From assembly GCA_016195665.1 (NCBI GenBank), contig JACPZD010000028.1, positions 62,001 through 126,000 on the forward strand: a DNA stretch of 64,000 bases. Direction: 5' to 3'. The notes beneath the pieces were generated by a model. That model was given only the letters and a program-made list of their open reading frames with translations, was not told the DNA's origin and did no database searches. The DNA comes from Gammaproteobacteria bacterium (GTDB lineage: Bacteria > Pseudomonadota > Gammaproteobacteria > SURF-13). This document shows, in pieces, positions 1 through 64,000 of this stretch. The translations under genes were made by a program, and so were the position numbers. Position 1 is the stretch's first letter, and the number at the start of each line of letters is the position of its first letter.

Positions 1-1001
1 AGAGCCGCCTTGTCTACCATCCCATAGCTTGATCTGCTCATCAAATATCTCAGATAACCGGCGTAACCATTAAAGACATTTCTTTCTGTAACAAGCCCTT
101 CCTGACAAAAAATTTCATGCACCTCCGGTAACTTTGAAAACGGGATCCCGGGATAATAGTGGTGATACACATGCAGCGTAAAGTTTAAATTAGGGATCAA
201 TAGAGATTCCCACCAGCGAAGCTTGATAAGCGGGGTGGATTCCGCAACCGTCGGATGAACCAAGTTATATTTATGTTCACATATCGCTCCCCAGCGCACA
301 AGAACTTGCAGAACGGTCATCAACGGCAGTATCCAGTAAAGAAGAAACAGACTCCATGTATTTGTCCATACGAGAAACATTATAAGAATCAGATAGTATC
401 CCAATCGAGGCCATCTTTGCGCGGACGCCTTTCCTTTAACGGGGGATGGCATATCCATTTGTTTGGATTTTATGGTTTTCCACGTGCTGAGCCCAATAAA
501 ATCCTTTAATACCGTCTTCAGTAAAGCTCGTCCTGGCTGCGGAAAAGTCCATTCTTCCCCCTGCTTACGAAGATAATCAGGGTCTTTGTCCGTAAAATAT
601 TCACGGTGATGGGTGAGGTGGACATTGCGATACCCTTCCAGAGTGATCAATAACGGGTAGGCGGTCATGAAATTGGCTATATAATCACCGAGCTTCGATC
701 TAAATGCTGACCTGTGACACTGCTCATGCAACAGTAAACCAAGAATGTTTTGGCGTGTACCGATCAAGAAAATCGCCAGGACAGTAACCCAAATGTTCTG
801 GAAATAGTCCGCAATGAAGATTACCCCAATGATCGTTACCCACGCCATTGCAAGTTGAAACAGGAAACGGCCCGGATCAGGCCGCGCGAAAGCTTTTATT
901 TTATCTCCCGCTTCTTTTGAGAGACTCGTTGCGTCGCCCATAACCGCCGGTGACAGGGGTTCACCCATTTCAAAAATGTCTACACCACTCTTCGCTGTCA
1001 T
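1..1001 (-). CDS. Membrane fatty acid desaturase (3' end cut by window edge)
   Basis: The 333 visible codons encode an integral-membrane di-iron desaturase/hydroxylase. All three histidine boxes are visible: HEQCH at residues 92-96, HLTHH at 128-132 and HVYHH at 277-281. Hydrophobic stretches lie near residues 48-90 and 200-235. The family introduces double bonds into, or hydroxylates, acyl chains or related lipids at the cytoplasmic membrane using O2 and an electron donor. The start at 1001 is chosen because GGAGGAG lies six bases before the ATG. The reading frame is still open at base 1, so the C-terminus is missing. The substrate cannot be told from sequence. It is the last gene visible on the minus strand downstream of the PEP-CTERM locus. 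Confidence 0.88.
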   Translation of the reverse strand, partial: MTAKSGVDIFEMGEPLSPAVMGDATSLSKEAGDKIKAFARPDPGRFLFQLAMAWVTIIGVIFIADYFQNIWVTVLAIFLIGTRQNILGLLLHEQCHRSAFRSKLGDYIANFMTAYPLLITLEGYRNVHLTHHREYFTDKDPDYLRKQGEEWTFPQPGRALLKTVLKDFIGLSTWKTIKSKQMDMPSPVKGKASAQRWPRLGYYLILIMFLVWTNTWSLFLLYWILPLMTVLQVLVRWGAICEHKYNLVHPTVAESTPLIKLRWWESLLIPNLNFTLHVYHHYYPGIPFSKLPEVHEIFCQEGLVTERNVFNGYAGYLRYLMSRSSYGMVDKAA

Positions 1002-1062
1002 CGTGTTCTCCTCCATTTCCCAGCCGCTCACAGCTGATTACTGAGCGTCAAGGAAATAATAT

Positions 1063-1091
1063 GGAAACCTCTGACGTGTCAAAGCTTCCTT
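1063..1091. repeat. B-family mini palindrome
   Basis: This short inverted repeat has arms GGAAACCTCTGA and TCAAAGCTTCC, followed by TTAA. The arms match the ends of the 131-bp B elements at 24266 and 56631. It lies 62 bases upstream of the desaturase start. Confidence 0.5.
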
Positions 1092-1439
1092 AACTATATC
1101 GTCCTCATTACTTATCTACTTTAACCCAAATAGTGTCATTTTTTGGCGCCTGCTGACTCGGAGGAAGATCGCTATTCGTGTGTTTGCGAATCGGGGGGTC
1201 AGGGCTGTGCCTGTTCGACAAAGGGATGCCGAAACAATTCCCGCTGGAACCTCTCTCGGTGTTCATAGGAGGAAAGACAAGGGAAAGAATTGACGACCAC
1301 AACACGCAGGAAATAGTGGGCGACGCTAAGCCGTTGAACAGGTGTAGTAAAGCGCCCTAAACTGGGCAGGGCAGATTTTCACTTCGTGGCCTGAGACCTC
1401 TCTCCGGGATGGACTTATTCTGGGCTTCCTCAGCGGAGA
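1092..1439. other. Intergenic stretch without recognised gene
   Basis: Between the desaturase leader and the A element there are only short overlapping open frames on both strands. They have no ribosome binding site, no recognisable domain and no gene-like neighbourhood. I see no RNA gene or promoter here that I can support. Confidence 0.5.
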
Positions 1440-1577
1440 CTAAGAACTTATCCATAAATAATTTACCGCAGAGGGCGCAGAGGAATCAAGAAGGATTTGT
1501 TTCTCCTCCGCGTCCTCCGCGGTGAAGCTTTTTCACCGCAAGGGACGCAGGGGAACTATTTATGGATATGCTCTAAG
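1440..1577. repeat. A-family palindromic element, copy 1
   Basis: Imperfect inverted repeat of about 138 bp. Its outer arms are CTAAGAACTTATCCATAAAT and, inverted, the matching sequence ending at 1577. Inside are facing copies of ACCGCAGAGGGCGCAGAGG-like arms. The right end runs into the neighbouring PEP-CTERM gene and supplies its last codons and TAA stop. Related copies are at 8300, 12080, 13678, 13816, 29816, 32866, 47530, 49083 and 59484. Confidence 0.8.
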
Positions 1578-2489
1578 CCGGCGTAAGCCCAGCAAGCCCG
1601 CCATGCCAATACCTAACAACCAATAGGTCGCTGGTTCGGGAACGGCCAGGAAACTACGGCTTGACCACTCTTCAAAGCCCGCGCTCGCGCCGTAATTGCC
1701 GGCTGGAAGGGCGCCGGGCGAGACCTGGGCGCCGGGCAGCGGACCCAAGGAAGGTGGAGGTGAGTTATTTTTTTTACTGCTGTTACCAACTATGTTACCT
1801 ACACCGCCAAAAGAAGAATAAAGGTAAACATACTGTTGGTTATTCGCCCCGGTGAATACCGAGTCAGGGACGAGTACGGTAAGGTCTATCCCTTTGCCGC
1901 TGCCACTGAAGTTGGAATAGTCAAGCCCAATGGTATTGTTGGTGGTGCTGGTATCCAGGTCGTAGACCTTGGTGGCGGTATGGGTCCCGTTGGCGTAGCT
2001 TAAGGTATTGGTCGTAAGATTATAGTTGTCGAGATCACCAACAGACCCCAAAAAAATCCTGAAATCATCCAGGGAAAGATATTGCTCCCCCTGGCCGCTG
2101 GATTCGTTGATATCCAAAAAGAACTCGCGGTACAAGGTGCCATTGACGTCTTTAGTGGAAACCGTCGAAAGCAGTAAGGAATGCGTCCAACGATTCTGGT
2201 CTTTGGTATCAAATTCCACCGGCCTACCATCGGTGTTGTAGCCATTTTCCACGGTGTCGTTGCCGTTCTGGGCCTGGATCCTCACGAAGGGATCAAATAC
2301 CCCCGTGCCGACTGTGGTGTCGTTGTCTGGCGTAGCAAAGATGGCGTTGTTAATGACCGCGTATCTGTTAATCCGGGTAAGATCATAGGCATTATTGGTT
2401 ATTATAGGACTGGCAATCACTGTGCAACTCGCCAAGCCTAACACGCCAAGCAAAGGATTCAATAATTTAGGGTTGGTTAGCTTCTTCAC
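1560..2489 (-). CDS. PEP-CTERM sorting domain protein
   Basis: Predicted secreted protein of 309 residues, processed by the exosortase (XrtA-type) system. The C-terminus shows the full tripartite signal: VPEPAT, a hydrophobic helix (YWLLGIGMAGLLGL), then a basic RRLR tail. The N-terminus has a signal peptide ending near SCTVIA. The body is Asn/Thr/Ser-rich, as expected for an extracellular matrix protein, and has no recognised enzymatic domain. The GTG at 2489 is preferred because AAGGA (2496-2500) lies six bases before it; an upstream GTG at 2525 lacks a good site. A sigma-54 promoter and PEP-CTERM box lie just upstream. The last five residues (LRAYP) and stop are encoded by the A repeat. 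Confidence 0.85.
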   Translation of the reverse strand: MKKLTNPKLLNPLLGVLGLASCTVIASPIITNNAYDLTRINRYAVINNAIFATPDNDTTVGTGVFDPFVRIQAQNGNDTVENGYNTDGRPVEFDTKDQNRWTHSLLLSTVSTKDVNGTLYREFFLDINESSGQGEQYLSLDDFRIFLGSVGDLDNYNLTTNTLSYANGTHTATKVYDLDTSTTNNTIGLDYSNFSGSGKGIDLTVLVPDSVFTGANNQQYVYLYSSFGGVGNIVGNSSKKNNSPPPSLGPLPGAQVSPGALPAGNYGASAGFEEWSSRSFLAVPEPATYWLLGIGMAGLLGLRRLRAYP

Positions 2490-2552
2490 AGCAAATCCTT
2501 CAATTTCTTTCCGCCAAGGCAGCACCTAGATTGGTTGTTCATACGCAAATAA

Positions 2553-2568
2553 AGCAATTCTCATGCCT
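2553..2568 (-). promoter_or_regulatory. Sigma-54 -24/-12 promoter for the PEP-CTERM gene
   Basis: Read on the minus strand the element is AGGCAT, five bases, TTGCT. GG and GC have the exact 10-base separation required for RpoN. It lies 64 bases upstream of the GTG start and downstream of the conserved box at 2632-2650. The nearby PrsR is a sigma-54 activator, which fits. Confidence 0.75.
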
Positions 2569-2631
2569 TATTATTAAAATATTGATATTCATCATATTTA
2601 TTTATATAAAAAATCAAAGCGTAAGTACCAC

Positions 2632-2650
2632 TGTAAAATTATTCGACAAA
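2632..2650 (-). promoter_or_regulatory. PEP-CTERM box (likely PrsR operator)
   Basis: On the minus strand the sequence is TTTGTCGAATAATTTTACA, identical over all 19 bases to the one upstream of the second PEP-CTERM gene at 15561-15579. It has dyad symmetry (TGTnnAA-TAA-TTnnACA), as expected for a dimeric activator. A conserved box upstream of PEP-CTERM genes is known; binding by PrsR here is inferred. Confidence 0.75.
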
Positions 2651-2665
2651 ACAACCTGCATTTTG

Positions 2666-5461
2666 TCAAAGTTGCTTCAATAACGCCCGCGCCTCGGTTT
2701 CCTCGGGGAATTTCTTGCCGGAGGAGAGCAGCCGCTCCAATTCGCGGCGGGCAAGCGCCTTCTCCCCGGCCTTGGCCAGGGCGGATGCATAGTGATAATG
2801 CACTAGCGGGACATCAGGGGCAAGCTCAAAGGCTTTCTGGAGCTTCTCTAGGCCCTGCTTAGTCTTGCCCTGTTCTACCTCTAGCCAGCCGAGCGTATCC
2901 AACATGCTGAAGTCGTCGGGCTTAACCTTGTTGGCCTTTTCGGCAAGCTCCAGAGCACGTGCAGGTTCACTCTTGCGCAGCAGCCAGGCCAGATTGTTGA
3001 GCGATTTCGGATCATTAGGTGTCTTTTTCAGTATGGCTTCAAAGGCGGCGATAGCCTCTTGTTCCCGACCCAACTCGAGATAGGCGCCGCCTAAAAAGAC
3101 GGGAGCGCGGATATCGTCTGGATGAGATTTTTGCCAGTCCAGCACATTGGCGAGGCCACCTTTTTTATCGCCAGCCGCCCAACGCGTACGGGCTAGCGCA
3201 AACACCAGCGCGTCCTGCTCAGGGAATTTTTTCACCGCCGCCTCGACGACCTGAATGGCTTTCGGATAGTCCTTTTGACGGAGGTAGATTTCAGCTTCGA
3301 TTCCCATCCCCTCCGGCGAATCTTGCGATTCTTGCTGTAGTTCGCGGCTTAGCCGGAGCGCCTCGTCCAGCTTGCCTTCATTGAGGTTAAGCCGGGCAAG
3401 CGCCGCTTTTGCCCGGGGATGAGAGGGCTGAAGTTTAAGCGCCTGCAACAATGCAGTGCGAGTTGCTGCTGCATCATTCAACGCAGCGTGGGCGGTAGAG
3501 AGATAAAAATTTGCATCTGCCGAGTCCGGCCGCAGTTGGACAATATATTTAAAATTCCCGAGCGCATTTCCGGCATCACCGGTCATAAGATATGCCAATC
3601 CACGCACCTCTAATAAACCGAGGTCATCCGGATGGGCGCGGGAGGCCGCTTGGCTGACCTCAAGCGCCTTTGAGGGGTTACCCGTATTCAGGTAGTTTCT
3701 CCCTAGAAAGACAGCGGGCTCCGCTACCTCCGGATATTTGCGCATCGTATGCTCCAAAATTTCCTTGGCCTTTTCCTGGTGTTGGGCTTTCAGCTCTAAC
3801 TGGGATAGGGCTAGCAGCGTCGGCAGATGGTCTTTATTGTGATCCAATATTTTTTGGTAATAACTGCGCGCCTCGTCCAGATTTTGTTTGCTTAACGCGA
3901 GCTGAGCAAGGTTATGGGCAGCCGGTGGATAACCGGGTTGTAGCTCTAACGCCTTGAGAAAAGACCGTCGCGCGCCCTCTTGATCCTTTTCCATCAACAG
4001 CACCCCGCCTCGATAATTATGGGGCACTGGACTGTTGGGTTGTTTGGCCTGGAGGGCGTCAATCGCCTGCAAAGCCTTGTCAAACTGTTTGTTACGCATT
4101 AGGGTCTGGATCAATATCTCGTCAGCCTCTGGTGCGTCGGCATTGAGCTGAATGGATTTTTCAAGCTCTTCGATCGCTCGTGTGTTTTCTCCTTTTTGCA
4201 GCAGGGCTACCGCAAGATCGGCGCGTGATTCGGCTTTAGCAGGTTCGTGCTCAACAACCCTTTGCAGGTATTGGGTGGCAAGTTCATTCTCACCTATAGC
4301 CAGATGTATCCGCCCTAATGCACTCAGGCTTTGCGGGTCATCTATGTTAATGTTTTGTAGCGTCGTAAGCGTCTTTTCGGCCTGCTCCCTGTCTCCCATC
4401 TTTATCTGTACCGCCGCGAGCAGCGCTTGAATCTGAACGGCTTTGGGATAATGACGTGTGTATTGAGTAAATTGTTGTGCTGCCTGCTGATAATTTTTCA
4501 GGGCAGTGTTGGTGAACCCAAGCCACAGTATTGCGGGGAGATATCCAGGCGTAGCCTTGAGCGCGGTCTCAAACGAGGTCTTTGCGTCGGTATAGTTACG
4601 GTTCTTAAACTGAATTACGCCGCGCAAGTGAGTCACTATGGGATGATCCTTGGCTATCTTTGCCGCGGTATCGAGATCCTGGCCGGCCTCTTTGAGGCTG
4701 TTATTTTGAACCCGTACCGCGGCCCTCCCGAACAGGGCGTTCAAATTACCGGGTTTGCGCTGCAAGGCGCTGGTGTAGGCGGCCTCCGCCTCGATCAAGC
4801 GTTTGTTGTCGCGCTCCAGATCGCCAAGCAGGGACCAGGTGTCGCTGTTTTTGTCTTCCAGCTTTAATGCCTTCTGCAGCTCTGCCCGCGCCACATCCGG
4901 TTTGCCCTGCACCGCCGCGCAACGCGCCAGGCCCCAATAGGCGGGGACATAGCCGGCATCTTTCTGTTGCGACTGCTGGAACAGCAGGCACCCTTCCAGC
5001 TTGCCCAAGCCCAGTTGCGCCTGCCCCTGGATTTCCAGCATCCTGGCGATAGCACCCTGCGAGGAGTCAGGGCCGGGCTGGGTTTCATCGAGGGCGCGCT
5101 TGTACAAGCCTTGCAGCAGCAGGGCGCGGCCCATGGGCGCCTTGAGGCTTTCCGGATTAATACCGAGTTCCTGCGCGCGTTGCAGCTCCTTTTCGGCATC
5201 CCGGCCCTGCTCGAGGGTGACATAGGCCTCGCCCAGCAGCCACCTCGCCTCGGCGTTGTTCGGATTCTTCTGCAAGGCGTTTTTGAGGTTGATGACGGCC
5301 TCCTGGAGCTTCCCCTGGCTCTGGGCGGTCTTGGCCTTTTGCAGATATTCCTGATCGGTGTAGCTCTTGAGCCGCTCACAACCGCTAAGCCCTAAAAGAC
5401 ACACAGCCAAAGTCAGTCCAATTACCCTCGCCTGACCATGTCCGATGAAATTTTCCATCAT
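2666..5461 (-). CDS. prsT: PEP-CTERM system TPR lipoprotein PrsT (copy 1)
   Basis: A 931-residue lipoprotein made almost wholly of tetratricopeptide repeats (roughly residues 34-931). The lipobox LSGC puts the lipidated cysteine at residue 28. Length, lipobox and repeat architecture match the PrsT family that accompanies PrsK/PrsR in exosortase/EPS loci, where it is thought to act as a periplasmic or outer-membrane scaffold for exopolysaccharide or protein export. The start is supported by AGGAG seven bases upstream, and that site overlaps the end of the second prsT copy. Only 10 bases separate the two genes, so they are probably co-transcribed. Having two tandem paralogues of nearly equal length is unusual. 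Confidence 0.88.
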   Translation of the reverse strand: MMENFIGHGQARVIGLTLAVCLLGLSGCERLKSYTDQEYLQKAKTAQSQGKLQEAVINLKNALQKNPNNAEARWLLGEAYVTLEQGRDAEKELQRAQELGINPESLKAPMGRALLLQGLYKRALDETQPGPDSSQGAIARMLEIQGQAQLGLGKLEGCLLFQQSQQKDAGYVPAYWGLARCAAVQGKPDVARAELQKALKLEDKNSDTWSLLGDLERDNKRLIEAEAAYTSALQRKPGNLNALFGRAAVRVQNNSLKEAGQDLDTAAKIAKDHPIVTHLRGVIQFKNRNYTDAKTSFETALKATPGYLPAILWLGFTNTALKNYQQAAQQFTQYTRHYPKAVQIQALLAAVQIKMGDREQAEKTLTTLQNINIDDPQSLSALGRIHLAIGENELATQYLQRVVEHEPAKAESRADLAVALLQKGENTRAIEELEKSIQLNADAPEADEILIQTLMRNKQFDKALQAIDALQAKQPNSPVPHNYRGGVLLMEKDQEGARRSFLKALELQPGYPPAAHNLAQLALSKQNLDEARSYYQKILDHNKDHLPTLLALSQLELKAQHQEKAKEILEHTMRKYPEVAEPAVFLGRNYLNTGNPSKALEVSQAASRAHPDDLGLLEVRGLAYLMTGDAGNALGNFKYIVQLRPDSADANFYLSTAHAALNDAAATRTALLQALKLQPSHPRAKAALARLNLNEGKLDEALRLSRELQQESQDSPEGMGIEAEIYLRQKDYPKAIQVVEAAVKKFPEQDALVFALARTRWAAGDKKGGLANVLDWQKSHPDDIRAPVFLGGAYLELGREQEAIAAFEAILKKTPNDPKSLNNLAWLLRKSEPARALELAEKANKVKPDDFSMLDTLGWLEVEQGKTKQGLEKLQKAFELAPDVPLVHYHYASALAKAGEKALARRELERLLSSGKKFPEETEARALLKQL

Positions 5462-5471
5462 GTCAGCTCTC

Positions 5472-8273
5472 CTAATTCCTTAATTCTTTTAGCAACTGTA
5501 TGGCTTCCTGCTCCTGGGGAAATTTGGCGCCCCCGGAGAGAATGCGCTCCAATTCATCGCGCGCCTTGATGCGATCGCCGGACTTGAGCCAGGCTTGCGC
5601 CAGGTGATAGCGTATTTCTTGCGCGTCGGGCGCCAATGACACTGCCTGCTCCAGCAATCCCAATCCGCGTTCGGTCTTGCCCTGTTCGACCAGCATCCAG
5701 CCTAGCGTGTCCGCCACTGCGGCGTTGTCGGGCTTGAGTTGATACGCCTTTTCGGCATACTCCAACGCGCGCGGATCCTTGACCTGCTGATACGCCCAGG
5801 CGAGGTTGTTGAGCGCGACGAGATTGTCGGGTTGTTTCTTCAACAAGCCGGCATACTCTTCGATGGCGGCGGGATATTTGGACGCCTTGAGATAGGCATC
5901 CGCCACATAAAATCGCACCGTCAGGTCTTCGGGATTTTCCTCAAGCCACTGCTTAACGCGCGCCTCGCCCTCTTCCGGCTTGCCGGCTTGTGTCTGGGCG
6001 GCGTGGATCCTCATGGCCAGCGCCCCGTTCTTGCCCAGGCCATAGGCCTTTTCATAGAGCGCCGCCGCCTCGGTGAATTTTTTCTCCGCCATGCGGATAT
6101 CGCCTTCCAGCACATACCCCGCAGGCAATTGAACCGCCTGGCTTTGCACCTGCTGAGCGATTTTGAGCGCCTCATCATTGTGCCCTGCGCGCAGCTCCAA
6201 ACCGGCCAGCGCGACCCGGGCGTCAAGATAGTCGGGCTTAAGCTCCAAAACCTTTTTCAGGGTCAAACCGGCGGCCGCCTGATTACCCGCGGCGATCTGG
6301 GCGCTGGCCAGGCGAAATTGGGCAAGCGGCGATTTGGGCTGGAGTTCGACCAGCTTGCCATACGTAGAGAGGGCATGGTCCTGTTCTCCTGCGGCCAATT
6401 GCGTCAAACCGAGGATGTCGAGCGCCTCGAGGTTATCCGGGTTGGCATTCTTGGCTTCCTCCGCATTGGCCAGGGCCTGCTTGACGTCGCCACTCTGCAG
6501 ATAATACTTGGCAAGCATCAGCAGAGGCTGCGGCGCTCCGGGACTGGCCTTCTTGGCGCGCTCCAGCCAACCGAGCACGTCTTCCCGCTTGCCGCCGGTG
6601 CGAGCCGTGAGGTTCGCCAGGGCCAGCATGGCCTGCATATTGTTTTTGTCTTTTTCGAGCAGCGCCTCGAAACGCCTGCGCGCCTCATCGGGCTTCTTGT
6701 CCTGTAAATCAAGCTGGGCCAGATTCATCGCCGCCGGAAAATAGGCGGGTTGCAGCTTGAGCGCGTGTTCAAATTCCCGGCGGGCGCCGGCAAAATCCTT
6801 TTTGCCGATATACACAGACCCTCTCAAGTTATAGGTGAGAGGGTTGTCCGGTTGTTTTTTCTCCAGGCCCTGGATCGCGGTCAAGGCTTGATCGAGCTCA
6901 TTACGCTGGATGTGGGTCATAATGAGCAGAATATCGGCCTGAAACTTTCCGGAATCGAGCTCGACGGCTGACTGTAGATCGGTCATCGCCTGCTCTGTTT
7001 CGCCCGCCGCCAAACGGCTTAAACCGAGACTGACCCGCGTCCCCGCGCTTTTCGGATCGAGCCTCGAGGCCTTCCCAAAGTATTCGGTCGCCTTGGCGAA
7101 GTCATTACTCTCCAAGTAGGCTTCGCCGGCCAGCATCAATAACTGACCGTCATCAGGGAGCTTCCCTAGAGTAGCCTCGAGGAGTCGTATGGCGCGTTGA
7201 AACTGTCTGGTCTTGATAAGGGTGGCCGCCATCAGCTTGCGCGCATGGAGGGTATCCGGCGCCTTGTCGAGCACGGTATTAAGATACTGCTCCGCCTGTT
7301 CAAAGCTGCCCAGCGCATACTCCGCGGCCCCCGCCAATAATACGCTGGGCAGATGAGCGGGAGCCGCCTTAAGCACCTGCTGTATCGCGTCACGCGCCGC
7401 CGCGTAATGGGTCTTGCGGTATTCGAGCAGGGCCTTGAAGTAATTGACCAGGGGGTTGTTCGGGGCGGACTTGCGCAGAATCTCGATATTTTTTTCCGCC
7501 TCGTCATATTGGGTGTCGCTGATCTGCATCGCGATCAAGCTCAACCTCGCCATGGCGTCGTCCGGTGCAAGCTCAAGCGCTTTTTGATAGGCCGCTATGG
7601 CGGCGCCGTTGTTGGGTATCAAGCGCTGCACATCGCCCTTCATTAACCAGGCCTGTACGTTTTTGGGGTCACCGGCAATCGCCCGCTCAATCAAGCCGAC
7701 GGCGGTCTCCAGCTTGCCGTCCAGCCCCGCGAGTCTTGCCTGGCCGAGCAGCGCATCGGCAAATCCGGGCTGCTTGGTGAGCGCCTGCTCGAAGGAGTTT
7801 TTTGCATCGTCCAGGAGGCCCAATCCGAGTTGGGCATGGCCACGCACGCTAAGCACCTCCGGGGTGGGCTCTACCTTGGCGTCTCCTTCCAACTGGGCCT
7901 CGTCCAGCGCCTTTTGAAACTCACCTTGCATTAACAACGAGCGCGCCAGCGCGGGCGCCACTTTGGCCCGATCCATCTTGAGATCCAGTGCCCTGCGCAA
8001 CTCCCTCTCCGCCAGTTTGACTTCGCCGGTAGTGTTATAGGTAGTCCCCAATAGATAGCGCGCCTCGGCATAATCAGGCCTTTGCTGCAACGCGTTTTTG
8101 AGTTGAATGACGGCCGACTTGCTGTCGCCCTTCTCGAGATAGTGCTGAGCTTGGGTAAACTGGGCCTCGGGGCTTTCTTTTTTGGCGCAGCCGGGGGCAA
8201 AGACAAGCGCCATCGCGGCGAGCGCAAAGACCAGCAGCCTGGCTGCGGCGGGAAGGGATCTTGATTCTCTCAT
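5472..8273 (-). CDS. prsT: PEP-CTERM system TPR lipoprotein PrsT (copy 2)
   Basis: A 933-residue TPR lipoprotein, paralogous to and immediately upstream of the gene at 2666-5461. Lipobox APGC places the modified cysteine at residue 29. Equivalent blocks recur in the same order in both proteins, for example the N-terminal repeat containing NLKNALQ/QLKNALQ and the C-terminal LDTLGWLEVEQGKTKQGL versus ADTLGWMLVEQGKTERGL. This indicates an old tandem duplication. Its role is inferred from the family: assembly or export of exopolysaccharide or PEP-CTERM proteins. A 334-bp repeat-filled gap separates it from prsR upstream. Confidence 0.88.
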   Translation of the reverse strand: MRESRSLPAAARLLVFALAAMALVFAPGCAKKESPEAQFTQAQHYLEKGDSKSAVIQLKNALQQRPDYAEARYLLGTTYNTTGEVKLAERELRRALDLKMDRAKVAPALARSLLMQGEFQKALDEAQLEGDAKVEPTPEVLSVRGHAQLGLGLLDDAKNSFEQALTKQPGFADALLGQARLAGLDGKLETAVGLIERAIAGDPKNVQAWLMKGDVQRLIPNNGAAIAAYQKALELAPDDAMARLSLIAMQISDTQYDEAEKNIEILRKSAPNNPLVNYFKALLEYRKTHYAAARDAIQQVLKAAPAHLPSVLLAGAAEYALGSFEQAEQYLNTVLDKAPDTLHARKLMAATLIKTRQFQRAIRLLEATLGKLPDDGQLLMLAGEAYLESNDFAKATEYFGKASRLDPKSAGTRVSLGLSRLAAGETEQAMTDLQSAVELDSGKFQADILLIMTHIQRNELDQALTAIQGLEKKQPDNPLTYNLRGSVYIGKKDFAGARREFEHALKLQPAYFPAAMNLAQLDLQDKKPDEARRRFEALLEKDKNNMQAMLALANLTARTGGKREDVLGWLERAKKASPGAPQPLLMLAKYYLQSGDVKQALANAEEAKNANPDNLEALDILGLTQLAAGEQDHALSTYGKLVELQPKSPLAQFRLASAQIAAGNQAAAGLTLKKVLELKPDYLDARVALAGLELRAGHNDEALKIAQQVQSQAVQLPAGYVLEGDIRMAEKKFTEAAALYEKAYGLGKNGALAMRIHAAQTQAGKPEEGEARVKQWLEENPEDLTVRFYVADAYLKASKYPAAIEEYAGLLKKQPDNLVALNNLAWAYQQVKDPRALEYAEKAYQLKPDNAAVADTLGWMLVEQGKTERGLGLLEQAVSLAPDAQEIRYHLAQAWLKSGDRIKARDELERILSGGAKFPQEQEAIQLLKELRN

Positions 8274-8299
8274 GTGTGGTTATCCTAAATTTAGAGACT

Positions 8300-8601
8300 T
8301 AGGGACAAATGATTTCACCGCAGAGGACGCTGAGGATACAAGGAAGTTACTCATAAAGTCAGTAAGTAACTCTACACTTCCCGCTACGTCCCCGCCCCCT
8401 GTTCAGGGGGCGGGGACAGGGTGGGGGTAGATAAAACAGTGTATTTCTCAGGAGTCACATCATAAGAGCATTGTAACCTTACTTTGTGACTCCTGAGTAA
8501 AACTCAAACCTTGCAATTCAGCGATAGGAATATAAATTCCTCTCAACGATTCTCAATCATTTTTATCTGCGTCCTCCGCGGTAAATCAAGCTTTCTCTAA
8601 C
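8300..8601. repeat. A-family element, copy 2, interrupted by an F element
   Basis: The outer parts (8300-8349 and 8498-8601) closely match the uninterrupted element at 32866-33011: TAGGGACAAATGATTTCACC at the left, GCGGTAAATCAAGCTT at the right, and the shared middle AACTCAAA...TTGCAA...TTCAGCGATAG. The 148-bp F element sits in the middle. The element fills the whole gap between prsT copy 2 and prsR. Confidence 0.82.
8350..8497. mobile_element. F-family MITE, copy 1 (TA target duplication)
   Basis: A 148-bp element with short inverted ends (CTCATAAAGTCA and TGACTCCTGAG). It contains a GC-rich hairpin around CCCCCTGTTCAGGGGG and an internal copy of the end motif (CTCAGGAGTCAC). It is flanked by TA on both sides. 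Comparison with the homologous empty site at 32866-33011 gives the boundaries exactly. A TA duplication is typical of IS630/Tc1-mariner-type transposition, so it is probably a non-autonomous relative of such an element. Confidence 0.78.
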
Positions 8602-8607
8602 ATAGCG

Positions 8608-9960
8608 CTATTTGAGTCCATGCCGGTTGAGCAAATCATACAGGGTGGGCCTGCTGACACCCAGCAGCTCAGCGGCCTTGACGATATTCCCGTCCACCCT
8701 GCCCAATACCCTGATCACCGCATTGCGCTCGGCCTCATCGCGCACCTGGCGCAGGTTCACCGGCTCCGGCTCCTTCGCCGACGCCTGCAGCCCGAGATCC
8801 TCGGCATTGATCTGCGGGCCCTCCGACATAATCACGGCCCGCTTGATGCAGTTTTCCATTTCGCGCACGTTGCCCGGCCAGTTGTAATGCTCTATCACAT
8901 CCAGCGCCTCCGGCGTAAAACCGGCCAGCGAACGCCCCTGTTGCTTGGCGAATTTGTTGAGGAAGGCGTGCGCCAGCAGTGTAGCGTCTCCATCACGCTC
9001 GCGTAGCGGCGGGATGGTGATGACGATCTCGCTCAGCCGGTAATAGAGATCCTCGCGGAACGTGCCGGCCTCCATCAATTCCTTGAGATTCTGGTGCGTG
9101 GCGCAGACGATGCGCACATCCACGGGGATCTCTTCGCGCCCGCCGAGCCGTTCCACCACGCGTTCCTGCAAGAAGCGCAACAGCTTCGCCTGCAGGGACA
9201 TGGGCAGATCGCCCACCTCGTCCAGGAAAAACGTGCCGCCGTTGGCGTACTCGATCTTGCCCAGGGTTTGCTTGGTCGCACCGGTGAACGCACCCCGCTC
9301 GTAACCGAACAGCTCGCTCTCCAGCAGATTTTCCGGTATGGCCGCGCAGTTGATCGCCACAAAACGTTTGTTCGCGCGCGGGCTCAACTGGTGCAGCGCG
9401 CGCGCCAGCAGCTCCTTGCCGGTGCCGCTTTCACCCAGCAACAATACGGAGGCATCGGACGGCGCCACCCGCTCCACGCTGCGGCAGGCCTTCAGCATGC
9501 CCTGGTCCCGGCTGATGATGCCGTACATCGGCGAATCCGTCTGGATAAACTGCAGACGGCGGTTTTCCTGCTGCAGGGCGTGCAGGCGGCAGGCCCGGTC
9601 TATCATCAGGCCCAGAATCTGCGGGTCGAACGGCTTCTGATAAAAATCATAGGCGCCCATGCCTATGGCCTTCACGGCGTTGTCTTTGTCCTGATTGCCG
9701 GTGATGACGATGACCTTGGTATCCGGCGCCAGCGCGAGTATCTGCTCCAGCGTCGCAAAGCCCTCCGATGAGCCGTCCGGATCCGGGGGCAGGCCGAGAT
9801 CCATGGTAACCACCGGCGGCTCGTGGTGGCGCACTTGCGCGAGCGCCTCCTCGCGGTCACCGGCGACGAGCACCTCGTAACCGTCGAAACTCCAGCGCAT
9901 CTGCTTTTGCAGACCGGGGTCGTCCTCCACCACCAGCAGTATGCCTTTGTCCTGGCTCAC
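8608..9960 (-). CDS. prsR: PEP-CTERM-box response regulator PrsR (sigma-54 activator)
   Basis: A 450-residue NtrC-like regulator. The receiver domain spans residues 1-120 with phosphoacceptor D54 in the MDLGLPPD stretch. The AAA+ sigma-54 interaction domain has Walker A GESGTGK (176-182) and GAFTGA loop (223-228). A Fis-type helix-turn-helix ends the protein (AAELLGVSRPTLYDLL). GTG at 9960 is chosen as start: AAGGAGG lies four bases upstream, and the start overlaps the prsK stop (GTGA), so the two are translationally coupled. It should activate RpoN promoters next to PEP-CTERM boxes such as those at 2632 and 15561. Partner kinase: PrsK. Confidence 0.93.
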   Translation of the reverse strand: MSQDKGILLVVEDDPGLQKQMRWSFDGYEVLVAGDREEALAQVRHHEPPVVTMDLGLPPDPDGSSEGFATLEQILALAPDTKVIVITGNQDKDNAVKAIGMGAYDFYQKPFDPQILGLMIDRACRLHALQQENRRLQFIQTDSPMYGIISRDQGMLKACRSVERVAPSDASVLLLGESGTGKELLARALHQLSPRANKRFVAINCAAIPENLLESELFGYERGAFTGATKQTLGKIEYANGGTFFLDEVGDLPMSLQAKLLRFLQERVVERLGGREEIPVDVRIVCATHQNLKELMEAGTFREDLYYRLSEIVITIPPLRERDGDATLLAHAFLNKFAKQQGRSLAGFTPEALDVIEHYNWPGNVREMENCIKRAVIMSEGPQINAEDLGLQASAKEPEPVNLRQVRDEAERNAVIRVLGRVDGNIVKAAELLGVSRPTLYDLLNRHGLK

Positions 9961-12056
9961 AGAGCCTCCTTGGAAACATAGCCCGCTATGGCCTGGGCTT
10001 CGTGGCGCCGCACGATAACGCGGAAGATCGTACCGATAGCCTCGCAACTGGTGACCTCGATCCGGCCGCCCAATTGGTGGATGTATTCACGGCTTTCGTA
10101 GGCGCCGATACCCATGCCCGTCGCCTTGGTGGAGACAAAAGGCTTAAACAGGTTGTCGCGGATAAACTGCTCACTCATACCACACCCGGTGTCGGATATT
10201 TCGATTATTGCACAATTATCCTCGGCATTGAGGCGGACGCACACCCGCCCTTCCGATGAAGTGGCCTCGATGGCGTTCTGGATCAGGTGCCCGATCACCC
10301 GCTCCAACCGCTCACGATGGGCGAGCACATAAAGTCCGGCGCTTGTAATTTCAAGCGCCGGCGTATGTTTGGCGCCCGATTTTGCCATAATCACACGCCG
10401 CAATAGCTCATCGAGCGGCAGCGGGACGGGTTTTTCGTTGCTCTGTCCGCCGGCGCGCAACTGCAGCAACAAGTGCTTCATCTTTTCGACGGAGTGCCCG
10501 ATCGTGCCGAGCATATCCTGGCGAAATGCCGGGTTATCCTTATGACGTTCTGCATTGGCCAGCAGCAACGACAACTGTGACACCAGATTTTTGAGATCGT
10601 GCACCACAAAGGCGGACATGCGGTTGAACGACTCGAACTGGCGCGCCACCAGCAAGGCCTTGGCCGCCTCGACCTGCGCGAGATAGCTCGCCGCCTGGCG
10701 TCCCGCCGTCTTGAGCAGATCGCTCACCTCCCAGTTGAAGTGCACCTGCCCGCGCGACCGCGCCAAGACCACAAAACCGATGAGCCGGTCATGCAGCACC
10801 AGCGGCGCCACCAGCCACGCCTTGGGAATGGACCGCAGCCAACCGGGCAACTCCAGCGAGGCATAGAGATCGGGCTGGGCGGCATATTCTTCCAAATTGA
10901 CGACCCACTGGCGGCCTTCCAAAAAGCGGCACAACGGTCCGCCCGGCTGTTCAATGCCGTTCGCAGCGGGCATATTCCAATGCGCCGCGCGCTCGAAGGC
11001 CCCCGACTCCTGGGCAAGCCATAACGCCCCGCCCGGACTCTCCACCAACTCGGCAATAGCCTGAATGGAACGTTCATAGAATCTCACCCCGGGCTCGCCC
11101 TCGGACAAGGTGCGGGTGAAGCGCAGCCACTCCTCGCGGTAATCGTACTTGTAACTGAAAAAATGCTTACTGAGAAACACCCTGAGCCGCGCGCGCAGGG
11201 TGCCGGAAAACAGCAGCATGATGAGCAGCAGCGCGGCGCCGAACAGAAAGGTGACCTGCAGGACCGTACCCCAATTCCCGCCGAAGAAGCGCAGGTAATA
11301 GCCGACCGCCGCCATGACCAACAGGTACACGCCCGCGCCGAACAAGGCCGCGGAGTGAAACAGAATGCGGCGCGACACGAAAATCTCCAGCGACCACTTG
11401 GGGTTGCGCGCAGCCGATACTGCAACCAGCGGCACAATGAGCGCATTGATGATTCCGCGCGCCTCCCAGATGGCGCCGTCTATCCGCTTAAACAACATGG
11501 CGTCGGAGTAAAGATAAAAGTCATAGGCGAACATGCCGCCCAAACCGATGCATACATGCTTTATTCCCCAGCGTTGGTCGGAGCGGGTATTACGGAACAA
11601 CTGCTCCACCAGCACCATGCCTATCACCGCCAACACCACGCGAGCGGCAATGCCGGTCAGAAAATTGGGCGCTTGATTAACTGCAACGGAAAATACATGC
11701 GGATACACCGCCGCGGCTATCAGCAGAATACAGAGCAGTATCACCCCCGCCGCCATAAGCCGCAGCCCGCGTGACGACAAGGCCGCTGCCTGCCTGGAAA
11801 AACCCAGGAGAATCACCAGGAAGGCGAGCCATGCGGCGCCGCGCAGGACTTCAAGGAGATCGCCGGGAAGCGAGTACCCGCGGCCCTGGCTCACCTGGTA
11901 GGCCACCACCGCGGCCCAGAGAGCGGAAATCAGACAGGCCGCCGTTAACATCGCGCCTTGCAGACGACCGCGCCAACTGGTTAATAACAGCAGGGATAAA
12001 AACAGGAACGCCACGGCCGCCGTGGCGTAACTAATCGTTCCGATATCTGCGGTCAT
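9957..12056 (-). CDS. prsK: PEP-CTERM system sensor histidine kinase PrsK
   Basis: A membrane histidine kinase of 699 residues from the ATG at 12056; a GTG three codons upstream overlaps the ribosome site. Residues 1-290 are a multi-helix membrane sensor. A GAF-like region follows (about 310-470). The dimerisation/phosphoacceptor segment is VVHDLKN, with the histidine near residue 486. The ATPase has an N box HLIQNAIEA, G1 DTGCGM and G2 GMGIGAYES. The family is restricted to genomes with exosortase and PEP-CTERM proteins. The stop overlaps the prsR start by four bases. The signal it senses is unknown. Confidence 0.92.
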   Translation of the reverse strand: MTADIGTISYATAAVAFLFLSLLLLTSWRGRLQGAMLTAACLISALWAAVVAYQVSQGRGYSLPGDLLEVLRGAAWLAFLVILLGFSRQAAALSSRGLRLMAAGVILLCILLIAAAVYPHVFSVAVNQAPNFLTGIAARVVLAVIGMVLVEQLFRNTRSDQRWGIKHVCIGLGGMFAYDFYLYSDAMLFKRIDGAIWEARGIINALIVPLVAVSAARNPKWSLEIFVSRRILFHSAALFGAGVYLLVMAAVGYYLRFFGGNWGTVLQVTFLFGAALLLIMLLFSGTLRARLRVFLSKHFFSYKYDYREEWLRFTRTLSEGEPGVRFYERSIQAIAELVESPGGALWLAQESGAFERAAHWNMPAANGIEQPGGPLCRFLEGRQWVVNLEEYAAQPDLYASLELPGWLRSIPKAWLVAPLVLHDRLIGFVVLARSRGQVHFNWEVSDLLKTAGRQAASYLAQVEAAKALLVARQFESFNRMSAFVVHDLKNLVSQLSLLLANAERHKDNPAFRQDMLGTIGHSVEKMKHLLLQLRAGGQSNEKPVPLPLDELLRRVIMAKSGAKHTPALEITSAGLYVLAHRERLERVIGHLIQNAIEATSSEGRVCVRLNAEDNCAIIEISDTGCGMSEQFIRDNLFKPFVSTKATGMGIGAYESREYIHQLGGRIEVTSCEAIGTIFRVIVRRHEAQAIAGYVSKEAL

Positions 12057-12079
12057 ACCCAGCACACCTTACAAAGCAA

Positions 12080-12144
12080 TCACCGCGGAGGACACGGAGG
12101 AAACAAGCTGCCTTTTGATTGCAATCCTCTGCGCCCTCCGCGGT
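12080..12144. repeat. A-family palindrome, copy 3 (short)
   Basis: Inverted arms CACCGCGGAGGACACGGAGG and CCTCTGCGCCCTCCGCGG are separated by about 27 bases. It lies between the sugar transferase stop and the prsK start. It could form a hairpin in the transcript but has no U-run, so I do not call it a terminator. Confidence 0.7.
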
Positions 12145-12162
12145 CGTATTCGATTTTTGAGC

Positions 12163-13560
12163 CTATCTCGCGCCCTTGCCCCGCAACACCACTCTGATCG
12201 TCTCGAGCAGTATCATGATGTCGAGAAACAGAGTATGGTTTTTCACATAGTACAAATCATATTGGAGCTTTTCGACGGCGTCCGCAAGCGAGGCACCATA
12301 GGCATAACGCACCTGCGCCCAACCGGTGATGCCCGGTTTGATGCTATGCCGGGCATTGAAGTAGGGGATCTGAGCGGCCAGCTTCTCCACAAAGTAAGGC
12401 CTCTCGGGGCGCGGCCCGATAAAACTCATCTCGCCCTTGAAGACATTGATGATTTGCGGCAGTTCGTCAATCCGCAATTTGCGGATAATGCGCCCCACCC
12501 TGGTGATTCGATCGTCATCGGCCTTGGCCCAGCGCGGGCTGCCATCTTTTTCCGCATCCTGTCTCATACTGCGGAATTTATAGATCGTAAAGATTTGACC
12601 GCTCTGCCCCACACGTTCTTGCCGGTACAACACCGGGCGTCCATCCTCGAGTAGAATCGCGAGCGCGGTGATCAGCATGACGGGCAGGGTAGCCAGAAAT
12701 AATACCGAGCTCGCTACCAGGTCAAAGACGCGCTTGATCGCATTCCTCAGTACACCTTGACGGAAGCCTTCTCCGAACACCATCCAGCTGGTATTGAGCG
12801 AATCGAGTTGTACCTGTCCACATTCCCGCTCAAAAAAGGTGGACAGTTCGGTGATCTTGACGCCGCTCAGCTTGCACTCCAGCAACTCCTGCACCGGCAG
12901 ACCGCCGCCGCGCCAGTCGCGTACCGCAATGACAATCTCGTTCACGCCGTAATGTTTGGCCACGGAGAGGATGGATCCCTGCGCCGGCAGGACGCGCGAG
13001 GAACATACGTCATGCTGGGTCGCCAACAGGGGCAGGTAACCCACGATGTCAATATTTCCGGCGTGAAGATTCGACTGTGCGCCCTTCTCCACGTCAGCCG
13101 CCCGGGTACCCGTTCCGAGCACCAAGATACGCGGCTTGAAAGTGCCCAAGTTTGTCCATTTAAAGAGGATGGCGCGCGTTAACAACAGTCCTAAAAAGGC
13201 AATCAAAAAGGCAAGACCGAACACCCCCCGGCCTAAATAAAAGGAGGGCACAAGATAAAAGATGAGACCCAGAATTCCCGCGCCGAGCAAGAAGGCGAGC
13301 ACCAGTTGCAACAGAATGCCTCGCAAGCCTTCCCTAAAATCACCGTGATAAAGCCCCACCGCGCTCATGGCCAGAAGAATGAGTGAGGTGAAGACCAGAG
13401 ACTTAGGCCAAATCGGCGCCAGCGCATCGCTGAACCCTGCCTGATCCCCGGCAAAGCGCAGTGATCCGCCCAGATACACGGCCGAGACCAGAATTGCCGT
13501 CTCCACAAGAAGTAGCAGCAACACCTTAATCGGGATGTAATGGCTGAAGACGCGGATCAT
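12163..13560 (-). CDS. Polyprenyl glycosylphosphotransferase, PEP-CTERM associated (EpsB type)
   Basis: A 465-residue initiating glycosyltransferase of the WbaP/EpsB type. It transfers a sugar-1-phosphate to undecaprenyl phosphate, the first step of exopolysaccharide repeat-unit assembly. Four to five membrane helices (about residues 10-150) and a Rossmann-like CoA-binding region (LVLGTGTRAADVEKG) are followed by the catalytic bacterial sugar transferase domain: KRVFDLV, the membrane segment, YRQERVG, YKFRSM, LRIDELPQ, GPRPERP and PGITGWAQV. ATG at 13560 is preferred, with AGAGG about 11 bases upstream; an in-frame extension to 13629 adds residues unlike the family. The first sugar cannot be deduced. 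Confidence 0.88.
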   Translation of the reverse strand: MIRVFSHYIPIKVLLLLLVETAILVSAVYLGGSLRFAGDQAGFSDALAPIWPKSLVFTSLILLAMSAVGLYHGDFREGLRGILLQLVLAFLLGAGILGLIFYLVPSFYLGRGVFGLAFLIAFLGLLLTRAILFKWTNLGTFKPRILVLGTGTRAADVEKGAQSNLHAGNIDIVGYLPLLATQHDVCSSRVLPAQGSILSVAKHYGVNEIVIAVRDWRGGGLPVQELLECKLSGVKITELSTFFERECGQVQLDSLNTSWMVFGEGFRQGVLRNAIKRVFDLVASSVLFLATLPVMLITALAILLEDGRPVLYRQERVGQSGQIFTIYKFRSMRQDAEKDGSPRWAKADDDRITRVGRIIRKLRIDELPQIINVFKGEMSFIGPRPERPYFVEKLAAQIPYFNARHSIKPGITGWAQVRYAYGASLADAVEKLQYDLYYVKNHTLFLDIMILLETIRVVLRGKGAR

Positions 13561-13677
13561 TCTAATTACGACCTCTTTTATTCCCTGGCTTTTTTGGAGT
13601 GCCGGCCGACTAATCCGTCGAACCTTCAATGAAGGCTTACGACACCTCTGATACTTTCCTGTAGCGCGTAGCGCCGC

Positions 13678-13781
13678 ACTGACTGCAAAATATAACCGCA
13701 GAGGTCGCAGAGGAGATGCGTTATTTCAAGACACCCCCAACACCTCTGCGTCCTCAGCGGTGAGTTTTTTATCAGCGCATC
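13678..13781. repeat. A-family palindrome, copy 4 (first of a direct duplication)
   Basis: Starts ACTGACTGCAAAATATAACC, carries CGCAGAGGTCGCAGAGG and the facing CCTCTGCGTCCTCAGCGG, and ends TTTTTTATCAGCGCATC. The same string recurs at 13816-13939, so the pair is a direct duplication of over 100 bp. Confidence 0.8.
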
Positions 13782-13813
13782 CGGTGCAATGCGCTACGCT
13801 TATTGCACCCTAC
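13778..13813. repeat. Short dispersed palindrome, copy 1 (GCGCTACGC core)
   Basis: CATCCGGTGCAATGCGCTAC followed by GCTTATTGCACCCTAC. The two TGCAAT/ATTGCA arms form a hairpin. A close reverse-complement copy is at 43122-43155. The repeat joins the two direct A copies. Confidence 0.6.
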
Positions 13814-13815
13814 AT

Positions 13816-13939
13816 ACTGACTGCAAAATATAACCGCAGAGGTCGCAGAGGAGATGCGTTATTTCAAGACACCCCCCAACTATTTCAAGACACCCCCCAA
13901 CATCTCTGCGCTCAGCGGTGAGTTTTTTATCAGCGCATC
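13816..13939. repeat. A-family palindrome, copy 5 (second of a direct duplication)
   Basis: This is the second copy of the 13678-13781 unit. It differs by an internal tandem duplication of about 20 bases (TATTTCAAGACACCCCCC occurs twice) and a small deletion in the right arm. The rest of the gap up to 14139 shows no gene I can support. Confidence 0.8.
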
Positions 13940-14139
13940 TACGTGCCAGCCGCTTACCCTGCTTAAAAGTATCGGCTTCCTACGTGGCAACTTTAATTCG
14001 CCACAGGTCTTCTTTGACATGCGCTCGACAGACGGCGTGCCTTTGGCCCTATGGGTGGACCGCAAAGCGGGATGCCTTGAAAGCGGCGCCCTGCTGACAA
14101 TGGCATCATTTTACCGTTGTTTACCCACACACACCGAGT

Positions 14140-14158
14140 TTTGTCGGATTTTTTTACA
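14140..14158 (+). promoter_or_regulatory. Candidate PEP-CTERM box upstream of lytic transglycosylase
   Basis: TTTGTCGGATTTTTTTACA matches the box shared by the two PEP-CTERM genes at 16 of 19 positions, including both outer half-sites. It is 117 bases upstream of the transglycosylase ATG. No -24/-12 element with correct spacing was found between them, so function is uncertain. Confidence 0.45.
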
Positions 14159-14274
14159 GTCCAACCATTCCGTCCCCGGCTTCTTGCTATAACTAACTGA
14201 AAACAATAATAAATAAAATCAAGGTATGAAACTTGCTCAGGGCTATCCAAATGCATCCGTATACCCAGAAGCTT

Positions 14275-15219
14275 ATGAAAACAGCCAAACTCGCTCTTTC
14301 CCTGCCTGTGCTGTGGTCGCTCTCCGCGACCGCCGATATAGTCAGCCCCTCTCTCGGCGCGCTGGAAGCCGCGGCCAGCCAGGGGGACCCCGAGGCCCAA
14401 ACGGCGTTGGCCGTAAGATATGAGCATGCGGAAGGGGTGCCCAGGAATTACTCCAGGGCCATCGAGCTTTACTGCAAGGCCGCCAAGCAGGGCGGCGCCA
14501 ACGCCCAGTTCAAGCTCGGCTGGATGTACGCCAACGGCCGCGGTGTGTCACGGGACGACGGCCTGGCTCTGGCGCTGTTTGATCTCGCGGCCAAGCAGGG
14601 ACACAGCTTCGCGCAACAGATGATGGGTAACATGGGTGAGGCGATCCAACCCAAGACGCCGGCCTGCCTTAAACCGGAATCTGTTCCCATCCAGAATTTG
14701 GCCCTCGACTCACCGGCGAAGAAAGAGATCGCAAAGCTGGTCTATCAACTGGCCCCGGCTTACTCCGTAGACCTGGCGCTGGCGCTGGCGATCATCGCCG
14801 TCGAATCCGGCTTCCGGGTCAACGCGGTCTCGCCCAGGCAAGCCCAGGGCCTGATGCAGCTCATCCCGTCCACCGCACAACGGTTCCGCGTCAAGAACGC
14901 CTTTGACGCCGCCGACAACATCAAGGGCGGCCTGGCCTATCTGCAGTGGCTGCTCGCCTATTTTCAGGGTAACATCTTTTACGTCGCGGCCGCTTATAAC
15001 GCCGGCGAGGGCGCGGTGGACCAGTATCACGGCGTGCCTCCTTATCCCGAGACGCAAAGCTACGTAGGAAAGGTCACCAGGATGTACCCGAAAACCCAAC
15101 ATCCCTATCAGGAGCACATCACCGGCCCGTCGCCGCTGGTGACGAAGCTTGAGGTGGCGCTGGTCGCTCCCGGCATCCTGCCTCCCGCGACACTAGTACG
15201 TCCCGGTACGTCGCAATGA
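14275..15219 (+). CDS. Lytic transglycosylase with Sel1-like repeats
   Basis: A secreted peptidoglycan lytic transglycosylase of about 314 residues. The N-terminus MKTAKLALSLPVLW...ATA is a signal peptide. Two Sel1/TPR-like repeats follow (GDPEAQTALAVRYEHAEG, GGANAQFKLGWMYANGRG). The SLT domain has catalytic Glu in AIIAVESGF, then GLMQLIPSTA and AAYNAGEGAV. ATG 14275 is used because it gives a clean signal peptide; ATG 14251 is also possible. The last 18 codons, reading VAPGILPPATLVRPGTS, come from a D repeat that provides the C-terminus just before the stop. The stop overlaps the next start (ATGA). A PEP-CTERM-box-like site lies upstream, so it may belong to the PrsR regulon. Confidence 0.85.
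   Translation: MKTAKLALSLPVLWSLSATADIVSPSLGALEAAASQGDPEAQTALAVRYEHAEGVPRNYSRAIELYCKAAKQGGANAQFKLGWMYANGRGVSRDDGLALALFDLAAKQGHSFAQQMMGNMGEAIQPKTPACLKPESVPIQNLALDSPAKKEIAKLVYQLAPAYSVDLALALAIIAVESGFRVNAVSPRQAQGLMQLIPSTAQRFRVKNAFDAADNIKGGLAYLQWLLAYFQGNIFYVAAAYNAGEGAVDQYHGVPPYPETQSYVGKVTRMYPKTQHPYQEHITGPSPLVTKLEVALVAPGILPPATLVRPGTSQ
15173..15212 (-). repeat. D-family palindromic element, copy 1 (inside coding sequence)
   Basis: GTCGCTCCCGGCATCCTGCC, then TCCCGCGACACTAGTACGTC and a truncated right end. It encodes the tail of the transglycosylase. Related copies are at 28935, 33965 and 54381, and the E subfamily at 26071 and 37351. Confidence 0.82.
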
Positions 15220-15560
15220 ACGAGCTATTCGGCTGGATCATCGTAACGGGCCTGGGCCTGGTCATCATCGGCATATTTCTGTTGTCCAGCCAGATTTCCG
15301 AGCATATGCGGGTCGCCGCCCAGATGATAGTGAACGGCAACAAACAGATCCTCGATCGCCTTGCCGCATTCACCCACCCCTCACCTCAGGAGCAGCCTAC
15401 TGCTCAGCCCGGCAGAACCATCGAACGCCGGATTTATCAAAGAAGGGACCCGCTTAAGCAGCTTATGCAGGCTGCGGCGGAAGGCGAGCGCAGACGCTCT
15501 CCCGGCCGCCGCCTTGAGGATATGCTCGCGGCTCACGCGGCAGGCTACAGCCCTGATTGA
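15216..15560 (+). CDS. Small single-span membrane protein, unknown function
   Basis: A 114-residue protein with one N-terminal membrane helix (about residues 5-25, WIIVTGLGLVIIGIFLL). An amphipathic helix and a charged, Arg-rich C-terminal half follow (ERRIYQRRDPLKQL, ERRRSPGRRLEDML). I recognise no family. Its ATG overlaps the transglycosylase stop by four bases, so the two are translationally coupled and probably act together. The PEP-CTERM box of the next gene begins directly after its stop. The terminal D repeat of the upstream gene sits right at the junction. Confidence 0.7.
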   Translation: MNELFGWIIVTGLGLVIIGIFLLSSQISEHMRVAAQMIVNGNKQILDRLAAFTHPSPQEQPTAQPGRTIERRIYQRRDPLKQLMQAAAEGERRRSPGRRLEDMLAAHAAGYSPD

Positions 15561-15579
15561 TTTGTCGAATAATTTTACA
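15561..15579 (+). promoter_or_regulatory. PEP-CTERM box (likely PrsR operator)
   Basis: TTTGTCGAATAATTTTACA, identical to the site at 2632-2650 on the other strand. It lies 86 bases before the -24 element of the downstream PEP-CTERM gene, a usual distance for a sigma-54 activator site. Confidence 0.78.
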
Positions 15580-15665
15580 CTCACCTATACTTCTCTGAGA
15601 GCGCTACCTCACTAAATTTTAAAAAATGTAATAATAACAGTAAGTTAAAAATTGTTTGTACTTTC

Positions 15666-15681
15666 TGGCACAAAAAATGCT
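15666..15681 (+). promoter_or_regulatory. Sigma-54 -24/-12 promoter of second PEP-CTERM gene
   Basis: TGGCAC, five A, ATGCT: the GG and GC dinucleotides have exact RpoN spacing. It lies 57 bases before the ATG at 15738 and downstream of the conserved box. Confidence 0.82.
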
Positions 15682-15737
15682 GAGTTAGTAATTGAATGAA
15701 GATTTTTATCGTTAATTAGTGTAAGGAGATTAAAACC

Positions 15738-16874
15738 ATGAATAAAAAATACAGCGCCATTGCGGCCGGCGTGATGATGGCCGTGGCGGGTACGGCAGCC
15801 GAGGCCTCGCATTTTCGCGGCGCCGCGATGATACCAAGCGTCAACGCCAACGGTCTATTAACCGTAACCACCACTAATTTCTGGCGGCCAACGGGTGTTT
15901 CAAGCGCGTTTGCCTCAGTCGGCGGGGGAGCAACTTTTGTAAGTTCGGCTCCATCCGTTATAGACACCAGTGACAGCCGTTTCACCAAGGTCACAAATGT
16001 TGACACGTATCAATTAAATAACGCCGGGACCTACGGCATCAGTTGGAGCAGTTGCTGCCGTGTAGCAGGGATTCGCAATTGGGATGGTTTCGGATCGAGC
16101 TCAACCAGCTGGACCATGAATTCGACCATCGTGTGGAACGGCGCCACCGCCAACACGCCCATCCTGTTTAACTTCAGCTCGGTGCAGCCCGAGGTGGTGC
16201 GCGGCGTGAACTACAACGGTAATCTCGGCGCCGTTGGCGGCGCGGGCATCACCCTAAGCTACGACCAGACTCTGAACGGCATACCGGTGCAACCGCCTGG
16301 ATTTGCCGTCGACACCAGTACCGGCGCCCTTTCCATACCTGCTGTCAACACTGCGGCCTATATTGATAATAGCGGAGGTAATGCGGGCGCCGACTATGCC
16401 TTCAGCGGCAATATCAACGCGAGCGACGGCAGCAAAGTGGAATTCGACTGGCTATTCGACGCGGTGAACACCGCCGGCAATAACGCGCCTACCGTGACCG
16501 ACGCCATCATCAATGCCTTGGTCGGCGCCACTGTCAACCATACCTTCACCGCGACCGATGACGGTCTGCCGAATCCTCCCAACGCATTGACTTGGAGCGG
16601 CCTTGTCGGCTTCTTGGGCGCCGCCCCGGCGATCCTTCCGACGTTTAATCCTCTGACCCAGGTGTTCACCTGGAATACCACCGGTTCCGCCGTGGGTACC
16701 TATATTGCTCTGGTTCAGGCCTCGGATGGTTCTCTTACCGATATTGGCCAGTTGACCATTAAGCTGGGGACGCAGCCAGGCCGGGTGCCCGAGCCCGCGA
16801 CTTTATCGCTGCTCGGCTTGGGGCTCGCCGGCTTGGGGTGGATAGGCCGCAGGAAAAAGCCGGCCAACGGCTGA
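15738..16874 (+). CDS. PEP-CTERM protein with Ig-like domain
   Basis: A 378-residue exported protein. The signal peptide covers about residues 1-23 (MNKKYSAIAAGVMMAVAGTAAEA). The body is Gly/Asn/Thr/Ser-rich with an SSCCRV cysteine pair near residue 100. A cadherin/Ig-like segment follows (about 250-345, NNAPTVTDAI...HTFTATDDG). The C-terminal sorting signal is VPEPATLSLLGLGLAGLGWI followed by GRRKK. The start is fixed by AAGGAG (15723-15728). It is preceded by a PEP-CTERM box and sigma-54 promoter and followed by a strong terminator, so it is a monocistronic unit probably switched by PrsK/PrsR. It is likely a surface or matrix protein released or anchored by exosortase; the precise role is unknown. 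Confidence 0.9.
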   Translation: MNKKYSAIAAGVMMAVAGTAAEASHFRGAAMIPSVNANGLLTVTTTNFWRPTGVSSAFASVGGGATFVSSAPSVIDTSDSRFTKVTNVDTYQLNNAGTYGISWSSCCRVAGIRNWDGFGSSSTSWTMNSTIVWNGATANTPILFNFSSVQPEVVRGVNYNGNLGAVGGAGITLSYDQTLNGIPVQPPGFAVDTSTGALSIPAVNTAAYIDNSGGNAGADYAFSGNINASDGSKVEFDWLFDAVNTAGNNAPTVTDAIINALVGATVNHTFTATDDGLPNPPNALTWSGLVGFLGAAPAILPTFNPLTQVFTWNTTGSAVGTYIALVQASDGSLTDIGQLTIKLGTQPGRVPEPATLSLLGLGLAGLGWIGRRKKPANG

Positions 16875-16899
16875 CCGGTTCATCTTTTCAGTTACCTTC

Positions 16900-16930
16900 A
16901 AGAACTCCCCTCTGGGGAGTTCTTTTTTTT
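16900..16930 (+). terminator. Rho-independent terminator after PEP-CTERM gene
   Basis: AAGAACTCCCC, loop TCT, GGGGAGTTCTT, then a run of T. The stem is perfect and starts 26 bases after the stop codon. Confidence 0.9.
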
Positions 16931-16974
16931 AGGAACTCTGAAAAATCCCGCTCTTAGGTAGGTTACACTTTAAA

Positions 16975-17094
16975 AGAATCTCTGATTTATTCATGTTGAA
17001 CCGCCAAGACGCCAAGATTTTTCTTTACAATTCAAGCTCTTTTCTTGGCGGCCTTGGCGCCTTGGCGGTTGGCGACATATTTTTCAGAGTTTCC
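16975..17094. repeat. B-family palindromic element, copy 1 (diverged)
   Basis: Same layout as the copies at 24266 and 56631 but shorter and more diverged: a CTCTGATTTATTCATG left arm, facing AACCGCCAAGACGCCAAG and CTTGGCGCCTTGGCGGTT arms, and a right end CAGAGTTTCC followed by TTAA. Confidence 0.8.
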
Positions 17095-17129
17095 TTAAAC
17101 TAAATAAGTGACCCTTCCGGAAATCCAGA

Positions 17130-18974
17130 TTGACTTCAGTTGCCCTAAAGATTGGCCGTAACGATCCCTGCCCTTGCGGCAGCGGCAAGAAGTTTAAACA
17201 TTGTTGTGGCGTCCTGGAACAAAGCAGGAGTCTGAATACAGACGTCGCCTCAATGTTGCGCGAGGCCTTTACCTTGCAGCAACACGGCCAGCCTGCCCAG
17301 GCGGCAGGGCTCTATCAACGCATCCTGCAGTCACACCCCCGCCATCCGGAGGCCCACTATCTATTAGGCTTTATTGAATACCAAGCCGGGAACCTGACAC
17401 ACGCCGCTGATCTCATGGGCAAGGCCCTGGAGCTGGGGTTAACCGACGCCGCCGCCCACTACCATCACGCTGTGGTTCTTCTCCAGTTACGCAGAGCCGC
17501 CGAGGCCATTGTGCAATTACAACTGGCGCTGGCGAAAAAACCGGACTTTGATGATGCACGGGTCAATCTGGCCAACATCCATTTTGAGTTGGGCGCCTTT
17601 GACGAAGCCGAAAGGCTGTACCGCGCAACGCTTGTTCGTCAACCGGAAAACTGGAAGGCCTATCACAATCTGGCGCACGTATTTTATTACTTGGGTAATA
17701 TTGACGAGGCGATTCGCTATTTTGAGCAGGCCATCCAAATCGTTCCGCAGTACGCCGAGGCCCATGCCAGTCTGGCCACCATGCTGGAAGTCAACAATCA
17801 GTTAGTGGAGGCCGAACGAGAGGCCTTGAGGACACTGGAACTGCAACCCGGCAACGCCAGCGCGTCGGTAGTGATCGCCAAGATCCTGCGCCGCGGGGAG
17901 AAACCGGGCGAGGCGCTGGCGGCTTTGGATAAGATTGATTTTAACACGGCCACTCAACGCACCCTGATTACCATCTGGAATGAGCGTGGCCAGAATTTAG
18001 ACCGGGTGGGCCGTTACCGGCAGGCCTTTGAAGCCTTTTCTCAATCCAAACAAGCGCTCGCCGCCTTTCGTGGGTCCGCCTACAATAACAAAGAGAGGGA
18101 GCTCCCTCTTGACGAGGCCGAGGCCTATTTCACCCGTGCCAGGACGGCGCAACTCGTCAAGACCCTCCACTACCCCTCTACCCTGCCCCTGCCTGTCTTT
18201 GTGGTGGGTTTTCTTCGTTCCGGCACCACCCTTGTGGAGCAGATATTGAGCTCGCATCAAGACATTGCAGCGGCCGGGGAACTGGAATTTACTCTAGAAA
18301 TTGAGCAAGGACTGGTCGACCGGCAGGGAACTGCCTACCCCCGCTCCCTGGACAGCCTGGTCACAGACGGCGACGGTGCTGCATTGATGGCAAGCCGTGA
18401 ACAATATTTACGCCAGCTTGCCGCACTTGGAGACTATCCCGGTAAAAAATGGGTGGTGGACAAACTCCCGTTTAATATGCTGCATTTACCACTGATCCGG
18501 CTGCTGTTTCCCGAATCGCCCATTATTCATGTGGTACGGCACCCGCTGGACACCGTGTTGTCATGCTTTTTTCAGGCATTCCTGCACGAGCATGAGTGGT
18601 CTTACACAGTGCAAGACACTGCAGAGCTTTATGTCCGCGCCGTCAGGCATGTGGAGCGGATGAAGGAGGCGCTGGATCTGCGCTATATGCAAATACGCTA
18701 TGAAGACCTGGTGGCTGATCCCCAACCCAATATCCGCTCGCTGCTGTCCTTTGTGGATGTAGACTGGGATCCCAACTGCCTCAAGTTTTACGAGAACAAG
18801 CGCGTTGCCCGCACCGCAAGCTATGAGCAGGTGACGCGCCCACTCTACTCAAGCTCGGTTAACCGCTACCTTAATTATATTGATATGATTGATGAAGAAA
18901 CCTTATCATTGCTTGAGCCCGTTATCGTTTCACTCGGCTATGAATTAAAGCGCAGTAAAAATGCTGTACCTTGA
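17130..18974 (+). CDS. SEC-C / TPR / sulfotransferase fusion protein
   Basis: A 614-residue protein with three parts. An N-terminal SEC-C zinc motif (GRNDPCPCGSGKKFKHCC, Cys 14, 16, 25, 26) is followed by about eight TPR repeats (about 35-290). The C-terminal PAPS-dependent sulfotransferase domain has the 5'-phosphosulfate loop VVGFLRSGTTLVEQ near residue 358 and the downstream 3'-phosphate region around VVRHPLDTVLSCF. It starts at TTG 17130 with GGAAA upstream. TPR-sulfotransferases are common next to exopolysaccharide and PEP-CTERM loci; sulfation of a polysaccharide or surface protein is inferred. The downstream TPR gene begins within about 50 bases, suggesting an operon. Confidence 0.85.
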   Translation: MTSVALKIGRNDPCPCGSGKKFKHCCGVLEQSRSLNTDVASMLREAFTLQQHGQPAQAAGLYQRILQSHPRHPEAHYLLGFIEYQAGNLTHAADLMGKALELGLTDAAAHYHHAVVLLQLRRAAEAIVQLQLALAKKPDFDDARVNLANIHFELGAFDEAERLYRATLVRQPENWKAYHNLAHVFYYLGNIDEAIRYFEQAIQIVPQYAEAHASLATMLEVNNQLVEAEREALRTLELQPGNASASVVIAKILRRGEKPGEALAALDKIDFNTATQRTLITIWNERGQNLDRVGRYRQAFEAFSQSKQALAAFRGSAYNNKERELPLDEAEAYFTRARTAQLVKTLHYPSTLPLPVFVVGFLRSGTTLVEQILSSHQDIAAAGELEFTLEIEQGLVDRQGTAYPRSLDSLVTDGDGAALMASREQYLRQLAALGDYPGKKWVVDKLPFNMLHLPLIRLLFPESPIIHVVRHPLDTVLSCFFQAFLHEHEWSYTVQDTAELYVRAVRHVERMKEALDLRYMQIRYEDLVADPQPNIRSLLSFVDVDWDPNCLKFYENKRVARTASYEQVTRPLYSSSVNRYLNYIDMIDEETLSLLEPVIVSLGYELKRSKNAVP

Positions 18975-19024
18975 AAAAATATATGCCTCGATCAGATCAA
19001 GCCGTTTCGAGTAAGGAACCACTT

Positions 19025-20863
19025 ATGCCGGGAATTAGACGAATTGCGCTGGTAGCATGCTTGGGATTGGGCTTGCTCAGCGGTCGGACTTGGGCCGTCC
19101 CCTTCACCGTCACACCGGACCAGCCCAATTTAAATTTGGGGCTACTGCAAAATACTTGGCGAGGCTCGCAAGAATTACAAGAAGTCTCCGATCTGCTGAA
19201 AAAAGGTGAACGTAAACAGGCCAAGCTCAAACTGGCCAACTTTCTCACACGTTTTCCGCGCGACGCGCGCGGGCCGGAAATGGCGGGCTTGATCTTTCTC
19301 GAGGAAAAAAACCTCGGCATGGCCGATCTCTCCTTCCGCAATGCCTTGACACTGAATCCGCAACAGGCCACGGCGCGCTCCAAATTGGGTGTAACACTGT
19401 TGATGCAAAACAGCCCCAAAGAGGCGGAAACCGAGCTCAACAAAGCATTGGAAGTCAGGCCGGCCGATTCGGTGGCGCGCCGCTATCTGGGTTGGCTGGA
19501 AGAAACGCGCGGCAATCTGCCGGGCGCGCTAACGCATTATGAATACTTGCTGAAGTCGGGTGAGCTGGCGCCCAATACCCTTACCGAGGTTCATGCCACC
19601 TTGGGGAAGGTCTACAATCTCTTGCAGCGCTATTCCGCTACGGTAGATCTGCTCACGCCGTTACTCGATCATCCGGAATCAGAAACAGTTAACACCGGGG
19701 CGCGGATGGTAGTGGCCGCAGCATATATCGGACTGGGTGACAAGGCCGCGGCGAAGACCCAATTGCAGCTATTGCAAAAGCTCTTGCCTGCGGATCATCC
19801 GGAATTGAGGATTATCCAAGCGGGCGTTGCGCGCTTAGAGGGTGATTTCGCCACAGCGCGAACCCGCCTCCAGGCCGTAAAAAAGGACTCGCCGGCATTT
19901 GCCGCATCGGCGGGCTATCAGTTGGCGCGCACCTATCAGGATGAGGGCAATTGGCAGCAGGCGGCCAAAGAACTGGCAACGCTCGCTTCCATCGTGGAAA
20001 AGAACGACCTCGCTTTCGTGTTGGGTGAACTGATGAATCTCTATTTCGGTCAGCATCACGTTGAGAAGGCAGTACCCATCCTGGCAGAGTATGTCAGTAA
20101 GCACCCCGATCTGCCGGCGCTGCAATATCTCTTGGCCGAGGCCAAGGTGGAGGCGCACGATACGGAAGGGGCGATTACCGTACTCCAGCAACTGAAATCC
20201 GCACACGCCGACTATGCGCCGGCCTATCACCTGAGCGCGATGATCGCTACCTTGCAGAATAAACCCGCCGACACCGAAAAAGATCTGCGGAAGGCCATTG
20301 AATTGGAACCAAAATTCCTCGATGCCTGGGTGGCGCTGGCGGGATTACATCTCGCCCAAAAGGATTATGACAAAGCCAAGATCACCCTCGATCGAGCCTT
20401 GCAGGCAATACCCGATCATCCCATGTTGTTATTTCAGCGCGGTGTGACCTATGACATGACAGGAAAACCGGACGAGGCGAATAAGGTTTACCGTTCAATT
20501 TTGAATAAATATCCTGACCATGTCCCCGCCCTCAATAAATTGGCTCTGAACCTGGCGGACAACAACAATCTGCAGGAGGCCAAGCAGCTTGCCGAGCGGG
20601 CTTACAAATTGGCTGAGCGCGAACCCACAGCGAAGGACAGTTATGGGTGGATTCTGCTGCGCACGGGTGATACAAAGACGGCCCTGCCATTGCTCGAAGA
20701 GGCCATTAAAGATATGCCGACGGATGGCGTCGCGAACTACCATCTGGGGGCGGCCTATTTAAAGACCGGCAAAACGGCTCAAGGACGTCAGTTGCTGAGC
20801 AAGGCGTTGAGTCTGGGAGTTGCTAAAAACACCGAAGGAGAAATCAACAACCTGCTGAAATAA
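19025..20863 (+). CDS. Secreted TPR-repeat protein, EPS/PEP-CTERM associated
   Basis: A 612-residue protein with a signal peptide (MPGIRRIALVACLGLGLLSG...TWA) followed by TPR repeats over nearly its full length. It resembles PrsT-type proteins in repeat content but is shorter and lacks a lipobox cysteine. ATG 19025 is chosen because AAGGA lies seven bases upstream and it gives an uninterrupted signal peptide; an in-frame TTG at 18971 overlaps the previous stop. Context suggests a periplasmic or outer-membrane assembly factor for polysaccharide or sorted proteins. A specific function cannot be assigned. Confidence 0.82.
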   Translation: MPGIRRIALVACLGLGLLSGRTWAVPFTVTPDQPNLNLGLLQNTWRGSQELQEVSDLLKKGERKQAKLKLANFLTRFPRDARGPEMAGLIFLEEKNLGMADLSFRNALTLNPQQATARSKLGVTLLMQNSPKEAETELNKALEVRPADSVARRYLGWLEETRGNLPGALTHYEYLLKSGELAPNTLTEVHATLGKVYNLLQRYSATVDLLTPLLDHPESETVNTGARMVVAAAYIGLGDKAAAKTQLQLLQKLLPADHPELRIIQAGVARLEGDFATARTRLQAVKKDSPAFAASAGYQLARTYQDEGNWQQAAKELATLASIVEKNDLAFVLGELMNLYFGQHHVEKAVPILAEYVSKHPDLPALQYLLAEAKVEAHDTEGAITVLQQLKSAHADYAPAYHLSAMIATLQNKPADTEKDLRKAIELEPKFLDAWVALAGLHLAQKDYDKAKITLDRALQAIPDHPMLLFQRGVTYDMTGKPDEANKVYRSILNKYPDHVPALNKLALNLADNNNLQEAKQLAERAYKLAEREPTAKDSYGWILLRTGDTKTALPLLEEAIKDMPTDGVANYHLGAAYLKTGKTAQGRQLLSKALSLGVAKNTEGEINNLLK

Positions 20864-20903
20864 TTTGTGGGCCTGTTATTTATTCCAGAAGGCGGCAACT
20901 ACC

Positions 20904-21950
20904 CTACAAAGCGGCCAACGCCGGGCTGAGGTTTTTAACATACCAGTCCATTGCCTGCTGGAGACCTTCTCCAATGCGGTGAGTCGGCGCATAGCCGAGT
21001 AATCGCGCGGCTTTGGAGATATCGGCTTGGGAGTGGCGCACGTCGCCCTCGCGAAAGTCTTGATAAATCGGCTGGCGGTTTCGCAAATGTGGAAATGTCT
21101 TTAGTAGCAGCCCTCGCTGCATTTCAAATAACTCGTTGAGACTGGTACGTTCGTTGAGCGCAACGTTATACACCTGATTGAGCGCCTCGGGGTTGTCGGT
21201 GAGGGCGGCGAGCAGGTTGGCCTGGTTTACGTTTTCGATGTAGCAAAAATCCCGGCTGGTTTCCCCATCCCCGTTGATATATACCGGTTCATCGGTAATC
21301 AAGGCGGCGATCCAGCACGGTATCACCGCGGCATAGGCGCCGTTAGGGTCTTGGCGCGGCCCGAAGATATTGAAGTAGCGCAGGCCGATGCAATTGAGCC
21401 CGTAACAGCGGGCGAACACCTCGGCGTACAGCTCGTTGACGTACTTGGTGACCGCATACGGCGACAGCGGTTTGCCAATCACCTCTTCCACCTTTGGAAG
21501 ACCTGGATCGTCACCATACGTGGAGCTGGAGGCAGCGTAGATAAAACGTTTGACGCGTGCATCGCGGGCCGCCACCAGCATGTTGACGAAACCGGTGACG
21601 TTGCTTTCGTTGGTGAGCAACGGATCTTCAATCGAGCGCGGCACGGAACCCAACGCCGCCTGATGCAGAACGAAATCCACGCCCGCGCAGGCGCTCCGGC
21701 AATCCTCCAAACGTCGAATGTCGCCCTCCCTAAAAGCAAACCTGCTCCATGCCTCCGGCGCAACAAGCTCTCGCACCTGATCGAGATTGCGCTGGTAGCC
21801 GGCGGAGAAATTGTCAAGGCCGGTCACCTGCTGATCAAGCTTGAGGAGCGCCTCCACCAGATTGGAGCCGATGAAACCCGCCGCTCCGGTGACCAGCCAG
21901 TGATAACGATGCTTACGCAGATGGCGCTGCACATCCTGATATTTTGACAT
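20904..21950 (-). CDS. UDP-N-acetylglucosamine 4-epimerase, WbpP/TviC-like
   Basis: A 348-residue extended short-chain dehydrogenase/reductase. The NAD-binding motif is GAAGFIGSN near the N-terminus, with the catalytic region SSSTYGD and YAVTK (Tyr and Lys of YxxxK). The N-terminal leader before the Rossmann fold and the SVPRS segment resemble the WbpP/TviC class, which acts on N-acetylated UDP-sugars. ATG 21950 is preferred: GGAGG lies 10 bases upstream, and it avoids overlap with the preceding gene, whose stop is 5 bases away. With the upstream dehydrogenase it would make UDP-GalNAc(A) for an acidic exopolysaccharide. Confidence 0.85.
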
Positions 21951-21954
21951 CGCT

Positions 21955-23235
<1,281 letters not shown>

Positions 23236-23429
23236 AATACTTCCTGCCTTAGATATAATGGGTTATCTGAATTTATAGCGAGTAATCTTAGCAAATTTTG
23301 AGCCAACCCTCACGAACAGATGAGGGAACGCCTGGCGAACTCCCTTAAATAAATTTTACGCAGGTCATCACCGCTTCCCTCATTTAAGGATAGGATAGTC
23401 AGTAACTATAGCGTTACCGGGGAAAATCA

Positions 23430-24242
23430 ATGGACGATAAAAATCTGTTACGCCACTCAAGAATTTTCGGTTACACAGCGGTTTTGTTGCCGCTGATGCT
23501 TACGCTCCTGGCGCCGCCACTCTATGCCGTGGAGCTCATCAAGGTGATCGAAAAGGTCAAGCCCGCTATCGTCGGTGTGGGTACCTTTGAGCAGACCCGC
23601 AGTCCACCGATCAACTTTCTGGGGACGGGTTTTGTGGTGGGAGACGGGCGGCACGTCGTCACCAACGCCCATGTCGTCCAGGCCGTGCTGGAAACAGACA
23701 AGAAGGAGTCGTTCATCGTCATGGTCGGGCAAGGCAAGGAGGGGCAGGCACGCGAGGCCCAGCGGGTAGCTGTAGACCCGGAGCATGACCTTGCCCTGCT
23801 CAAGATCAGCGGGGAACCCTTGCCTGCCCTGCAACTCGGCGACTCCGACACGATCCGGGAGGGCCAAACCGTGGCCTTTACCGGATTCCCCATCGGCATG
23901 GTGCTCGGCCTCTATCCGGTGACGCACCGCGGAATCGTCTCGGCGTTAACGCCCATCGTGCAGCCCGGGCTTAGCACCAAACGCCTGGACGAAAAGATGA
24001 TCAAACGCCTGCGCGACTCGGCTTACATCGTATTTCAGCTCGACGCGACCGCTTATCCTGGCAATAGCGGCAGCCCGCTTTATGATCCCGAAACCGGCAC
24101 TGTCTACGGGATCATCAATATGGTGTTCGTGAAGGGCACCAAGGAAGCGGCACTGAGCCAACCGAGCGGCATCACTTACGCCATCCCCGGCAATTACCTC
24201 CGCGATCTGCTGAACAAGCAATCAGACTCAGGCGCGAATTAA
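23430..24242 (+). CDS. Secreted trypsin-like (HtrA-type) serine protease without PDZ
   Basis: A 270-residue protein with a signal peptide or anchor (about residues 12-34) and a complete S1C trypsin-like triad: His81 in TNAHVV, Asp120 in EHDLALLKI and Ser214 in YPGNSGSPLY. It stops soon after the protease domain, so it lacks the PDZ domains of DegP/DegS and probably works as a small periplasmic protease. It is transcribed away from the sugar dehydrogenase. A B repeat begins 24 bases after its stop. The 194 bases upstream show no recognised operator. Confidence 0.85.
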   Translation: MDDKNLLRHSRIFGYTAVLLPLMLTLLAPPLYAVELIKVIEKVKPAIVGVGTFEQTRSPPINFLGTGFVVGDGRHVVTNAHVVQAVLETDKKESFIVMVGQGKEGQAREAQRVAVDPEHDLALLKISGEPLPALQLGDSDTIREGQTVAFTGFPIGMVLGLYPVTHRGIVSALTPIVQPGLSTKRLDEKMIKRLRDSAYIVFQLDATAYPGNSGSPLYDPETGTVYGIINMVFVKGTKEAALSQPSGITYAIPGNYLRDLLNKQSDSGAN

Positions 24243-24265
24243 GGCAGTTCAGCCCAGCTTTTTAA

Positions 24266-24396
24266 GGAATCCCTGATTTATTCATGCTGAACCGCCAAGA
24301 CGCCAAGGGCGCCATGATTTTTTCCCTACAATTCAAGCCTTTTTTCTTGGTGACCTTGGCGCCTTGGCGGTTGGCGATATATTTTTCAGAGCTTCC
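24266..24396. repeat. B-family palindromic element, copy 2
   Basis: A 131-bp imperfect palindrome bounded by TTAA on both sides (24262-24265 and 24397-24400). Ends are GGAATCCCTGATTTATTCAT and CTCTGAAAAATATATCGCCA on the other strand. It differs at only a few positions from the reverse-oriented copy at 56631-56761, so it moved recently. Its right part encodes the last codons and stop of argA. Confidence 0.88.
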
Positions 24397-25709
24397 TTAA
24401 TAAAAACCTTGGAGTTGCGCTGATAGTTGTACAAGGCTTGCCGCGCGACCGGCAGGTCTTTGATACTCCCTGCCTTAAAAGCGCGCTCCTGAAACCAGTG
24501 CGGGGTGTGAGTGGTGAGCACAAACAATCGTTTGATCTTGCCCTGCTTAGCCCTGCGCTCAATCTCCCCCAGCAACGCCTCGCCGCGCCCGGCATCCCGA
24601 TAGTCGGGGTGCACGGCCAGGGCGGCCAACTCCCCGACCCCTTCTTTTGGATATGGATAGAGCGCCGCGCAGCCTATGACCATGCCATCGCGTTCCATGA
24701 CCGTGAAGTGGCCGATCTCGGTTTCCAGGCGCTCCCGCGAACGGCGCACCAATACGCCATCCTCTTCCAGGGGCGCAATCAGTTCCAGAATGCCAGCGAC
24801 ATCATCAATCGTCGCGGCGCGCATGTCTTCATACACATCGCCCGCGATGAGCGTGCCGACGCCGTCGCGGGTGAACAATTCCAGCAGCAGCGCGCCGTCG
24901 GTACGGCGGCTGATGAGATGCGCGCGCCGTACGCCGTTTTGACAGGCCCGCACGGCGCAGGCGAGGTGGCTCTTCACGTTGGCATCCAGCGCACGTTTGC
25001 TGAACAGCACCCTTTGCGCTTCGCTGAGCGTCAATTGCCGCAATAACTGCTTTTTCTCATCCGCCAGGCCGGGGCCCTCGGTCAAGCACAGCAGTTTGTC
25101 CGCGCGAAGCTCCACCGCCACAGCGGTAGCGACATCCTCCGCGCTCAGGTTAAACACTTCCCCGGTGGGCGAATAGCCGAGCGGCGAGAGCAGCACCACG
25201 GCATTGTCGTCCAGCGCCTTTTGCAAGGCCTGCGCGTCCACGCGCCGCACCTCGCCCGTGTGCTCGAAATCCACGCCGTCGCGCACCCCGAGCGGGTGCG
25301 CAATAATATAATTGCCGGAGGAGGCGCGGATGCGCGCGCCCGCCATGGGGGAGTTAGCCACGCCCATGGAGAGCAGGGCCTCAATCTCCACGCGCAGCGC
25401 GCCCGCTGCCTGTTTTACGCAGGCGAGCGCCTCGCTGCCGGTCACGCGCAGGCCATTGTGATGGCGCGTTTTAACGCCGCGCTCGCGCAAAATCTCTTCA
25501 ATCTGCGGGCGGGCGCCGTGCACCAGCACCAGCCGCACGCCCAACGTGTTGAGCAGCGCAATATCCTGGATGAAATGGGGAAAGCGCGCATCCGCCACCA
25601 TCTCGCCACCGAACGTGATGACAAACGTGCGGCCGCTATGCGCCTTGATATAAGGGGCGGAGTGGCGGAACCAGTTTACAAACGCGGCGTTGTTATTTTT
25701 TTCCGGCAT
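24333..25709 (-). CDS. argA: N-acetylglutamate synthase ArgA
   Basis: A 458-residue protein catalysing acetyl-CoA plus glutamate to N-acetylglutamate, the first arginine biosynthesis step. An N-terminal amino-acid-kinase-like domain (about 20-290, FVITFGGEMVAD, LVHGARPQIE) is followed by a GNAT acetyltransferase domain (about 300-440, ELAALAVHPDYRDAGRGEALL). The classical gammaproteobacterial ArgA ends shortly after the NYQRNSKV block. Here the tail IKEALKNISPTAKAPRSPRK is encoded by the inserted B element, which also gives the stop. The product is probably still active because the extension follows the folded domain. Confidence 0.92.
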   Translation of the reverse strand: MPEKNNNAAFVNWFRHSAPYIKAHSGRTFVITFGGEMVADARFPHFIQDIALLNTLGVRLVLVHGARPQIEEILRERGVKTRHHNGLRVTGSEALACVKQAAGALRVEIEALLSMGVANSPMAGARIRASSGNYIIAHPLGVRDGVDFEHTGEVRRVDAQALQKALDDNAVVLLSPLGYSPTGEVFNLSAEDVATAVAVELRADKLLCLTEGPGLADEKKQLLRQLTLSEAQRVLFSKRALDANVKSHLACAVRACQNGVRRAHLISRRTDGALLLELFTRDGVGTLIAGDVYEDMRAATIDDVAGILELIAPLEEDGVLVRRSRERLETEIGHFTVMERDGMVIGCAALYPYPKEGVGELAALAVHPDYRDAGRGEALLGEIERRAKQGKIKRLFVLTTHTPHWFQERAFKAGSIKDLPVARQALYNYQRNSKVFIKEALKNISPTAKAPRSPRKKA

Positions 25710-26031
25710 AACAGGACCTTGGTAAAGCGTCTATTATACCGCGAGTTTCAGTCTTGTTTGGCCAATTTAAGTGCCCGCGCCTCCAAACATCAAACCTTAC
25801 CGATACACTTCTCTACGATGCGCGACACGCATGACCAGTATCACCAGCTCTGCGTTGCGCAATTCATAAACGATGCGATAGTCGCCCACACGCACGCGTC
25901 GTAAACCGTAGAATTCGCCTTTCAGTACGCTCCCGGCGGCAGGGTGTGTTTTTAACTTATCTATCGCCTCAATCAATCGCAAACGGTCGGCTTGGGGATT
26001 TTGGCGAGCGCCTTGGCCGCGCTTTGCTTAA

Positions 26032-26244
26032 GGAAGCTCTGAATAAGTCCGTCCCGGACTTCTCAGAGCACGGCCGCTCCTGCGCATCCCTGCGCCCGCG
26101 GCATTGGGGCGTCCTGCCCGGCAAAAAGCAAAAACGTGGCCATAAGATTATTATGGTGCTTTTCTTCATTTCAAACACTTGCGTGTTTGAAAAATGGCGG
26201 TGCATCCCTGCACCGCAGGAACCTCTGACTTAATCAGAGGTTCC
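26032..26244. mobile_element. Composite B-ended element with internal E repeat
   Basis: A 213-bp insertion flanked by TTAA duplications (26028-26031 and 26245-26248). Its ends GGAAGCTCTGAATAAG and CTTAATCAGAGGTTCC match B-family termini. It contains an E repeat (26071-26123), a perfect hairpin TTTCAAACAC/TTGC/GTGTTTGAAA (26169-26192) and a second hairpin GGTGCA/TCCC/TGCACC. It carries no coding capacity and sits inside a toxin gene. Confidence 0.8.
26071..26123. repeat. E-subfamily repeat, copy 2
   Basis: CGGCCGCTCCTGCGCATCCC, continuing TGCGCCCGCGGCATTGGGGC and GTCCTGCCCGGCA. It aligns over its full length with 37351-37403, and more loosely with D elements (CGCTCC, GCATCC, TGC, CGCGGCATT and CGTC in the same order). 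Confidence 0.75.
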
Positions 26245-26466
26245 TTAATCTTTAGCGACCAACTCACGCCTCACCTTTTCCCAGTCCAATACCGGATCGG
26301 CCGGATCGCGCAACCTATCCATGGCACGCTCCAGGTCTTCCACATCATCTAGATAATACTCAATAGCCTGACGTATCACATCGGCGCGGCTGCGCTTGAG
26401 GCGGCGCGCGGCGGAGTCCAGTGATTTGGACATATCGGGCGGGAGCTTGGCTGTTATCTGGGTCAT
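26245..26466 (-). CDS. Ribbon-helix-helix antitoxin
   Basis: A 73-residue CopG/RelB-like antitoxin. The N-terminal RHH motif (TQITAKLPPDMSKSLDSAAR) and helix (RSRADVIRQAIEYYLDD) should bind its own operator as a dimer. The acidic C-terminal region would neutralise the RelE toxin. The stop codon coincides with the TTAA target site of the element that splits the toxin, and the pre-insertion sequence would have kept the same stop. The antitoxin therefore remains intact while its toxin is dead. Confidence 0.82.
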   Translation of the reverse strand: MTQITAKLPPDMSKSLDSAARRLKRSRADVIRQAIEYYLDDVEDLERAMDRLRDPADPVLDWEKVRRELVAKD

Positions 26467-26499
26467 TTCAACTTCCTTTAATGTATTTTAATGTGGCGG

Positions 26500-28188
26500 T
26501 CAAGCTACCGGCGATCCATCCGTCACCGCACCCACGCTGCTGCTCGACACCTGTTTGGCGTATTTCGCCAGCACGCCGCGCGCGTAGCGTGGCGCAGGCG
26601 GCTTCCATGCCGCGCGGCGGCGCGCAAGTTCGGCGTCGGGCACATCGAGTTGCAGCAGGCGTGCGCTGGCATCAATGGTGATGGAGTCGCCCTCCTGCAC
26701 CAAGGCGATGTTACCCCCCACCGCGGCCTCCGGCGCGACGTGGCCGACCACCATGCCGTAGGTGCCGCCCGAGAAGCGGCCGTCGGTGATGAGGCCGACG
26801 GAGTCGCCCAGACCCTCGCCGATGATGGCCGAGGTCGGTGACAACATCTCGCGCATGCCGGGACCGCCCTTGGGGCCTTCATAACGGATCACGATCACGT
26901 CGCCGGGTTTGATCTTTTGCGCGAGGATCGCCTCCATGCAGGATTCTTCCGATTCGAACACGCGCGCCGGACCGGTCATCACCGGCTTCTTCACACCGGT
27001 GATCTTGGCGACGGCGCCTTCCTCCGCAAGATTGCCCTTCAGAATCGCAAGATGACCCTGCGGATAGATGGGGTTGTCCCAGGGACGAATGACATCCTGA
27101 TCCTTGCGCGGCTCTTCCGGAATGTCCTCGAGCACCTCGGCGATGGTCTGACCGGTAATGGTGAGTGCATCGCCATGGAGAACACCATGCGCGAGCAGTA
27201 TCTTCATCACCTGTGGGATCGCACCGGCTCTGTGTAAATCCGTGGCGACATAACGGCCGGAAGGTTTGAGGTCGCACAACACCGGCACGCGCGCGCGCAT
27301 CGCCTCGAAGTCGTCAATGACTAGCGGGACTTGCGCGGCGTGTGCGATGGCGAGCAGATGCAACACGGCGTTGGTGGAACCGCCCACCGCCATGTTGACG
27401 GCGATGGCGTTTTCGAACGCCTTGCGCGTGAGTATCCGGCGCGGCAGAATTTGCTTTTTGATGGCGTCCACCAGCACGGCGGCGGATTGCGCGGCGCTTT
27501 CCGCCTTTTCCTCGTCTTCGGCGGCCATCGTGGAGGAATACATCAGGCTCATCCCCATCGCCTCGAAGGCCGAGGACATGGTATTCGCGGTGTACATGCC
27601 GCCGCACGAACCCGCGCCGGGACAGGCGTTACGTTCCACTCCGAGCAATTCCGCTTCATCAATCTTGTGCGCGCTGTACTGGCCCACCGCCTCGAAGGCG
27701 CTCACGATGGTGAGATCACGGCCTTTATAGTGGCCGGGCTTGATGGTGCCACCGTACACGAAGATCGCGGGGATGTTCATACGGGCCATCGCAATCATCG
27801 CGCCGGGCATGTTTTTGTCGCAGCCGCCGATGGCAATCACGCCATCCATGCTCTGACCGTTGCACACGGTTTCGATGGAGTCGGCAATCACCTCGCGCGA
27901 CACAAGCGAATATTTCATCCCTTCGGTGCCCATGGAGATGCCATCCGAGATGGTAATGGTGCCGAACATCTGCGGCATCGCGCCCATCTTTTTCAACGCA
28001 GTTTCGGCGCGCGCCGCCAAGGCGCCGATGCCCATGTTGCACGGCGTGATGGTGCTGTGCGCGTTGGCCACGCCGACGATGGGCTTGTCGAAATCCATGT
28101 CGCCAAACCCTACGGCGCGCAGCATGGCGCGGTTGGGTGAACGTTGCACCCCTTGGGTGACAATTTTGCTTCTGCGGTTATCCGCCAT
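26500..28188 (-). CDS. ilvD: Dihydroxy-acid dehydratase IlvD
   Basis: A 562-residue enzyme converting 2,3-dihydroxy-isovalerate or -methylvalerate to the 2-keto acid in branched-chain amino acid synthesis. Expected Fe-S ligands Cys50, Cys123 ([10 protein letters not shown]) and Cys195 ([14 protein letters not shown]) are present. Length and the C-terminal DGRFSGG block are normal for the family. It lies 34 bases downstream of the antitoxin start on the same strand, with its own leader. No attenuator-like leader peptide is visible upstream. Confidence 0.95.
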
Positions 28189-28256
28189 GGAATGACTCCA
28201 GCTTGAGTTAGAACTGGGATTTTAACCTAAAAGCAGGGGGTTGCCAGCGGGAAGGA

Positions 28257-28823
28257 CTAGAAGGTATGCCAGGATTTTCTCCGCCACTGCATCTTGGGAA
28301 TGATGAGACCGATGACCAAGCCTAACAGAAGGGTGCCGGCCCCCGCCAAGAACCACTGTTGGTCGCGATGAACTTTCAGTTCTTCGTTCGTATCGCGCAG
28401 CACTTTGAGTTCACTCTCCATCATAGCAAGCCGGTCAACCTGCGCCGGAACAGTGGATAGTGTGGCCACGCTCTGAGCGGAGATCTTCACCGCGGTTAAC
28501 TCTGACGGGCCTGAGGCAAGTGCATCCGTATTACCCAGTGGCGCAACCGGTATGCCTATCATCCCGGCGGTGGTGATTGAGCTTGCCAGCAAGGGGGCCG
28601 GTACCCAGCCCTCCACTCCGTCGGCGCTGCGCACCCGCAAAAAGCCGGGCGACTCATTATCCAACACCTCCACGACCGCGCTTTTCATCAATCTGCGCAG
28701 AGGTTCGGCATTGGCGCTGGCGGCGCCCAGCAGGTCTACGCCCTGGTCTTGGGAGACATAGGCGAGGGTTTGCGGCCAGGCCAGCACCGGCAGGAACAGG
28801 ACTAAAAACACGATCGCCCGCAT
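28257..28823 (-). CDS. SH3-domain membrane protein (YgiM/TIGR04211 type)
   Basis: A 188-residue protein. A signal peptide (residues 1-18) is followed by a bacterial SH3 domain (about 20-85, YVSQDQGVDLLG...GWVPAPLL). A coiled-coil segment comes next (about 125-155, VDRLAMMESELKVLRDTNEEL), then one C-terminal membrane helix (WFLAGAGTLLLGLVIGLIIP) and a basic tail. This is the gammaproteobacterial YgiM-like arrangement, thought to bind envelope components; the exact role is unknown. The gap to dnaQ is filled by a large D-type palindrome. Confidence 0.82.
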   Translation of the reverse strand: MRAIVFLVLFLPVLAWPQTLAYVSQDQGVDLLGAASANAEPLRRLMKSAVVEVLDNESPGFLRVRSADGVEGWVPAPLLASSITTAGMIGIPVAPLGNTDALASGPSELTAVKISAQSVATLSTVPAQVDRLAMMESELKVLRDTNEELKVHRDQQWFLAGAGTLLLGLVIGLIIPKMQWRRKSWHTF

Positions 28824-28934
28824 TATTCCACCTTTAAGGACATGTCAGCCTTCAGGCTTTTAAGCAAGCCTAGCGTCTCGATAACACAAGACATTTTCAC
28901 GTTTTGGTCTGTTACGATTCCGGGGCGCCCTGGC

Positions 28935-29051
28935 CGCTCCCGGCATCCTGCCTGCCGTGCCGTACAGGGAAGAGCGACAGCGAAGGGTTCTACCAATGTC
29001 GCGGGAGGCAGGATGCCGGGAGCGACCGGCATTAGTACGTCCCTGTACGTC
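28935..29051. repeat. D-family element, copy 2 (double, with 19-bp arms)
   Basis: Two D units face each other. Perfect 19-bp arms CGCTCCCGGCATCCTGCCT (28935-28953) and their complement (29006-29024) surround a 52-base centre. A second pair, CGTACAGGGA and TCCCTGTACG, is nested across them. The element ends exactly at the dnaQ stop codon (29050-29052), contributing its first bases on the plus strand. Confidence 0.8.
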
Positions 29052-29757
29052 ACAACTGCTTCCATACACAGCGCCCGCCGCTCGTCTTATCTATCGCTTC
29101 CAGACGCTGCAAGTGAGCAGCGGATTCATCAGTTGTCGCCAGCGGCACACTGAGGCGCGGGCGGTCGGCCTGCAGGCGGCGGGACGCCTGCTGGGCCTGT
29201 GTGCTGTCCGAGGCGCCGCTATCCAGTGACAGGCTGGCCTGGCCGCCGGTCATGGCCAAATAGACATCAACCAGGATTTCGGCATCGAGCAGCGCGCCGT
29301 GCAGGGTGCGTTGCGAGTTGTCCACCCCGTAACGCTTGCACAGGGCATCGAGGCTGTTTTTTTGGCCGGGATGAAGCTGACGGCCCAAGGTGAGGGTACA
29401 GAAGACCGGACAGTAGCGGCCTATCGGCCCCCTGTCTCCCCCCAGCAGCGATAACTCGCGGTTCAGGAATCCGACATCAAATGCAGCGTTATGGATAATC
29501 AATTCCGCATCGCGGACAAAATTCAGAAACTCCTCCGCGACGTCGCGAAAGCGCGGCTTGTCGGCGAGAAACTCGTCGGTCAGGCCGTGCACCTCCATGG
29601 CGCCGGGATCTATGGGACGCTCGGGGTGCAGGTATTGATGATAGCGGTTACCGGTGGGGCGGCGATTGACCAGTTCGACGCAGCCGATCTCGATGATCCT
29701 GTGCCCCTTCTCGGGGTCCAGACCGGTAGTTTCGGTGTCCAGCACAATTTGTCGCAT
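29050..29757 (-). CDS. dnaQ: DNA polymerase III epsilon subunit (3'-5' exonuclease)
   Basis: A 235-residue proofreading subunit of the replicative polymerase. DEDDh motifs: D7 and E9 (LDTETTGLD), the second Asp in HNAAFDVGFLNREL, and His/Asp in HGALLDAEILVDVYL. The C-terminal tail, which contacts the alpha subunit, is present (residues about 185-235). It lies on the same strand as rnhA, unlike the divergent rnhA/dnaQ pair of E. coli. The D repeat abuts its stop. Confidence 0.94.
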   Translation of the reverse strand: MRQIVLDTETTGLDPEKGHRIIEIGCVELVNRRPTGNRYHQYLHPERPIDPGAMEVHGLTDEFLADKPRFRDVAEEFLNFVRDAELIIHNAAFDVGFLNRELSLLGGDRGPIGRYCPVFCTLTLGRQLHPGQKNSLDALCKRYGVDNSQRTLHGALLDAEILVDVYLAMTGGQASLSLDSGASDSTQAQQASRRLQADRPRLSVPLATTDESAAHLQRLEAIDKTSGGRCVWKQL

Positions 29758-29779
29758 TACTGTTTTGCTCCTTAAGTTT

Positions 29780-29807
29780 GGGAAACTCTGAATAAATCAG
29801 AGATCCC
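29780..29807. repeat. B-family mini palindrome
   Basis: GGGAAACTCTGA, four bases, AATCAGAGATCCC: two B-type end sequences back to back with almost no centre, upstream of dnaQ. It may be a deletion derivative of a longer B element. Confidence 0.55.
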
Positions 29808-29815
29808 TCACATCA

Positions 29816-29938
29816 TATCCACAAATAGTTCTTGCGGTGAAAAAGCTTCACCACGGAGGGCGGAGAGGAGAAACAAACCCTTCTTGAGGGTATTCCTCTG
29901 CGTCCTCTGCGGTAAATTATTTATGGATACGTTCTTAG
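29816..29938. repeat. A-family palindromic element, copy 6
   Basis: TATCCACAAATAG at the left and, inverted, CTAAGAACGTATCCATAAAT at the right. Inside are facing arms CACCACGGAGGGCGGAGAGG and CCTCTGCGTCCTCTGCGGT. The right end encodes the last residues (LRTYP) and stop of rnhA, exactly as copy 1 does for a PEP-CTERM protein. Confidence 0.85.
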
Positions 29939-30367
29939 TTTGTCTATCGCCTGCGTAGCCAGCTGGTCCGCGCGTTCGTTTTCCGGATGACCAGAGTGTC
30001 CCCGCACCCAGTGCCACTCCACCTCGTGGGCCTCCAGGGCCCGATCCAGGCGTTCCCACAGGTCGGCGTTCTTGACCGGTTTTTTGTCTGAGGTCTTCCA
30101 ACCGCGCCGCTTCCATCCCGCCAGCCATTCCGTGATTCCTTTGTGCAGGTATTGGGAATCGGTCGTGACGCGCACCTTGCAGGGGCGGCGCAACGATTCC
30201 AGCGCCTGGATGGCGGCCATCATCTCCATGCGGTTGTTGGTGGTGTGGGCCTCACCGCCCGATAACTGCTTCTCATGGCCCTTGTAGCGCAACAAGGCGC
30301 CCCAGCCGCCCGGCCCGGGGTTGCCGCGGCAGGCGCCGTCGCTGAAGATCTCCACCCGATCAGTCAT
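29921..30367 (-). CDS. rnhA: Ribonuclease HI
   Basis: A 148-residue enzyme that degrades the RNA strand of RNA-DNA hybrids. All catalytic residues are in place: D10 ([11 protein letters not shown]), E48 (NRMEMM), D70 (TTDSQYL), H124 and D134 ([11 protein letters not shown]). The start overlaps the upstream methyltransferase stop by eight bases, so they are co-transcribed. The final LRTYP and the TAA come from the A repeat. Confidence 0.95.
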
Positions 30368-31124
30368 GTTTCATATGACTGGCGGTAGGCTCCACGACCC
30401 CTGTATTAACCAGCCGTGAACGCCGCCAGCTTGGCTTGATCGGGGTCAGCGTGGCGACCCGTTTCCTGGCCAGCAGGACATAGCACCCCGCCAAGCCCGG
30501 CCACCAACGCGCGCCCACGTTTTCCATGAAGCTCAGTTTCTGCATAACGCGGACATTCTGCAAGGGGGGGCGGAAAAAGTATCCCTGCTCCTCGATATTA
30601 TCGAAGCCGAGCAATGCCAGCCAATCTTTGATGCGGGTAAGCCCGCGGAAGTTTCCGCACCAGGGGGGATAAGAACCTCGCCGCAGGAATAAACGCCACA
30701 GACCCCACAGGCTCCAGGGATTAAAACCCATTATCACCACGTGTCCTTCGGGGATAAGCACCCGCTCGGCCTCGCGTAACACCTGATGGGGATCGGCCTC
30801 AAATTCCAGAGTATGGGGCAGCACGATGACATCTACACTGTCGGAGGCCAGCGGCAGGGCGTCGGCTCTGGCGTACAGGCACATCCGGCCCCTGGTTTCC
30901 ACATCCACCCCCAACACCATGCGATGGGTAATCCTGCTGCCGGCCAGGAGATCGGCGTCGCCGATCTGGCCGACCTGTAAAAGGTGGTACCCGAACAGAT
31001 TGGAGAGTATCCCGTTAAGCCGTGTAACTTCCGTCTCAAGCAGAGTCCGCCCCAGATTGAGGCCATACCAAGCTTGCTGCCGTTGCCTAAAAAGTTGGGG
31101 ATCACACTGCATTGCCGGTTTCAT
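30360..31124 (-). CDS. Class I SAM-dependent methyltransferase (YafS-like)
   Basis: About 254 residues; a methyltransferase type-11-like fold with the central motif [29 protein letters not shown] followed (in separate strands) by [16 protein letters not shown]. Gene order next to rnhA/dnaQ and mltD matches yafS of E. coli; the substrate is not known. ATG 31124 (MKPAMQ) is chosen because residues upstream in the open frame do not look like family sequence; ATG 31112 is an alternative. The usual neighbour gloB is absent between this gene and mltD. Confidence 0.8.
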
Positions 31125-31385
31125 ATATGCTTCATGATACGCGATAGCAACCTGCTCTATGAAGGGGTAGGATCTGACAGCCAAACTTGCGGTAGCGTAG
31201 CCTTCGGCGTGTTGAGCAGGCCCTTGGATAGGCAAGCCCTAAACGGACCAACTGTGTAAAAAATATACAAAGAGATCTTGAATTAGATTAAGTCTTAATT
31301 TTTAACTATTTGAAATATAACATATTTAGTATTTTTCTGGTCAATAAAGGTTGACCCGGCTGTCCCTAGCTTTTACCATGGGCGG

Positions 31386-32849
31386 ATGAGTACACCCACT
31401 CTGACCCACGAACTGAGCAAGTTTGGGGGCGCTTTTGGGGGCATGAGCCTGCTGGCACTGGGGCTACTCGCCTGCGCGCAAACCCCTCAACGCGCCGATC
31501 AACCCCCCTCCTCGCCGCCGCCCCCAGCCAACTCTTCGGCCAAGTCTTCGGATGGTATGGCTGCTGAGCGCTATTCGGTGACGATCTCCCCTACCAACCT
31601 CTGGGAAAAGTTGGGCGAGAGCTTTGGGCTGAGCCCTTCGACAGAATCAGTACAGGCTTCAACCGAGCGTGCCGTCTTGGGCCGAACCGACCCTACGATT
31701 TGGGACAGGATGCGGACAGGCTTTGCACTCCCGGGGCGTCATGAGCAGCGGGCGCAGCGCGAGGCCCGGGATTTTGCCGATGACCAGGAAAGGCTTGGCG
31801 AGACCCTGACGCGAGCGGAGCCTTACGTTTACTTTGTGCTCGAGGAGATCGAGAAGCGCCAGATGCCCACCGAGATCGCGCTCTTGCCCCTGATTGAAAG
31901 CGCCTATCAGCCTCTGGCCCAATCCGACCAGGGTGCGGCGGGGATGTGGCAGTTTATCCCCTCCACCGGCAGAAACTTCGGTCTCAAACAAACCTTCTGG
32001 TACGACGGACGGCGCGATGTTATCGCCTCCACCAACGCCGCCCTGGATTATCTGCAAAAACTAAACATCGACTTTGAGGGCGACTGGCTGCTCACCCTGG
32101 CGGCCTACAACGCGGGCGAGGGCGCGGTGCAGCGCGCCGTCAAGAAAAACCTGCGTGCCCGCAAGTCCACCGACTTTTGGTCGCTCGATTTACCCAAGGA
32201 AACCAAGGCCTATATTCCGAGACTGCTGGGGATAGCGGCGCTGGTCGCCGCACCCGACGAGTTTAACATGACCTTGAATCCGATCCCCAACGCCCCCTAT
32301 GTGGCGAGCGTGGATCTGGATTCTCCGATCAATCTCACCTTGGCCGCCAAGATGGCGGACATTTCCCAAAAGGAAATGCGTCAGCTTAACCCCGGTTTCC
32401 TGCGCGGGGCCACCGCCCCCCACGGCCCCCATCAACTGCTGCTGCCGGTAGACAAGGTGGCGGCCTTCGCCGCCAAGCTCGCCGCCCTCAGCGTGGACAA
32501 ACGCCTCGCCGTGCCGGGCAGGCCCGGAATCAAGGACAAAAAGTCTGTCCTGAGCAAAGCCGAAGGAAAAGATCCCGGTGGAACCGCCACGCAATCTCCC
32601 CCTTCCAAATCTCTCGTCATAGCCTCATCCTCCACTCAATCTTCCAAGCCCCTCGTCCAGTACACAGTCCGTGAGGGTGACTCGTGGGAGCGCATCGCCA
32701 AGCACTTCAAGATCACCACCGCCCAGCTCCGCGCATGGAACGCGGATAAGGTCGAATTCAAATACCTGATGCCTGGGCATAGCCTTACCGTCTACCCCGA
32801 TAGCGGCAGCGTGGCGAATGCCAGCATGGGTAGAGAGGGATTGCGCTAA
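31386..32849 (+). CDS. mltD: Membrane-bound lytic murein transglycosylase D
   Basis: A 487-residue lipoprotein that cleaves peptidoglycan glycan strands to anhydromuropeptides. N-terminal lipobox LLAC (near residue 30). The SLT domain (about 145-270) has catalytic Glu in LLPLIESAYQ, the motif GAAGMWQFIPSTGRNFGL and AAYNAGEGAV. One LysM domain is near the C-terminus (YTVREGDSWERIAKHFKI). Two stretches in low-complexity linkers, near residues 80-90 and 384-392, look like copies of a short dispersed repeat read in frame. It is divergently transcribed from the methyltransferase. Confidence 0.92.
   Translation: MSTPTLTHELSKFGGAFGGMSLLALGLLACAQTPQRADQPPSSPPPPANSSAKSSDGMAAERYSVTISPTNLWEKLGESFGLSPSTESVQASTERAVLGRTDPTIWDRMRTGFALPGRHEQRAQREARDFADDQERLGETLTRAEPYVYFVLEEIEKRQMPTEIALLPLIESAYQPLAQSDQGAAGMWQFIPSTGRNFGLKQTFWYDGRRDVIASTNAALDYLQKLNIDFEGDWLLTLAAYNAGEGAVQRAVKKNLRARKSTDFWSLDLPKETKAYIPRLLGIAALVAAPDEFNMTLNPIPNAPYVASVDLDSPINLTLAAKMADISQKEMRQLNPGFLRGATAPHGPHQLLLPVDKVAAFAAKLAALSVDKRLAVPGRPGIKDKKSVLSKAEGKDPGGTATQSPPSKSLVIASSSTQSSKPLVQYTVREGDSWERIAKHFKITTAQLRAWNADKVEFKYLMPGHSLTVYPDSGSVANASMGREGLR
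31629..31651. repeat. Possible short dispersed repeat inside mltD (AGCCCTTCGACAG type)
   Basis: CTGAGCCCTTCGACAGAATC resembles the common bacterial repeat built on CCTTCGACAGGCTCAGG. It falls in the linker between lipobox region and catalytic domain and is in frame. Confidence 0.35.
32537..32557. repeat. Possible short dispersed repeat inside mltD (GTCCTGAGC type)
   Basis: TCCTGAGCAAAGCCGAAGGA is the complementary half of the same type of dispersed repeat. It lies in the linker before the LysM domain, in frame, coding roughly VLSKAEG. Confidence 0.4.
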
Positions 32850-32865
32850 TAGCAGCAGACCGAGC

Positions 32866-33011
32866 TAGGGACAAATGATTTCACCGCAGAGGACGCTGAG
32901 GATACAGCAAGTTAAAACTCAAAATCTTGCAAGTTCAGCGATAGAAATACAAATGCCACTCAGCTATCATTTTTCTCTGCGTCCTCGGCGGTAAATCAAG
33001 CTTCCTTTAAC
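32866..33011. repeat. A-family element, copy 7 (uninterrupted)
   Basis: A 146-bp element with ends TAGGGACAAATGATTTCACC and GCGGTAAATCAAGCTTCC. It is the empty-site counterpart of the element at 8300-8601, which carries an F insertion at the matching TTA/AAACTC position. It lies between mltD and the ABC ATPase in convergent arrangement. Confidence 0.85.
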
Positions 33012-33018
33012 CCCCTGC

Positions 33019-34932
33019 TCACCTCACCCCTTCAATCCTAGGCACTGCGTCGAGCAGGGTTTTGGTGTAGGGGTGGCTGGAATGGCGCAACACAGTCTCG
33101 GTCGGGCCGTGCTCCACGATCTTGCCGTGATACATCACCGCGACCTCGTGGGCGAGGTATTCCACCACCGCGATATTGTGCGTGATGAACAGATAGGCGA
33201 TACCGAGCCGTTCTTGCAAGGTCTTCAGCAGGTTCAGGATCTGCGCCTGCACCGAGACATCCAGCGCGCTGGTCGGTTCATCGCAGATGATGAGTTTGGG
33301 ATTCACGGCGAGCGCTCGCGCAATGCAGATGCGCTGGCGCTGCCCGCCCGAGAATTCGTGCGGATAGCGGTATTTGAGTTCGGCTTGCAACCCCACCTGC
33401 TCCAACAGTTCGTCCACGCGCCGTTCGTGTTCCCCGGCCGTGCCTACCTTAAGCGCCTGCATGCCCTCTTTCAGAATATCGCTCACCATCATGCGCGGGT
33501 TAAGCGAGGAATAGGGATCCTGGAAGATGATTTGAAAATTCGCGCGTTGCCGGCGCAAGGCCTCGCCGCGCAAGGCGCGCAGATCGAGTCCGGCAAACCG
33601 CACACTGCCTCCGGTAGGCGGCGCCAGTTGCAGGATACCCTTGCCCACGGTGGTCTTGCCGGAACCCGATTCGCCCACCAGGGCGAGGGTCTGGGCGGGT
33701 TTTATCGTGAGCGAAACGCCATCCACGGCGCGCACGTAACCCGCCACACGCTGCAAGAGGCCCTTGCGGATGGGGAAATAGACCTTGAGATCGCGGATCT
33801 CCAGCAAGGCCTGCTCCGCGCCGGCCTCGTGTGACATAGGAACGGCTGCTTCGGGATGAGGTAATACCGCAAAATCCGCTGCCATCTTAGATCCCACATC
33901 AGCAGGCCGCGCGGCGCTGTAGGCGGGGTCGTAGAGATGACAGAGTACTCCATGCTCGGCCGACGACGTACATGGAAGTACTAGTGTCGCAGGAGGCAGG
34001 ACGCCGGGAGCGACACCCGTCCAGCGCGGGATGATGTCCCGGCATGTCTGCCAGGCAAAATCGCAGCGGGGGGTAAACCGGCAGCCCGTAGGGCGCTCGG
34101 CAAGCGAGGGCACCGATCCCTTCATGGCTGTGAGGCGTTGCCCGCGTTTGTTGAAACCGGGCAGCGAATCAAACAATTTCTTCGTGTAAGGATGTTGCGG
34201 CTCGGCAAAGAATTGTGCGCGGGAGGCCAGCTCGACGATCTGACCCGCATACATGACCGCCACGCGATCGGCCATCGCTGACACCACGCCGAGATCATGG
34301 GTGATGAGCAGGACGGTCATGCCCATATCTTTTTGCAGCTTGCGCAACAGCTCCAGAATCTGTGCCTGGATGGTGACATCGAGCGCCGTTGTCGGTTCAT
34401 CGGCAATCAGTAATTCAGGCTCGCCTGCCAAAGCGATGGCAATCATCACGCGCTGTTTCATGCCCCCGGAGAGTTGATGGGGATAATCGTGGATGCGCCG
34501 CTGGGGCTCGGCGATACCGACGGCGTCCAGCAGTTCGATGGCGCGCTGTTCGGCGCGCCTTTCCTTAAGCCTCCGGTGCACCTTGAGTGCTTCGCCGATC
34601 TGTGTGCCCACGGTGAGCACCGGATTGAGACTGGTCATCGGTTCCTGAAAAATCATGGCGATGCGTCCGCCGCGGACCTCGCGCATCTTGACCTCCGGGA
34701 GGCGCAAGAGATCCTGATTATGTAACAAGATCTGGCCACTGCTGCGCGCGGTCGAGGGCAGCAAGCGCATGATGGAGAGCGCGGTGAGCGACTTTCCGCT
34801 GCCTGATTCGCCGAGCAGAGCGAAGACTTCGCCGGCGGCGATGTCGAAACTGACGCCATCCACGGCGCGCAGTTGGCCCTGACCGGTTTCAAACCAGGTG
34901 ATTAGATTGTTTATGCTGAGTAACGCAGTCAT
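33019..34932 (-). CDS. Peptide ABC transporter, fused double ATPase (YejF/DppD-DppF type)
   Basis: A 637-residue protein with two complete nucleotide-binding domains that energise peptide import at the inner membrane. The first half has Walker A GESGSGKS near residue 41 and signature LSGGMKQR. The second has GESGSGKTT near residue 400 and FSGGQRQR. Each is followed by the oligopeptide-transporter C-terminal motif. Between them (about 307-322) is a D-repeat insertion reading [17 protein letters not shown], placed in the variable Cys-containing linker before [10 protein letters not shown]. The start overlaps the permease stop (ATGA). It is the last gene of a four-gene operon. Confidence 0.9.
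33965..34014. repeat. D-family element, copy 3 (in frame inside ATPase gene)
   Basis: A 50-bp unit: GACGTACATGGAAGTACTAG, then TGTCGCAGGAGGCAGGACGC and CGGGAGCGAC. It is read from the opposite strand as coding sequence without disturbing the frame. Confidence 0.85.
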
Positions 34933-36341
34933 AGCTTTCTCAAGCGCGGGTCAAAGGCGTCGCGCACCTTGTCGGAAAACAGATTGGCGGCAAGCACCAG
35001 GATAAACATGAACACAAAGGCCGCCAGCAATGACCACCACACCATGGGTTCACGCGCCATCTCCATGCGCGCGCTGTTGATCATATTGCCCCAACTTATC
35101 ATGGAGGGATCTACGCCTACGCCTACGTAAGACAGCACCGCCTCGGCCAACACCAAACCGCTGAAACTCAGCACCATGGTAATCAAAACGATGTGCATGA
35201 CGTTGGGGATGAGATGACGCCAGATGACGGTGCCGTGGCTGACACCCAGGGCGATTGCAGCCTGAACATAATCCATCTCGCGCAGTTTCAGCGTCTCGCC
35301 GCGCAGCAGACGCGCCAGCCCCGTCCAATTGGTGATGCCCAGGATAATGCACAGAAATAACAGCCGCACGTCGGCGCGCAGGGCCACGGTCTCGAATTGA
35401 TCGGGATGGTTGGCCATATACACCTGCAACATGAGTATCGCCGCGGCGATCAGCAGCACGTCGGGGATGGAGTTGAGGGTGGTATATATATATTGCACCA
35501 CGTCATCCACCCAGCCGCGGAAATAACCCGCCAGCACGCCCAGCATGGCAAACGGAAGCGTGACCAGAGTAGTAAGCGTGCCTATCACAAGTCCGGTGCG
35601 CATGCTCTTCAGGGTCGCATAGAACACGTCCTGCCCGACCTTGTCGGTGCCGAAGATGTGGTAATGGATGCTCAACGCGGCTGACCAAATGGCAAATAAA
35701 ATAATCGCACCGAGTGTGAGCAGAATCACGCGCCAGGGGACATGGGTTTGACCGCGCGCCACGTTGTTGAGCATGAGACTGAAAGAAGCTTTGGCGCGCC
35801 ACGCCAGCACCATAATCCATAGCAGGCTGACCAACAACCAACCAATCCCTCCCCATACAGCCGCCTTCAGGGAGCGGCTAACGATGTCCATGCCTCGCTC
35901 CGCAGCGGGATCTTTCAAGTGAGAGCCGCCAAATTGCAGACGTGGAAACTCTCGCACTTGCGTACCGTCCGGACGTGTGATCGTTTCCTTTGCATATAAA
36001 TGTGCGGCGAAGGGAGCGGAGTAGGTTTTTTCGGTGCGAGTACGAAGCGGCGTAGCGAGCAGGTCAAACACACTCAACACCTCGGAGGAATAGTCCACAC
36101 GCCCATTGCTTCCCCCGGACGTGGGAAGGGCAAGACGAAAATGGAACGAATCGAGCAGACCCACCGTGAGATAGGCCAGCAGAACCACCAAACAGGCCAT
36201 TGCCATTTTACTGCGCACAACCTCACGCCAGGGCGCGCGCAGATGCTCCTTGCGCCGCGCAACGATGATGAAAGCGATTACCACACCGAACAATAGATAG
36301 ATCAGAGCGTCGGTCCAGAGGATGACAGGCTGAAAAGACAT
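34929..36341 (-). CDS. Peptide ABC transporter permease (YejE/DppC type)
   Basis: About 470 residues, longer than typical DppC. The N-terminal membrane helix region and a periplasmic insertion (about 75-150, with SGGSNGRVDYSSEV) precede the standard binding-protein-dependent transport domain. The EAA-type cytoplasmic loop is RGETLKLREMDYVQAAIALGVS, then HLIPN. ATG 36341 is preferred, with GAGGTG six bases upstream. The stop overlaps the ATPase start. It forms the heterodimeric channel with the permease encoded just upstream. Confidence 0.88.
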   Translation of the reverse strand: MSFQPVILWTDALIYLLFGVVIAFIIVARRKEHLRAPWREVVRSKMAMACLVVLLAYLTVGLLDSFHFRLALPTSGGSNGRVDYSSEVLSVFDLLATPLRTRTEKTYSAPFAAHLYAKETITRPDGTQVREFPRLQFGGSHLKDPAAERGMDIVSRSLKAAVWGGIGWLLVSLLWIMVLAWRAKASFSLMLNNVARGQTHVPWRVILLTLGAIILFAIWSAALSIHYHIFGTDKVGQDVFYATLKSMRTGLVIGTLTTLVTLPFAMLGVLAGYFRGWVDDVVQYIYTTLNSIPDVLLIAAAILMLQVYMANHPDQFETVALRADVRLLFLCIILGITNWTGLARLLRGETLKLREMDYVQAAIALGVSHGTVIWRHLIPNVMHIVLITMVLSFSGLVLAEAVLSYVGVGVDPSMISWGNMINSARMEMAREPMVWWSLLAAFVFMFILVLAANLFSDKVRDAFDPRLRKL

Positions 36342-36351
36342 CAGGAGCACC

Positions 36352-37329
36352 TCAGTTCAGCCTCACGCGCGGGTCTACCAAGGTATAAGAAATATCGGTG
36401 AGCAACAGACCGATAATGTAGAGCACCGAGCCCAGAAAGACCATGGCGCGCACGACGGCGAAGTCCTGGGCCTGAATCGCATCTATGGTGTAACTGCCCA
36501 AACCGGGAATACCGAAAAAAGATTCCAGGATCAGGCTGCCCAGGAACAGGATGGGCAAGATCACGACCACACCGGTGAGGATGGGGATCATGGCGTTTTT
36601 CAATACATGGGTGAACAGCACGCGCACCTCGGAGAGGCCCTTGGCGCGTGCGGTGCGCACATAGTCTTTGCCCAGCTCTTCCAGAAACAGGGTGCGATAG
36701 AGACGTATGCCTGCGCCCATTCCGCCGATCACTCCGATGATCACCGGCAGCACGATAAACTTGAAGGCATTAATACCCATGTCATAGCCGGAGATCGGCG
36801 CCAGGCGCCACAGCTTGCTGATGAGGTATTGCCCGCCGATGATATAAAACAACCCTGAGATGGACATCATGATGATGCAAATCACCACGCCCCAGAGATC
36901 AATATAGGATCCGCGAAAAAAAGCCAGCAGCAGGGCAAAGCTGATCTGCACCCCAATGCCTATAATCAACGTGGGTACTGCAATGGCGAGGCTCGGCCAC
37001 ATGCGGGCGCTGATCTCGCGGCCGATGCTGCGGCCGTCATCGGCGCGCCCGAATTCAAAGGCGAGCAGGGCCAGAGACTTTTCAAAAAAGATGGTGTCGG
37101 TGACTTTTCCCATACCGGCCGCCTGTTCGTTAACCATGAGCGGCTTGTCGTAACCGCGCTCGGCCTTCCACTTTTCTATCGCCTCCTGTGTGACGCGCTT
37201 TACGCCAAGGTGCATACGGGCCATGTCATCCGGACTGTTGACGACGAAAAATAAAACAAAGGTGATGAGATTGACGCCGATCAGTATCGGGATGGCATAC
37301 AGCACGCGGCGGATGATATAGGCGATCAT
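36352..37329 (-). CDS. Peptide ABC transporter permease (YejB/DppB type)
   Basis: A 325-residue inner-membrane permease starting MIAYIIRRVLYAIP, the usual DppB-type beginning. It has about six helices and the coupling loop LGKDYVRTARAKGLSEVRVLFTHVLKNA. ATG 37329 is chosen because it overlaps the substrate-binding protein stop (ATGA) and gives the family start; upstream in-frame codons are only E-repeat sequence. The E repeat occupies the region where a ribosome site would be expected, so translation probably relies on coupling. Confidence 0.9.
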   Translation of the reverse strand: MIAYIIRRVLYAIPILIGVNLITFVLFFVVNSPDDMARMHLGVKRVTQEAIEKWKAERGYDKPLMVNEQAAGMGKVTDTIFFEKSLALLAFEFGRADDGRSIGREISARMWPSLAIAVPTLIIGIGVQISFALLLAFFRGSYIDLWGVVICIIMMSISGLFYIIGGQYLISKLWRLAPISGYDMGINAFKFIVLPVIIGVIGGMGAGIRLYRTLFLEELGKDYVRTARAKGLSEVRVLFTHVLKNAMIPILTGVVVILPILFLGSLILESFFGIPGLGSYTIDAIQAQDFAVVRAMVFLGSVLYIIGLLLTDISYTLVDPRVRLN

Positions 37330-39545
37330 AATGCGGGGCTGCGTTCCCTGCGGCCGCTCCTGCGCATCCCTGCGCTCGCGGCATTGGTGCGTCGTGCCCG
37401 GCACAGATAACTCAGCATGGCGGGGAAGATGCTGATAAACAAGATCACCACGATGCCAAATAGCGGCGTCAAGATAGGCTTGTTCCACTCTGCGCGCTGC
37501 TTGCTGCGCAGTCCGGCGTCAATGCGTATATATTTCAACTCGTTGTTGGCCATCTCGTTGGGCTTGGCGTTTTCATACCAGGCGTGGTACAGACCGAATT
37601 TCTTGCGATGCAATCCCCACAACAGCGGCGCATCCTTGCGCGCGATCTCCATCATCTTGTTGATGATCGCCTGACGCTCCGGGCCATTGTCCATGTTTTT
37701 CATCTGTTCAAATAATTTGTTGAACTCCGGGTTGTCGTAGTTCGCCGCGTTTTCACCGTTCTTGCCCACTTTGGCATTGGGGCCGTAGAGCAGAAACATA
37801 AAGTTTTCGGGATCGGGATAATCCGCGTTCCAGCCCCACTGCCAGATCTGCGCGTTGCCCTTCAGCATCTTTTCCTGAAAGCGGTTGAAATCGGTATTGC
37901 GGATATCCAATTGCAAATCCAGTTTCTGAAACTGCTTGCGCAACCAGTCGAGATAGGCCTTGTCATCGGGGCCTCGCAGCGCGGTATCAAAATGCAGCAA
38001 TAGCGGCTTGCCCGTCTGCGCATCTCGCCCGTTCGGATAGCCCGCCTCGGCCAGCAGGCGGCGCGCCTCTTCGAGCGATTTGCGCTGCGGCCGGCCGTTC
38101 ACCCAATCATAGACATAAGGATTAACACCCGTCTCGCCTTCTACATAGCCGAAGATGCCGGGCGGGATGGGCCCTTGCGCCGGAATGCCGCGCCCGTTGA
38201 GAAAGATGGAGATGAACTCTTCATAATCCACCGCGATAGAGATCGCCTGGCGTAGTTTGCGCGCGCGTTCGCTCAGGCCACCCACCACCGGGTCGAGCAT
38301 GTTGAAGCCCATGTAAGAGAGATCCGTGCCGATACTGGTAAGCAGGCGAATACCCTTTCCCTGCATCCCCTCCGTCACCGCCACATCACCGCCCGTCGAG
38401 ATGCGCACCGCCTGATCGAAGCTGTCGGAACTGATGCCTGAGGCGTCGTAATAGCCTTGTAGAAATTTGTTCCAATACGGAATACTCTCTTTTTCCAGAC
38501 TGTATACCGCCTTGTCAATAAACGGCAACGGCTTGCCGGCATCAGCGAGCAGGCCACGCTCTCTGTCTTCGGGTTCGCCTTCGCCGGGATACGTTTCACC
38601 GTGAAAATTGGGATTGCGTTCCAACACCAACTGGCGATTGGGATCATTCACCGTGAGACGGTAAGCACCGGTGCCGACGGGATACCAGTCTAGCGTGATG
38701 TTCTTTTCAATGAGCCCGGGTTGTGAATAAAAACGATCCGCCTCCGGCGGGACAGGCGCAAAAAAAGGCATCGCCAGCCAATACAAAAGTTGCGGGTATT
38801 TGCCGCGCACCTTGATGCGATAGGTGTAACGATCGAGCGCCGTAACGCCTTCCAAGGGATAACGGGTGAGATCGAGATAGCTCTGATCGCCCTGTTCCTT
38901 CGCTGCATTGTTTAACATCTCGCCATATTCTTTAAGCCCCACGATATATTCGCTCATCAAACCAAAAATAGGCGAGTGTATGCCGGGGTGTGCGAGGCGC
39001 TTGATCTGATACACGTAGTCATCGGCGACCAGCTCACGGCTGTCGCGGTATTTAAAGTCCCGGAGCGTATCAATTCCGGCAAGCTCGGAGGAAGTCAATC
39101 GGTGATAACGATAATTCCCGGTCTCGTCACGGGCGAAGGCCGGGTGGGGTTCATAGCGTATGCCGGGCTTGATGCGGATGTCGTAAATGCTGAAGGCGAT
39201 ATCCTTGGTCTCAGCGGTTTCCGGTAAAACCTTGCCCTCCGCGTCGAGATACACTGCATGCGGCATCTCTTGGGCGGCGAGCGGGATGAGTGTGTAGGGG
39301 CGTTTTAGATAATGATATTGCAACGGCGGTTCATAGATCTGCGCGATCAAGGCAAATTCGTTTTCGACATAGGATCGCGCAGGATCGAGGTGTTTGGGAC
39401 GCTCGGTGAAGGAGGAATAGAGGATATTCTTGCCCTCCTCGTGAGCGGGGTAAGGATTATTCCAGGCCTGCCCGGTGCAAGCAACGAGTGACGCCGAGAT
39501 CACGGCGAAAAACAGGCTTCGGAGCGGGCGGGCGGTGAGATTCAT
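37326..39545 (-). CDS. Peptide ABC transporter substrate-binding lipoprotein
   Basis: About 739 residues. The SBP_bac_5 family protein captures oligopeptides in the periplasm for the downstream permeases. Its lipobox is near residue 23 (SLVACTGQ). Family motifs include RPKHLDPARSY and WGWNADYPDPENF. Unusually, a C-terminal membrane helix (PLFGIVVILFISIFPAMLSYL) would tether it. The last roughly 25 residues (CRARRTNAASAGMRRSGRRE and on) are translated from an E repeat, so the protein gains an Arg-rich cytoplasmic tail. The start may be 39545 or 39554; neither has a strong ribosome site. Confidence 0.85.
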   Translation of the reverse strand: MNLTARPLRSLFFAVISASLVACTGQAWNNPYPAHEEGKNILYSSFTERPKHLDPARSYVENEFALIAQIYEPPLQYHYLKRPYTLIPLAAQEMPHAVYLDAEGKVLPETAETKDIAFSIYDIRIKPGIRYEPHPAFARDETGNYRYHRLTSSELAGIDTLRDFKYRDSRELVADDYVYQIKRLAHPGIHSPIFGLMSEYIVGLKEYGEMLNNAAKEQGDQSYLDLTRYPLEGVTALDRYTYRIKVRGKYPQLLYWLAMPFFAPVPPEADRFYSQPGLIEKNITLDWYPVGTGAYRLTVNDPNRQLVLERNPNFHGETYPGEGEPEDRERGLLADAGKPLPFIDKAVYSLEKESIPYWNKFLQGYYDASGISSDSFDQAVRISTGGDVAVTEGMQGKGIRLLTSIGTDLSYMGFNMLDPVVGGLSERARKLRQAISIAVDYEEFISIFLNGRGIPAQGPIPPGIFGYVEGETGVNPYVYDWVNGRPQRKSLEEARRLLAEAGYPNGRDAQTGKPLLLHFDTALRGPDDKAYLDWLRKQFQKLDLQLDIRNTDFNRFQEKMLKGNAQIWQWGWNADYPDPENFMFLLYGPNAKVGKNGENAANYDNPEFNKLFEQMKNMDNGPERQAIINKMMEIARKDAPLLWGLHRKKFGLYHAWYENAKPNEMANNELKYIRIDAGLRSKQRAEWNKPILTPLFGIVVILFISIFPAMLSYLCRARRTNAASAGMRRSGRRERSPAL
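37351..37403. repeat. E-subfamily repeat, copy 1 (inside coding sequence)
   Basis: CGGCCGCTCCTGCGCATCCC, continuing TGCGCTCGCGGCATTGGTGC and GTCGTGCCCGGCA. It is nearly identical to 26071-26123 and shares the order of motifs with D elements. It forms the 3' end of the substrate-binding protein gene. Confidence 0.8.
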
Positions 39546-39667
39546 TCCTATCATCTTGTCGGAAGCGTGAGCGAAGCGCAATCCTTTAGCATGAAGTTGC
39601 GGGTGGCAAGTCGCCCAGGAACACCCTACACTATATAATAGCCTTGATATAAGAAAAGGATAAATCC

Positions 39668-40450
39668 ATGGGATTTCTCAACGGTAAACGCGCCCTTATC
39701 GTGGGGCTCGCCAGCACCCGCTCCATTGCCTGGGGCATCGCCCAGGCCATGCGCCGGGAAGGGGCCGAACTGGCCCTTACCTATCAAAATGAAAAATTGC
39801 AGGAGCGAGTCGAGAAGATGGCGGCCGAGTTAGGCTCCACCATCACCCTGCCCTGCGAATTGAGCGACGATGCCGAAATCGCCCGGACATTCGAGCGGCT
39901 AAGCGAGCACTGGTCACATCTCGACAGCATCGTTCATTCAGCCGCCTATACCTTCCGCAGCGAGCTGGAAGGCCCCTATATAGACGCCGTCACCCGCGAG
40001 GGATTCCGTGTCGCGCACGATATAAGCTCCTACAGCTTCACCGCGCTCGCCAAGGCCGGCCGCAAACTGATGCAGGGCCGTAACGGGTCGCTGCTGACCT
40101 TGAGCTATCTGGGCGCCGAGCGCGTCATCCCCAATTACAACGTGATGGGCCTCGCCAAGGCGAGCCTGGAGGCCAATGTATGCTATATGGCCGACAGCCT
40201 GGGACCCGAGGGTACCCGCGTCAACGCCGTCTCGGCAGGGCCGATCAAAACCCTGGCCGCAAGCGGCATCAGCGGCTTTAACAGAATTCTCGATCACATG
40301 GAGAAAAACGCACCGCTACGGCGTAACGTGACCATCGAAGAAGTCGGCAATGCCGCCGCATTTTTGTGCTCCGATCTCGCCTCCGGCATCACCGGCGAGG
40401 TGGTGTATGTAGACAGCGGTTATCACATTGTGGGTATGGGACCGCTTTAG
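39668..40450 (+). CDS. fabI: Enoyl-[acyl-carrier-protein] reductase FabI
   Basis: A 260-residue NADH-dependent reductase of the last step of fatty acid elongation. The cofactor motif is [14 protein letters not shown]. The catalytic region [22 protein letters not shown] contains the Tyr-x6-Tyr/Lys arrangement of FabI. AAGGA lies seven bases before the ATG, and a TATAAT hexamer (39634-39639) upstream could be the -10 box. The hicAB pair follows within 20 bases. Confidence 0.93.
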
Positions 40451-40466
40451 TAGGATAGTCGCCGGG

Positions 40467-40664
40467 ATGAAGGTGCGTGATGCACTCAAACGGCTTAACG
40501 AGTATGGTTGGTATTTAGCTGTCACTGAGGGCAGCCATCGCCAATTCAAACATCCTACGAAATTGGGTCGCGTAACCGTTCCGGGTAAACCAGGCGATGA
40601 TCTGCCACCCGGCACATTAAATAGCATCCTGCGTCAAGCAGGTTTAAAGAAACAGGAGGGTTAA
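40467..40664 (+). CDS. hicA: HicA-type mRNA interferase toxin
   Basis: A 65-residue toxin with a dsRBD-like HicA fold: KVRDALKRLNEYGW, catalytic His in EGSHRQFKHP, and the VTVPGKPGDDLPPGTLNSIL block. It cleaves mRNA when free of HicB. Start at 40467; a longer open frame begins at 40428 but runs over the fabI end. Immediately followed by hicB. Confidence 0.9.
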   Translation: MKVRDALKRLNEYGWYLAVTEGSHRQFKHPTKLGRVTVPGKPGDDLPPGTLNSILRQAGLKKQEG

Positions 40665-40665
40665 A

Positions 40666-40875
40666 ATGCGTTATGCCATAGTAATTGAGAAAGCGGAGAA
40701 CAACTATGCCGCTTATGTCCCCGATTTGCCGGGCTGCGTGGCAACCGGGAAGACCATGGAAGAAGTTGAAGATCAAATTCGCGAGGCTATTGATCTCCAT
40801 TTGCGCGGAATGCGCGAAGACGGTCTAGCCATTCCCGAGCCCACCAGCCGGGTTGAGTATGTGGACGCCGCATAA
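40666..40875 (+). CDS. hicB: HicB-type antitoxin
   Basis: A 69-residue antitoxin with the partial RNase H-like HicB fold: [28 protein letters not shown], read in two halves, and [15 protein letters not shown]. No separate DNA-binding domain follows, so it is the short form. AGGAGG lies seven bases upstream. Both genes of the pair look intact. The acs start is five bases downstream. Confidence 0.9.
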
Positions 40876-40880
40876 AAAAC

Positions 40881-42848
40881 ATGACCACTCGAAACATCGA
40901 ATCTACCTTACACGAAAAACGCCTTTTTGAACCTGCTGCGGAGTTTGCCGCCAAGGCGCGCATCAAAAACCGGCAAGAATTGGAGACCCTGCGCCGTGAG
41001 GCCGAAGGGGATCATGAGAAATTCTGGGCACGTCTTGCGCTCCGGGAAATCAACTGGCAAAAACCCTTTACGCATGTTCTGGATAATAGTAAGGCGCCCC
41101 ACTTTCGCTGGTTTGATGACGGGTTGTTAAACGTCTCCTACAACTGCCTCGATAGAAACCTCAAAGACAAAGCTCAAAAAACCGCCATTATTTTCGAAGG
41201 CGAACAGGGCGACGTCCGCCGCCTTAGCTACGCCGAACTTTACCGTGAGGTGTGTCATTTTGCCAATGCGCTCAAGGCCAAAGGCATTAAAAAAGGCGAC
41301 CGGGTGGTGATCTACATGCCCATGGTGCCGGAGGTCGTCGTCGCCATGCAGGCATGCGCACGTATCGGCGCGATTCACTCCGTGGTATTCGGCGGATTTT
41401 CGGCGCAATCCTTGAAAGACCGCATTGAAGACGCCGGGGCCAAAATGCTCATCACCGCCGACGGTGGCACGCGCGGCGGCAAGATCATTGAGTTAAAACT
41501 CGCCGCAGATCAGGCGCTCGGCAAAGGCTGCCCGACTATTGAGTCCGTCATTGTATTAAAGCGCAGCGGTCAAACCATTCCCATGCAAAGCGGGCGCGAT
41601 GTGTGGTGGCACGATGCAGTAAAAAATGTTCCCGATCAGTGCGATCCGGTGTGGGTGGAGAGCGAGCACCCGTTATTTTTACTTTACACCTCCGGCTCTA
41701 CAGGAAAACCAAAAGGCATCCAACATTCCAGTGCCGGTTATTTGCTCGGCACCATCGTCACCATGCAGTGGGTGTTCGACATCCGCGACGATGACATCTT
41801 CTGGTGCGCCGCGGATGTCGGCTGGGTGACAGGCCACAGTTATGTCACTTACGGCCCGCTTGCGACCGGCGCGACAATGATCATGTACGAAGGCGCGCCC
41901 ACCATCCCCGACGGCGGGCGCTTCTGGGACATCTGCCAGCGCCACGGTGTTACGATTTTTTACACCGCGCCTACGGCGATACGTGGCCTGATGAAACTGG
42001 GCGATGAGATTCCCGCCAAATACGATTTATCCAAATTGCGTTTGCTCGGCACCGTCGGCGAACCCATCAACCCCGAGGCTTGGATGTGGTATCACACCCA
42101 CATCGGACACGAACGCTGCCCCATCGTGGACACCTGGTGGCAGACGGAGACCGGCGCGCATCTCATTTCACCCATCCCCGGCGCGGTGACCACCAAACCC
42201 GGCTCCTGCACCCTGCCGCTCCCAGGCATCGCGGCGGACATTGTGGACGAAGAAGGTCACAGCATTACCAAGCCCAATCAAGGCGGATATCTGGTCATCA
42301 AAAAGCCCTGGCCGTTCATGCTGCGCACCATCTGGGGCGACGAACAGCGTTACTTGGACACCTATTGGAAAAAATTCAACAACAAATACTACGTCGCGGG
42401 CGACACCGCACACCGCGACGAAGACGGCTACTTCTGGATCATGGGCCGCGCCGACGACGTGCTGAAAGTCTCCGGCCACCGCCTCGGCACCATGGAAATC
42501 GAATCCGCCCTCGTCGCACACCCGCGCGTCGCCGAAGCCGCCGTCGTAGGCAAACCTGACGAGATTAAAGGCGAAGCGGTATTTGCCTACGTAGTATTGC
42601 GCGGCTCACGCCCCGCAGGCGGCGTGGACGCAACACTCACCAAAGAATTGCGCGCCTGGGTCACCGAACAGATCGGCCCCATCGCCCGCCCGGACGACAT
42701 CCGCTACGCCGACAACCTCCCCAAGACCCGCTCCGGCAAAATCATGAGGCGTCTGCTGCGCTCTATCGCCGCAGGTGAGGCCATCACGCAGGATACTTCA
42801 ACACTGGAAAATGAGGCGATACTGTTGCAGTTGCAGGGGAAGGCATAA
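40881..42848 (+). CDS. acs: Acetyl-CoA synthetase (AMP-forming)
   Basis: A 655-residue adenylate-forming enzyme making acetyl-CoA from acetate, ATP and CoA. The P-loop is [11 protein letters not shown], the central motif DTWWQTETG, and the C-terminal [10 protein letters not shown] carries the lysine usually controlled by acetylation. Length is typical. It is only five bases behind hicB, so it may share transcripts with the toxin-antitoxin pair. Confidence 0.95.
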
Positions 42849-42904
42849 TGGTTAAGGCAATTCATCACGCCATTTATGGCGGCTATTTCTAGTCAGGCTC
42901 ACAG

Positions 42905-43060
42905 ATGCTAAGCCGCACTGCATGCATTGTTTTGCTCGCGCTCTTCGCCGCAGCCGCTTCTGCGGACAGACCTCAAGTGCAGCATGTCACTGGCATTTAC
43001 AGCAATCTCTATTACAGCGAAGAGAGCGGAACTTGTCGTCCGTTGGAGCCAAGGCACTGA
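42905..43060 (+). pseudogene. Truncated secreted protein remnant
   Basis: A 51-codon frame with a convincing signal peptide (MLSRTACIVLLALFAAAASA) followed by only about 30 residues (DRPQVQHVTGIYSNLYYSEE and on). The abrupt end after the start of what looks like a folded domain suggests a gene broken at its 3' side. No strong ribosome site is seen. It may instead be a genuine tiny secreted peptide. Confidence 0.4.
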
Positions 43061-43121
43061 GGAGCATCTAATGCGTGGTAAAAGTTACTGGCAGTGAGCC
43101 CCACAAGGCACTCCAGCCCGG

Positions 43122-43155
43122 GAGGGCACAATAGCGCAGCGTATTGCGCCGGATG
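43122..43155. repeat. Short dispersed palindrome, copy 2
   Basis: Reverse-complement relative of 13778-13813 (CATCCGG, GCAAT, GCGC, ATTG, CCCT in the same order). Apart from this and the remnant at 42905, the 415-base gap between acs and the HigB-like pseudogene holds nothing I recognise. Confidence 0.55.
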
Positions 43156-43263
43156 CCGCGACGGATATACATAGGCTTCGCTAACCCGCCTACTCAAATA
43201 CACTCCATACCGCTTGCGATTCCCGCCTTGAACTTTTGTATCCAATCGAATACACTGTGAGGC

Positions 43264-43573
43264 ATGTACACTTTATCTGCGCTCCGAGGAATTCGACGCT
43301 TGGCTTGCGGCACTTAAAGACAAGGTCGGACGCGCCAGAATCATCCATCGCATTCGCGCTGCCGAGGCTGGTAACTTCGGCGACTGTGAGCCGGTTGGTG
43401 AAGGAGTGTCGGAAATGCGTATTCATGTCGGGCCAGGCTACCGGCTTTATTACATGCGGCGCGGAAAAGTGATCTATCTGCTCTTGCTGGGCGGCGACAA
43501 GTCCGGCCGGAAGCGCGACATCAAGCGCGCCCTGGAAATGGCGCGAACGTTGAAGCGGGAGAAAATACCATGA
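43264..43573 (+). pseudogene. HigB/Gp49-type toxin with +1 frameshift
   Basis: From ATG 43264 the reading is MYTLS. After skipping one base (G at 43279) it continues RSEEFDAWLAALKDKVGRAR, then a full Gp49/HigB toxin with EMRIHVGPGYRLYY and GGDKSGRKRDI, ending TGA at 43573. The uncorrected frame stops early and the long frame has no start codon, so the toxin appears frameshifted close to its N-terminus. A sequencing error cannot be excluded. The stop overlaps the antitoxin start (ATGA). Confidence 0.7.
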
Positions 43574-43929
43574 CGAAATTTGCACATTTTGACGCAGCGG
43601 ATTATTTGACAGACGAAGAAACCATCGCGGAATATCTTACCGTTGCACTGGAAGATCCGAACCCGGACTTGTTTCTGGTCGCAGTGCGAGACGTTGCCCG
43701 TGCACATGGCATGACGCAACTGGCGAAGGACACCGGACTGGGGCGCGAAAGCCTCTACAAGGCGCTCACGCCCGGCGCCAAACCGCGCTACGACACGGTG
43801 CTGAAAATTATGCACGCTCTCGGGGTAAAACTAACGGCGGCTCCAGCCCGTAGGATGGGCAGAGCGAAGCGAACCCCCATCATCATTATCAAGACAACTA
43901 ATGACGGAAAAGTAGGATCAAGTAAGTAG
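43570..43929 (+). CDS. HigA-like HTH antitoxin (addiction module)
   Basis: A 119-residue antitoxin of the type paired with Gp49/HigB toxins. An N-terminal toxin-binding part (ADYLTDEETIAEYLTVALED) precedes a helix-turn-helix (MTQLAKDTGLGRESLYKALTPGAKPRYDTV, in two helices). The family normally ends near LGVKLTAAPA. Here about 26 extra residues (RRMGRAKRTPIIIIK and on) appear to come from a dispersed repeat at 43849. The extension should follow the folded domain. Confidence 0.8.
   Translation: MTKFAHFDAADYLTDEETIAEYLTVALEDPNPDLFLVAVRDVARAHGMTQLAKDTGLGRESLYKALTPGAKPRYDTVLKIMHALGVKLTAAPARRMGRAKRTPIIIIKTTNDGKVGSSK
43849..43888. repeat. Probable short dispersed repeat extending the antitoxin gene
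   Basis: CGTAGGATGGGCAGAGCGAA followed by GCGAACCCCCATCA. The form (GTAGGATGGG...CCCATC hairpin) is that of a repeat commonly scattered in proteobacterial genomes. Only this copy is seen in the window, so the call rests on recognition, not comparison. Confidence 0.4.
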
Positions 43930-43992
43930 TTTTTCCGAAATAAGCTCCGTTCGTGCTACTCTGTAGCAAGATGCCTAAGCAGAGTATCGAAC

Positions 43993-46900
43993 GTGTCCGC
44001 TGCCCCTAATATTCCCTTTGACGGCCTCGGTTTTGCCGATCTGTTCCGGATCCATGGCTTGCGCCGCCTTGATGAGCTGTTTCTAAACCGGCTTGCTGCG
44101 GATGACACGGCTTTGCACGCTGGGCTGCTGAGTTATCGCGCCCCCTCTACGTCATTGACTCCCTTAGAGCAGAGTGAACTGCTACTCGCCTGTGCGCCCT
44201 ATTTGGAAGATTTCATCGCCGAACTGTTCGATATCGAACAGGAACTCGAGACCTCCCAGGCACGCACGCTCTCGCACAATGTCGTATCTGCTTTCAAGAA
44301 ATTATTTGTACAGCGTCGCGCGCGGCGGCGCTTGAAGGAAGATCCGCCGGAGACTTTTACCGAGCTGGATAGCTGGCTTGGCTCGGCGCTGGCAAGTTCT
44401 CCATTTAATGGGATGGATCGGGAACGCGCCGTGGCAAGTCTCGCCGAGCAGTGGCTCAAAGACCCTGAAACCAATGCGGAAGTCATTGAAAAACTGACCC
44501 GCTGGTGCATCCGCGCCATCAATGATGAAGACGGTCGTGCAGCGGTAAGCGGCTGGGTAAGTTTCAAATTTCCGCAGCCGCTCGATTACCCCCACCTGGT
44601 GCGCATTCAAAAAACTCTGAACGATCCCTTGCCACGATTGGAAGGCCCACCCGATCAGCGGCATAAGCGTGACGGCTTCAAGCTCACCGATTCGCGCATG
44701 TCCGCGCGCGCGGTGCAGGATCAAGTCAATTACTGCATCTACTGCCACGATCACGACGGCGATTTTTGTTCCAAGGGTTTCCCGGAGAAGAAAGCAGAAC
44801 CGGAGCGCGGCTTAAAGATCAATCCGCTCGGCGTGGCGCTCACCGGCTGTCCCCTGGAAGAAAAGATCTCCGAGATGCACACCTTGAAACGGGATGGCCA
44901 CACCATCGCGGCGCTCGCTATGGCGATGGTGGACAACCCCATGGTGCCCGCCACCGGCCACCGCATCTGCAACGACTGCATGAAGGGCTGCATCTATCAA
45001 AAGCAGGACCCGGTGGACATCCCGCAGATCGAGACGCGCTGCCTCACCGACGTCCTGGAACTTCCCTGGGGCGTGGAGATTTATGATTTGCTGACGCGCT
45101 GGAACCCGTTGCGCCGGCAACAGTACCTGGCCAAACCTTACAACGGCCGCAAGGTGATGATTGCTGGGATGGGTCCGGCCGGCTTCACCCTCGCCCACCA
45201 TCTTACTATGGAAGGCTGCGCGGTGGTCGGCATTGACGGCCTCAAGATCGAGCCGCTGCCGCAGGGGCTGGTGCAAAAACCGGTGCGCGATTATTCGACC
45301 CTGGAGGAATCGCTCGACACGCGCATCATGACCGGTTTCGGCGGGGTGGCGGAATACGGCATCACCGTGCGCTGGGACAAAAATTTTCTGAAGCTCATTT
45401 ATTTAAGTCTGTCGCGTCGGCCCTTGTTTCAGGTGTTTGGCGGCGTGCGGCTGGGCGGGACCCTCACCCTCGACGACACCTGGCGGCTTGGTTTTGACCA
45501 CGTCAGCATCGCCACGGGGGCGGGACTCCCCAAGGTGGCGCCGATGGAAAATTCTCTGGCGCGCGGCATGCGCCAGGCCAATGATTTTCTCATGGCCCTG
45601 CAACTCACTGGCGCAGCCAAGAGTACCAGCCTCACCAATCTGCAGGTGCGTATGCCCGCGGTGGTCATCGGCGGCGGGCTCACCGGCATTGATACGGCGA
45701 CCGAGGTGCAGGTCTATTACATCACCCAGGTCGAAAAAACCCTGGCACGTTATGAAACCCTGGCGCGGGCCTTTGGCGAGGCGCGCATCCGCAGCCAGTT
45801 GGACGAAGAGTCGGCGGGGATACTCGAAGAATTTCTCGAACACGGCCGTGCCGTGCGCACGGAACGCACCCGCGCCGCGGCGGCTTCCGAAGCACCGAAT
45901 TTTTTACCTCTGTTGCGCACGTGGGGCGGTGTGACGGTAGCTTATCGCCAAACGATGCATCAATCGCCCGCCTATATCCGCAATCACGAAGAAATCAGCA
46001 AGGCGCTGGAAGAAGGCATCTTCTATGCCGAGGGCCTGGAGCCGGTGCGCGCCGTGCTGGATCGCTTCAAACACGTCGAGGCGCTGGTGTGCCGCCGCCG
46101 TGTTCGTGATGAGCACGGCAAATGGACAGCGACGAATGAGGAAGTGACATTGCCTGCGCGCGCGATTTTTGTCGCAGCCGGCGCCACGCCCAACACCATT
46201 TACGAACGTGAATACCCCGGCAGCTTCGCCATGCAGGGCGATCACTTTCAGCCTTACCAGGAACAAAACCACAGCCTGCATCAGGTGGGACACACAGCGC
46301 ATTGCAAAGAGGCTGTGTTCGGTCCGTTTACCTCATATGCCAAGAATGACCACCGCGTCAGCTTCATCGGCGACACGCATCCGGTATTCCACGGCAGCGT
46401 GGTCAAGGCCATCGCCTCGGCCCTGCGCAGTTATCCGCACATCATGGCCAAACTGCCGCCCGACTCTGCACGCCTTGACGATCATCCCGTGTTCCATGCC
46501 CAGATGCGGGATCTGCTGCAGCCGCGCGTCATACGTGTGCACCGGCACAGCCCCAGCGTGGTTGAGCTTCAAGTGCGCGCCCCGCTCGCCGCACGCAATC
46601 TGCGCCCCGGTCAATTCTTCCGCCTGCAAAACTTTGAGAGCCTGAGCCCCGTCATTGAAGGCAGCCGGCTGCAAACCGAGACGATGGCGCTTACTGGCGT
46701 CACCCACGAAACCGATCCCGATTGCGTCTCGCTCATGGTGCTCGAAGTCGGCGCCAGTTCACGGCTGTGCGCGACGCTGCGCGTGGGGCAGCCCATCGTG
46801 CTGATGGGGCCGACCGGCAAACCGACTGAAATCCCTCAAGGCGAAACTATTCTCGTAGCAGGCGGACGCCGCGGCGCAGCAGTGATGCTTACCTTAGGCC

Positions 46901-47505
46901 CCGCCCTGCGACGCGCCGGAAATAAGGTGCTCTATTTCGCCGGGTTTCGTACCGCCGACGAATTGTATCTACAGGAACGGTTACAAGAGGCCGCCGATGT
47001 GGTGGTATGGTGCACCGCGGGCGGCCCACCCATCACGCCGCGCAGACCGCAAGATCGTACTATGACGGGGGATTTCATAGACATCGTCAAACACTACGCA
47101 GACGGCGAGTTGGAACCAACCGGACAGGCGTCCGCTTTCTCCCTCAATAAAATAGACCGCCTTCTCGCCATCGGCAGCGAGCGTTTGTTGCGCATGGTGC
47201 AGGAAGCCCGCACAGGGCGGTTGAGCAGCTACTTTTGCAACAATGTGCGGGCGATAGGCTCAGTCGGCAGTCCCATGCAGTGCATGCTGCAAGGCGTCTG
47301 CGCGCAGTGTCTGCAATGGCAGATTGATCCCGCTACCGGCAAACGCACGCGCGCGGTCTTTTCCTGCGCGGGACAAGACCAGCCGCTCGACTGGGTAGAC
47401 CTCGACAACCTCGATGCACGCCTCGCGCAAAATCGCCTGCCTGAACATCTGACCAATCTCTGGCTTGACTATCTGTTCGCCCGCAGCGCCGTGGAGCATG
47501 TATAG
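43993..47505 (+). CDS. Large FAD/NAD(P) oxidoreductase: GltD-like core fused to PyrK-like reductase
   Basis: A 1170-residue cytoplasmic protein from a GTG start. A helical N-terminal region (about 1-240) has no match I recognise. Next come Cys-rich segments likely to bind Fe-S clusters (YCIYCHDHDGDFC near 250, HRICNDCMKGC near 335). A GltD-type flavoprotein core has dinucleotide folds VMIAGMGPAGFTLAHHL (about 392) and VVIGGGLTGIDTATEV (about 557). The C-terminal third resembles ferredoxin-NADP reductase/PyrK: RPGQFFRLQNF, VAGGRRGAAVMLTL, and a [2Fe-2S] set CMLQGVCAQC with a later Cys in FSCAGQ. It probably passes electrons between NAD(P)H and an unknown acceptor. It is monocistronic. Confidence 0.8.
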   Translation: MSAAPNIPFDGLGFADLFRIHGLRRLDELFLNRLAADDTALHAGLLSYRAPSTSLTPLEQSELLLACAPYLEDFIAELFDIEQELETSQARTLSHNVVSAFKKLFVQRRARRRLKEDPPETFTELDSWLGSALASSPFNGMDRERAVASLAEQWLKDPETNAEVIEKLTRWCIRAINDEDGRAAVSGWVSFKFPQPLDYPHLVRIQKTLNDPLPRLEGPPDQRHKRDGFKLTDSRMSARAVQDQVNYCIYCHDHDGDFCSKGFPEKKAEPERGLKINPLGVALTGCPLEEKISEMHTLKRDGHTIAALAMAMVDNPMVPATGHRICNDCMKGCIYQKQDPVDIPQIETRCLTDVLELPWGVEIYDLLTRWNPLRRQQYLAKPYNGRKVMIAGMGPAGFTLAHHLTMEGCAVVGIDGLKIEPLPQGLVQKPVRDYSTLEESLDTRIMTGFGGVAEYGITVRWDKNFLKLIYLSLSRRPLFQVFGGVRLGGTLTLDDTWRLGFDHVSIATGAGLPKVAPMENSLARGMRQANDFLMALQLTGAAKSTSLTNLQVRMPAVVIGGGLTGIDTATEVQVYYITQVEKTLARYETLARAFGEARIRSQLDEESAGILEEFLEHGRAVRTERTRAAAASEAPNFLPLLRTWGGVTVAYRQTMHQSPAYIRNHEEISKALEEGIFYAEGLEPVRAVLDRFKHVEALVCRRRVRDEHGKWTATNEEVTLPARAIFVAAGATPNTIYEREYPGSFAMQGDHFQPYQEQNHSLHQVGHTAHCKEAVFGPFTSYAKNDHRVSFIGDTHPVFHGSVVKAIASALRSYPHIMAKLPPDSARLDDHPVFHAQMRDLLQPRVIRVHRHSPSVVELQVRAPLAARNLRPGQFFRLQNFESLSPVIEGSRLQTETMALTGVTHETDPDCVSLMVLEVGASSRLCATLRVGQPIVLMGPTGKPTEIPQGETILVAGGRRGAAVMLTLGPALRRAGNKVLYFAGFRTADELYLQERLQEAADVVVWCTAGGPPITPRRPQDRTMTGDFIDIVKHYADGELEPTGQASAFSLNKIDRLLAIGSERLLRMVQEARTGRLSSYFCNNVRAIGSVGSPMQCMLQGVCAQCLQWQIDPATGKRTRAVFSCAGQDQPLDWVDLDNLDARLAQNRLPEHLTNLWLDYLFARSAVEHV

Positions 47506-47529
47506 CGTAGTGCGGCCTTAACACCCATA

Positions 47530-47612
47530 TACACCGCAGAGGACGCAGGGGAACAAGGTTAAGCCGTTTTACTTCTTCTCCGCGACCTCCGTGGTGAAGC
47601 TTTTTTTACCGC
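47530..47612. repeat. A-family palindrome, copy 8
   Basis: Facing arms ACCGCAGAGGACGCAGGGG and CTCCGCGACCTCCGTGGTGA, then a further TTTACCGCAGAGG at the right. It occupies most of the gap between the large oxidoreductase and uppP. Confidence 0.72.
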
Positions 47613-47631
47613 AGAGGAATAGAAAATAAAA

Positions 47632-48429
47632 ATGGATATTATTATTTACGCAAAGGCCCTGCTGCTCGGTCTCGTCGAAGGCGTCACGGAGTTTCTGCCG
47701 ATTTCCAGCACTGGTCATCTAATCATTGCCGGCGATCTGCTCAACTTCACTGGTGAAAAAGCCAAGACCTTTGAGATTGCGATACAGCTTGGCGCGATAC
47801 TCGCGGTGTGCTGGAATTATCGCGTCAAGATCACCGAGGTCGCGCGCGGACTCACACATGACCCGAGTGCACAGCGATTCGTGATGCACTTGATTATCGC
47901 CTTCCTGCCGGCCGCCTTCTTGGGGCTGGCGTTTCACAAAATGATTAAAGAGTATTTGTTTCATCCCTTCAACGTCGCCATTGCACTGGTCGCGGGCGGC
48001 ATTATTATTATCTTAATCGAGCGAAGGGCTTATCAGCCGCGCGTTCAAACCGTGGAGGAAATGCGCTGGCCCCATGCCCTGAAAATCGGCCTATGTCAGG
48101 CGGTGGCGCTGTTTCCGGGCACTTCGCGCTCGGGTGCGACGATCATGGGCGGTTTGCTGTTCGGTCTGTCGCGTCAGGCGGCGGCGGAGTTTTCCTTTTT
48201 TCTCGCCATCCCGACCATGTTCAGCGCGACGCTGTATGACCTCTACAAAAATTGGGGTTTACTCGACAGCCATGATCTTGGCATGTTTGCGGCAGGATTT
48301 TTCGCCGCGTTTCTCAGCGCCCTGCTTACCGTAAAGGCGCTGCTGCGATTTATTGCGCACCACAGCTTTGAGGCGTTTGCTTATTACCGGATAGTTTTCG
48401 GCCTGATAGTGCTGGCCTACTTCTGGTAA
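47632..48429 (+). CDS. uppP: Undecaprenyl-diphosphatase UppP
   Basis: A 265-residue multi-span membrane phosphatase that recycles undecaprenyl pyrophosphate for peptidoglycan and polysaccharide synthesis. Both active-site motifs are present: [18 protein letters not shown] near the N-terminus and [11 protein letters not shown] in the second half. About seven to eight helices. It converges with lolA and overlaps its 3' end by 13 bases. Confidence 0.95.
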
Positions 48430-49076
48430 GGTTTGACGGTAGCAGCGTCTTCACCGATGATGTCTACGCCTTTCGGTGGTGTGAATACGAATGCGGATGA
48501 ATCGAAGACAGGATTGCGTTGCAGTTTAGAAAAGCGTAATTGAGTGGTCGCGCCAAAGCTGTCCAGCAGCTCCATCATTTCCAAATCATGCGCGCCGAAA
48601 CCCAGGCGCACTCTCTCGAAATTGTTGTCAGGTGTTTTGGGGGTCAACTCGACCCACTCCAATCCGTCTTTCGAGCCCAGTTCTTTGATCTTGAAACTCT
48701 CCCACACCGTTTCCTGACCGCTCAATAATACAGCCGGAGTGCCGCCCAGCGTTGTATCGAGCGGCTTGACGGTCACCTGCTCCAATTCAACATCGTAGAT
48801 CCAGATCTTCTCACCGTCCGCGACGATGGTCTGCCGATAAGGCCGGATATATTCCCAGCGGAATTTGCCGGGGCGCTGCATCACCAGCGTGCCGCTCGAC
48901 TCCTTCACTGCCTTTGACTTGTTATCAATCAACAATTGATGAAAATCGGCCTGCATACCCTGCACGTTGCTGATGAAGTCATTGAGCCGCTTGACCGTGA
49001 GCGGCGCTGCGGGGGCGGCGAGCGGTACACAGAGCAGCAGGCACGATACTGCTGATATTCTAGATAAATGTCTCAT
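48417..49076 (-). CDS. lolA: Outer-membrane lipoprotein carrier protein LolA
   Basis: A 219-residue periplasmic chaperone that carries lipoproteins from LolCDE to LolB. The signal peptide ends near APAAP. The family features [27 protein letters not shown] and [17 protein letters not shown] are visible. In the usual order it follows ftsK on the same strand, as here, though an A repeat lies between. It overlaps uppP at the 3' end. Confidence 0.93.
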
Positions 49077-49082
49077 GTACTC

Positions 49083-49178
49083 TCTTGCGGTGAAAAAGCT
49101 TCACCACGGAGGACGCAGAGGAAACAAACTACTTTTGATTGCATTCCCCTGCGCCCTCTGCGGTAAATGATTGATGGG
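49083..49178. repeat. A-family palindrome, copy 9
   Basis: CTTGCGGTGAAAAAGCTTCA followed by CCACGGAGGACGCAGAGG, and facing CCCCTGCGCCCTCTGCGGT. The left half is very similar to copy 6. It lies in the ftsK-lolA gap. Confidence 0.78.
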
Positions 49179-49185
49179 GGATTTC

Positions 49186-51477
49186 CTAATCTCGCGGCGG
49201 CGGCGCCAGCACTTCGCGCGAACCGTTGGATTGAAGGGGTCCGACCACACCGGCCTGCTCCATTTCCTCGATCAGCCGTGCGGCGCGGTTATAGCCGATC
49301 TTAAGACGGCGCTGGATGCCGGATATCGAGGCGCGGCGGGTCTCGGTAACGATGTTGAGCGCCTGGTCATAAAGAGGGTCACTCTCAACGTTGGACAGCT
49401 CATCGCTGAAAGAGTTGCCTCGCTCTTCCACATCGCCGCCGCTCAGCACTTCTTCAAGATAGGCCGGCGCGCCCTGTCGCTTGAGATAGGCGGCGACCTT
49501 GTGCACTTCGTGGTCGGCCACAAAGGCGCCGTGGATGCGGGTAGGCATCCCGGTCCCGGGCGGCAAATAGAGCATGTCGCCGTGACCCAACAACTGCTCT
49601 GCCCCCATCTGATCGAGGATGGTGCGCGAATCTATTTTGGAGGAAACCTGAAAGGCGATGCGCGAAGGGATATTGGCCTTGATGAGGCCTGTAATCACGT
49701 CCACCGAGGGCCGCTGCGTGGCGAGAATAAGATGGATGCCCGAGGCGCGCGCCTTTTGCGCAAGGCGTGCGATGAGGTCTTCCACTTTTTTGCCGACCAC
49801 CATCATCATGTCGGCCAGATCGTCAATGACGACGACGATATACGGGACCGGCTCGAGCAACGGCGTAGCCAGTCCGTCCACGGGGGTGTGAAACGGATGC
49901 GCGATAGGCTGACCGCTCGCCTCGGCCTCATGGATGCGTTTGTTGTAGCCGCCGATGTTGCGTACCCCCAGCGCCGACATTAAACGATAGCGCTTGTCCA
50001 TCTCCGCAACACACCAGCGCAGCGCGTGCGCCGCTTCCTTCATGTCGGTGACTACCGGCGTCAACAGGTGCGGGATGCCTTCATAAATGGAAAGCTCCAG
50101 CATCTTCGGATCTATCAGGATCAGGCGCACCTCGTCGGGCTTGGCGTTGAAGAGCAGACTCAAGATCATGGCGTTGATCGCCACCGATTTACCGGAGCCG
50201 GTGGTACCCGCCACCAGCAGGTGCGGCATCTTGGCGAGATCCACCACCACCGGATGACCACTGATGTCCATGCCCAGGGCGAGCGTAAGCTTTGATGCCG
50301 CATCGTTGTATTCTTTGGACTGCAGTGTCTCAGTGAGCCGTACCAGGCTGCGCCGCTCATTGGGTATTTCCAGCCCGATCACCGGCTTGCCGGGAATGAC
50401 CTCAACGATACGCACGCTGGGCACGGACAAACTGCGCGCGAGGTCTTTCACCAGATTGGTGATCTGGTTGACCTTCAAACCGGGCGTAGGCTGCAACTCA
50501 AAGCGCGTGATCACCGGGCCGGGATGCACGGCGACCACTTGCACCTCGATGCCGAAGTCGAGCAGTTTCAACTCAACCTGGCGCGACATGGCCTGCAGTG
50601 CGTCGTCGGAGAGACCTTGCTGCGCGGGTTCGGGAGGATCGAGCAACGACAACGGCGGCAAGGAACCGGCGGGCTGGTCGAACAAAGGCACCTGCCGTTC
50701 CTTCTCCACCCGTTCGCTCACCTCGAAATTCTTGATGACCGGCTCAATGCGCGGCGGCGTCCGTTTGCCTGTCTTTATGCGCTGCGCCGTCACCGTCTCA
50801 TCGCGCTGGATGCGCGCGCGGCGTCCGGCCCAGCGCTCCTGCAGGTCGAGCCACAGCGGTCTGAGTCTTGCCATGAGGGTGAGGGTTAGGCGGCCCAGGG
50901 TATCGGTCAGCCACAGCCAGGAAAGGCCCGTCGCCAAGGTCACGCCAGTCAGAAACAAGGCCAGCATCAACAGTGTCGCACCCAGAGGATTGAATGCGCC
51001 TACCAGACCCTTTACAACCTCTTCGCCAAGGATGCCGCCGGCGCTCTCCGGCATGGTCGCGGAGAAGATGTGCAATGTCGCCAGTCCAGCGCCCGCCGTG
51101 AGCGCCAGCACAAAGCCGACGCCGGCCAGTATCAAATGGCGCGGATCGAACCCTTCACCGCTGTGACGCTGTTTGAACACCACCCAGCCGGCGTAGCCAA
51201 TCATCAGCGGAAACAGATAGGCAAGGTAGCCAAACAGGTGTAAGAAGATGTCGGCAAACCACGCCCCCGCAACCCCCCCCCTATTGGCTACCTGGCCTGC
51301 GGCGTCACTATGCCACCAGCCCGGGTCCGAGGGCTGGTGAGTAGAGAGCGACGCCCACAGATACACGGCAATCGCACCGCCTAAAAACAACGCGCCTTCG
51401 CGCAGGCGCGGGCCCAGGCGGCGCGCCAGCGGCGCAAAGGGATTGACGGGATCTTTTTTGCGAGAGGCTTGGGGCAT
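49186..51477 (-). CDS. ftsK: DNA translocase FtsK
   Basis: A 763-residue septal DNA pump for chromosome dimer resolution. Four N-terminal membrane helices (about 25-180) are followed by a short linker, shorter than in E. coli FtsK. The RecA-like motor has Walker A GTTGSGKS (about 418) and [13 protein letters not shown]. The C-terminal gamma winged helix (about 700-760, [24 protein letters not shown]) reads KOPS. The upstream J repeat leaves no clear ribosome site. Confidence 0.95.
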
Positions 51478-51484
51478 GGATACG

Positions 51485-51549
51485 GGTGAGGGGTGAGGAG
51501 TGAGGAGAAATCGGATTTACGCCTCACACCTCACACCTCACGCCTCACT
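51485..51549. repeat. J repeat: GTGAGG-iterated palindrome between ssb and ftsK
   Basis: The left arm iterates GTGAGG (GGTGAGGGGTGAGGAGTGAG). The right arm iterates its complement (GCCTCACACCTCACACCTCA). They are separated by about 15 bases and would form a long imperfect hairpin directly before the ftsK start. Confidence 0.65.
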
Positions 51550-51553
51550 TTCT

Positions 51554-52006
51554 TCAGAACGGGATGTCATCATCAAGGGTATCGGTCGCAGGCGCAGGCG
51601 CCGGTTTACCCGCCTTTGCCTCTACACCGCCTGGCTCCGACTGATAGCTCGGGCTGCCCTGGCCTGCGCGGCTGCCCAACATCTGCATCTCGTTAGCGAT
51701 GATCTCGGTAGTGTAGCGGTCGGCGCCGGTGTTTTTATCCTGCCATTTGCGGGTGCGCAGGCTGCCCTCGACATAGACCTGTGAACCCTTCTTCAAATAT
51801 TCGCCGACGATCTCGGCGAGCCGATTGTAAAACACCACATTGTGCCATTCGGTGCGCTCCTGCTGCTCGCCGGTGGTCTTGTCCTTCCAGGATTCGCTGG
51901 TGGCGAGGGTGACATTGGCCACCGCGCCGCCGCTCGGCATGTAGCGCACCTCCGGGTCTTTGCCCAGATTGCCGATCAGGATGACTTTATTTACACCTCT
52001 TGCCAT
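51554..52006 (-). CDS. ssb: Single-stranded DNA-binding protein
   Basis: A 150-residue OB-fold protein: [49 protein letters not shown] and the acidic partner-binding tip DDDIPF. Order MFS-ssb on one strand is seen next to uvrA divergently, as in many gammaproteobacteria where ssb neighbours uvrA. Confidence 0.96.
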
Positions 52007-52021
52007 AACTCTCTCCTTACT

Positions 52022-52051
52022 AAAAAATATTGGCCGAATGAATTCGGCCCA
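52022..52051 (-). terminator. Rho-independent terminator after the MFS gene
   Basis: On the minus strand, TTGGGCCGAAT, two bases, ATTCGGCCAA, then TATTTTTTAG. It sits between the MFS stop and the ssb start. Confidence 0.75.
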
Positions 52052-52065
52052 ACCCTAGGCGAATA

Positions 52066-53466
52066 TTACGCCTCGGCCGCAGAAAATTCACGCAGCGCCG
52101 TCTCATCGAGCAGCGCGCTGTCTACCTTTAAATAGGCGACGCCCTCCTCCGCGACGACCACCGCCTCGACCACGCCCGGCACCTTTTTGAACCGGGAGGC
52201 CAGCTCGTACGCCCGCTCGGCGCTAATTGTACCGACATTGACCATCCGGTTTCTGAGATAGCGCGGGCTGGGCATACCCACCGCCACCAGCACCCAAGTG
52301 GCCGCCATCAGGGCGCAAAACCCGAACACGGCGGCAAGTCCATACGCGCCCAGCAGCCACCCCCCCGCCCCCCCGCCTATGAAGGCGCCGATGAACTGCG
52401 AGGTGGAGTAAATCCCCATTGCCGTGCCCTTGCTGTCGGCGGGCGCCGCCTTGGAGATGAGCGAGGGCAACGTCGCCTCCAGGATATTAAAGGCCGTGAA
52501 GAACAGCAACAGCGCCACGGTAATGCCGGCCACGGACTCATACCCCGCGATCAGGCCCAGTTCCGACAACCCCAGCAGCACGATCGCCCCGACAAAGACC
52601 TGTTTCATGCAGCGGCGCTTCTCGGCCACAATCACAAACGGCGCCATGACCGCTATCGCAACCAGCATGACCGGTAGATACACCCACCAATGATGATCGC
52701 TGGAGAGCCCCGCGTGATCGCGCAATGCGAGCGGCAAGGCAACGAAACTCGCCATCAACATGGCGTGTAGCGCCAAAATCCCGAAATTGAGCCGCATGAG
52801 CTGCGCATCGCCGAACACCCCTGCAAACTTGGAGGGCATAGCCTCGGCGTCACGATGAAAGCGGCTGTCTACATGCTGCGGGACGCCCAGCTTCAACACT
52901 ACAATGCCCCCCAAGGCCAACAGGGCGGTCAGCCAAAAGATGCCCGGCACACCGATCCAGCTATTGAGCAGGGGGCCTGCGACCAGCGCCACGGCGAAGG
53001 ACAATCCTATCGTGGTGCCGATCACCGCCATCGCCTTGGTGCGCTGCTCCTCGCGTGTGAGGTCGGCCGCCAGCGCCATCACCGCCGCGGCGATCGCCCC
53101 GCTGCCTTGCAGAAAACGGCCGATGATGACGCCCCAAATCGTGCCGGAGAGGGCTGCCACCACGCTGCCCAGGGCGAACAGGAGCAGGCCGATAATGATA
53201 ATGGGCTTGCGCCGAAAGCGGTCGGACAACATCCCAAACGGAATCTGCAGCACGGCCTGGCTCAGGCCATAGGCGCCGATGGCGAGCCCGATCAGCATAG
53301 GGGTGGCGCCGGTGAGGTGATCCGTGGCGTACAGCGAGAACACCGGCAGGATCAGGAACAGGCCCAGCATCCGCAGTGCGTAGATCCCGGCCAGCGAAAA
53401 GGTGGCGCGGCGCTCAGTAGGGGTCATGCCGTTTTCGCCCATACTGGGAGTTTTCTTTTGCACCAT
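52066..53466 (-). CDS. MFS transporter, YajR-like with C-terminal YAM domain
   Basis: A 466-residue protein with twelve predicted helices. Residues 40-130 carry typical MFS features (LPVFSLYATDHL, GLSQAVLQIPFGMLSDRFRRKP). After the last helix comes a ferredoxin-like domain of about 65 residues (ERAYELASRFKKVPGVVEAV and on). This C-terminal module defines the YajR group, efflux-type drug/H+ antiporters of unproven substrate. The start could be 53466 or the internal Met at residue 9. Neighbour of ssb and divergent from uvrA. Confidence 0.85.
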   Translation of the reverse strand: MVQKKTPSMGENGMTPTERRATFSLAGIYALRMLGLFLILPVFSLYATDHLTGATPMLIGLAIGAYGLSQAVLQIPFGMLSDRFRRKPIIIIGLLLFALGSVVAALSGTIWGVIIGRFLQGSGAIAAAVMALAADLTREEQRTKAMAVIGTTIGLSFAVALVAGPLLNSWIGVPGIFWLTALLALGGIVVLKLGVPQHVDSRFHRDAEAMPSKFAGVFGDAQLMRLNFGILALHAMLMASFVALPLALRDHAGLSSDHHWWVYLPVMLVAIAVMAPFVIVAEKRRCMKQVFVGAIVLLGLSELGLIAGYESVAGITVALLLFFTAFNILEATLPSLISKAAPADSKGTAMGIYSTSQFIGAFIGGGAGGWLLGAYGLAAVFGFCALMAATWVLVAVGMPSPRYLRNRMVNVGTISAERAYELASRFKKVPGVVEAVVVAEEGVAYLKVDSALLDETALREFSAAEA

Positions 53467-53490
53467 GGTGGACGTATAGTAGCAGGTTTA

Positions 53491-53632
53491 GGGCGCCTCT
53501 AAAAATAGTGAATTTTGTCTTTAGGCAAGGCGAAATTCTGCGAGGAAGCGGAGTGTACACGACAGTACATGAGCATTCCGAGCGGAATTTCAACGCCGCC
53601 TAAAGACAAAAGACGCATTTTTAGAGGCGCCC
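53491..53632. mobile_element. C-family palindromic MITE, copy 1
   Basis: A 142-bp element with inverted ends GGGCGCCTCTAAAAAT and ATTTTTAGAGGCGCCC, flanked by TTTA on both sides. Inner arms around TTGTCTTTAGGC and GCCTAAAGACAA, and a centre GTGTACACGACAGTACATGA, are shared with the opposite-strand copy at 60021-60160. It lies between the MFS gene and uvrA. Confidence 0.85.
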
Positions 53633-53657
53633 TTTACGTTGTTCACGGAAAACCTGT

Positions 53658-56546
<2,889 letters not shown>

Positions 56547-56630
56547 TAATCGGCTCTCCAGCGAAGCTTTACTCTAGACAGAAGGTATATAATCTCCTGC
56601 GCGTTTTGGGTGGTGTCTAATCTTAGTTAG

Positions 56631-56761
56631 GGAAGCTCTGAAAAAAATATCGCCAACCGCCAAGGCGCCAAGGTCACCAAGAAAAAAGGCTTGAATTGTA
56701 GGGAAAAAATCATGGCGCCCTTGGCGTCTTGGCGGTTCAGCATGAATAAATCAGGGATTCC
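56631..56761. repeat. B-family palindromic element, copy 3
   Basis: A 131-bp element flanked by TTAG on both sides (56627-56630 and 56762-56765). It is almost identical, in reverse orientation, to copy 2 at 24266-24396. It lies downstream of uvrA. Confidence 0.9.
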
Positions 56762-56783
56762 TTAGATTGCTGAGAATCGTGTA

Positions 56784-56984
56784 ATGCGCCCCATATCGGA
56801 TAAATCCTGTCCTATCTGCAAGCTCGGCGCAAAAGACGTTCGTGTTTCAGATTATGGTGAACGCATTTCTCTTGAATGCGCGCGCTGCGTTAGCAATCAT
56901 TGGAAAAGGTTCAGCAACCTAGCATTTCTCTCGAAAAACAGACACGATTATCTCGTTACCTTAAGTTTGGCTAATTGTAAATAG
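56784..56984 (+). CDS. Small zinc-ribbon-like protein, unknown
   Basis: A 66-codon frame with two CxxC pairs (CPIC near residue 9 and CARC near residue 33), which suggests a small zinc ribbon. No ribosome site is evident before the ATG. The stop lies inside a perfect 20-bp inverted repeat, so the gene may have been truncated there. I recognise no family. Confidence 0.4.
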   Translation: MRPISDKSCPICKLGAKDVRVSDYGERISLECARCVSNHWKRFSNLAFLSKNRHDYLVTLSLANCK

Positions 56985-57005
56985 AATTTACAATTAGCCA
57001 AACTT
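56963..57005. repeat. Perfect 20-bp inverted repeat with 3-base loop
   Basis: Left arm AAGTTTGGCTAATTGTAAAT, loop AGA, right arm its exact complement. There is no T-run after either side. It is AT-rich, unlike the other palindromes in this window. The rest of the gap to 57184 has no gene I can support. Confidence 0.75.
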
Positions 57006-57184
57006 CCGGTTTTGAATAAACCAGAGGTTAAGTTGCGATTTGGCGGTATTCGCCAGATAATAACCCACTTCTTGGTGATGGTGACTTTATGAAACAAGCG
57101 TAGCCTGACTGGAATGAAATCCGCGAATAAGATATGTCAGCCCCCCGGGTTTCGCTGCTGCATTGAAGGGGTAGGCCACTAAAC

Positions 57185-57421
57185 ATGCCAAATATACTCA
57201 GAATCGGGCCATATCGTTTCTATTTCTATAGCAACGAAAAGGGAGAACCGCCCCATATTCACGTGCAACGTGAGCGGTTTCTTGCTAAATTCTGGCTAAG
57301 TCCGATTGCGCTGGCAAGTTCAAAACGGTTTGCTTCGCACGAATTGCGAACGGTACAGAAGCACATCGAAGAAAATAGGGAAAAATTCCTGGAGGCGTGG
57401 AATGAGCACCTTAGCAGTTGA
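57185..57421 (+). CDS. DUF4160 protein
   Basis: A 78-residue DUF4160 protein: NILRIGPYRFYFYSNEKGEP, PPHIHVQRERFLAKFWL, with the characteristic HxHV. The family is commonly encoded next to DUF2442 and is suspected to be one half of a toxin-antitoxin-like pair; the function is unproven. It overlaps the next gene by 20 bases. Confidence 0.85.
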   Translation: MPNILRIGPYRFYFYSNEKGEPPHIHVQRERFLAKFWLSPIALASSKRFASHELRTVQKHIEENREKFLEAWNEHLSS

Positions 57422-57647
57422 AACACATCCTTTGGCACAAAATGTCGAGTTTACAGATGACGATTTAGTCGTATCGTTGGTGGACGGTCGAAAGGTAACA
57501 GTACCATTAGTATGGTTCCCACGTTTATCAAATGCCACTAAACGCCAATTAGAGAACTACGAGCTTCTTGGGGATGGCGAGGGAATCCATTGGCCTGAAA
57601 TTGACGAAGATCTAAGCGTAGAGGGTCTGTTACGCGGCACTCATTAG
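57402..57647 (+). CDS. DUF2442 protein
   Basis: An 81-residue DUF2442 protein: VEFTDDDLVVSLVDGRKVTV, VPLVWFPRLSNATKRQLENY and GIHWPEIDEDLSVEGLLRG are all family-typical. ATG 57402 with GGAGG upstream gives the normal length. It is translationally coupled to the DUF4160 gene by overlap. Confidence 0.87.
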   Translation: MSTLAVETHPLAQNVEFTDDDLVVSLVDGRKVTVPLVWFPRLSNATKRQLENYELLGDGEGIHWPEIDEDLSVEGLLRGTH

Positions 57648-57673
57648 CGTGGATGATGGCGAAAAACAATCCA

Positions 57674-58171
57674 TCATTTCACCCACTTCTTTTCGTCAAA
57701 CTCGTAATCCGCCAGCTTACCTTCCGGGTAAACCCGCCCCACAGCCTGTTTCGAATCGCCGAACACCACCACCACGCTCTTCCATTTTCCCGTGGTTTCA
57801 TCGGTAATCGGAAAATACAGGGTCTCGATCCTGCCCTTGGTGAAGTTGCCGGGCTTGGCAAATAATGTTACCTCACCGTCGGGAGTTTTGAAGCCCGCCG
57901 CGGGAGGGCTCTCATACTTGATGAGTAGGTTTTTGTCCTGGTCATAAAAGTAGGCGCGAATAAAAGTGCCAATGGCGGACTGGTCCTTATCGGTCGCCAA
58001 CTTCACTTCAATCTCATGCAACCCCTCCACCCAGTGCAGGCCCAGCAATATCCAGTGCCCCGGCTGAGTTTCTTTAACCTCTTTAATGATATAGCTACCG
58101 GCATGGGCGGGCGCGGCCAAAACCGGCGCAGCAAAGGTTGCAGCGACGATCCAGGCATATATTTGCTTACT
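57674..58171 (-). CDS. Exported protein of unknown function
   Basis: A 165-residue protein with a signal peptide (VSKQIYAWIVAATFAAPVLA, cleaved near AHA) and a single beta-rich domain. No lipobox and no recognised family. GTG 58171 is chosen for AGGAG six bases upstream; an in-frame ATG at 58201 lies within the adjacent F element. The phrase GKWKSVVVVFGDSKQAVGRV and the C-terminal EFDEKKWVK are conserved-looking but unassigned. Confidence 0.7.
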   Translation of the reverse strand, partial: SKQIYAWIVAATFAAPVLAAPAHAGSYIIKEVKETQPGHWILLGLHWVEGLHEIEVKLATDKDQSAIGTFIRAYFYDQDKNLLIKYESPPAAGFKTPDGEVTLFAKPGNFTKGRIETLYFPITDETTGKWKSVVVVFGDSKQAVGRVYPEGKLADYEFDEKKWVK

Positions 58172-58196
58172 CACCAGAGGCTCCTTTGTAAAGTTA

Positions 58197-58340
58197 CTCA
58201 TAAGTCAGCAATTAAGACTACACTTCATGCTACGTCTCCGCCCCCTGTTGAGGGGGCGGGACAGGGTGGGGGTAGAGTAAACAGGGTTTTTACTCAGGAG
58301 TCACATTATAACGTTGTAGCCTTATTTTCTGACTCCTGAG
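58197..58340. mobile_element. F-family MITE, copy 2
   Basis: A 144-bp relative of 8350-8497 with the same ends (CTCATAAGTCAG and CTGACTCCTGAG), the GC-rich CCCCCTGTTGAGGGGG hairpin and an internal end motif. TA flanks both sides (58195-58196, 58341-58342). Confidence 0.85.
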
Positions 58341-58453
58341 TAAGTTGCTGTCAGTGTACACTTAAAAGCAGCCGGTCGTTTGGCCATGAACAGATTTAAT
58401 AATTTATATTAAAAACAATAGGATAGACAAATATTTCGGCAGCAAGACTGTCA

Positions 58454-59461
58454 TCATTTGGGGTGTGCTCGTGAGGGAAATCTCCCCGTCAGGCTGTTCA
58501 GGAAGGCGACGATATCCTCCACCTGCCGATCGGACAATTCTTTCCTGAGTTGCGTTACCGCCATCACCCGCACCGCTTCCTCCAGACTGGGGACGGTTCC
58601 GGTGTGGAAATACGGCGCGGTGAGTGCGATGTTGCGCAGCGTCGGCACATGAAACAGCCGTTTATGAATGGGGTCATTGGTGGCCTCATAACGGCCCAAG
58701 TCGTCCGTCACCAAATTATACTCTTGGTCGTATTCACTGCCCAGGTAATTGGGGAATAACTCATAGAACCCCTCCCCCATCGGCACCGGCGGGCCTGAAA
58801 AGTTGTCGCCGAAGTGGCAGGCGACACAGCCGGCCGATTTAAATGCCTCCATGCCACGTAAAGCCTGCTCGCTCAAGGCCCGTTTATCGCCCTTCACATA
58901 ACGGTCAAAGGCGCTGTCAGGCGTCACCAGCGTGCGCACAAAGCCGGCAATGGCCTTGGCGATGTTATCGAGCGTCACGGCGTCTCGCGTACCAAAAGCG
59001 TTGATAAACTGCTTACGATATCCGGGCATACGCCGCACCGCCTCGACCACCTTCTGTTCGTCAGGCATGGCCATCACGGTGGCATCGAAGAAGTGGTCCT
59101 TAACGGCGGCTTCCAGACTCTCCGCCCTGCCGTCCCAGAACTGTACGCTCTGATAAGCCGCATTTAATACAGTCGGCGTGGAACGCCGCCCCGGCTTACC
59201 GAGGGCGCCGGTGGAGAGCGGGCGGTGGTCCACCCCGCCGGTCTTGAGATTGTGACAGGTATTGCAGGAGATTTTACCGTTGAACGACAGGCGGGTATCA
59301 AAATACAACTGCCTGCCCAACGCGACCTTCTCGACCGTCAGCGGGTTATCGGAGGGAATGGGGGGTGCTTCGGGCAAGGCATGTAGCGGCTCATAGGCCA
59401 TCACGGGCGTGGCCAACGTAACCATTATCAAACCAAACAGAGTAGTACGATTCATCTGCAT
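58454..59461 (-). CDS. Di-haem cytochrome c peroxidase / MauG family
   Basis: A 335-residue periplasmic di-haem enzyme that reduces H2O2 using electrons from c-type cytochromes. The signal peptide ends near VMA. Two CXXCH sites: SCNTCH near residue 76 and GCVACH near 217. Other family features are LGRQLYFDTRLSFNGKISC, FHVPTLRNIALTAPYFHTG and the methionine-containing RVMAV. ATG 59461 is preferred, with GGAGGAG seven bases upstream. A bacterial CcpA or a MauG-like oxidase cannot be separated by eye. Confidence 0.9.
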   Translation of the reverse strand: MQMNRTTLFGLIMVTLATPVMAYEPLHALPEAPPIPSDNPLTVEKVALGRQLYFDTRLSFNGKISCNTCHNLKTGGVDHRPLSTGALGKPGRRSTPTVLNAAYQSVQFWDGRAESLEAAVKDHFFDATVMAMPDEQKVVEAVRRMPGYRKQFINAFGTRDAVTLDNIAKAIAGFVRTLVTPDSAFDRYVKGDKRALSEQALRGMEAFKSAGCVACHFGDNFSGPPVPMGEGFYELFPNYLGSEYDQEYNLVTDDLGRYEATNDPIHKRLFHVPTLRNIALTAPYFHTGTVPSLEEAVRVMAVTQLRKELSDRQVEDIVAFLNSLTGRFPSRAHPK

Positions 59462-59483
59462 CACTATGCTCCTCCAAAAAATC

Positions 59484-59552
59484 TTCACCGCAGAGGGCGC
59501 GGGAAGAAGACTATTTGGATTATATTTCTCTGCATCCTCTGCGGTAAGCTTT
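59484..59552. repeat. A-family palindrome, copy 10
   Basis: CTTCACCGCAGAGGGCGCGG and facing TCTCTGCATCCTCTGCGGTA. It lies between the peroxidase start and the rplQ terminator. Confidence 0.72.
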
Positions 59553-59560
59553 AGTCATAA

Positions 59561-59585
59561 AAAAACCGGGCAGGGCCCGGTTTTT
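59561..59585 (-). terminator. Rho-independent terminator of the alpha operon
   Basis: CCGGGC, loop, GCCCGG, flanked by A-run and T-run on the two sides. On the minus strand it ends in seven T and follows rplQ by about 25 bases. Confidence 0.88.
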
Positions 59586-59610
59586 AGGGGTAGGCTGGAT
59601 GAATTCGGCC

Positions 59611-60000
59611 CTACGCAGGTTCTGTGCCCTCATCCGCTGGCATGGGACGATCCACCAGCTCGACGATGGCCATCGGCGCGGCGTCACCGGCCCTAAAGCC
59701 GCACTTCAGGATACGCAGATAGCCGCCCGGGCGCGCCTTGTAACGCGGACCGAGTTCGTTGAACAGTTTGGTGACGATTTCGCGATCACGCAGACGTGCA
59801 AAGGCGAGCCGTCGCTTGGCGACGCTGTCAATCTTGGCCAGGGTAATCAACGGCTCCGCCACGCGGCGCAGCTCTTTGGCCTTGGGTAGCGTGGTCTTGA
59901 TGATTTCGTGACGCATCAGCGCGACCGCCATCATCTTCAGCAACGCCTTGCGGTGGCTGCTGTTGCGGCTCAGTTGACGACCACTATTATGGTGACGCAT
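59611..60000 (-). CDS. rplQ: 50S ribosomal protein L17
   Basis: A 129-residue ribosomal protein near the exit tunnel: [52 protein letters not shown] precedes the ATG. It is the last gene of the alpha operon, but a C element separates it from rpoA. Confidence 0.96.
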
Positions 60001-60020
60001 AGCTTATCCTTTCGTATTCT

Positions 60021-60160
60021 GGCACCTCTAAAAATGCGTCTTTTGTCTTTATGCTGCGTTGGAATTCTGCTCGGAATGCTCATGTACTACCGTGTACACT
60101 TCGCTTCCTCGCAGAATTCCGCCTTGCCTAAAGCCAAAATCCGCTATTTTTAGAGGCGCC
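60021..60160. mobile_element. C-family palindromic MITE, copy 2, inside the alpha operon
   Basis: A 140-bp element in reverse orientation to 53491-53632. Ends GGCACCTCTAAAAATGCG and TTTTTAGAGGCGCC, with inner TTTTGTCTTTA and the GTACTACCGTGTACAC centre. It fills the rpoA-rplQ gap without disturbing either gene. Confidence 0.86.
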
Positions 60161-60172
60161 TTTTAATGAGTC

Positions 60173-61195
60173 TTAGGCCGATGCCGAGGCCGGGGCCGAG
60201 ATCCTCTCCGGCTCTTTCAGATTCGGCGGCGGCCAATTCTCCAGGCGCATGCCCAAAGACAGGCCGTGCGAGGCAAGCACATCCTTGATCTCGGTGAGTG
60301 ATTTCTTGCCGAGATTGGGAGTCTTCAGCAACTCTACCTCGCTGCGTTGGATGAGATCGCCGATATAATGGATGCTCTCAGCCTTGAGACAATTGGCGGA
60401 ACGAACCGTCAACTCCAAATCGTCCACCGGGCGCAGCAGGATAGGATCGATCTCTACCGCTTGTACCGAACTGGGACGCGCCACTTCGCTGCCCTTCAGC
60501 TCCACAAAGATCGAAAGCTGATCCTGCAGGATATGCGCAGCGCGGCGGATCGCTTCTTCAGGGTCCACCGTGCCGTTGGTTTCGATATCTATCACCAGTT
60601 TGTCGAGGTCGGTGCGCTGTTCCACACGCGCGCTCTCCACCGCATAGGTCACCTTGCGCACCGGGCTGAACGAGGCATCCAGTTGCAGTTTCCCGATGGC
60701 CTTGTCCTCCTCGGTACGCGACAGCCGCGCGGTAGAGGGCTCATAACCGCGTCCACGCTTGATCTTCAGGGTCATGTGCAGCGCCCCGGCCTTGGTTAAA
60801 TGCGCGATGACGTGATCGGGGTTCACGATCTCTACGTCATGATCCAAAACGATGTCGTTGGCGGTCACCACACCGGGGCCTTTTTTGCTGATGGTGAGGG
60901 TGGACTCGTCCTTGTTGTGCATCCGGATCGCCAGGCCTTTAAGATTGAGCAGTATCTCAACCACGTCCTCTTGCACGCCTTCGATACTGGTGTACTCATG
61001 CACCACACCCTGAATCTCGGCCTCCACCACGGCACAGCCCGGCATCGAAGACAGCAAGATGCGACGCAGCGCGTTACCCAGGGTATGGCCGAAGCCGCGC
61101 TCCAGAGGTTCCATCGCCACTCTGGCGTGTTTGGCGTCTATGTGCTGAACTTCAACCAGACGAGGCTTTAAAAATTCTGAGACTGAGCCTTGCAT
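60173..61195 (-). CDS. rpoA: RNA polymerase alpha subunit
   Basis: A 340-residue subunit. The N-terminal assembly domain ([20 protein letters not shown]) and C-terminal DNA/activator-binding domain ([19 protein letters not shown]-like [23 protein letters not shown]) are both complete. The C-terminal tail is Pro/Ala-rich and slightly longer than in E. coli. Located after rpsD as usual. Confidence 0.97.
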
Positions 61196-61238
61196 AAAAA
61201 CCCTCTCTTCAACAAACAGCGGTACAACTTAGGCATGC

Positions 61239-61865
61239 CTACTTCGAGTAAAGCTCGACGATGAGATGCTCATTGATCTCGGCGGGCAAATCACTGCGCT
61301 CCGGTTTCGACTTAAACACCCCCTGCATTTTACTTACATCCACATCAATCCAATCGGGAAACCCGCGCTGCTGCGCCATGTCGAGCGCGGCCTGGATACG
61401 CAACTGGCTCCTGCCCCTCTCACTCACCGCGACCACATCGCTGGGCTTGACCTGATAGGTGGGTATATTCACCTTTTTGCCGTTCACGGTCACCGTATTG
61501 TGGCGCACCAACTGGCGTGCCTCACTGCGGGAGGTGGCGAACCCCATGCGGTAGACCACGTTGTCCAGACGGCCCTCCAGCAACTGGAGCAGATTCTCGC
61601 CGGTCGAACCCTTGCGGCGATCCGCCTCTTTATAGTAGAGACGGAACTGGGATTCCAGCACGCCGTAAACCCTGCGCACCTTCTGCTTTTCGCGGAGCTG
61701 GGTCGCGTAATCCGAGAGCCGGGTGCGCCGCTGCCCGTGCTGCCCCGGCGGGAACGCACGGCTTTCTATCGCGCACTTGCTGCCAAAGCACTTCTCGCCC
61801 TTCAGGAAGAGCTTCTCCCCCTCACGGCGGCATAAACGACATTTTGGACCAATATATTTTGCCAA
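61239..61865 (-). CDS. rpsD: 30S ribosomal protein S4
   Basis: A 208-residue protein that nucleates 30S assembly and represses the alpha operon in relatives. It begins at TTG 61865 (reading [19 protein letters not shown]), with GGAGG six bases upstream; a longer frame would overlap rpsK. The CRLCRR...KCFGSKC cysteines suggest the zinc-binding form of S4. The S4 RNA-binding domain follows (about 98-160). Confidence 0.95.
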
Positions 61866-61879
61866 GACCTGCCTCCGGC

Positions 61880-62269
61880 TTACACGCGACGCTTTTTGGG
61901 GGGACGGCAACCGTTGTGTGGAATCGGTGTCACGTCAGTGATATTGGAGACCTTGAAACCGGCCGCGTTAAGGGCGCGAACGGCCGACTCTCTGCCTGGA
62001 CCGGGGCCCTTGACGAAGACTTCCAGATTCTTCACGCCAAACTCCTGTACTGCATTACCCACCTTTTCCGCCGCCACCTGTGCGGCGAACGGCGTACTCT
62101 TGCGCGAGCCGCGGAAACCGCAGCCGCCGGACGTCGCCCATGCCAAGGTGTTGCCCTGTCTGTCGGTGATGGTAATTATCGTATTGTTGAACGAGGCGTG
62201 GATGTGCGCCATGCCGTCTACGACATTCTTTTTAACGCGCTTGCGGACGCGGGTAGTGACCTTAGCCAT
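61880..62269 (-). CDS. rpsK: 30S ribosomal protein S11
   Basis: A 129-residue S11: [20 protein letters not shown]-like [39 protein letters not shown], ending [11 protein letters not shown]. Standard position between rpsM and rpsD. Confidence 0.97.
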
Positions 62270-62295
62270 AGATATCCTGTTTAATTACTCTCAAC

Positions 62296-62652
62296 TTATT
62301 TCCTGATCGCCTTGCGCGGACCTTTACGGGTCCTCGCATTGGTGCGGGTACGCTGACCGCGCACCGGTAGACCGCGGCGATGACGGAGGCCGCGATAGCA
62401 GCCCAGATCCATCAAACGCTTGATGCTCATGGAGACCTCGCGCCGCAGATCTCCTTCCACAGTGAATTTGGCCACCGCGGAGCGTAAGGCCTCCACCTGG
62501 GCGTCGGTGAGATCCTTCACCTTGATTTGCGGGTTCACCCCGGTCGCCTTGCAAATATCTTGGGCGCGCTCGCGGCCGATGCCGTAAATCGCGGTCAACG
62601 CGACGGACGTGTGCTTCTGAACCGGAATATTTATACCAGCAATACGGGCCAT
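62296..62652 (-). CDS. rpsM: 30S ribosomal protein S13
   Basis: A 118-residue S13: [37 protein letters not shown] and the basic tail [19 protein letters not shown]. First gene of the alpha operon, ten bases after rpmJ. Confidence 0.97.
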
Positions 62653-62661
62653 ACAGCTCTC

Positions 62662-62775
62662 CTAACCTTGCCGTTGCTTATGACGTGCGTCGGTGCAAAT
62701 CACCCGCACCACGCTCTTACGCCGCACGATTTTACAGTTACGGCACATCTTTTTTACCGAGGCTCGCACCTTCAT
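62662..62775 (-). CDS. rpmJ: 50S ribosomal protein L36
   Basis: A 37-residue protein reading [20 protein letters not shown] and ending RHKQRQG. It keeps the zinc-binding CxxC...C...H set (C11, C14, C27, H32), i.e. the zinc-type paralogue. It lies between secY and rpsM, the standard place. Confidence 0.95.
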
Positions 62776-62792
62776 AATATTGACTCCCTACC

Positions 62793-64000
62793 TCACCTTC
62801 TCAGATTGGCCTTCTTCAGCAGGCCCTCATATTGATGCGACATCAGATGCGCCTGCACCTGCGCCATAAAGTCCATGACCACGACAACAATAATCAGCAA
62901 CGACGTCCCGCCGAAATAAAACGGCACATTCCAGTACACGATCAAAAACTCCGGCAACAAGCTGACCAGCGTGATATATAGCGCCCCGCCCATGGTAAGG
63001 CGCGTCATCACGCCGTCGATATAGCGCACCGTCTGCTCGCCGGGCCGTATCCCCGGAATAAAGGCCCCGGATTTCTTCAGGTTGTCCGCCGTATCCTTGG
63101 GATTGAACACCAAGGCCGTATAAAAAAAGCAGAAGAATATGATCGCCGCTGCATATAAAATCACATAAATCGGCTGCCCGGGAGAGAGCGTGGTTGAGAT
63201 GTCCTTCAGCCAACCCAGTCCCTCTGCACTCCCGAACCAGCCGCTTATGGTGGCGGGAAACAAGATGATGCTCGACGCAAAGATCGGAGGTATCACCCCC
63301 GCCATGTTGACCTTGAGCGGCAAGTGACTGGTCTGCCCCGCATACATCGTGCGCCCTTGCTGGCGCTTGGCGTAATTGACCGTAATACGCCGCTGGCCGC
63401 GCTCTACAAACACCACAAAACTCGTCACTGCTATCGCTACGGCGAACAGCACCGCCACCGTGAAGAAGTTCATCTCGCCGGTGCGCGCCAACTCCAGCGT
63501 GCCGCCGATGGCCTGCGGCAGACCCGCCACGATGCCCGCAAAGATGATGATCGAGATGCCGTTGCCGATCCCGCGCTCGGTCACCTGTTCACCCAACCAC
63601 ATCAGAAACATGGTGCCGGTGACCAGGGTCAGCGCCGCCACAAAAACAAATTGCATCCCCGGATTAATCACCACCTGCACGGCTCCGGCCTGCTGACTTT
63701 GCAGAGCGATGGCGATACCGATGGACTGAAATACCGCCAGCACCAGGGTCGCCCGGCGCGTGTATTGACTAATCTTGCGGCGTCCGGACTCACCCTCTTT
63801 CTTCAGTTGTTCGAGGGTCGGCACCACCGTCGTCAACAACTGGATAATGATCGAAGCCGAAATGTACGGCATGATCCCCAGCGCAAACACCGAAAAGCGT
63901 TGCAGCGCGCCACCGGAGAACATGTTGAACAGGTCTACGATGGTGCCGCGCTGTTGATCGAACAGGGCGGCCAGCGCCACCGGATCTATCCCCGGCACGG
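62793..64000 (-). CDS. secY: Preprotein translocase subunit SecY (5' end beyond window)
   Basis: About 402 codons are visible. The central channel of the Sec translocon: [15 protein letters not shown], the [14 protein letters not shown] helix, [36 protein letters not shown] and the C-terminal [12 protein letters not shown]. The N-terminus lies outside the window. It ends the spc operon just before rpmJ. Confidence 0.96.

Follow-up and report, generated by a model that had tools for sequence, protein, structure and literature searches.

A lytic transglycosylase gene with Sel1 repeats, located at positions 14275-15219 (+ strand) of a 64,000-nucleotide gammaproteobacterial stretch (referred to here as the window), ends in a repeated sequence, and its stop codon overlaps the start of the next gene. 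This arrangement raises the question of whether the repeat supplied the enzyme with a new 3′ end or was placed ahead of an end that already existed, and of what became of the coupling to the downstream gene. Pfam identifies an SLT domain (4.4e-25) and Sel1 repeats (6.3e-17) in the product. The reading frame is open from 14233, and a putative ATG start codon at 14275 gives a signal-peptide-like N terminus.

The mobile unit itself occupies 15163-15213 (+) and reads GTC GCT CCC GGC ATC CTG CCT CCC GCG ACA CTA GTA CGT CCC GGT ACG TCG, which translates as VAPGILPPATLVRPGTS, exactly 17 codons of the transglycosylase frame, so that the C terminus is ...LEVAL-VAPGILPPATLVRPGTS-Q*. A covariance model (R1) matches 15162-15213 with 77.9 bits; the 51-nt limits of the unit are taken from nested and cross-species empty sites, its hairpins are supported by covariation, and the left-junction G at 15162 is assigned to the target from the flank composition of 78 copies. 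Hairpin 1 spans 15163-15191 and hairpin 2 spans 15193-15213. The target at this site is G|CAAT (consensus about G|SARG). Outside the repeat, the six nucleotides CAA TGA (15214-15219) form the last codon and the stop, placing the entry point one codon ahead of the TGA (15217-15219), which overlaps the downstream ATG (15216) as ATGA at 15216-15219. A 30-nt core of the repeat has four matches in the window at ≤3 mismatches, against 0 expected from 100 shuffles. The original prediction, that a repeat makes the C-terminal tail, is borne out, since the last 17 residues before the final Q are the repeat. Its span of 15173-15219 does contain the repeat, with shifted ends that miss the first 10 nt of the unit and overrun it by 6 nt; similarly, the stop said to follow at once does overlap the next start, and it lies outside the repeat, one codon (CAA) later. 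The tail peptide had also been described as almost the same as one inside an ABC ATPase, and 14 of 17 residues are indeed identical to those of the copy at 34014-33964 (minus), which lies in frame between the halves of a double oligopeptide/dipeptide ATPase.

The element consists of two adjoining hairpins and is REP-like. Hairpin 1 has the form GTCGC-TCCC-GGCA-TCC-TGCC-TCCC-GCGAC and hairpin 2 the form Y-TA-GTAC-NTCCNT-GTAC-GTC-R. In hairpin 2, columns 32 and 52 are C-G or T-A in 123 of 125 copies, columns 36-47, 37-46 and 35-48 give further covariation support, and the covariation is lost when the partners are slid by 1-3 columns. Peptides encoded by the repeat include VAPGILPPATLV and STNVAGGR. 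Using the covariance model, built from 33 diverse copies, we identified 135 copies in the 2.38-Mb assembly, possibly an underestimate because no more than 150 candidates were scored, and between 9 and 60 copies in each of 11 other gammaproteobacterial genomes. Plain DNA similarity detects the repeat in 45 of 369 genomes of the class, and its distribution across Gammaproteobacteria is patchy. Contigs with an exact match to the core are assigned to Nitrosomonas, Sedimenticola, Rhodanobacter, Stenotrophomonas, Pseudomonas and tubeworm or clam symbionts, many of these being metagenome bins whose names may be wrong, and a phylum-wide model scan, which scored 14 candidates per genome and so yields lower bounds, gave at least a few weak matches in another class. 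At the transglycosylase site Rfam returned no family, just sub-threshold chance matches. No description of the two-hairpin family was found in the literature, although the figures or supplements of PMC3733652 may list it, and the element is apparently undescribed so far and unusually gene-friendly.

Further copies lie elsewhere in the window. One is in frame in uvrA, read antisense (54380-54430, minus), and a nested pair, in which a 69-nt variant sits within another copy, lies just 3′ of a DNA polymerase III epsilon-like gene (28932-29052). Two copies of a type-2 sister form were also found: an intergenic one at 26072-26123 (+, 51.9 bits), and one at 37352-37403 (+, 45.3 bits) that constitutes the C-terminal end of a solute-binding-protein-like ORF (37326-39581, minus), a second repeat-made tail within the window. 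The window additionally carries a separate family rich in CCGCAGAGGACGCAGAGGA motifs (1436-1558, 8300-8500, 13678-13939, 29831-29939, 49081-49193 and 59470-59558), which is mainly intergenic and occurs in part as inverted pairs, and a third family (CTTGGCGCCTTGGCGGTT) of ~146 nt, with inverted copies that are ≤97% alike (17037-17113, 24255-24400 and 56612-56772). Two genes 3′ of the transglycosylase, a PEP-CTERM-like protein (15738-16874) ends in VPEPATLSLLGLGLAGLGWIGRRKK.

The exact unit can be read from copies that have inserted into one another. In 12 nested copies of the assembly, removing 51 nt, or 69 nt where the longer variant is involved, rejoins an uninterrupted element, as at the junction tgtcgcgg|gaggcagg. 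Among 78 well-bounded copies the unit measures 51 nt in 76 and 69 nt in the other two; both lengths are multiples of three, and units of 17 or 23 codons therefore never shift the reading frame. The same 78 copies define the target preference, a G to the left of the insertion point and SARG to its right. An aminotransferase-V/IscS-like gene of a second genus (assigned by eye) presents three states at one site: the element is absent from genome G280, present once in G026 as a degenerate type-2 copy (+51 nt), and interrupted in G173 by a further 51-nt unit, with no target duplication. This series (L277:1267-1318, L287, L288/L289) is a natural record of successive in-frame insertions. A second cross-species site (L276), intergenic and in a messy surround, was left out as an empty site.

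The IS200/IS605 family inserts without target duplication, and nine Y1_Tnp genes are present in the assembly. No strong repeat copy was found at the Y1 transposase loci searched, comprising 8 that cover the nine genes of this genome and 7 from sister genomes; repeat copies flank none of the nine, and the sole match sharing a stretch with a Y1 gene is a weak type-2 one, >1 kb from it. An association with RAYT transposases was rejected on this basis.

Short palindromic repeats are usually kept between genes. To place the 135 copies relative to genes, we used a simple codon-based gene finder trained on Pfam-supported ORFs. According to these calls, 91 copies are contained entirely in predicted genes: 77 in the interior, 10 in the last 30 codons and 4 in the first 30. 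Of the others, 34 fall between genes and 10 run across a gene end. The 91 in-gene copies are spread over 67 predicted genes and contain no internal stop. Random positions in the same stretches are internal in 67% of cases and C-terminal in 7.3%; with 10 of 135 copies, C-terminal enrichment was rejected, and a C-terminal location such as that in the transglycosylase is nothing special. The unit is open in four of the six frames, which are used 41, 22, 11 and 5 times by the 79 strong in-gene copies, and the two stop-bearing frames are used by none. If the six frames were equally likely, this would have a probability of (2/3)^79, or ~1e-14, so selection against truncation is visible. Repeat-bearing genes identified by Pfam include those for UvrA, a RecB-like protein, a PD-(D/E)XK nuclease protein, ValRS, PriA, RNase E/G, iPGM, enolase, phosphofructokinase, TrpE-type anthranilate synthase, poly(A) polymerase, DNA polymerase III chi and CsoS2. 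Solved structures of UvrA and iPGM lack a counterpart of the repeat peptide; for enolase, comparison with the PDB gave no match at a strict threshold.

Repair genes seem to bear the repeat often, in line with reports on other REPs. At L054:401-7060 (minus), a RecB-like helicase gene and the adjoining PD-(D/E)XK nuclease gene hold several copies each, including one nested pair. At L293:2729-6124 (minus; contig C11 of assembly G000), a single 1131-aa ORF encodes a CbbX-like AAA+ protein (by eye, with AAA_lid_6) continuous with the carboxysome scaffold CsoS2. One repeat copy marks the boundary between the two parts, CsoS2 itself holds five others, and the ORF may represent a Rubisco-activase/scaffold fusion. 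The adjoining ORF (1069-2694), CsoSCA-like by eye, has one copy.

To determine what the repeat did to the transglycosylase, the ends of its orthologues (40-59% identical, the closest being L176 at 56%) were compared, in line with a check that the original prediction had proposed. Orthologues extend 15-52 residues beyond the PPYxET motif (median 30; 35 in L176), and the window protein extends 54; subtracting the 17 repeat residues leaves 37, which falls within the orthologue range. A tail of 52 residues occurs naturally, free of any repeat, in the orthologue L185, so length by itself is no proof of insertion. The repeat peptide is absent from 13 of 13 orthologues, and none of the 17 orthologue loci searched has a repeat match; orthologues sharing the tail without nucleotide similarity to the repeat, which would have spoken against an origin in the repeat, were accordingly not seen. 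In-silico removal of the 51 nt yields ...TKLEVALQ* with the TGA and the ATGA overlap unchanged. Because excision leaves the same stop, the same overlap and a tail of orthologue-like length, the repeat appears to have extended an existing end, and the proposal that it supplied a new 3′ end does not stand; the joined flanks presumably approximate the gene before insertion.

We therefore regard the tail as the product of one insertion, ahead of an existing stop, of a 51-nt, two-hairpin, REP-like, non-autonomous mobile element (probability about 0.88). The element would have entered at G|CA, one codon 5′ of the transglycosylase’s TGA, adding VAPGILPPATLVRPGTS and leaving the stop and the ATGA overlap untouched. 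The unit's length of 17 codons, its lack of target duplication and its four open frames out of six make such an outcome possible. The added residues lie outside the catalytic domain and, if translated as predicted, are most likely neutral.

A different history, in which the original 3′ end gave way to the repeat and the ORF now reads through to a new stop with the overlap kept, would explain why a stop lies within 6 nt of the repeat, and has a precedent in an ERIC/RU-1 element that eliminates the stop of the amidase ECA3499 (PMC2759123). We consider it highly improbable, as the TGA is outside the 51-nt unit, the joined flanks keep frame, stop and overlap while restoring both an orthologue-like length and a Shine-Dalgarno sequence, and every resolved insertion has added 51 nt cleanly, deleting nothing. 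It could also be asked whether the repeat transposes at all, or spreads by gene conversion or template switching between copies, as the lack of an associated dedicated transposase and the nesting of copies at shared sites would allow. Most copies, however, have unrelated surroundings, sharp 51-nt limits and a target of about G|SARG, and the cross-species empty site records a de novo insertion, which makes such exchange an improbable route. Duplication-free insertion and conserved hairpins fit single-strand HUH transposition, and the element is possibly mobilised in trans, as folded single-stranded DNA, by an IS200/IS605-type (Y1, HUH) transposase.

Under the preferred reading of a simple insertion, its effect on the neighbour depends on the nature of the downstream gene, a 114-aa orphan ORF with a hydrophobic N terminus (15216-15560, +) and a per-codon coding score of 0.15, within the range of real genes. 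It has no relative in 36 relatives or in 368 other genomes of the class, and a conserved downstream gene was accordingly rejected. It adjoins none of the transglycosylase orthologues, whose 3′ genes differ (for example probable thyA and aroC, by eye). With an orphan ORF here and other genes elsewhere, there is no visible ancestral coupling to preserve. Upstream, GAGGTG (15151-15156, +) is probably the former Shine-Dalgarno sequence of this gene, lying 8 nt from its ATG in the joined flanks and 59 nt from it now, and the nearest 24 nt upstream of the present ATG contain no anti-SD match of at least 4 nt. As anti-SD matches of at least 6 nt occur at about 2.2% of all ATGs, the displacement is no more than suggestive; it nevertheless makes it more likely that coupling was altered than preserved. 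The claim of preserved coupling consequently survives only in the trivial sense that the ATGA overlap was kept: relatives offer it no comparative support, the downstream gene having no counterpart in them, and the likely Shine-Dalgarno sequence was displaced. The insertion may have made the downstream start lean more on reinitiation at the ATGA, as the sequence suggests.

A stronger version would hold that the insertion is functional, parting the Shine-Dalgarno sequence from its start and pairing it, so that translation of the small membrane protein depends on termination-reinitiation at the ATGA. The 8-nt spacing in the joined flanks, the absence of even a 4-nt match now and the rarity of 6-nt matches agree with this proposal, as does a predicted fold that pairs GAGGTGG with CTGCCTC of the repeat. 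That fold was predicted from energies for a single sequence, the downstream ORF lacks relatives, and copies are not enriched in the last 30 codons of genes; we therefore judge such a function rather unlikely.

About two thirds of the ~135 copies form in-frame coding sequence within essential genes, and the nested and cross-species empty sites yield the exact unit and target. Together they make it testable whether coding palindromes are tolerated through their insertion mode (frame neutrality) or through the encoded peptide, and the transglycosylase with its overlapping neighbour offers a concrete case for measuring the effect of an insertion on translation coupling. We tentatively propose a broader picture, which may well need revision, of a widespread gammaproteobacterial element that is frame-neutral by form (17 or 23 codons, no duplication, four open frames), spreads through coding sequence, decorates dozens of core proteins in one genome and sometimes changes gene coupling.

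Among known palindromic elements, the closest parallels are the GTAG and CGTC REPs, which are likewise short, high-copy palindromes able to sit in frame in genes; the text of Di Nocera et al. (2013, PMC3733652) describes REPs inside repair genes such as uvrA, places just over 10% of intragenic REPs at coding-region ends, and notes that CGTC families are without a dedicated transposase. As characterized in that text, they are single hairpins of 20-40 bp and mostly intergenic, whereas the present unit comprises 51 nt with two adjoining, covarying hairpins and about two thirds of its copies are intragenic. The terminal unpaired GTAG tag of the GTAG super-family is absent from the consensus of the 33 diverse and of 125 ungapped copies, GTAG being found solely inside the 69-nt variant, and the RAYT association of that super-family was likewise not seen for the two-hairpin family at the Y1 loci searched. 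The CGTC super-family, as defined in the text of the same source, has an unpaired terminal CGTC, an 8-9 bp stem beginning AT and a CCA-like tail, a combination not seen here: CGTC occupies positions 48-51, with its C paired to G35 and R52 (paired with Y32) coming next, and the stem differs. Like REPINs/RAYTs and IS200/IS605 derivatives, the element is hairpin DNA that inserts without duplication at a short preferred target (about G|SARG) in a genome with Y1 genes; unlike them, it has no copies beside those genes and no GTAG tag. It also differs from MITEs, its ends being two different hairpins and its nested and cross-species empty sites showing no target duplication. With ERIC/RU-1 in ECA3499 (Delihas 2007, PMC2759123) the transglycosylase case shares a mobile repeat that forms extra C-terminal residues of an otherwise conserved enzyme; that 127-bp element apparently eliminated the normal stop, while the transglycosylase stop was kept. 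Rickettsia palindromic elements (RPEs), described earlier and about 150 bp long (PMC10969869), similarly lie in frame in many unrelated genes that are presumably functional, and are distinguished from the 51- or 69-nt gammaproteobacterial units by size and host; for the latter, exact frame neutrality follows from unit length and duplication-free insertion. Protein-coding palindromes are thus already known, and the two-hairpin family differs from them in tag and length yet works like them.
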